In this document: positions 1-36,092 of the stretch, piece after piece
How positions within the stretch are numbered: position 1 is the stretch's first letter
Layout of the letters: every line of letters starts with the position of its first letter
Assembly (NCBI GenBank): GCA_001917855.1
Contig: MNEU01000027.1
Span: forward strand, 1 to 36,092
Source of the DNA: Armatimonadetes bacterium 13_1_40CM_64_14
GTDB lineage: Bacteria > Sysuimicrobiota > Sysuimicrobiia > Sysuimicrobiales > Kaftiobacteriaceae
Direction of reading: 5' to 3'
DNA: 36,092 nt
Program-made: the position numbers and the translations under genes
The notes under the pieces: generated by a model
The model's database searches: none
Told to the model about the DNA's origin: nothing
The model's input: only the letters and a program-made list of their open reading frames with translations

Positions 1-353
1 GTAGGATCCATGACGGCGGCCCCGCTCACATCCTCGAGCGAGAAGATCTTCCGACGGCGTTCCCGGCGCAGACGGTCCACGAAGGAGTTGTGCATGATGC
101 GGAAGAGCCACCGATCAAACCGCGTCCCGGGTTGAAACCGGTGGAAGGCGCGAAATGCTTCTTCCGCGGCTTGCTGCAAGAGATCCTCGCTATCGGGTGC
201 GTTGCCCGTCAGGTAGTAGGCGAACCGGTACGCGTGCTCCCAGTGGGCGGCGAGGAGCTCGGCGAAGCTCTCCTGCGCGGCCGTACGATCTCCGGCCGAA
301 GCAAAGGTAGTCCCCGGGACTGAGCCCGCAAGGGGCGTTTGAACGCGTTCCAT
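1..353 (-). CDS. ECF-type RNA polymerase sigma-70 factor, partial (runs off the window start)
   Basis: Manual minus-strand translation from ATG at 353: MERVQTPLAGSVPGTTFASAGDRTAAQESFAELLAAHWEHAYRFAYYLTGNAPDSEDLLQQAAEEAFRAFHRFQPGTRFDRWLFRIMHNSFVDRLRRERRRKIFSLED; typical sigma region 2 (AYRFAYYLTG..DSEDLLQ..F, WLFRIMHNSFVD.LR). Not in ORF track because it is open at the edge. Confidence 0.85.
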   Translation of the reverse strand, partial: MERVQTPLAGSVPGTTFASAGDRTAAQESFAELLAAHWEHAYRFAYYLTGNAPDSEDLLQQAAEEAFRAFHRFQPGTRFDRWLFRIMHNSFVDRLRRERRRKIFSLEDVSGAAVMDP

Positions 354-403
354 GGCATCCTCGGCGGGAAGCGCTGCGCGGTCCCCGCCCACCGATTCAG
401 CGA

Positions 404-793
404 TCACTTCATGATCGTGACGCTGGCTGCCTGGTATGTCAATGCGGGACCACGGCCACTCGTTGTCCCTGTAATCGCGACGGTCTTGCCGATCCTGAGG
501 TCTCGGACGGATGCGCCCTTCCCGGCTTTGAGCACCTTGGTTTTGGCCGTGTGTCTCACCCAGAGTTTGCCGTGCGCCTTGAGCCCGGTCCCGCGCGTAA
601 CCTTCAGCACCTCGACTTGCGCCCAGCCTCTACCGATCTGGAGAATCTTCGCTTCGATCTCGAAGGGCACGCGGGGCGCCTTTGAGGGCGGCGCCGGAGA
701 GGGTGAGAGTGTTTGTGCTGCGACCATCGCCGAGTTCACCAACAGCGCCGCGGCGACGGTGAGTGCGAAACCCACACGGCCCTTCAATGCCAT
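404..793 (-). CDS. Small secreted protein of unknown function (signal peptide + beta-rich domain)
   Basis: 129 aa ORF; N-terminal hydrophobic signal MALKGRVGFALTVAAALLVNSAMVAAQ; upstream of and co-oriented with the ECF sigma gene. Confidence 0.6.
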   Translation of the reverse strand: MALKGRVGFALTVAAALLVNSAMVAAQTLSPSPAPPSKAPRVPFEIEAKILQIGRGWAQVEVLKVTRGTGLKAHGKLWVRHTAKTKVLKAGKGASVRDLRIGKTVAITGTTSGRGPALTYQAASVTIMK

Positions 794-954
794 TCCCCCT
801 CTATAGAGGCTTCGATAGCTAGAACGTTTCAGCCCCCGGGGAAGTTCCTCCGCGGAGGTTCACCCTCCCCTGGATGGCGCCAGACGCTCATCATGATTGG
901 GGTTGTATACTGAGTCGAGAGGTCGATGCGCGTGACAACACCTGGAGGATTGGT

Positions 955-3610
955 GTGACTCGATTCGATCTGCACGCCATGCAGTCGACGCTTCGCGTCG
1001 ACAATCGAACGATTGCATACTACCCCGTACACGCCCTCAGCCCGCACTTGGCGACGCCTCTGGAGAGGCTCCCTGCGACCGTGAAGATCCTGCTGGAGAA
1101 CGTCCTGCGACATGCCGCCGGCGGCTTGTTTTCCGCAGACGATATCGCGACGCTCGCCGCCTGGCAACCAGGGCTGACGCTCCGTCCCGACTTTCCTTGT
1201 CTGCCCTCCCGGGTGCTGCTGCAGGACTTCACCGGCGTACCGGTTGTGGTTGATCTCGCCACTATGCGCGATGCCGTCGCGCAGTTAGGAGGCGATCCGC
1301 GCCGCGTCAACCCCGTGATTCCCGCCGACCTGGTCATTGACCACTCGGTGCAGGTGGACATTTTCGGGATGCCGGGGGCGTTTGGACGCAACGTGGCCTA
1401 CGAGTATCAGCGTAACCGCGAGCGATACCTGCTGCTGCGATGGGCGCAGCAGGCCTTCGCGAACCTGCGCGTGGTGCCTCCGGGCACCGGGATTGTCCAT
1501 CAAGTTAACTTAGAGTACCTGGCTCAGGTGGTGTCGGTCCAGACGGCGGCTGGGCTGGAACTCGCCTATCCCGACACGCTTGTCGGGACCGACTCGCACA
1601 CCACGATGGTGAACGGGATGGGTGTGTTGGGGTGGGGCGTCGGGGGAATCGAGGCGGAAGCCGTGCTGTTGGGTGAGCCGACCTATCTTACAGTGCCCGA
1701 GGTGGTCGGGGTCCGCCTGACCGGCCGTCTGCGGGAAGGGGTGACGGCCACTGATCTGGTGCTGACCGTTACCCAGCTGCTGCGCACCATCGGGGTGGTG
1801 GCGAAGTTCGTCGAGTTTTACGGGCCGAGCGTGCAGGCTCTGGCCCTCCCGGACCGGGCGACGATTGCCAACATGGCCCCAGAATACGGGGCGACAGCCG
1901 CCCTCTTTCCGATTGACACGGAGACTCTGACTTACCTGCGTCTCACCGGCCGGCCTGAAGCCCACGTGCGCGTCGTGGAAGCGTACGCGCGGGCGCAAGG
2001 GCTGTTTCACACGCCGACCGAGATGGAGCCCGTGTTTGATCAGGTCGCGGAGCTGGACCTGTCTACGGTGGAGACGAGTCTTGCCGGACCGCGACGGCCG
2101 CAGGATCGCGTGCCGCTGCCCCAGACGTCCCGGAGCTTCCGGGCTGCATTTGCCGAGCAGCTCACGCCGTCGGCAGGCAAGACCGCGACGGCTACCGCCG
2201 TAGCCGAACGGCCCCCTGTCGTGCAGGTCCAGATCGATGGTCAAGCAGCCACGCTCACGCATGGCGCGGTCGCGATCGCGGCGATCACCAGTTGCACCAA
2301 CACCAGCAATCCTGAGGTGATGGTCGCGGCGGGGTCCAGGATCGGCAGTGGTGACATCCTATCTGGAGCGTGCTGGCCTCACGCCCTACCTTGACGCACT
2401 GGGATTTCAGCTCGTCGGGTACGGGTGCACGACCTGCATAGGCAACAGCGGCCCCCTGCCGCAGCCGATCGCCGACGCGATTCAACAGCACGACTTGGTG
2501 GTAGTCGCCGTGCTCAGCGGGAATCGCAACTTCGATGGCCGCATCCACCCCTTGGTGCGCGGTAGCTATCTGGCCTCCCCGCCACTGGTGGTCGCATTCG
2601 CCCTGGCGGGCACCGTGGAGATCGACCTCCTCACCCAGCCGCTCGGACGGGACCGGCAAGGCCGCTCCGTGTATTTGAAAGATCTGTGGCCGAGTGCTGC
2701 AGAGGTGCACGCGGTGGTGCGCCAGGCGGTGTCCCCGGAGTTGTTCACGACCCGCTACCGGGATGTCTTCACGGGAGACGAGATGTGGCAGACGCTGGCC
2801 GTGGGCGCCGGCGAGCGGTACGGCTGGGAGGATGCTTCCACCTACGTCCGCCAGGCGCCGTTCTTTGCGGGCCTGTCGCCGCAGCCTCCACCCATCCTCG
2901 ACATCCGTGGGGCTCGGGTGCTGGTGTGGGTGGGCGATTCAGTGACGACCGATCACATCTCGCCCGCGGGAGCGATTCCGTCTGACAGCCCGGCTGGCCG
3001 CTACCTCATTGAACACGGCGTGAAGCTCGCCGACTTCAACACGTACGGTTCGCGCCGGGGGAACCATGAGGTGATGATGCGCGGGACATTCGCCAACATC
3101 CGGCTGCGGAACCGGTTAGGTGGCGGCCGGGAGGGTGGGTGGACAACGCACTATCCGTCTCAAGAGCTGATCACGATCTACGATGCTGCGCTGCGCTACC
3201 AACAGGAGGGCGCGCCGCTGGTGGTCCTCGCGGGCAAGGAGTACGGGTCGGGGAGTTCACGGGACTGGGCGGCCAAGGGACCTCTGCTCCTGGGGGTACG
3301 CGCGGTGCTAGCAGAGAGCTTTGAACGCATCCACCGTAGCAACCTGGTCGGGATGGGGATCCTCCCGCTTCAGTTTGCACCGGGGACCACGCCTGCTGCT
3401 CTTGGACTGGATGGCAGCGAGGTGCTTGGGATCACGGGGATCGCTGACCTGAGGCCCGGACAGGTGCTGACCGTGTCCGCGCGCCGCAATGGGAGCACCA
3501 AGACGTTTCAAGCGACCGTGCGGGCGGATACCCCAATCGAGGTGGAGTACTATCGGCACGGCGGGATCCTGCCGTATGTCGCGAGGAAGCTGGCCAAGGC
3601 GAAGGGATGA
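955..3610 (+). pseudogene. acnA: Aconitate hydratase A, interrupted by a short out-of-frame internal deletion near 2333-2336
   Basis: Two overlapping ORFs (874-2394 frame 1, 2348-3610 frame 2) are consecutive parts of one aconitase: ...AAITSCTNTSNPEVMVAAG | (G)PGSAVVTSYLERAGLTPYLDALGFQLVGYGCTTCIGNSGPL... SVTTDHISPAG, GSRRGNHEVMMRGTFANIR, AGKEYGSGSSRDWAAKGP. Likely start GTG 955 with GGAGG upstream. Confidence 0.85.
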
Positions 3611-3746
3611 GGGTCATGATTCATCCCGCGTTGGTCTGGTAACCCGTCGCATGCCACAGTAGCCGTAAGCAAAGCACCGGTTCACACAACCCGCGATCAC
3701 CGACGCCTCCGCCCTGATGCGTCATGAGGCTGGTGGTAGGAGCGTG

Positions 3747-3899
3747 CTATTTGGGCTTCGAGGTGGAGCCGTAATATGTGAGGGCTGCGATCACGATTCC
3801 GAAGATGACGTTACTCCACTTCAAGGTGCTACCGAACAAGAAGAATGGAGATAATGCTACCCACACACCTGCGATAAGAGTGACCCAGTATGCGGTCAT
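3747..3899 (-). CDS. Small membrane protein, SPW-repeat-like (50 aa)
   Basis: Manual translation: MTAYWVTLIAGVWVALSPFFLFGSTLKWSNVIFGIVIAALTYYGSTSKPK*; resembles half of an SPW-repeat protein (GVWVALSPF...KWSNVIFGIVIA). Below the ORF track size limit. Confidence 0.65.
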   Translation of the reverse strand: MTAYWVTLIAGVWVALSPFFLFGSTLKWSNVIFGIVIAALTYYGSTSKPK

Positions 3900-4052
3900 T
3901 CGATGAACGCCTCCTAGACTGTCTTTTTCACCACGGCGCGACCACGTCGACTATGTCATGCGTGCCCCTCTACCGTTGCGATCTTGCATCGATCTCGGTC
4001 CAATTCCTGACTCCTTCAGCTGGTTGCGTGGGCTGCCATGGGTTGGACCGTG

Positions 4053-5189
4053 TCACGATTTGCCGAGAACAATGAGCACTGCGAGTGCGGCGGCGCAGCC
4101 CAAGACGCCCCCGAAGTAGAAGGGTACCGCTGGGCCAAACGACGTCCACATCCACCCCGCCAGCAGCGAGGCCGGCAGGAGCCCGATGCCGACGAGCGTG
4201 GCATGAAACCCGATGGCCGTCGCGCGAATGGACGTCGGTGCCAAATCTGCCACCAGCGCCTTCTCCACACCGTCAAACACCCCCATGTACAGCCCGTACA
4301 CGGGGAACAACAGCCACAGTGATCCCGGGCTGGACGCAAGCCCAAAGCCCAGGTACACCAAACCGTAGAGCGCGTACCCTGCGACTAGCAATGTGCGACG
4401 GCCCACCCAATCGGACAGTCGCCCCGCGGGATAGGCCACTACCGCGTAGGTGATGTTAAAGACGAGGTACAACACGAGCACTGCGGCCGTCGCCACACCG
4501 AGATTCTGTGCGCGCAGCAACAGAAACTGGTTCGATGAGTTGCCCAAGGTGAAGAGGAAGACGACGAGCATGTAGGCGCGCAACTTCGCTGGCAGGACCG
4601 ACCAGCGCAGCACAGGGGCGTGCGTGCCGACGCGATGGGAGCGCACATCCCGCGCGAAGAACAGGACCCCGACACCGAGAGCGGCGGGGATCAGGGACCA
4701 CAAGAAGATCGCCCGGAGGTTCGCCGCTCCTGAGCGAAGCAGAACGATCGCTACAACGACACCCAGAGTTGCGCCCAGGGAGTCCATCGCGCGGTGCAAT
4801 CCGTAGGCGCGGCCCCGACGCGCCGGATCTGCGGAGTCGGCAATGAGTGCGTCGCGGGGCGCCGTGCGCACGCCCTTGCCAAAGCGATCCACGAACCGTC
4901 CTGCGAGCACGGTCGGCCACGCCTCAGCCACGACCAGAAACACCTTCCCAAGAGTCGATGCAGCGTACCCTGCGATGGCCAAGGGTTTGCGTCGGCCCAG
5001 ACGGTCGGAGATGTACCCGGAGAATACGCGCAGGAGGCTGGCGACACTTTCGGCGATGCCCTCAATGAACCCGAGGATGGCTGGCGACGCCCCCAGCGTC
5101 TGGGTGAGGAACATCGGCAGGAGCGGGTAGACCATCTCGGTACTGATGTCGGTCAAGAGGCTGGCGAGGCCGAGAATGATGATGTTCAT
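4053..5189 (-). CDS. MFS transporter
   Basis: 378 aa, many TM segments; MFS motif-A-like GYISDRLGRRKPLAIAGY and PAGRLSDWVGRRTLLVAGY. Confidence 0.85.
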   Translation of the reverse strand: MNIIILGLASLLTDISTEMVYPLLPMFLTQTLGASPAILGFIEGIAESVASLLRVFSGYISDRLGRRKPLAIAGYAASTLGKVFLVVAEAWPTVLAGRFVDRFGKGVRTAPRDALIADSADPARRGRAYGLHRAMDSLGATLGVVVAIVLLRSGAANLRAIFLWSLIPAALGVGVLFFARDVRSHRVGTHAPVLRWSVLPAKLRAYMLVVFLFTLGNSSNQFLLLRAQNLGVATAAVLVLYLVFNITYAVVAYPAGRLSDWVGRRTLLVAGYALYGLVYLGFGLASSPGSLWLLFPVYGLYMGVFDGVEKALVADLAPTSIRATAIGFHATLVGIGLLPASLLAGWMWTSFGPAVPFYFGGVLGCAAALAVLIVLGKS

Positions 5190-5376
5190 CGGCCCGCATT
5201 GTTCTCGAAGGTGTCAGGAGTTCCTCTGAACGCTCGGGGTCCCGAACGCGGAAACGAGCGACCGCCTACGACCGTTGCAGGTGGACTGCGAGCCCGCCGC
5301 CCACGGAAGTCCACCTCCTCATGCCGTGCGTCCACTCACTCCAGATGTGGATGCTTTTGGCACGCCCGGCGCAGCC

Positions 5377-6217
5377 CTAGGGTGTTGCAGGCGCATATCC
5401 GGACAGCCGGGCGAGTTCGTCGAGAGTGAGCACACCCTCGTAGCGCTGTCCTTGGATCTCCCAGGTCGGATATGCTCTCACACCTGCCGCAGCGCAGACC
5501 TGGGGTCGGCCTGCGGGAGACCGGGGATCACATTCGATATAGGGAAGGAGGGCCGCTGCCTGTCCGAACATCGCCTTCTGGTCCGCGCAGTGCGGACACC
5601 AGTAGGCTCCGTAAAACCTTTGCTCCCGAAGCAGAGAGGTGCTTGGCGAGGCCGGTTGCGTAGTCATTAGCGGCCACCTGCGGTGCAAACGCGCCGTATC
5701 CGAGGAGCAGGAAGCCCATAGCGGCTAGCGCGGCCACGGCCATCCATCCCCAGGTTGCCCCAGGTGGGTGCTGGGGCCGTCGGACGACAAGATAGATGAA
5801 GATCCCGAAGCTGAGAAAGGCCGAAAGTACGCACAAACTGCAGGTCGCGCGGATTGCGGTTTGCTGTACCGCGGTGAAGATCATTGATGCGCCTACCCCT
5901 GTGGCGGCGACGGGTAGGGCGAGGGCCCAACGGCGTTCGCTGCGGAGACGACGAAGGCCGAGGACGAGCAGCACAGCATAATAGGCCAGGCCGAGTAGGG
6001 CGACCGGGATCCCAAACGCGACCGCGTAGCGGCTCGACTGCACAACATCGCAGCCGGTCCCCAACGGGCAGTACGGCGAAGTTTGGACGGCCTTGGTGGC
6101 AAGTAGGTAGGCGCTCACGACGCCTCCCACCACTGCTGGGACCGCTACCCACAGGTCTCTGCCGGGTGGATGTCCGGATGTGACCGGACGGAGGTTCCGT
6201 GCGGGCTTGGACGTCAC
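5377..6217 (-). pseudogene. Vitamin K epoxide reductase / thioredoxin-domain fusion, with a +1 frameshift
   Basis: ORF 5528-6217 carries VKOR domain (CPLGTGCDVVQSSRYAVAFGIPVALLG; CSLCVLSAF) ending ...NDYATGLAKHLSASGAKV; ORF 5377-5688 carries YGAYWCPHCADQKAMFGQAAALLPYIECDP thioredoxin-like domain. Removing one T from the TTTT run (plus-strand AAAA 5613-5616) joins them as ...SGAKVYGAYWCPHC. Confidence 0.85.
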
Positions 6218-6317
6218 AGTATTTCATCTTAGCATTCCGCAAATGACCTCGGGCCCTCCGGCCCCCAGAGCAGTAGTCAACAGTAGGGTTCGCCCCTAGA
6301 GTAGTACCCGAGACCCC

Positions 6318-7289
6318 ATGCCCCGACTTGGCGTGCTCACTAGCGGAGGCGATGCCCCCGGCATGAACGCCGCGATTCGCGCGGTCGTGCGAACAGCCAC
6401 GTCCTACGGGTGGGAGGTTCTAGGCATCCGTCATGGGTATGCCGGTCTGATCGCGAATGACGTGGTGGTGCTGACGGCCCGCGACGTGGGGGGCATTATT
6501 CAACTCGGGGGGACCTTGCTCAACTCCGCTCGGTGTCCGGAGTTCCACGACGAGCCCGTCCGCCGCCGGGCGGTCGACACTGTGAGGCGCCACCAGCTGG
6601 ATGGGGTCGTCATTATCGGCGGCAATGGATCGCAACGCGGTGCCTATGATCTGGCCCAGTCCGGGGTGCCCGTGGTGGGCGTGGCGTCCACCATCGACAA
6701 CGACGTGTTCGGGACTGATCAGAGCATCGGGGTGGATACCGCTTTAAACATTGCGCTCGAGGCGGTGGACCGTCTGAAGACCACCGCCTCGGCGTTGCAG
6801 CGCGCCTTCTTGGTAGAAGTCATGGGGCGACACTGCGGCTACCTGGCGTTGATGACGGCGATTGCGGGCGGGGCCGATGCGGTCGTCATCCCCGAGATGG
6901 AAACCGACCCCGAGCAACTCATCGCAGACCTGCAGGCGGCCGCAGATCGCGGCAAGGCCCACGCCATGGTGGTCGTCGCCGAAGGCGCGCGGTACAATGC
7001 GGAACAGTTGATCGACTATTTTCACGCCCGACGGGACCGGCTAGGGTATGAGATTCGCGCCACGATCCTCGGCCACGTCCAACGCGGCGGCGCCCCGACG
7101 GCATTCGATCGGCTACTCGCGACGCGACTGGGCGCGGCGGCGGTGAACGAAATCATGGCCGGCCACGCGGCGGTCATGGTGGGAGTGCGACAGGGGGAAA
7201 TTGCCGCCACACCGCTGGACGAGGTCGTCAGGAATGTCAAGACGCTAGACTTGCGGTTGCTCGATCTCGCCCGACGGCTGGCTACATAG
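6318..7289 (+). CDS. pfkA: 6-phosphofructokinase
   Basis: 323 aa; GVLTSGGDAPGMNAAIRAVVR, IIGGNGSQRGA, STIDNDVFGTDQSIGVDTALN, VEVMGRHCGYLAL, ATILGHVQRGGAPTAFDR. Confidence 0.92.
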   Translation: MPRLGVLTSGGDAPGMNAAIRAVVRTATSYGWEVLGIRHGYAGLIANDVVVLTARDVGGIIQLGGTLLNSARCPEFHDEPVRRRAVDTVRRHQLDGVVIIGGNGSQRGAYDLAQSGVPVVGVASTIDNDVFGTDQSIGVDTALNIALEAVDRLKTTASALQRAFLVEVMGRHCGYLALMTAIAGGADAVVIPEMETDPEQLIADLQAAADRGKAHAMVVVAEGARYNAEQLIDYFHARRDRLGYEIRATILGHVQRGGAPTAFDRLLATRLGAAAVNEIMAGHAAVMVGVRQGEIAATPLDEVVRNVKTLDLRLLDLARRLAT

Positions 7290-8460
7290 CAGGATGCGAG
7301 ACCGCGTCGTCGCTCTCGCCGGACGCCGCCCGAAAAACATAGGACTTACGATCTTGGTGGATTCTTAGGGCGATTATCCCCTCGACGTAGGACGGGGACT
7401 TGTCGCTGCCCTTGCGGACGCGACCATCGGCGCATCGCCACGCGCCCAGGCACGAATGTTCCGTGCCGCGATGACGTCGGCCGGCCCAGCGTACATGACC
7501 ACAGACTGGGCAGGTACGACTCGTGTTGGCTGGATCCACGAAGACGACCGGCACCCCGGCTAGAGCAGCCTTGTAGACAATGAACTGCCGCAGTTGTCCG
7601 AACGCCCAGTTATGCAGTCGGGCCCGCTGGCGGCGCCTGGCCTTTATCCTGTCGCGGATGCCCTGAAGGTCTTCCAGAGCAATGCCGCAGCAGAGCCGTT
7701 GCGCCTTGGCCACCACGCGCTTGGCGATCCCGTGGTTGACATCCCGCTGGTATCGCCGCTGGCGTCCGGACAGTACTCTGAGTTTCCGGCGGGCCGCCCG
7801 CGTGCCCCGCTTCTGCAGGCGCTGCCGCCGGTGGACGTAGATCCGCTGTTTTTCTTCGACCGCCTGACCGCTGTAGGCCTCCCCCGCGCTGTCCGTGAGC
7901 AGGTTCACCGTCCCGAGGTCGCAGCCTAGGTACTCTCGTACGGAGGCGGGAGCCGGGACGTCCACCTCCACCACCTGATGCAGGATAAACTTGCCCCGCC
8001 GATAGCACAGCACCGCCTGATGGCGACTAGACAACTGTAACTGCGGGCGCGCGGTAAACGGGATCCGAAAACCGTATAATGACACCGTGCCGTCGCGCTT
8101 GTACTGATGCTTGTATACAGGGATCGCCCCGCGCCGCCGAAAGGTAGCCTGGTGCTGTCGGCGTTGTTTGTTGCGGTACGCGGAGGCAACCTTGCGGATG
8201 ACCACCACGGTTGCGGCCGCAGGCAACTGAAACCGCTCCCGTACCTCCCGATAGGCGCGGCGCTGAAGGGGCAACCAGTGCCAGAGGCGTTCTCTGAATG
8301 CCACGCCGGACAGCCAGTTCGCCGCTTTGTTGAACCGCTCAAGCCACGCGAGCAGCTGGGCGGGGTCAGCCGGGTCGAGTCGGACGGTCTTCGCACTTTT
8401 CATCAGTATATCATCAGTATATTCCTTCCTGCTGACCAATGCAAGTATTTACGTCAGGGG
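7290..8460 (-). mobile_element. TnpB-only IS605-type insertion between pfkA and the lacD-like gene (ends not defined)
   Basis: Lone tnpB, no tnpA visible, sitting between two co-oriented genes on the opposite strand; boundaries are approximate. Confidence 0.55.
7374..8403 (-). pseudogene. tnpB: IS200/IS605-family TnpB (OrfB), disrupted in its zinc finger region
   Basis: MKSAKTVRLDPADPAQLLAWLERFNKAANWLSGVAF...; RuvC I GCDLGTVNLLTDS; IALEDLQGIRD; TSRTCPVCGHV then frame is lost; ADVIAARNIRAWARG (conserved C-terminus with RuvC III Asp) follows in another frame from 7481 down to a stop at 7376-7374. Confidence 0.8.
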
Positions 8461-8531
8461 GATAATTGCCATTCTTGGTATCCAGGAGGATCCGGTCGCC
8501 TCATGTGGGTGACTCGATCGGGGGCAGGGCG

Positions 8532-9623
8532 ATGACCGGAATGCCGAGTGGAAAGCTAGTGAACCTGCCGCGCCTCGCGGATCGCGCGGGCCGATTCAAG
8601 ATGCTGGCGATCGATCAACGCGATTCGTTGCGGGCGTCCCTCGCCAAGGCCACTGCCCGAGAGCCTAAACAGGTCACGTATGCGGAGATGGCCACGGCAA
8701 AGGGAGTAATCACGGAGGTCCTTTCCCCGCACTCCACGGCGACCTTGGTGGACCCCGTGTTCGGGTTGCCCCAGGCCGTCAAACTCATCCCGGCAGACGT
8801 CGGCGTTCTCGTGGCGAACGAAGATAGTTACGAGCCGGCGGGGGCCGGCGGAAAGCAGCGGAAGGCGCGATCGATTGATGGGTGGTCGGTCTCCAAGGCG
8901 AAGCGTGCCGGCGCCAACGCCGTGAAGCTCCTTGTCTACTACACCCCTGAGGCGTCCGCCGAGGTCGTGGCCCACCAACAGCGTTTCGCCCGCACGGTCG
9001 GTGAGGAGTGTGTGAGGGAGGACATTCCCTTTCTCCTCGAGCTCGTCACGTATCCCATCCAGGAGCCCTCCGCGGATACTCCAGAATTTGCTCGCAAGCG
9101 CCCCGTGCACACGCTCGCCTCTGCCCGCGAATTCTCCAAAGACATCTACCACGTGGATATCCTGAAGCTGGAATTCCCCGGCGACTTGAAATATGCGCGC
9201 CCGTTCAGCCAGGGCGTATTCGACGGCAAGGACAGGCCGGCGATCTACGATGTGGAGCAGGTGCAGGCGTTTTGTCAGGAGCTCAACACCGCGGCCCAGC
9301 GCCCCTGGGTCATTCTCAGCGGCGGAGTGGCCATTAGGGAGTTTTTGGTCGCCCTCGAACTCGCGGTCGTAGCGGGGGCCAGCGGCTTTCTGTGTGGGCG
9401 GGCGATTTGGAAAGATGTCATTCCCAAGTATCCCGACCTGGATGCCATGCGCGCATTTCTCGTCGACGAAGGCGCGTACAACTTTGCCCGCGCCAATGCT
9501 GCAGCGCAACGAGCCCGTCCGTGGTTCGCCCACCCGCGCTATGGCGACTGGGAGAATGTGCAACTGATCGGCGCCGGCGAGCGCTGGTATCAGGACTACC
9601 ATCCGAGTTTCGGATCGGTGTGA
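8532..9623 (+). CDS. lacD: Class I aldolase of the LacD (tagatose 1,6-bisphosphate aldolase) family
   Basis: 363 aa from ATG 8532; KMLAIDQRDSLRASLAK, DPVFGLPQA, AVKLLVYYTPEA, VDILKLEFPGDLK, PWVILSGGVAIREFL, GASGFLCGRAIWKD. Confidence 0.85.
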   Translation: MTGMPSGKLVNLPRLADRAGRFKMLAIDQRDSLRASLAKATAREPKQVTYAEMATAKGVITEVLSPHSTATLVDPVFGLPQAVKLIPADVGVLVANEDSYEPAGAGGKQRKARSIDGWSVSKAKRAGANAVKLLVYYTPEASAEVVAHQQRFARTVGEECVREDIPFLLELVTYPIQEPSADTPEFARKRPVHTLASAREFSKDIYHVDILKLEFPGDLKYARPFSQGVFDGKDRPAIYDVEQVQAFCQELNTAAQRPWVILSGGVAIREFLVALELAVVAGASGFLCGRAIWKDVIPKYPDLDAMRAFLVDEGAYNFARANAAAQRARPWFAHPRYGDWENVQLIGAGERWYQDYHPSFGSV

Positions 9624-9638
9624 TGAGGAGGACAGGGG

Positions 9639-9854
9639 ATGGAACGAACGAGACGCAAGGGTGAGTCTATTCTGGTGCTGGCGGCGCGCTGGATGATCGC
9701 GGTCGTCTTGCTGACCGTGGGCACGGTCTTATTGGCTACCGCCGCCTACGCTGCCTACATCGCGAAGTTGTGGACAGCGGCCGCGCGCGGGGAAACCGCA
9801 TGGCCGAATCGCCCTGCGACTGAGCGGTCACACATTTCCCCACCGCGCGCGTGA
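9639..9854 (+). CDS. Small single-pass membrane protein, unknown function
   Basis: 71 aa with one hydrophobic helix WMIAVVLLTVGTVLLATAAYAAYIA, immediately downstream of and co-directional with the aldolase. Confidence 0.4.
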   Translation: MERTRRKGESILVLAARWMIAVVLLTVGTVLLATAAYAAYIAKLWTAAARGETAWPNRPATERSHISPPRA

Positions 9855-10043
9855 CAATTTTCGAAGCGGGACTGGCCGTGGGGGCCCTGCCAGATCCGTC
9901 CTCGGTGCTCGCACAGACGCAGATCATCTGGTCTGTATGCCTCGCATCGGCCCCCGGCTGCCTGACCGGGTCGTCCCTCCACGATGTCGAAAGGGAGGGG
10001 CGGCGGATGCGGGCGGGCGCAGGAACCGGAGGAAGACACTCTC

Positions 10044-11213
10044 GTGAGCACGGCTGATGTCGTGATCATTGGCGGTGGATCGACGGGGACGAGCGCCGCT
10101 TTTCAGCTCGCGCGGCGGCGGTACGGCAAGGTCATCCTGGTCGAGCGCGAGACCGTTGGGGCTGGTCCCACGGCAAAGACGATCGGGATCGTCCGGCTGC
10201 ACTACTCCTACGAACCGCTGGTCCGTCTGGCCTCCCGCAGCCGGGACTTGTTTGGCCAGTTTGAGGAACTCACGGGCGCAGTCGCCGACTTCACGCGCTG
10301 CGGATTTCTCCTCCTAGCCGCCGAAGGCGAGATGCCTGGCCTGCGGGCCAACGTGGACCTGCAGCACCATTTGGGCATTCGCTCGGCGGTGGTGACACCG
10401 ACGGAGATCGCGGGTCTGGATCCGCGCATGAATATCGACGGCGTCGCGGGAGGCGCGTGGGAGCCTGAGTCCGGGTTCGCCGATGGCTATGCGACGGCGA
10501 GTGGGTTTGCTGGGGCAGCGCGCCGAGCGGGGGCGGAGGTCTGGGAGACAACGGCTGCGCAGCGGATTATCGTCGAGCGGTCTGTCGTCTGCGGCGTGCA
10601 GACCGCTCGCGGTGAGATCATTACCCCGACCGTGCTGGTCGCCTGCGGCCCGTGGACGCCACAGCTATTACAGCCCCTCGGTGTGGACGTCCCGATCCAG
10701 AGCTCGCGCCAGCAGGTGGTCCAACTTGGACTCCCCGCCGCATTCGGCCCGCTGGCGATCATCATCGAAGACATGGCGCTTGGCTTCTACGTGCGACCGG
10801 AGACGGGGGACACGGTGCTGGCCGGGGTGCTGGAGGAAGAAGCCGAACAGATCGTGCCGGCCGATGAATACAACCGAGGCGTGGACTTTGATTTCGTCGA
10901 ACGCACCGGGCGGGCGTGGGCCTACCGTTACCCCGGTGCGAGCGAAGCCCAATTTCGCCAGGGGTACGCCAGTCTTTATGACATAACTCCGGACTGGCAG
11001 CCGGTGTTGGGCGCCGTCGAGGGGATCCGAGGACTGTACCTCGCCGCGGGCTTTTCTGGCCACGGGTTCAAGCTGAGCCCCGCGCTCGGCGAAGTCTTGG
11101 CCGCGCTTGTCGCCGGGGAGGTCCCACCCATCGATGTGTCGATGTTTCGCCTTTCGCGGTTCGCCGACGGCCACCTCATCCGGGGTCGGCACGCCCAGGG
11201 GATTCTCGGGTAA
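10044..11213 (+). CDS. FAD-dependent oxidoreductase (DAO / sarcosine oxidase beta-like)
   Basis: From GTG 10044: VSTADVVIIGGGSTGTSAAFQLARR..., FYVRPETGDTVLAG, YLAAGFSGHGFKLSPALGEVLA. Confidence 0.85.
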   Translation: MSTADVVIIGGGSTGTSAAFQLARRRYGKVILVERETVGAGPTAKTIGIVRLHYSYEPLVRLASRSRDLFGQFEELTGAVADFTRCGFLLLAAEGEMPGLRANVDLQHHLGIRSAVVTPTEIAGLDPRMNIDGVAGGAWEPESGFADGYATASGFAGAARRAGAEVWETTAAQRIIVERSVVCGVQTARGEIITPTVLVACGPWTPQLLQPLGVDVPIQSSRQQVVQLGLPAAFGPLAIIIEDMALGFYVRPETGDTVLAGVLEEEAEQIVPADEYNRGVDFDFVERTGRAWAYRYPGASEAQFRQGYASLYDITPDWQPVLGAVEGIRGLYLAAGFSGHGFKLSPALGEVLAALVAGEVPPIDVSMFRLSRFADGHLIRGRHAQGILG

Positions 11214-11369
11214 TGACGACGGGCCGCCGTTTGCCCTCCGGCAAAAGATCATTGACCGCAGACATCGCGTGAGGCGTGTGAAGTCGCGGCACTCACGCTC
11301 CGACCGAGGCGACGCAGCTGAGGGAGTCAGGAGGAGCATCCCGCGCGTTCTGGTATTCCTAATAGGGTC

Positions 11370-12452
11370 ATGATTTTCACATTCGTGGGCGAGTACGCTG
11401 ATCCAACCTTGGCCAAGATAGCCACGGGGCTCCGGGCAGTATTTGAGCGCCGCGGTCACGAGTACACGGAGGATCCGGAAGCCGAGGACCTGCGCATCGT
11501 CTTCAACTTCATCGATATCGACCATCCCCGCCCGTATCGCCGGCGGGCGAAGGCGATCTTCGTCGTGGCTCTGGCCGTGACCACCGAGCGGCCCGATGAT
11601 GTGCTCCGGCAGGGATACCCGTTGTTGGTGCGCTCGCTGGCGAACCTCTGCGTCTACCTCGTGCGCGCGCACGAGGCCGTGCACACCTACTTTGTGACGC
11701 TTGAGCAAGGATACTACCCCGCCCCAGACCTGGCGGGGCAGGACTACTTCGACTACATCTACGACCGGTTGCACCCCCTGGCGTCCTCCCAACTGGTCAT
11801 CGACAACGAGTTTGTTCCGGACTTGGAAAGGGAGTTATGGGATGGCGACTCCCTCACGACGCAGCTCAGCGCGGCGGGGCGGCGCCTGGACGCCCTGGCC
11901 TTGCTGCCGGCGCCGTTTCCGATCCACGAGCTGCTAGACGAGCGCGACCTGCGGCATATCGAGCGGTTGTATGGGATCGGCGGGCTCTCTTACGGCAATC
12001 TGAGCGTGCGCAAAGACGCGCGGCGGTTCTGGATGAGTGCGAGCGGCGTCGATAAGGGCAACATGACCGCGATCGGACGCGACATGCTGCTGGTGAAAGG
12101 CTTCGATGATAAGCGCAACGTCATGTTGCTCAGTGTGCCCCCCGAGGTCAAGCCTCGCCGTGTCTCTGTGGACGCGATCGAGCACTGGATGATCTACACG
12201 GAGCATCCGCGCGTCGGCGCCATCGTGCACGTGCACGCGTGGATGGAAGACGTCGCCTCCACGACGATCAACTATCCCTGTGGGACGATCCAGCTCGCCC
12301 GAGCGGTGGCCGAGCTCCTGCGCGAATCTCCCACGCCCGACCGCGCTGTGGTCGGCCTGAAGAACCACGGCCTCACCATCACAGGCCCGAGTCTAGATGA
12401 CATCTTCAACCGTCTCGAGCGGGGGTTCATCCGTCAGGTCCCGATGTCCTGA
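11370..12452 (+). CDS. Two-domain protein: unknown N-terminal domain + class II aldolase/adducin-like C-terminal domain
   Basis: 360 aa; C-terminal GGLSYGNLSVRKDARRFWMSASGVDKGNM, HPRVGAIVHVHAW, VVGLKNHGLTITGPSLDDIFNRLE; N-terminal ~180 aa not recognised. Confidence 0.75.
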   Translation: MIFTFVGEYADPTLAKIATGLRAVFERRGHEYTEDPEAEDLRIVFNFIDIDHPRPYRRRAKAIFVVALAVTTERPDDVLRQGYPLLVRSLANLCVYLVRAHEAVHTYFVTLEQGYYPAPDLAGQDYFDYIYDRLHPLASSQLVIDNEFVPDLERELWDGDSLTTQLSAAGRRLDALALLPAPFPIHELLDERDLRHIERLYGIGGLSYGNLSVRKDARRFWMSASGVDKGNMTAIGRDMLLVKGFDDKRNVMLLSVPPEVKPRRVSVDAIEHWMIYTEHPRVGAIVHVHAWMEDVASTTINYPCGTIQLARAVAELLRESPTPDRAVVGLKNHGLTITGPSLDDIFNRLERGFIRQVPMS

Positions 12453-12534
12453 TCGCTTCGCCGCGGAATCCCAGCCCACATGTTGCCCGGCGACTCACAA
12501 GTGATTCACCCGCCCGAGGTGTGTAGCGCGTAAG

Positions 12535-13761
12535 ATGAAGGCCCTCGTCTTCAATCCCACCATCCCTCGATTCCTTGCCACCAAGGCACTGGGACAGGTG
12601 AACCGCCGGGCGGTGTGGGGTCCGTGGGCACCCTTGCAGCTGCGCGAGGTGCCCGACCCGCCGCTTCCCGGAGCAGACTGGGTGCGCATCGGCGTCCGAT
12701 TAGGCGGCATATGTGGCAGCGACCTGCACACCATTCACCTGGATACGAGCCCGGCGCTGTCGGCCCTCACCTCGTTTCCGTTTGTGTTGGGCCACGAAAA
12801 CGTGGGGACGGTCCTGGAAGCCGGCTCGGACGTACACGGATTGTACGTCGGACAGCGTGTCACGGTGGAGCCGACCTTGCCCTGTGCGGCGCGCGGGGTG
12901 CCGCCGTGCGAGAACTGTTCGGCCGGTCGGTACAATTTGTGCCTGCGCACGTCCGACGGGCACCTCAGTCCCGGGCTCATGGTCGGGGCGTGCCGCGACA
13001 CCGGCGGCAGCTGGGGGGAGACGTTCGTGTCCCACCGATCCCAGGTGTTGCCGGTGCCGGATGACGTGCCCGATGAGCAGGCGCTCCTGGCTGAACCGAT
13101 GGCCTGCGCGCTCCACCCCCTGCTGGGTGCGCCCCCCGCAGACGGCAGCTCGGTCTTGGTGATTGGAGGCGGAGTCATCGGCCAGTGCGCTATTGCCGCA
13201 GTGCGCGCGGTCGGCAGCAGTGCCCGCGTCGTGGCGTTGGTCAAGCATCCTTTTCAGGGGGAGATGGCACGTCAACTGGGCGCGACCGATGTCGTGCAGC
13301 TCAGCCGAGGCGACGGGTACTATGATGCGGTCGCGGATCTCGTCGGTGGAGTCTTGCGGCGACCGATGATCGGGCGGCGCGTTCTGGTCGGCGGAGCGGA
13401 TCTCACCATCGAGTGTGTCGGGTCCTCCCGTAGTCTTGACGACGCGCTGCGCTTAACGAAGCCGGGGGGGCAAGTGATGCTCCTTGGATTAGCGGCGGTG
13501 GCAGCGGTGGACTGGACGCCCGTATGGTGGAAGGAGCTGCGCGTCACCGGGAGCTACATCTACGGCGTGGAACACTGGGGGGGACGCACGGCCAAGACGA
13601 TGGAACTCGTGCTGGACTGGATGGCGAGCGGGACGCTCGCACTCGGTCGCTTGGTTACCCACCGATTTCCTCTGTCATCCTACCGCGCGGCCCTGCTCAC
13701 CGCGATGGGCAAGGCGCAGTCCCGGGCCTTCAAGGTCGCCTTCCAGATGCGGCCAATCTGA
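12535..13761 (+). CDS. Zinc-dependent alcohol dehydrogenase (MDR family)
   Basis: GGICGSDLHTIHLD, VLGHENVGTVLEAG, CENCSAGRYNLC, LVIGGGVIGQCAIAAVRA. Confidence 0.88.
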   Translation: MKALVFNPTIPRFLATKALGQVNRRAVWGPWAPLQLREVPDPPLPGADWVRIGVRLGGICGSDLHTIHLDTSPALSALTSFPFVLGHENVGTVLEAGSDVHGLYVGQRVTVEPTLPCAARGVPPCENCSAGRYNLCLRTSDGHLSPGLMVGACRDTGGSWGETFVSHRSQVLPVPDDVPDEQALLAEPMACALHPLLGAPPADGSSVLVIGGGVIGQCAIAAVRAVGSSARVVALVKHPFQGEMARQLGATDVVQLSRGDGYYDAVADLVGGVLRRPMIGRRVLVGGADLTIECVGSSRSLDDALRLTKPGGQVMLLGLAAVAAVDWTPVWWKELRVTGSYIYGVEHWGGRTAKTMELVLDWMASGTLALGRLVTHRFPLSSYRAALLTAMGKAQSRAFKVAFQMRPI

Positions 13762-13830
13762 CGGCACCCGATCAAGCTGCCATGTATCTGAGACGACGAT
13801 GGGCATGCCGGTGATCGCAGCTGACGTTCA

Positions 13831-15105
13831 CTACGGGTAGATGCCCCGTGTGAGCAGGGCGTCTGCGACCCGTTTCACTGCGTAGATGAGCGCCGCCGTC
13901 CGCCACAGGACATCCTGGTCCCGCGCGAGTTGAACAACTCCCCTAAACGCCTGCACCATGATCCGTTCCAATCGCTGGTTGATCTCCTCTTCGGACCAGA
14001 ACAACGACTGCAGGTCCTGCACCCACTCGAAGTAGGAGACCGTCACGCCTCCTGCGTTTGCCAGGATGTCCGGGACGATCACAATCCCGCGGTCGGCGAG
14101 GATCTCGTCGGCCTCGGGGGTCGTCGGACCGTTCGCTCCTTCCACGATGATCTTCGTGTGAATCCGCGATGCATTTTCCCGCGTAATTTGTCCTTCCAAG
14201 GCTGCCGGGACGAGGAACTCGCAGGGCAACTCCAGCAGCTCAGTGTTGCTCACGGCGGTGGTACTCGGGAATCCGGCGACGCTCCCGGTCTGCTGGACGT
14301 GCCGGAGGACGGCTCGGGGATCGAGCCCGTTAGGGCCGTGGATGCCGCCGCTCACGTCGCTGATCCCCACGATCTTGCAGCCCTGGTCGTGCAATAAGTA
14401 CGCGGCTACCGATCCCACGTTGCCAAACCCTTGTACAACCACGCGACTGCCCGCAAAAGGCATTTCCTGCATCCGCGCAGCTTCTCGCGCCGCGATCATG
14501 ACTCCGCGGCCGGTCGCTTCGCGCCGTCCGGCCGACCCACCGATGCTGATCGGCTTGCCCGTGACGACAGCCGGCACGGAGTGACCGAGGTGCATGCTAT
14601 ACGTATCCATGAACCATGCCATGATCTGGTCATTGGTGCCGACGTCCGGCGCGGGGATGTCGCCGTCCGGGCGAACGATGACGCTAATCTCGGTGGCGTA
14701 GCGTCGGGTCAAGTGCTCAAGTTCGGTCCGGGACAATTGCGCAGGATCGCAGGCCACGCCGCCCTTGGCCCCGCCGTACGGGAGGTGCATCAACGCGCAC
14801 TTCCAGCTCATCAGCATCGCCAGCGCACGCACCTCGTTGAGGTCCACCCGCGGGTTGTACCGAATGCCGCCCTTGGTGGGACCGAGCACCGAGCTGTGGT
14901 GGACGCGGTAGCCCGTGAACACGCGGACGCTGCCGTCGTCCATCTGGACAGGGAACGTCACGCGCAGTTCCCGGTGGGGGAAGGCGAGATACTCACGGAT
15001 TCCTCGTTTGAGAGGGATGTGGTCGGCCGCGCGATGGAACTGCTGCAACGCGGCTTCCCAGGGGTCATCCTTCGGGTGGACGGCGGGGGCGACGGATGTT
15101 TTCAT
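13831..15105 (-). CDS. gdhA: Glu/Leu/Phe/Val dehydrogenase (glutamate dehydrogenase)
   Basis: 424 aa; VHHSSVLGPTKGGIRYNPRV, ALMHLPYGGAKGGVACDP, VVQGFGNVGSVAAYLL, IIVEGANGPTTPEAD. Confidence 0.93.
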   Translation of the reverse strand: MKTSVAPAVHPKDDPWEAALQQFHRAADHIPLKRGIREYLAFPHRELRVTFPVQMDDGSVRVFTGYRVHHSSVLGPTKGGIRYNPRVDLNEVRALAMLMSWKCALMHLPYGGAKGGVACDPAQLSRTELEHLTRRYATEISVIVRPDGDIPAPDVGTNDQIMAWFMDTYSMHLGHSVPAVVTGKPISIGGSAGRREATGRGVMIAAREAARMQEMPFAGSRVVVQGFGNVGSVAAYLLHDQGCKIVGISDVSGGIHGPNGLDPRAVLRHVQQTGSVAGFPSTTAVSNTELLELPCEFLVPAALEGQITRENASRIHTKIIVEGANGPTTPEADEILADRGIVIVPDILANAGGVTVSYFEWVQDLQSLFWSEEEINQRLERIMVQAFRGVVQLARDQDVLWRTAALIYAVKRVADALLTRGIYP

Positions 15106-15187
15106 CCAGCTTCACTCGGGCGCAGCAGAGTCCCACCCGCTACGTTCCCAGGCAAGGCTGCCGGGTAGACGGCAGGGGACGGTATGC

Positions 15188-16306
15188 CTACAGCTTGCCG
15201 GCGATCCAATCCCCGACGAGATATCCGAGGACGGCGATTCCCAATCCAACGACGAACATGTCCAGCCCGCTCCGGAACACGCCGCGTCCGGTGAAGATGC
15301 TGCGCGCGCCGCCCACGCCAAAGTGCGACAGCATGCTGATGCTAAACGCGATCCAGATGGCAGTCGGCCCGCGCAGGATGAGGAACGGAAACACCGGAAT
15401 GAAAGCGCCGACCGCGGTGGCGACCCCGGTGATCCACCCTTCTCGCAGCGGAGACATGGAGGCGGCGCCAATCCCCAGTTCGAGTTGCGCCTGCTCCTGC
15501 AGGGCTTGGTCGGGGTTTTCCATCACTTGCCGAGCGGAGCGGCGCGCGGCGTCGGGATGCATGCCGCGTGTCTGGTAGAGAAGGGCGAGCTCAGTTTCTT
15601 CCAGGTCAGGCATCACTCGGAGTTCTTCCTTTTCGATCGCGATCTCGTGCGTGTAGACCTCGCGTTCGCTCTTCGCAGCGAGGAAGCCGCTGCTGCCCAT
15701 GGACAAAGCATCGGCGAACAGGCCAGCGACTCCCGACACCACGATAATGTGGTGCGGAACGTTGGCGCCCAAGACCCCCATCACCAGCCCGAAGTTCGCC
15801 GTGAGGCCGTCATTAAAGCCGTACACGGCGTTCCGCAAGAACCCCCCGGACGCGGTGCGGTGCCAGGGTTCCCCCTTCGTCCCGAGCAGTTCGCCCAGTT
15901 GGGCCGCATGGGCAGCGGACTCTTTGGCCAGTTCCGCTGCGGTGCGCATAGCGTCTGTGTTGTCGTAGCGAGTAGCATCACGGAGGTACCCTTTGGTCTC
16001 GCGGCCCTCCTCCGCCAGGAGGAGTGAGGTCAACAGCCGCCAGCCGAAAAGCCTGCCGACCAGCAGCATGATCCGCGCTCGCAGACTCGGTCGCATGGAC
16101 GGCAACGACACGCCCGCCCCGCGCAGCACCTGCGTCCATCGGGCGACGTGTTGGTCCTCCACCTGGGCGAGGTCACTGAAAATCTTGGCCCGGGTGGGGT
16201 CCTGTTCGGCGGCGGCGATGTGGCGATACAGGAACGCCGCATCACCCTCATCCTGCCAGTGCTCCCGCCACAGGTTCTGTTGGTGGGGAATCCGAGCGTT
16301 CTCCAT
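15188..16306 (-). CDS. Ferritin-like/rubrerythrin domain fused to VIT1/CCC1 membrane domain
   Basis: From ATG 16306: MENARIPHQQNLWREHWQDEGDAAFLYRHIAAAEQDP...AQVEDQHVARW (ferritin-like) then FLRNAVYGFNDGLTANFGLVMGVLG...GLFADALSMGSSGFLAAKSEREVY (VIT1). Confidence 0.85.
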   Translation of the reverse strand: MENARIPHQQNLWREHWQDEGDAAFLYRHIAAAEQDPTRAKIFSDLAQVEDQHVARWTQVLRGAGVSLPSMRPSLRARIMLLVGRLFGWRLLTSLLLAEEGRETKGYLRDATRYDNTDAMRTAAELAKESAAHAAQLGELLGTKGEPWHRTASGGFLRNAVYGFNDGLTANFGLVMGVLGANVPHHIIVVSGVAGLFADALSMGSSGFLAAKSEREVYTHEIAIEKEELRVMPDLEETELALLYQTRGMHPDAARRSARQVMENPDQALQEQAQLELGIGAASMSPLREGWITGVATAVGAFIPVFPFLILRGPTAIWIAFSISMLSHFGVGGARSIFTGRGVFRSGLDMFVVGLGIAVLGYLVGDWIAGKL

Positions 16307-16454
16307 CTCTGCGCATCTTATGGTTCTGACCGGGTGCGCTCGCTCCTCCCGTGTGCGCACTTGGGCGGATGCCGCGTCCCGTTGCGTGCCGACGGGTGGG
16401 GGCCTCACGCGGTAGTACGGACGTACAGTTTTCCGTATAATCGGTATGGCACGG

Positions 16455-16541
16455 GGGCGGGTGCCTGAGCGGCAAAGGGAGCTGACTGTAGATCAGCTGG
16501 CCGAACGGTCTTCAGAGGTTCGAGTCCTCTCCCGCCCACCA
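16455..16541 (+). tRNA. tRNA-Tyr (GTA)
   Basis: Acceptor GGGCGGG/CCCGCCC, anticodon arm GCTGA CTGTAGA TCAGC, long variable arm, T arm AGAGG TTCGAGT CCTCT, encoded ACCA. Confidence 0.95.
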
Positions 16542-16618
16542 TTCGCTTTGCGAGACCCGTCGACATCGTTGGTTTGTCAGGTTCCTGAGGTTAGTGGGCT
16601 TAAGGGCTTCAGGATCGA

Positions 16619-16692
16619 GCGGGGATAGCTCAAAGGTAGAGCTCCGGCCTTCCAAGCCGGGGATGCGGGTTCGATTCCCGTTCCCCGCTCCA
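16619..16692 (+). tRNA. tRNA-Gly (TCC)
   Basis: Acceptor GCGGGGA/TTCCCCGC, anticodon arm CCGGC CTTCCAA GCCGG, T arm GCGGG TTCGATT CCCGT, encoded TCCA. Confidence 0.95.
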
Positions 16693-16700
16693 CGATCGCC

Positions 16701-16850
16701 TCAATGCAGGCGCACGTTCGCGGCGTCGGAACTCACCGAGCGGGTTAGCAGCCGGTTAGCAACCTCGGCGGCGCGCTCCTGGCCCGTCCCGTGCACGTAG
16801 GTCCAGCGCCTCAAGACAATCGATGCGGAGAATTGGCACTGCGGCTGGAA
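16701..16850 (-). pseudogene. Probable C-terminal remnant of a tyrosine recombinase/integrase
   Basis: Minus translation ending 9 nt from the tRNA-Gly CCA: ...VLRRWTYVHGTGQERAAEVANRLLTRSVSSD; resembles the T..Y.HV.......AAE....LL tail of phage-type integrases; no catalytic core visible. Confidence 0.45.
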
Positions 16851-16929
16851 GTAACCGCAGATCGCCATCAGCGTGTTTGAGAAGTGTCCTGCTGGGTTTC
16901 CTGCCGCCGCCGGAGTCCCTTGCATCCGG

Positions 16930-17099
16930 CAGCGGGCCGCGCAGTACCACTGCGACCGTCGGCGGGGGAGGAACCACTCGCCGCAACCCCTGCAAAGACG
17001 CCGTCTCGGCAGATGGCGCCTCCGCGATGCAATCTGACGGCACCGAGCGGAGGACAACGGATGGATCACCTGCGTGACGTTGACTTCATTGAAAAGCAT
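16930..17099 (-). other. Zinc-finger-like ORF segment (fused in frame to the integrase-like tail)
   Basis: RLCRGCGEWFLPRRRSQWYCAARCRMQ has the C..CG..F.PRR..Q.YC...CR pattern of small zinc ribbons. Confidence 0.4.
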
Positions 17100-17286
17100 G
17101 GCGGTTTCCGCGAATGCCCAAGCGTCAGAAGACTTGAGCTTAACGACAGGTCAGGTAGCGCAGGTCCTTAGAATCGCGCAATCCCCTGCGTCGCGGTGGG
17201 AAAACGGCACACGAAGGATTCACCCGGCGTTTGAACGACTGATCGGGCTCACCCTCTCGCGCAGTGCGGCCGGACCACACACCTAG
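17098..17286 (+). CDS. Small helix-turn-helix (XRE-like) protein
   Basis: MAVSANAQASEDLSLTTGQVAQVLRIAQSPASRWENGTRRIHPAFERLIGLTLSRSAAGPHT*; SRWENGTRRIHPAFERLI is typical of XRE-like HTH. Confidence 0.5.
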   Translation: MAVSANAQASEDLSLTTGQVAQVLRIAQSPASRWENGTRRIHPAFERLIGLTLSRSAAGPHT

Positions 17287-17403
17287 CGACTTCAGAGGAG
17301 GTGGTGGAGATGGGCGAGGGCGTCAAAAAGATCGTTAGAAAGCCAACGCTCACGCCGCCAGAACCCGCGTCAGACGTGGGGATTGAGAGCCAAAGTGAGC
17401 GTT

Positions 17404-17449
17404 GGCCCGCGGAGCCGTAGGTCGTGGGTTCAAATCCTGCCAGGCGCGC
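17404..17449 (+). repeat. tRNA 3'-half-like fragment (T arm + acceptor strand), no recognisable 5' half
   Basis: GGAGCCGTAGGTCGTGGGTTCAAATCCTGCCAGGCGCG; TTCAAAT T loop with GTGGG/CCTGC stem and CAGGCGC acceptor-like strand. Confidence 0.5.
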
Positions 17450-17979
17450 GAGTCCTGCAGATTCTCATGGTCTCCCACCGTCTGCGCATCCGTTGCTCAT
17501 CGAGGAGGGCTGCCGTTTACGGTGAATGACTTCTCGTAAAAATTGGTCGTCTGGTCATGCGGTTAGAAACCCGGCGACTCGGAGACGATGCACCACGTTG
17601 CTAAGTTGTCAGGGACCAGAGGCCGGACCAGAATCCAGTCCCCCGGCTACGTTGCTCTATCGCTCGGACGGCAATCACTTTAAGGTGATCGTCGGGCTCT
17701 GAAGGTGAACATTCCCTAAACCCCCCTATATACCTCCTCTCAATTCAGCGTAAATATACCTCGCCATAGAGGTAAGCAACAGGCAGCAGGAGACTTAGGC
17801 TAGTAGGAGGAATACATCTGGGGCCATGCTGGATTCCCCCGGCGTCGCGTCTTCCGCTCCCGTAGGTTGGGACTCCTCGTCAAAATTCTTCAAGTGTTCT
17901 GGTCAATAATCGTCCCTCACTGAAAGGGCGTTGCCCTCCGCTTCGCCGATGCGGGAGTTGACAGAAGCGGTATCTCCCT

Positions 17980-18011
17980 GGCCTACCTCTCCGCCGGCCT
18001 ACCTCTCCGCC
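17980..18011. repeat. Perfect tandem duplication of GGCCTACCTCTCCGCC (2 x 16 bp)
   Basis: Direct reading of sequence. Confidence 0.95.
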
Positions 18012-18018
18012 GCGCAGG

Positions 18019-19065
18019 TCACGACGAACGCGCAACAGCCGCGCCGGTCGCCGCCCGCTTCTCCAGGTAGTCCACGAAGACCGGCACCGGGTCGAAGCCC
18101 ACGACCCGGGGCGCGTCGGTGACGAAGTTCGAGAGTACGTTGATGTCGTAGAAGTAAAGGCGCCCGTCCCGCTCGCTGATCAGGTACTCGATCCCGCCGA
18201 CATCAATGCGGGCGGCCTGCGCGATGCGCAGCACCTGGGCGACGATCTCCTGTGGCGGCGTGTACCCCTCCACACGCAGGTTCGTGCGGGGCAGGTCCAC
18301 CGGGCAGTAATCCAGGGCCGATGACGATGCCGCGGGTTCCTTCTCGGGCTGTGGCAGCAAAACCACGGGCGGGCTCGCGGCGACCGTCCCATTGGGCTGG
18401 CAGATGTCGGCCGGGCACAGGTTGAACCCTGCCGACGGGTTCGGGAAGACCCTGATCGCGTAGAGGAACCGACCGTCCAGCACCTCGACGCGGACGATCG
18501 AGCCGCGAACCGGCGCGTGATATTCTTGGACGAGCGCGGTGTGATCGATCCCGAGGTCGAGGACCCTGCCGGCGACGGCCGCTTCGAGATCCTTCAGCGC
18601 GTCAAAGCGCTGAATCTTCGCGCCGCTGCCCCCAATGTTCGGCTTCACCAGCAGCGGAAACGCCAGGTGGCGAGCGGCATCGACGGCCTGCGCGGGCGCG
18701 TTGATCACGCGCGTGCACGGATGCGGCATGCCCAGCCGGCTGAGCAGGCTGATCTGTGCGGTCTTGGAGAGTTCAAGGCCGAAGGCGTCAGCGCCGTTCA
18801 CAACAGGCACGCCCATGATCTCCAAGTGCCGCAGGTAGGCCAATGAGGCAAAGATCGCGTGCCCGTGCCCCCGCACGTAGGCCGACGGGCTCATCCGGTT
18901 CAGCACCAGCGCGTACGACGCGGTACCGTCGGCCGGATTGAAGTTCAGGGATGTCGCCAGGATGCGGTCGTACTCGATGCCCCGGCGATCGAGTTCCGCA
19001 AACAGCGGGCCGAACCATTCAGGATGTTCGTATAGCACTCCAAGGTGTGGCGATTCGGATGACAT
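18019..19065 (-). CDS. ATP-grasp family ligase (RimK/D-Ala-D-Ala ligase-like), substrate unknown
   Basis: From ATG 19065: MSSESPHLGVLYEHPEWFGPLFAELDRRGIEYDRI...; FPLLVKPNIGGSGAKIQRFD, ALVQEYHAP, VGGIEYLISERDGRLYFYDINVLSNF. Confidence 0.78.
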   Translation of the reverse strand: MSSESPHLGVLYEHPEWFGPLFAELDRRGIEYDRILATSLNFNPADGTASYALVLNRMSPSAYVRGHGHAIFASLAYLRHLEIMGVPVVNGADAFGLELSKTAQISLLSRLGMPHPCTRVINAPAQAVDAARHLAFPLLVKPNIGGSGAKIQRFDALKDLEAAVAGRVLDLGIDHTALVQEYHAPVRGSIVRVEVLDGRFLYAIRVFPNPSAGFNLCPADICQPNGTVAASPPVVLLPQPEKEPAASSSALDYCPVDLPRTNLRVEGYTPPQEIVAQVLRIAQAARIDVGGIEYLISERDGRLYFYDINVLSNFVTDAPRVVGFDPVPVFVDYLEKRAATGAAVARSS

Positions 19066-19361
19066 GCATCGGACCCCCATTTCCGGCACCCTGATAGTCG
19101 CCGCAGGCAAAGCCTCAGCGGCCCGAACGGGCACCGCAGATCTCAATTGTCGGGCGGAGCGGGTGCAGTCTAGACCGGACGGAACGGCGAAGGCACGCGG
19201 GCCTTCGCCCAGGGACAGATGCAGTCTCGGGGACGAGGCAGGAATTCTCTGTGCAGTACTCGATGCGCGTCCATGCGCGTCACTTGCCCCATAGCATACT
19301 ACAAGGGCTCGACCGCCTCAACAACATGTACTGTCAGTAGATGCCGCCCGCTTTGGGCAAC

Positions 19362-19421
19362 GCCAGAGTTCCGGTCTTAACAAAGCCGGCGATGCGGGTG
19401 CGATTCCCGTTGCCCGCTCCA
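19362..19421 (+). repeat. Degenerate tRNA-Gly 3' copy (possible attachment-site scar)
   Basis: AAGCCGGCGATGCGGGTGCGATTCCCGTTGCCCGCTCCA vs tRNA-Gly AAGCCGGGGATGCGGGTTCGATTCCCGTTCCCCGCTCCA (3 mismatches in 39 nt); T loop and anticodon arm broken. Confidence 0.7.
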
Positions 19422-19643
19422 CAGGCTTCACGTCCCTTCCGGTTGCGCATGAGGATCAGCGCCTTCCGTAGATCGCCTCGAATCTCCGCAGTGCTAACAC
19501 GGGTTCCAAATCGCTGCGTGTTACCGTCCTGCTGATCAAATGACCTATGCCAGACTGAGCACCGGCCCCACAACTGACAGGTCTGGTTTCCGGTGTAAGA
19601 TGAAGACGGACGCTTCGTCGCTCACGGAGAGGTACTCAGAGCC

Positions 19644-20378
19644 ATGCCGGCGCCACTGAGCCAGGCCACCCAGGATTACCTGAAGGCGGTCTTCACGCTG
19701 GCCCAAAGCGAGCATCCGGTCACCACGACGCGACTCGCCGAGCACCTCGGCGTCGCGCCCGCATCCGTCACGAATATGATGAAGCGGCTCGCCCGAATCC
19801 GACTGGTGCGTCACACCCCCTACCACGGCGTTGAGCTCACCGATCACGGGGAGAGAGTAGCTCTCGAGGTGATCCGGCACCACCGGCTACTGGAGTTGTA
19901 CCTCAGCCGGGCGCTGGGGATGCGCTTGGACCGCGTGCACGGCGAAGCCGACCGGCTGGAGCACGTTATCTCTGAGGAACTGGAAGAGCAGATTGCTTCA
20001 GCGCTCGGGCAGCCGGATCTGGATCCGCACGGCGACCCCATCCCAACGAAAGCGGGAGGCATCATCGTAAAGCCCGGGCGGGTCTTGACGGATGCCCGAC
20101 CAGGCGGGCGTGTGCGCGTCGTCCGTGTCAGTGACCGCAGCGAAAAGATCGTCCGAGAGTTGACCGCGGCCGGTTTGCTGCCGGGTGTCCTGGCAGAGGT
20201 CGTGGCCGTGGGCCCGCATCGGGTGGATGTACGCATCGAGGGCCGGACTCATCGCATCAGCGCGGCTCTGGCCGCCGCCATCTATGTGACCGACCTCGAG
20301 GCGGGGGACCGCCGAGCGCGCCGGCAGCCACTGGACCCCGGGGGGTCCTTGCAGACTCGCCGGGTCCCGGACGCGTAG
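19644..20378 (+). CDS. DtxR/MntR-family metal-dependent transcriptional regulator with FeoA-like C-terminal domain
   Basis: LSQATQDYLKAVFTLAQSEHPVTTTRLAEHLGVAPASVTNMMKRLA...GVELTDHGERVALEVIRHHRLLELYL...DRLEHVISEELEEQI. Confidence 0.9.
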   Translation: MPAPLSQATQDYLKAVFTLAQSEHPVTTTRLAEHLGVAPASVTNMMKRLARIRLVRHTPYHGVELTDHGERVALEVIRHHRLLELYLSRALGMRLDRVHGEADRLEHVISEELEEQIASALGQPDLDPHGDPIPTKAGGIIVKPGRVLTDARPGGRVRVVRVSDRSEKIVRELTAAGLLPGVLAEVVAVGPHRVDVRIEGRTHRISAALAAAIYVTDLEAGDRRARRQPLDPGGSLQTRRVPDA

Positions 20379-20412
20379 CAGGTTTGGGCAGCTTCTGCGG
20401 GTTTGTCTGGGC

Positions 20413-22449
20413 TTACGATTCCGTCGCGAGAAAGATCTCTGACATTCTCGGATCGAAGTGCTGTCCTGCTTGCTCTCGAATGTACTGCCGCACCTTGTCC
20501 TCCGGCCACCCCTTCCGATAAATACGATCGGATCGCAACGCGTCCCACACATCCACGACTGCAAAAATCCGGGCGACCTGGGGAATCAGCTCCCCTTTCA
20601 GCCCTCGGGGATACCCGGTCCCATCCCACTTCTCATGATGGCAATAGGGGATGTCGAGGGCGGGGCGGAGGTAGGGGATGGATGATAAGAACTCATAGGC
20701 GTAGATCGGGTGCTGCTCAATGACCTTCCGCTCCTCAGGTGTAAGCGGTCCGGGCTTCAGGAGCACCGCATCGGGGATCGCCATCTTCCCGATGTCATGC
20801 AACAACGCTCCCCGGTAGACGTGGGTGAGATCCGCTTCAGAGACTCCCATCGAGCGCGCCAGATGGACTGTGAGATCAGTAACCCGTTGCGTGTGGCCCT
20901 CTGTTTCTTTGTCGCGCAGGTCCAGAGCACGCACCCATCCTTCCAGAGTGTTATCGTAGGCTACTTTCAGCTCGAGGTTGGCGGTCTGCAGGTTCGCGAA
21001 CAGGTTCACGTTGTCCACGGCAATGGCCGCTTGCCCGGCTAGCGTCTTGAAGAAATCGAGCCAGTTGTGGTCGGCGTGCAGCGGGCTGCGATGAAATACC
21101 TCTAGGACCCCCTCGATCTGCCCTTTCGCCACGAGCGGGGCCGCGTGGTATGCCACGAATCGTTCTTTTTTCAAGAGGTCGCTCCGTGTGAACGTGCGCC
21201 CGGCCTCGGGCAGGTTCGGACTATGCATCAGGCGGCGCTCGAGCGCCGCCCGACCTGCGAAGCCCTCTCCCAAACGCAGCCGAGTCCGGCCGATTTCGTC
21301 GGACTGAAAGCCGCGCGCCGCCGCCACTTCCAACACCTGATTGTGGGGGTTTAAGAGAAGAATGGCCGCTGCATCCACCTGGAGTTGGGTGGTGGCCTGC
21401 TCCAGCACGACGTTGAGGGCCAAGGAGAGGTCAAGACTGGAGGCAATCGCCAAGTCAATCGCCCGCAGCGCGGTCAACCGGTTGAGGTGGCGCTTGACCT
21501 GCTCTTCCGCCTGTTTCCGCTCGCTCATGTCCCGCCCAATGCCCTGCACACCCACCGGCACGCCGTCCCGTTGGACCAGCGTCGTACTGATCTCTACCGG
21601 GACTCGGCGGCCGTCTTTGCGCACCACCTCCAGCTCGTAGGTGGTCGCCTCCTCGCCGCCGAGCTTCGCGGCCATCATTGCCCGGGCGGTGTCGAGGTGT
21701 TCGGGCGCGAGCACATCCGTGATGTTCTTTTGGAGAGCCTCGGCGCGAGGATAGCCGCTGAGTCTCTCGGCGGCTGCGTTCACGGAGGTAAAATTCCCCT
21801 TCAAGTCGATCGTGAAGATAGCGTCCGTGGCATTTTCAAAGAGCGACCGATACCGTTTCTCACTCTGCCGCAGGACTTCTTCTCCTTGCTTCCGCGCGGT
21901 GATGTCGGTCAAAATCCCGACGTAGTATTCTACGCGTCCTTGAGGGTTGAACACCGCGCGGGCGCGGTCTTGCACCCAGATCGCCGAGCCGTCGTAGCGT
22001 CGATACTGCGTTTCGAAATCCACGAGCACGCGTTCACCCTCGATCATCGCCTGCCACCGCTGCCGGTCGTCGAGGTTCACGTACAGGTCGCCGGCGCGGA
22101 TCGCGAGCAGAGCCTCCCGGGTCGGATACCCGAGCATGCGCACCATCGTGGGATTGGCATCGAGAATCTGGCCATCGGGGGTCGACTGGTACAGGCCGAC
22201 GGGCAGCCCGCTCCAGACGTCGGAGTAGTCGTGTGAACGCGTGTCACGCCCACTCTCCGGACGAAGGGCCGCTGGCTCGACAGATGATCGAATGCGTGCC
22301 TTCACACCGGACTCCACGAGCGAGGATGGGTCGGCGGGACCCTCGTAGGGAAAATGCCACGAGATCCGAGAGGTTAGTCCGTAAGGATACGTACACGGTG
22401 GTGGGGAAAAGACCTGAGGCAAGTGGGTGGAAAGGTCTTGAGTCCGCAT
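20413..22449 (-). CDS. PAS-PAS-GAF-HD-GYP domain signalling protein (putative c-di-GMP phosphodiesterase)
   Basis: 678 aa; two PAS/PAC blocks (YYVGILTDITARK, GVQGIGRDMSERK), GAF block, HD-GYP motif YRGALLHDIGKMAIPD...HHEKWDGTGYPRGLKGELIP. Confidence 0.9.
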   Translation of the reverse strand: MRTQDLSTHLPQVFSPPPCTYPYGLTSRISWHFPYEGPADPSSLVESGVKARIRSSVEPAALRPESGRDTRSHDYSDVWSGLPVGLYQSTPDGQILDANPTMVRMLGYPTREALLAIRAGDLYVNLDDRQRWQAMIEGERVLVDFETQYRRYDGSAIWVQDRARAVFNPQGRVEYYVGILTDITARKQGEEVLRQSEKRYRSLFENATDAIFTIDLKGNFTSVNAAAERLSGYPRAEALQKNITDVLAPEHLDTARAMMAAKLGGEEATTYELEVVRKDGRRVPVEISTTLVQRDGVPVGVQGIGRDMSERKQAEEQVKRHLNRLTALRAIDLAIASSLDLSLALNVVLEQATTQLQVDAAAILLLNPHNQVLEVAAARGFQSDEIGRTRLRLGEGFAGRAALERRLMHSPNLPEAGRTFTRSDLLKKERFVAYHAAPLVAKGQIEGVLEVFHRSPLHADHNWLDFFKTLAGQAAIAVDNVNLFANLQTANLELKVAYDNTLEGWVRALDLRDKETEGHTQRVTDLTVHLARSMGVSEADLTHVYRGALLHDIGKMAIPDAVLLKPGPLTPEERKVIEQHPIYAYEFLSSIPYLRPALDIPYCHHEKWDGTGYPRGLKGELIPQVARIFAVVDVWDALRSDRIYRKGWPEDKVRQYIREQAGQHFDPRMSEIFLATES

Positions 22450-22541
22450 GCTGCCCCCCTAAGCGAGGGATGCATTCCAGGCGTGTGTCGCTACACTGGC
22501 CGACCAGGAGAGGACCAAGACTGGACCGAACCGTACCGTCC

Positions 22542-23408
22542 ATGACGGCGCGCATTCTCGACGGCAAAGCGCTTGCCGCGCAGATCGAAGCGGAAGCCGC
22601 CTCCCAGGCGGCGGCGTTGACCCAGCGCTACGGGATGTCTCCCGCGCTCGCGGCAATCCTCGTGGGCGACGATCCGGCGTCGGCATTGTATGTGCGACGC
22701 AAGGCGGAGGCGTTCGGCCGCGCGGGCTTGCGATCTGAGACGTTTCACTTGTCCGCGGATACTCCCGAGCCCGAGGTGCTGGCCCTGATCGCCGATTTGA
22801 ACGCGCGCGCTGACATCCACGGCATCCTACCCCAACAGCCCATGCCCCCGCAGATCACCCCGCGCACCGTGTTCGAGCACGTCGATCCCGCTAAGGACGT
22901 CGACGGCCTGGGTCCGATCAACATGGCCGCTCTCCTCGTGGGCCGTCCCCGCCTGGTGCCGAATACTCCGGCGGGAATCATGCGGTTGCTTCAACACACG
23001 GGAGTCGATCCGACCGGGAAGGAAGCGGTGGTGATTGGCCGGAGCGTCATCGTTGGGCGCCCGGTCGCCGTGCTGCTGCTGCAGGCCAACGCTACGGTCA
23101 CCTGGTGCCATACCAAGACACGGGATTTGGCCTCCCACACCGGTCGGGCAGACATCCTCGTTGTCGCCGCAGGGAAGGCCCGCCTCGTCACCGGGAGCAT
23201 GATCAAGCCCGGCGCCGTGGTGATCGACGTGGGCATCAACCGCATCGAAGGCAAACTGGTCGGAGACGTTGACTTTCCTTCCGCATCCGCCGTCGCGGGG
23301 TGGATCACCCCCGTGCCGGGGGGAGTGGGTCCGATGACAATCGCCATGCTATTGAAGAATACCGTTCAAGCGGCCGAGGCCCAATTCCACGCGGCCCGTC
23401 ACGTTTAG
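22542..23408 (+). CDS. folD: Bifunctional methylenetetrahydrofolate dehydrogenase/cyclohydrolase (FolD), divergent
   Basis: From ATG 22542: MTARILDGKALAAQIEAEA...YVRRKAEAFGRAG, DPAKDVDGLGPINM, VIGRSVIVGRPVAVLLLQANATVTWCHTKT, ITPVPGGVGPMTIAMLLKNTV. Confidence 0.9.
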   Translation: MTARILDGKALAAQIEAEAASQAAALTQRYGMSPALAAILVGDDPASALYVRRKAEAFGRAGLRSETFHLSADTPEPEVLALIADLNARADIHGILPQQPMPPQITPRTVFEHVDPAKDVDGLGPINMAALLVGRPRLVPNTPAGIMRLLQHTGVDPTGKEAVVIGRSVIVGRPVAVLLLQANATVTWCHTKTRDLASHTGRADILVVAAGKARLVTGSMIKPGAVVIDVGINRIEGKLVGDVDFPSASAVAGWITPVPGGVGPMTIAMLLKNTVQAAEAQFHAARHV

Positions 23409-23417
23409 CCCCCGCCG

Positions 23418-24776
23418 ATGACTTACCAAGACGCGCTGCGCTACATCGATAGCCTTCTCGCGCGCGCCCAGCCCCATCCGGGACCGGAGACGATGAAACT
23501 GCAACGGGTCACAGATTTGCTCCGACGGCTGGGGGATCCGCATCACGCCTTGCCAACCGTCTTGATCGCCGGGACGAAAGGAAAGGGGTCGACTGCCGCG
23601 ATGCTCGCGGCGATGATGCAATCATCCGACTACGATGTTGGCTTGTATACGAAGCCGCACCTCGTGGAGTACCGGGAGCGTATCGGCATCAACGGGAGGT
23701 GGATTTCACCAGAGGATCTTGCGGCGATCGTGGAGCAGGCCCGCCCGCACGTGGAGGCGATGGAGGGGGGACCATGGGGGCTGCCCTCCTACTTTGAACT
23801 GTCCGTGGCGTTGGCCTTTGTCCACTTCGCGCGCGCGCCCGTTGAGTTAGCGATCGTGGAGGTCGGGCTGGGAGGCCGATTGGATCCCACCAATGTGGCC
23901 GACCCGATCGTCTCCATCATCACGCCCATCAGTTATGATCACATGGACGTGCTGGGAGAGACCCTCGATGCGATTGCACGCGAAAAGGCGGGCATCGTCC
24001 GCGATCACGGCCGCGTGATTAGCGCCCCCCAAAGCCCAGAGGCGCGGGCGGCGATCATCGACGTCTGCACACGGCGAAACGCGCACTTGGTCCTGGTTGA
24101 TGAAACCATGCGGTGGGACGCGTTGGGGTCCACGCTGCACGAACAGCGCTTCGAGTTCGTGGGGACCCAGCGCAGCTACGGTCCCCTGCGGCTCCCCCTC
24201 ATTGGAGCCCACCAGCGCGCGAACGCCGCCACCGCTGTCGCGACGGTCGAGGCCCTCGCGCTGCGAGGGTTCCCGACCTCGGTCGGCGCCGTGCGGGAGG
24301 GACTCGCGGCGGTGCACTGGCCGGCTCGAGAAGAGGTGGTCGCGGAGCGGCCGTACGTGCTGGTCGATGTTGCCCATAATCCGGCCTCATTGGCCGCTTT
24401 GCGCGAGACGTTGGAGGCGGTTTTTTCAGGACGGCGCCTCATCCTGATCTTTGGGATGATCGCGACCCATGATCACCGGGCCTGCACGAGCCTTATCGCG
24501 CCCCTGGCTGAGACTGTGATTGTGACGACCCCCCAGCATGCCAAACCCCTGCCGGCCCGCGTATTGGCCGAGGAGGTCGCCCGCTACCAAGCGCATGTGG
24601 AGATCATCGAGGATCGCCCGACCGCCCTGGACCGGGCCCTGGCCCTGGCCGGTCCCGAGGATGTGGTGGTCGTCACCGGATCGTTTTTCCTCGTCGGGGA
24701 GGTACGCGAACTGCTCCAACGCAAGCTCGCCTCGGCACCCCACCCCCAGGTCCGTCTACGCGTGCCCCGAACATGA
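23418..24776 (+). CDS. folC: Folylpolyglutamate synthase/dihydrofolate synthase
   Basis: VLIAGTKGKGSTAAMLAAMM, LYTKPHLVEYRERIGING, VEVGLGGRLDPTNV, LVDVAHNPASLAALRETL. Confidence 0.92.
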   Translation: MTYQDALRYIDSLLARAQPHPGPETMKLQRVTDLLRRLGDPHHALPTVLIAGTKGKGSTAAMLAAMMQSSDYDVGLYTKPHLVEYRERIGINGRWISPEDLAAIVEQARPHVEAMEGGPWGLPSYFELSVALAFVHFARAPVELAIVEVGLGGRLDPTNVADPIVSIITPISYDHMDVLGETLDAIAREKAGIVRDHGRVISAPQSPEARAAIIDVCTRRNAHLVLVDETMRWDALGSTLHEQRFEFVGTQRSYGPLRLPLIGAHQRANAATAVATVEALALRGFPTSVGAVREGLAAVHWPAREEVVAERPYVLVDVAHNPASLAALRETLEAVFSGRRLILIFGMIATHDHRACTSLIAPLAETVIVTTPQHAKPLPARVLAEEVARYQAHVEIIEDRPTALDRALALAGPEDVVVVTGSFFLVGEVRELLQRKLASAPHPQVRLRVPRT

Positions 24777-24822
24777 CTGAAGTTCTGACCCCGCTGATCT
24801 GCTCCCGCGCTAAGGTGGTCTG

Positions 24823-26424
24823 ATGTGGGTTGATGTGATCGTGGAGGACATTTTGCGCACGCGCACTGACGATGCGCACATCGTCAACGACGCCAAAAGC
24901 CCGTCTGGACCGATCCACGTGGGGTCGCTCCGGGGAGTGATCCTGCACGACTGTGTCACCCGCGGTCTTCAGGAGAAAGGCCAACGCGTGCGGTTTCTGT
25001 ACGGCTTTGACGACTATGACCCGTTGGACGCGCTCCCGGCTGGGGCGTCTGAGGAGTGGCGTCGCTACCTGGGCGTCCCACTGTCGGAGGTTCCGGCGCA
25101 GGGTGGCGCCGCAGCGAGCTTCGGGCGACAGATCGGCGACGCATTTGTTGTGGTGTTCACCCGCTTGGGGGCCCACCCGGACATCTATTGGACGAGTGAG
25201 ATGTACAAGTCCGGACGCTTCAACGATGCCATCCGTCTGGCGCTGGATCGCGCGGAGGAGTTGATGCACATCGACCGGGAGATCAGCGGCAGCAAGAAAG
25301 CCGAGCGCCACCCGATCCAGGTCGTCTGTGAGCACTGTGGGCGCATCGGCACGACCGTGGTGACGGCGTGGGATGGGAATGAGGTTAGCTACGAGTGCCG
25401 GCCCGATAAAGTCGAGTGGGCACAGGGGTGCGGGTACCGTGGGAAGCGTTCGCCATTTGACGGGGGAAGTAAGCTGCAGTACGTCGTCGAGTGGGCGGCT
25501 AAGTGGAAGATCTTAGGCGTCACCGTGGAAGGCGCGGGCAAAGACCACATGACCAAAGGAGGGAGCCACGACCGTGCCCGTGCCATGGTGCAACGCATCT
25601 TTGCGTATCCTGCGCCCTATCCCATCCCTTATGAGTTCATCCTGGTGGGCGGGAAGAAGATGAGCACTAGCCGCGGCGTGGGCATGCTGGCCTCCGAACT
25701 CGTTGAGATCTTGCGGCCGGAGCTCGCGCGGTTCTTGCTGGTCCGCCCCCACTACCGGCAGCAGATCAACTTCGATCCGGGCGGAGAGACCATTCCCCAG
25801 CTGTACGACGAGTACGACCGCGCCGCCGCGGCGCACTTTGGGGACCTGCAGGCGAAGACCCCGGCGGAGGCCGACCTGCTGCAGGATCATGCGCGGACAT
25901 TCTCCTATGCGTCTCTCGAGCGCGAGCCGGCGCGCTGTTTTCGGATGCGGTTCGCCAAGGTCGCCTACCTCATGCAGATGGCGACCGTCGATGTGTATCG
26001 AGAAGCCGAACGTGAGAAAGGCGCTCCCCTGACCGATACCGACCGCGCAGAACTCCGCCAGCGCACAGAGGACGCGCGGCGCTGGCTTCAGACATATGCG
26101 CCCGAGAGTTACCGCTTTCAGGTGCAGCCCCGTCTGCCCGCGGTTCCTCTCGATGACAGCCAGCGCGCGTTCCTCGGTCATCTGGCAGAACTCATTCACA
26201 GCCGGCCGGCGTGGTCGGGGGAGGAGTTGCACGAGGCGATCCACACGCTGAAGACCCAGCTCGGGATCGCAGCAGCGGCGGCGTTTGGCGCGATCTACTT
26301 GGCGTTCTTGGGCAAGGCCTCGGGCCCGCAGGCCGGATGGTTTCTCGCGGCGCTGGACCGAGACTTCGTCGTCGCCCGGCTGCGTGAGGCGGCGCAGGGC
26401 GTGCGCAGGTCAGGGGTGCACTAG
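24823..26424 (+). CDS. lysK: Class I lysyl-tRNA synthetase
   Basis: NDAKSPSGPIHVGSLRGVILHD (HIGH-like), FLYGFDDYDPLDALP, CEHCGRIGTT...GCGYRGKR, EGAGKDHMTKGGSHDRA, LVGGKKMSTSRG (KMSKS-like). Confidence 0.9.
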   Translation: MWVDVIVEDILRTRTDDAHIVNDAKSPSGPIHVGSLRGVILHDCVTRGLQEKGQRVRFLYGFDDYDPLDALPAGASEEWRRYLGVPLSEVPAQGGAAASFGRQIGDAFVVVFTRLGAHPDIYWTSEMYKSGRFNDAIRLALDRAEELMHIDREISGSKKAERHPIQVVCEHCGRIGTTVVTAWDGNEVSYECRPDKVEWAQGCGYRGKRSPFDGGSKLQYVVEWAAKWKILGVTVEGAGKDHMTKGGSHDRARAMVQRIFAYPAPYPIPYEFILVGGKKMSTSRGVGMLASELVEILRPELARFLLVRPHYRQQINFDPGGETIPQLYDEYDRAAAAHFGDLQAKTPAEADLLQDHARTFSYASLEREPARCFRMRFAKVAYLMQMATVDVYREAEREKGAPLTDTDRAELRQRTEDARRWLQTYAPESYRFQVQPRLPAVPLDDSQRAFLGHLAELIHSRPAWSGEELHEAIHTLKTQLGIAAAAAFGAIYLAFLGKASGPQAGWFLAALDRDFVVARLREAAQGVRRSGVH

Positions 26425-26427
26425 GCG

Positions 26428-27387
26428 ATGGCAGGGGACCGCGACGTCAACATCGTGGTCTATGCGCATCTTGAGGCCCGTCACCTCGAGCAGATACGCG
26501 CCGTCGACCCCCGCGTGCGCGTGACGCTGGTGACGGATCAACCGCAGGGTACCGATGGGGTGCGGACGGCGGAGATCATGGTGGGGTGGAACATCCCACG
26601 AGAGGCGGTGCAACGGGCGTCTGGCCTGAAGTGGATCCACTCCACCGCCGCAGGGGTGGACCAGCTGCTCTACCCGGAGATCCGCGAACGCGGGATTATC
26701 TTGACCGCCAGCATGGGGATCCACCATCAATTGGTGGAGCATATCTTTGCGTTCCTGCTGGCGTTAGAGCGGCGGCTGCACGTGGCGATGCGCCTGCAAC
26801 TCCAACGCAAATGGGACCGCACCCACACCGTCGGGGACGAGCTTGCCGGTAAGACGCTCGGGATTTTGGGGTTGGGCACGATCGGCCAGCAACTGGTGCG
26901 CAAGGCCCAGGCCTTCGACATGCGGGTCATCGGGACCAAGCGGACGCCGACACCCCTCCCCGGCGTAGACCGCGTGCTTCCCCCAGACGGCCTCCCCCAG
27001 GTGTTGCGGGAGTCCGATGCCGTCGTCGTGGCTCTGCCCCTGACCCCGCAGACGCGCGGGTTGATCGGGGAGCGCGAGCTGCAGATGATGAAGCCGACCG
27101 CGTGGTTCATTAATGTCGGGCGCGGTCCGATCGTGCACGAGGCGGCGGTGATCCAGGCGCTGCGCGCGGGACGGATCGCCGGCGCAGCACTCGACGTCTT
27201 CGAACACGAACCCCTCCGTTCCGACAGCCCCTTGTACGAGCTGGAGAACGTGATCCTGACCCCGCACGTCTCCGGCGCCTCGCCACGCTATATGGACCGC
27301 GCCGTGCCGCTCTTTTGTGAGAACCTTGCGCGCTACCTGCGCGGCGCGCCGTTGCGCAATCTCGTGGATCCCGAACGAGGCTATTGA
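26428..27387 (+). CDS. D-isomer-specific 2-hydroxyacid dehydrogenase
   Basis: LAGKTLGILGLGTIGQQLVRKAQAFDMRVIG, PLTPQTRGLIGERELQMMKPTAWFINVGRGPIV, AALDVFEHEPL, LTPHVSGASPRY. Confidence 0.92.
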   Translation: MAGDRDVNIVVYAHLEARHLEQIRAVDPRVRVTLVTDQPQGTDGVRTAEIMVGWNIPREAVQRASGLKWIHSTAAGVDQLLYPEIRERGIILTASMGIHHQLVEHIFAFLLALERRLHVAMRLQLQRKWDRTHTVGDELAGKTLGILGLGTIGQQLVRKAQAFDMRVIGTKRTPTPLPGVDRVLPPDGLPQVLRESDAVVVALPLTPQTRGLIGERELQMMKPTAWFINVGRGPIVHEAAVIQALRAGRIAGAALDVFEHEPLRSDSPLYELENVILTPHVSGASPRYMDRAVPLFCENLARYLRGAPLRNLVDPERGY

Positions 27388-27483
27388 CCCACCGGCGACG
27401 AATCCTCCAGGCGAGCTGACAGGATTTCACAAGGCGAAGGACCGGGGTTGCGTTGCAGAGCCCTGGGGTGAGGAGGGGGAGGC

Positions 27484-29574
27484 GTGAAGCCGTATCCTCC
27501 GGACCGGATTCGCAATGTCGCCGTCGTCGGGCACGGCGGTACAGGCAAGACCTCGCTCGTTGAGGCGGCGTTGTTCACCGCCAAGGCGGTGGACCGCTTA
27601 GGGAAGGTCGACGACGGAACCTCGACCACCGACTTCGATCCCGAAGAGCAACGCCGCAAGCACACCATCAATGCCGCCCTCGCACCCCTCGAATGGAACG
27701 GCGTGAAAGTCAACCTCATCGACGTACCGGGTTATCCCGACTTTGTCGGAGAGGTGGTCGGCGCGCTCCGGGCAGTCGAAGGCGCCGTGCTGGTCGTGGA
27801 CGGGGTGTCGGGCGTCCAGGTGCAGACTGAAGTCGCCTGGGCACAGGCGGACAAGGCAGGCGTCAGCCGGATGGTCGTGGTGAACCGGCTGGACCGCGAG
27901 AACGCGAGCTTCGACCGGACCCTCCAGTCGCTCCGGACGCGGTTTGGGAATAAGGTGGCCCCGATTCAGATTCCCATCGGGGCGGAGGGGGCGTTTGGCG
28001 GGGTCGTGGATTTGGTCGAGATGAAAGCCTACGCTGCCAAGAACGGTGAGATGACGCCGTCCGAGATTCCCTCTACCTTAGTAGCGGGGGCGCAGGCCGC
28101 GCGGGAAAAGCTCATGGAAGCGGCGGCGGAATCCGAAGACGCGTTGGTCGAGAAGTACCTAGAAGCGGGGGAGCTCTCACAAGAGGAGCTGCGTCGCGGA
28201 CTGCACGCCGGCGTGAAGGCAGGCACACTGGTCCCCGTCGTCTGCGCGGCAGGGGGCAAGCTCGTCGGGATCTCTTTGCTGCTCAATCAGATCGTCACTC
28301 TGCTGCCGGCCCCAGCCGAACGCCACGAGGTCACGGCGACCGACCCACGCACGCAGAAGCCGGTGCCGGTGGCACAACAGGCGGGCAGTCCGCTCGCGGC
28401 ACTGGTGTTCAAGACGGTCGCCGACCCGTTCGTCGGCAAACTTTCGTACTTCCGCGTGTACGGTGGGGTGCTGCGGTCAGACTCTCAGGTGTTCAACGCG
28501 ACGAAAGGGAAAGGCGAGCGGATCGGGCAGATCTTTTTCGTCCGCGGCAAGCAACAGGTGGCGGCCCCCGAAGTAGGTCCCGGGGACCTGGCGGCTGTCG
28601 CCAAACTCGCGGAGACCTCGACCGGAGACACCCTGTGCGCCAAGGAGACCCCGGTGCTGCTTCCGGTGATTGCGTTCCCGCCCCCGGCGATTTCGCTTGC
28701 CGTGGAACCCAAAAGCAAGGCCGATGAGGACAAATTGGGGGTGTCCCTGCAGAGGCTGACCGAGGAAGATCCGACGTTTCACGTCAACCGCGCGACCGAG
28801 ATGAAACAGACCATCATTTCCGGCATGGGCGAGTCGCACCTAGAGATCATGGCCGACCGCCTGCGACGGAAATTCAGCGTCGCTGTCACGTTGATGCCGC
28901 CCCGGGTCCCCTACCGGGAGACAATTCGCGCCCGGAGCAATGCACAAGGTCGCTATGTCAAGCAGACCGGCGGCCGCGGGCAGTACGGGGTGTGTTTCAT
29001 TGAGATCGAGCCGCTGCCCCGGGGCAGCGGATTCGAGTTCGTGGACAAAATCCGTGGCGGGGCCATTCCTAACCAGTTCATCGCGTCAGTGGAGAAGGGC
29101 GTGCGCAAAGCGCTGGACGAAGGGGTGCTGGCGGGCGCTCGGGTCGTCGATGTCCGGGTCACGCTGGTAGACGGGAAGTACCACGACGTGGACAGCTCAG
29201 ACATCGCCTTCCAGATTGCCGGCTCCATGGCCTTCAGGGAGGCGGTCACCTCTGCCAGCCCCGTGCTGCTGGAACCGATTATGACCTTGTCGGTCCGCCT
29301 GCCCGAAGGACAGATGGGCGACATCATCGGAGACCTCAATGCCAAGCGCGGGCGCATTCAGGGGATGGACCCGCAAGGCGATGGCGTCACCGTGGTGGTG
29401 GCTCAGGTCCCGCAGGCAGAAGTGCTGCGCTACGCCTCCGACCTGCGGTCGATCACGGGGGGGCGGGGCACATTTGAGTTGACGTTTTCGCACTATGAAG
29501 ATGTGCCTCCGCACGTGACCGAGCGGATCATCGCCGAGACCAAGCACCAGAAGGCCGAAGCCGCCTCCCGCTAA
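27484..29574 (+). CDS. Elongation factor G-like GTPase (EF-G-2/FusA2-type)
   Basis: VVGHGGTGKTSLVEAALF, DVPGYPDFVGEVVGALRAVEGAVLVVDGVSG, VVNRLDRENASF, EF-G domains III-V (GMGESHLEIMADRLRRKF, YVKQTGGRGQYGVCFIEIEP, GRIQGMDPQGDG). Confidence 0.92.
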   Translation: MKPYPPDRIRNVAVVGHGGTGKTSLVEAALFTAKAVDRLGKVDDGTSTTDFDPEEQRRKHTINAALAPLEWNGVKVNLIDVPGYPDFVGEVVGALRAVEGAVLVVDGVSGVQVQTEVAWAQADKAGVSRMVVVNRLDRENASFDRTLQSLRTRFGNKVAPIQIPIGAEGAFGGVVDLVEMKAYAAKNGEMTPSEIPSTLVAGAQAAREKLMEAAAESEDALVEKYLEAGELSQEELRRGLHAGVKAGTLVPVVCAAGGKLVGISLLLNQIVTLLPAPAERHEVTATDPRTQKPVPVAQQAGSPLAALVFKTVADPFVGKLSYFRVYGGVLRSDSQVFNATKGKGERIGQIFFVRGKQQVAAPEVGPGDLAAVAKLAETSTGDTLCAKETPVLLPVIAFPPPAISLAVEPKSKADEDKLGVSLQRLTEEDPTFHVNRATEMKQTIISGMGESHLEIMADRLRRKFSVAVTLMPPRVPYRETIRARSNAQGRYVKQTGGRGQYGVCFIEIEPLPRGSGFEFVDKIRGGAIPNQFIASVEKGVRKALDEGVLAGARVVDVRVTLVDGKYHDVDSSDIAFQIAGSMAFREAVTSASPVLLEPIMTLSVRLPEGQMGDIIGDLNAKRGRIQGMDPQGDGVTVVVAQVPQAEVLRYASDLRSITGGRGTFELTFSHYEDVPPHVTERIIAETKHQKAEAASR

Positions 29575-29759
29575 CGCCGCCCTCCCCCTCCGAGATCGGG
29601 CCTGCCCGACTAGAGGAGGGGTAGCATGGCGGAGGTAAGCTCCAGGACGCGCGCCGGGCGAGCGACTTCGAGGTTCCCTGGGGAATACCATCGACTCTCG
29701 GGGCGTTCGGCAGGAGTGAAGGGAAGATCGCCGAAAGCCCAGATGCTACATCGCGGATG

Positions 29760-29793
29760 GGAGGGCCTTATCTCCGCAGAGATAGGGCCCTCC
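29760..29793 (+). promoter_or_regulatory. 15-bp stem/4-nt loop hairpin upstream of dnaG
   Basis: GGAGGGCCTTATCTC-CGCA-GAGATAGGGCCCTCC; fully paired except one T-G; no T-tract downstream. Confidence 0.8.
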
Positions 29794-29825
29794 AGCATTG
29801 TACGCGGGGAGGTTGTCACGGCCTT

Positions 29826-31655
29826 ATGGCCGGGCGCTTATCGGCCGATATAAGAGAAGAAATCCGCCAGCGGATCGACCTGGTTGAGCTGGTCAGTGCT
29901 CACGTGGCCCTGAAGAAGGCGGGCCGGTATTACAAAGGGCTCTGTCCCTTCCATCAGGAGAAGACGCCATCGTTTCACGTCGACCGCGAGCGAGGCCTGT
30001 GGCATTGCTTCGGATGCCAGTTGGGAGGCTCGGCGTTCGACTTCATGATGCGGACGAGCAACGTGTCGTTTGGCGAAGCGGTCGAGATGCTCGCCCGCCG
30101 GGCGGGCGTGCGCCTGGAACGCAGTCCGGAGGAAATCCAGCGGGCGACGGAACGGGATCGACTGTACCGGGCGTTGGAAACGGCAGCGGGCATCTTTCGA
30201 GAGAACCTGCTCCATCCCGAACGGGGTCGTGTGGCCCAAGAGTACCTCGCACGTCGCGGCGTGGATGCCCCGACGGCGGAGCGATTTCGATTAGGGTACG
30301 CGACGGCGAACTGGGACGATCTGCTCAAGGCGTTGGGAGCAAAAGGCTTCGCGCCGGCACTCCTTGCCAGCGGCGGGCTCGTGCAGATGCGAACCGGTGG
30401 CGATGGGTACTACGACATGTTCCGCCACCGGCTGATCTTCCCGATCCTGGACCTCCAGGATCGTCCGGTTGCGTTCGGCGGGCGTGCGCTAGACGAGACG
30501 CAACCCAAGTACCTGAACTCGAAAGAAACGACGGTCTTTGTCAAGGGCAAGACCCTCTACGCGCTCAACTGGGCGCGCGAAGCGATCCGCCAGCACGACG
30601 AGGTCGTGGTGGTGGAAGGGAATATGGACGTGTTGACGTGTCATCAGTTCGGAATCACCAATGCCGTGGCGACGCTAGGTACAGCGCTGACGGCCGAGCA
30701 GGTGTCGGGGTTGAAGCGGTTCGCCGGGAAGGCCGTCTTGGTCTACGACGCAGACGCCGCGGGCCAGGCGGCGATGGAACGGGCGCAGAGTCTGTTTGAA
30801 GAGGCGGAATTGCCGGTGCGCGTGGCGGTGCTACCGTCTGGCGATCCCGATGAATTTCTGCGGACTGCCGGTCCGCAGAAGTTTGAGGAGTTAGTGGCAA
30901 ACGCGGTGCCGATCTTTGACTACCAAGTCTCCCTGGCAGCTTCCCGGTATAATGCGAAGACGGTCGAGGGGAAAGTCCGCATTGTCGATGTCCTGCTCCC
31001 CTCGATCGCCGCGGTGAGCAACCCGGTGCGCCAAGCCGAGTACCTCCGCAGTCTCGCGCAGCGATTCGATCTGGCGGAGGATGCCGTGCGCCAGCGTCTG
31101 ACCGCGCGGACTCGGCCCAGTGAGGCCCACCGAGGACAGCCGCCCAGTGCCCCGCCCCCCGACCGGGCGCGGAACCAAGCCGAGCGGCTACTCATCCACT
31201 TAATGGTGCACGACCCGGCGCTGCGGCCCATCGTCGGAGGCGCCCTGGCACCAGGCGATTTCATCGACCCTCCGCACAGCCGGTTGGCGCGCGCCCTGTT
31301 CGCCGCCCCCGACGCTGACGTGGACCGGCTCCGCGAGGGGCTGGAGGATGAGGACACCCAGGGGCTTCTGATGCGGTTGGTGTTTGAGGAGCTGCCCGTC
31401 GCGGAGAAGGAAAAGGAGCAGGTCGTGCGCGAGACGATCGACTACATCAGCGTGCGGGTTCCCGCCGCACAGCAGCGCCAAGCGCTCGCGAGGCAGATTC
31501 AGCAGGCCCAGACCGCGGGAGATCTACAGCAGGTTCGACAGTTGCAAATGGCGTACATAAAACTGATTGGGCCATCGGGACCCGAAACGGCGTCATCTCC
31601 GGTCCCTGGTGGGTCCGTAACCCCTGCGCCGAAGGGGGGTGACAACCATGGCTAG
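29826..31655 (+). CDS. dnaG: DNA primase
   Basis: From ATG 29826: [73 protein letters not shown]...; Toprim [23 protein letters not shown]. Confidence 0.95.
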
Positions 31656-32748
31656 AAAGAAGGCGCCTGAACCGCCGATTTCCGACGAGCGGATCCAGGC
31701 CGAACTCAAGACGCTCGTGGAGCTGGGCAAGAAGAAGGGGTTCTTGACCCACGACGACATTCTGGAACAGTTCCCCGAGGCGGAACAGAACATCGAGCTG
31801 ATTGATCGCGTCTACACCGTGCTCTTAGAGCAGGGGATCGATGTGGTCGAAGACGCCAAGGAGGCGGAGCAGAAAGGCAAGGCCGAGGAGGAGGAGGAGA
31901 CCCGCGAGGCCGAGGGCGTGGCCATCGACGACCCGGTCCGCATGTACCTCAAGGAAATCGGCAAAGTCGCCCTCCTGACCCCCGAGCAGGAGGTGGACCT
32001 GGCCAAGCGCATGGAGAAAGGCGACGAGGAAGCCAAACGCCGCCTGATCGAAGCGAACCTGCGCCTGGTCGTGAGCATCGCCAAGAAGTATGTCGGCCGC
32101 GGCATGCTCTTTTTGGATCTCATTCAAGAGGGAAACCTGGGCCTCATCCGAGCCGTCGAGAAATTCGACTGGCGGAAGGGATTCAAGTTCAGCACATACG
32201 CGACCTGGTGGATCCGGCAGGCCATCACCCGCGCGCTGGCGGACCAGGCGCGGACGATTCGCATCCCGGTCCACATGGTCGAGACCATCAACAAGTTGAT
32301 TCGCATCTCCCGCTCGCTGCTGCAAGAACTGGGCCGCGAGCCGACCGCGGAGGAGATCGCGCAGGCGATGACCCTGCCCGTGGAGCGGGTGCGCGAGATC
32401 ATCAAGATTGCGCAGGAGCCCATCTCGCTGGAGACCCCGATCGGCGAAGAGGAAGACAGCCACCTCGGGGACTTTATCGAGGACCAAGACGCGCTCGCTC
32501 CGGCCGAGGCCGCGTCGTTCACCATGCTCAAGGAGCAACTCGAAGACGTGCTGGAGACGTTGACCCCGCGCGAGCGGAAGGTCTTGAAGCTGCGCTTCGG
32601 ACTGGATGACGGCCGGCCCCGCACGTTAGAAGAGGTCGGCCGCGAGTTCGGCGTTACGCGGGAGCGCATCCGCCAGATCGAAGCCAAGGCGCTGCGCAAG
32701 CTGCGCCACCCGTCCCGCAGCAAGCGGTTGAAGGACTTCATCGAGTGA
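31648..32748 (+). CDS. rpoD: Primary RNA polymerase sigma factor (sigma-70)
   Basis: [121 protein letters not shown]. Confidence 0.97.
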
Positions 32749-32764
32749 CCGGTAGGAGTCGGAG

Positions 32765-32805
32765 GAAGGCTGAGGGTGCGCCCGGGGGCGCGGCCGTCAG
32801 CCTTC
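32765..32805 (+). terminator. Hairpin terminator-like structure between rpoD and ahcY
   Basis: GAAGGCTGA...TCAGCCTTC 9-bp stem with GC-rich inner part, followed by TTCGTCT. Confidence 0.6.
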
Positions 32806-32826
32806 TTCGTCTGTAGAGGGGATCCC

Positions 32827-34080
32827 GTGGAGCATCACGTCAAAGACCTGAGCCTGGTCAAGCAAGGGCGACTGCGCATCGAGTGGGCGGAGGCGGAGAT
32901 GCCAGTGCTGCGGCGGATCCGCGAGCGGTTTACACGGACCCGGCCTCTCGCGAACCTCCGCATTGCGGTCTGCCTACACGTGACCACGGAAACCGCCAAC
33001 CTGATGCGCACGCTGGTGGCGGGCGGCGCTCAGGTGCGCGTGTGCGCCAGCAACCCCCTCTCCACGCAAGACGACGTGGCCGCCGCGCTCGTGGAGGATC
33101 AGATCGCGGTCTTCGCCGTGAAAGGCGAAGACCGCGACACCTACTACCGCCATATTCGTCAGGCCCTGGACATCAAGCCGCAGATCACGATGGACGATGG
33201 GGCCGATTTGGTGTCGACCATCCACAGCACGCGCGTGGAGTTGCTGCGCGATCTCATCGGCGGCACGGAGGAAACCACGACCGGCGTCATTCGCCTGCGC
33301 GCCATGGCCAAGGACGGCGCGCTGAAGTACCCCATCGTGGCGGTGAACGACGCGAAGACTAAGCACTTGTTTGATAATCGCTATGGGACGGGGCAGTCGA
33401 CAATTGACGGGCTGCTGCGGGCGACGAATCTGCTGCTGGCTGGCAAGACCTTTGTCGTCTGCGGGTACGGGTCCTGTGGTCGGGGGTTGGCCCTGCGCGC
33501 CCGCGGCATGGGCTCCCGCGTGATCGTTACCGAAGTCTCGCCGCTGCACGCACTGGAAGCAGTGATGGAAGGCTATCAAGTGCTGCCGCTGGCGGCGGTG
33601 GCGATGGAGGGCGACATCTTCATTACGGTAACCGGGAATCGCGGGGTGATCCGCCGAGAGCATTTTGAGACGATGAAAGACGGCGCGGTGTTGGGCAACA
33701 GCGGACACTTCAATGTCGAGATCGACATTCCCGCGCTGGAGGACCTTGCCGAATCGACCCGCGAGGTGCGGCCCTTCGTGCAAGAGTATCGGATGCGCGA
33801 CGGCCGTCGCCTCTATCTGCTCGCCGAAGGGCGGCTGCTCAATCTCGCTGCGGCGGAGGGACACCCGGCGGCGGTGATGGACATGAGTTTCGCCAACCAA
33901 GCCCTGGTGGTCGAGTACCTTGCCGCGCACGCGAAGACCCTTGCCCCGGCCGTCTACACGGTCCCCGCAGACATTGATCAGTCGGTGGCCCGGCTGAAGC
34001 TGGACGCGCTAGGGATCCGCGTCGATGAGTTAACGGCAGAGCAGCGGACCTACTTGCAGTCGTGGTCGGAAGGGACCTGA
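32827..34080 (+). CDS. ahcY: Adenosylhomocysteinase
   Basis: From GTG 32827: [35 protein letters not shown]...[69 protein letters not shown]. Confidence 0.95.
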
Positions 34081-34081
34081 G

Positions 34082-34287
34082 GTCTGGCTACGGATACAGC
34101 GCGCGAGGGCGACGTCCAGCGCCTCGGCGTAGGAGACCGAGATCGTCCCCGAGCGTCTCTTCGCCAACCGCCGCCAGAGCCCCCGAGACGTGGCGTGGTG
34201 CTTCTCTAGCCGCGCTGTCCAATCGGCCTCCCGCTTGAAGAGCTGCGCGGCGAGGCCCTGAAATCCTCGACGGTCCGCTCTCGCCAT
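34082..34287 (-). pseudogene. Truncated YdeI/OmpD-associated family protein (N-terminal fragment)
   Basis: Minus translation from ATG 34287: MARADRRGFQGLAAQLFKREADWTARLEKHHATSRGLWRRLAKRRSGTISVSYAEALDVAL..., matching the family pattern W..WLE.HH..S.G.W...AK...G..SVSYAEALE.AL; homology stops as it meets the ahcY 3' end. Confidence 0.6.
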
Positions 34288-34328
34288 TCCCCCCAGCACC
34301 AGGGTCTGCTTTGGCTGTCTTCGCGCGT

Positions 34329-35345
34329 TCAGGACGTCTTCGCTCTCGGCCCTGGCATCTTCACTGAGGGGGCCGGCCCGTGCCGAGACAGGGAAAGGGC
34401 AGGCAGCTGCAGCGCAGTGAGGAGGCCCGGGGGAGACGCAAGCACAGTACCGATCGCGTTGACGACGATCGCGTAGGTGGCCAAGTCGCCCTGGAGGCCT
34501 CCCTCGATGATGGCGTGGATGGGCGGTGTGGCGTCGATCGTGATACGGTCGCAAGGGTGGTCTGCGCCCATCGCCATCGTGATATCCAAGGTGATAAACG
34601 GGGTGGCATCGAGGAAGCCTCGACTGATTTGATGGAGTCCGAGTACCCGCGCGTTGGAGCCGACGACAGGGTCGATCGATTCCTCGATCCTCTCTAGTGG
34701 GCGCGCAAGCCCATGGGCGATCATGGCGACCGACTGCGGCAGACCGACATGGCCAATCGTCCCCCCCTTGACACCTGCGCGGAATGCGTCCGTGGTGAGC
34801 CCCACGCCGACCTTCCGCTGGAGCGGAAGACGGCGCCCTGCGACATCGACGATCCGCTCGACGACCACACCCCGGACGTCGGAGCACGGGGCCGTGAGGA
34901 CCACTGGCAACAGATCCATCACAAACCCAGGATTCACCCCCAGCCCCACGACGACCGCGCCACGAGAGCGGGCCAGACTATCCAACTCCGCCGCCTTGGC
35001 AGGAAAATGGTGCCAGGGGAATGCTAACTCCTCACACGTGGAAATCACAGACAGGCCTGCATCGACCAGCGGTAACAGCTGGGGGAGGACCTGGGCAAGA
35101 AGCGACTGCGTACAGTGGAGGACGACGTCAGCGCCCGTGTTCACGACGTCACCGGCACGCGAGGCGACAATGACGCCTGGCGGGGCAGTGGCGAGCAACG
35201 CGCCAACAGGCTTCCCCGCCTTCGCCGGGTCGATATCCACGGCGGCTACGAGCTGGTGACCACGCCGTAGCGCGAGTGCTGCGACCTCAACCCCAATCGG
35301 GCCTAATCCGTACTGAATGAACCGGGCAGATAGCACGCCCCCCAT
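34329..35345 (-). CDS. Dihydrodipicolinate reductase-like NAD(P)-binding protein, similar to 2,4-diaminopentanoate dehydrogenase
   Basis: ARFIQYGLGPIGVEVAALALRRGHQLVAAVDIDPAKAGKPVG, ADVVLHCTQSLL, VISTCEELAFPW, GVNPGFVMDLLPVVLTAPC. Confidence 0.7.
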   Translation of the reverse strand: MGGVLSARFIQYGLGPIGVEVAALALRRGHQLVAAVDIDPAKAGKPVGALLATAPPGVIVASRAGDVVNTGADVVLHCTQSLLAQVLPQLLPLVDAGLSVISTCEELAFPWHHFPAKAAELDSLARSRGAVVVGLGVNPGFVMDLLPVVLTAPCSDVRGVVVERIVDVAGRRLPLQRKVGVGLTTDAFRAGVKGGTIGHVGLPQSVAMIAHGLARPLERIEESIDPVVGSNARVLGLHQISRGFLDATPFITLDITMAMGADHPCDRITIDATPPIHAIIEGGLQGDLATYAIVVNAIGTVLASPPGLLTALQLPALSLSRHGPAPSVKMPGPRAKTS

Positions 35346-35405
35346 TTTAACAGGGGCCTAGGAGAGGGGCCACGGCAGGCAATCGACGCAATCGACACCC
35401 AGAGC

Positions 35406-35431
35406 GGAGGGGAGGCAGACGCCTCCCCTCC
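35406..35431. promoter_or_regulatory. Perfect 11-bp stem hairpin in the divergent intergenic region
   Basis: GGAGGGGAGGC-AGAC-GCCTCCCCTCC. Confidence 0.75.
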
Positions 35432-35689
35432 CGTTGACTTGACGGCCGAATCAGGCTTCGCGCGCCGCGTGATAGCGTGTTACCGGATGTTCTTGCCGGA
35501 CACTGGGCGGGGCGCGTTGATCCGGCCGCTGCTGGACCACTCGCCGGCTCCCCGGCTCACCGATAGCGTCCAGCCCGGATCGGGGCGAGTGGAAATATCC
35601 TGTCCCCAGAGCAAGATGGCTGCCAGCAGAGGGAGGGCCCACAGTGCATCGAACTCTACCGCTGCGTTCTTCCCCTTAAGGAGCCTCCG

Positions 35690-36092
35690 TTGCCAGTAGC
35701 CGTTGTCGCGATTGGCGGCAACTCCCTCGTGAAAGACGAAACGCATCCAGGCGTCGCCGGTGAGATTGCGGCCCTGCAGGAGACATCCGCCCACATAGCG
35801 GGCATGCTGGCATCCGGATGGGAGGTCGTGCTCACCCACGGCAACGGTCCCCAAGTGGGCTATAACCTGTTACGCAGCGAGCTGGCAGCCCCGTCGGCGC
35901 CGCCGCTCCCTCTGGACGTCCTGGGGGCGCAGACCCAGGGTTCCATTGGGTATCTGCTCCAGCAGGTTCTGGGCAACGAGTTGCGCCGGAGGTCGATCCG
36001 TAAGCGGGTCGTGACCGTGGTGACGCAGACCGTCGTCGATGCCCATGACCCCGCGTTCCAACGGCCCACGAAGCCGATTGGTCGGTTCTACC
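35690..36092 (+). CDS. arcC: Carbamate kinase, partial (runs off the window end)
   Basis: Manual translation from TTG 35690 (AAGGAG upstream): LPVAVVAIGGNSLVKDETHPGVAGE...VVLTHGNGPQVGYNLLRSEL...LDVLGAQTQGSIGYLLQQVLGNEL...VVTVVTQTVVDAHDPAFQRPTKPIGRFY. Confidence 0.92.
   Translation, partial: MPVAVVAIGGNSLVKDETHPGVAGEIAALQETSAHIAGMLASGWEVVLTHGNGPQVGYNLLRSELAAPSAPPLPLDVLGAQTQGSIGYLLQQVLGNELRRRSIRKRVVTVVTQTVVDAHDPAFQRPTKPIGRFY

Follow-up and report, generated by a model that had tools for sequence, protein, structure and literature searches.

Probable scar of a decayed integrative element at tRNA-Gly(TCC) in an uncultured bacterium

Introduction

Does a degenerate tRNA 3′ end lying downstream of an intact copy of the same gene mark the place where an integrative element once resided, or is it what remains of a second tRNA gene? 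Partial tRNA genes are left behind by integrating elements (PMC9897764), and islands of this type are defined in Islander by a regenerated tRNA gene and a displaced fragment (PMC4383910). We addressed this question for a locus within a 36,092-nt stretch of DNA (the whole of which is termed the window), where an earlier note had proposed the scar of an integrative element bounded by tRNA-Gly and a degenerate copy of its 3′ end. That proposal is supported by the repeat pair, by the stub of an integrase, by a sister genus in which the site is empty in some species and occupied in another, and by functional relatives of the integrase located at tRNA ends. We conclude with high confidence that the block is a decayed integrative element at tRNA-Gly(TCC).

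Results

An intact tRNA-Gly gene and a degenerate 3′ copy

An intact tRNA-Gly(TCC) gene is present at 16619-16692 on the plus strand (ARAGORN; Rfam, 72.8 bits) and a degenerate 3′ half of the same gene lies downstream in the same orientation, at about 19366-19421, with 36 of the last 39 nt matching, as the earlier note had described. Local alignment of this copy runs from the D-loop to the CCA with one 2-nt insertion and ends at 19421. The copy fits this gene best by far, scoring 83 with tRNA-Gly(TCC) versus 36-39 with other Gly tRNAs and 32 with tRNA-Arg, so the better fit to another tRNA-Gly that would have undermined the proposal was not found among the tRNAs compared. A 26-nt tRNA 3′-end pattern allowing up to 3 mismatches recovered both places in the contig, and the reversed control gave zero matches in 61 genomes. 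The intact gene would be the target, with its 3′ end rebuilt by the element (attL side), and the degenerate copy the displaced end of the original gene (attR side).

Alternatively, the 19.4-kb copy might be a decayed second, tandem tRNA-Gly, in which case the block would be no more than decayed intergenic DNA that happens to hold an unrelated gene. Visual inspection showed a GGGCA close to where the 5′ acceptor strand would be expected, which could pair with the TGCCC of the copy (the intact gene has GGGGA/TCCCC), but this possible compensatory pair was unsupported by alignment and no repeat of the tRNA-Gly 5′ half could be aligned near the copy (alignment versus shuffles, P=0.68). Moreover, none of ten relatives has a second tRNA-Gly at this locus. 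On the choice between an att site and a decayed second gene, which had been left for checking, these results favour the att site.

The same locus in relatives

Across the family, genomes G002, G003, G006, G007 and G008 share the gene order VIT1, tRNA-Tyr, tRNA-Gly. Both flanks of the block are collinear with G002, with VIT1 on one side and folD onwards on the other, and the contig is therefore not a chimera. Empty sites were found in the sister genus g4, where in G003 and G006 the tRNA-Gly runs straight into '...CCACAGAATTTCACTT', such that CACAGAATTTCACTT and a small gene, presumably DUF2630-like, directly follow the tRNA. Another g4 genome, G008, carries an intact tRNA-Gly, an insert of ~0.8 kb and then GTTCCCCGCTCCACAGAAATTCACTT, in which a displaced tRNA end runs into the flank seen in the empty species. 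The search for an empty tRNA-Gly locus in relatives thus returned both states, empty in G003 and G006 and independently occupied in G008. The insert itself (G008:C136, locus L080, 1555-2382) may, by eye, encode a small membrane protein opposite to the tRNA strand, and no integrase remnant was found in it.

Window positions 19409-19494 are 75.6% identical over 86 nt to the junction and flank of G008, indicating that the original flank directly adjoins the 19.4-kb copy. This flank, at 19422-19494 (+) and starting CACAGGCTTCACG..., was identified by homology to that of G008 and was next to tRNA-Gly before the insertion. Taken with the empty sites of G003 and G006, the homology indicates that the tRNA-Gly 3′ end has acted as an att site within the family. 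A tandem tRNA-Gly would leave the displaced copy in G008, beside the empty sites of its congeners, unexplained. A DNA search of 16693-18020 across the order returned essentially tRNA-Arg matches alone and no sister element.

An integrase stub facing the tRNA

A minus-strand ORF of 132 aa (16701-17099) ends at 16701, 8 nt past the CCA of tRNA-Gly. Within it, 16728-16802 (-) matched an order-specific profile of tyrosine-recombinase C-termini with 24.1 bits (E 1.4e-6), the profile having been built from ten integrase C-termini of the order, with the window left out; on 20 Markov-simulated 36-kb windows this profile scored at most 10.0 bits. The matching peptide, YVHGT-GQERAAEVANRLLTRS, is 62% identical to the C-terminus of the G018 integrase, which abuts a tRNA-Met/tmRNA end, and carries close to the CCA the YxH..QE.AA..AN.LL block of the order-specific integrase clade. 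Against 43 genomes of the order, the 132-aa protein gave weak matches (E 0.007-0.7) on tyrosine recombinase C-termini. The minus-strand integrase C-terminus that had been suspected just past the CCA is therefore real. The comparison with Pfam that had been proposed did not reveal it: neither Pfam nor PHROG returned an integrase match, whether the whole ORF or just its C-terminal piece was scanned. A viral-contig scan with the ORF found no relative. As a candidate further piece of integrase, LGHSRKPPCFSM at 17087-17122 (-) was not significant and was rejected.

The stub faces the CCA end of tRNA-Gly, and this C-terminal remnant of about 25 codons is all that remains of the integrase inside the att pair, with no functional gene. 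A stub in this orientation is also left unexplained by a tandem tRNA-Gly, which we regard as very improbable.

Working integrases and complete elements in the order

Homologues of an intact 402-aa integrase from G035 occur in 19 of the 43 genomes of the order. In the closest of these, the stop codon faces the CCA of an opposite-strand tRNA at a distance of about 25-70 nt, the tRNA being of Phe, Ala, Pro, Thr or Met type (for the Met-type gene ARAGORN also offers a tmRNA call). Most of the intact integrases that supplied the C-terminal profile face a tRNA CCA end in this way. Two complete elements were delimited, one of 5.0 kb at tRNA-Pro (G015:C308) and one of 5.5 kb at tRNA-Ala (G027:C35), each with an intact tRNA and a displaced 3′ copy. 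Their att cores are about 50 nt and extend from near tRNA position 22-27 to the CCA, as does the copy in the window. The order yielded no complete tRNA-Gly-TCC element carrying this integrase, and a contig database scan with the G035 integrase matched its own record alone.

The related locus of G030 has a gene for a TrwC relaxase 1.9 kb away from its integrase, and some members of this group of elements may therefore be mobilizable; the far end of the G030 element was looked for and not found. Separately, a tRNA-Gly(CCC) in G033 (G033:C81:18000-24000, locus L200, 1615-4204) is followed 2.5 kb downstream by a displaced 3′ copy without mismatches, with no integrase recognised in between, and could be another compact island or scar.

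A tRNA-Arg fragment within the block

The further tRNA 3′ half that the earlier note had seen in the block proved to derive from tRNA-Arg(GCG). It occupies 17397-17449 (+), starts at tRNA position 22, lacks the CCA and is 89% identical over 53 nt to intact tRNA-Arg(GCG) genes of G002 and others; intact homologues across the order have the anticodon GCG according to ARAGORN. A partner tRNA-Arg(GCG) for the fragment was not found in G000, a 77%-complete MAG assembly. The fragment is a misfit with a single simple insertion, and it may be att-like, originating within the cargo or as a trace of recombination with a tRNA-Arg element.

One extension of the scar interpretation, which would refine rather than replace it, is that the block holds the fused remains of at least two elements, one tRNA-Gly- and one tRNA-Arg-related. 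The Arg half starts at the same tRNA position as the att cores described above, and some elements of the order (G035, G019) use tRNA-Arg. Tandem arrays with a decayed integrase also occur there. In such an array in G027 (G027:C35:14000-33000, locus L233, 3818-10000), another integrase of this family, itself decayed, lies behind the tRNA-Ala element and its displaced copy. A foreign gene beyond the att pair of the window (see below) points the same way. However, a profile search next to the Arg fragment detected no further remnant of an integrase, and tandem insertions at one tRNA would repeat a Gly end and not an Arg end, so that we consider a composite origin possible but rather unlikely. A different thought is that this integrase clade switches tRNA targets readily (members with 50-60% identity use Phe, Ala, Pro, Thr, Met and Gly) and that an Arg half in a Gly scar is the fossil of such a switch, through two att specificities or recombined elements; this is speculative, and we give it little weight.

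An intact ATP-grasp gene and its neighbours

The block contains one intact ATP-grasp gene, as had been noted, encoding a RimK/LysX-like ligase at 18019-19065 on the minus strand (RimK E 2.7e-5), with an ORF start possibly extending out to 19146. Phylogenetic analysis nested this gene within family f5 (support 0.996), making it foreign to family f1, whereas VIT1 and the HD-GYP gene of the window have their closest relatives in f1, in genus g4. None of the relatives examined carries the ATP-grasp gene at this locus; its presence there without the repeat, which would have counted against an element, was accordingly not observed. Upstream of the gene, a noncoding leader at 19170-19240 is conserved in G020 and G023 (about 78% over 57-69 nt); it matched no Rfam family, and Rfam searches at low threshold yielded nothing but tRNA-related matches and chance. 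Just outside the att pair, at 19644-20378 (+), is a DtxR/MntR-type regulator with a FeoA domain, which is also xenologous and falls in family f5 (support 0.993). As this gene too is foreign, the locus must have been shaped by several events.

We consider the ATP-grasp gene a likely cargo of the element, being intact within the att pair while all else there has decayed, and having its nearest homologues in another family. It might instead have arrived independently after the decay, for example by homologous recombination or transposition, and never have been cargo. In G020, G023 and G038 the gene is present at other places, where no neighbouring element was recognised, and the DtxR gene demonstrates that imports have taken place here without the element. 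Independent arrival is thus a serious alternative, although the less probable one.

Small ORFs and the class of the element

The zinc finger and XRE-like helix-turn-helix that had been claimed for the block were weakly supported, both scoring under Pfam cut-offs. A possible CxxC...YC..CR fragment at 16922-17012 (-), in the same ORF as the stub, resembles NinG (Pfam E 4e-4; PHROG 171 E 1e-4) and is tentatively a zinc finger. A 70-aa ORF at 17074-17286 (+) resembles HTH_31 (E 0.0035) and a CII-like regulator of PHROG (E 0.002), and might be the remnant of a regulator or excisionase. No capsid, portal or terminase genes indicative of a prophage were detected in 16693-19421, using the ORF list and Pfam/PHROG scans of candidate ORFs, and the block contains no relaxase or conjugation genes indicative of an ICE or IME.

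Discussion

The history that we propose would begin with a small integrative element encoding a tyrosine recombinase, whose attP was a copy of the tRNA-Gly 3′ end. Recombination of attP with the 3′ end of the chromosomal tRNA-Gly(TCC) would have rebuilt a working tRNA-Gly (16619-16692) from the copy of the element, leaving the original 3′ end beyond the insert (19366-19421), where, free of selection, it could decay. The integrase gene would have ended up beside this tRNA, its stop codon turned towards the CCA. Later, nearly all of the integrase would have been lost, along with most other DNA of the element; we infer the order of these decay steps. The element would no longer be mobile because so little of its integrase and of the remainder survives, and excision and integration would be dead in a recombinase deprived of nearly all its catalytic domain.

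The comparison with relatives confirms a decayed island to which generic integrase profiles are blind, and brings to light small elements of one family that target tRNA genes in a bacterial order without cultured members. Comparing empty with occupied relatives is also shown to give a reliable reading of degenerate tRNA ends. The general understanding of such elements is unchanged by this scar.

Among known systems, the window shares with tRNA islands of the Islander type (PMC4383910) the regenerated tRNA, the displaced 3′ fragment in the same orientation and an integrase beside the tRNA. In contrast to that type, its integrase is a C-terminal stub that would fail the Islander integrase filter, and its displaced end is degenerate. 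The scar in G008 has the same target gene, an insert followed by a displaced 3′ end, a homologous flank and similar post-CCA bases (CGAT..), but its insert is shorter, has no recognisable integrase remnant and is without the ATP-grasp gene, and may represent an event separate from that of the window. The G015 and G027 elements resemble the window in their homologous integrase, facing geometry and ~50-nt att core from near the anticodon stem to the CCA, and differ in their size of 5.0-5.5 kb, intact integrase, other tRNA and other cargo. The scar in the window is thus a decayed case of a known kind of island, an ordinary event in a little-studied and uncultured group.
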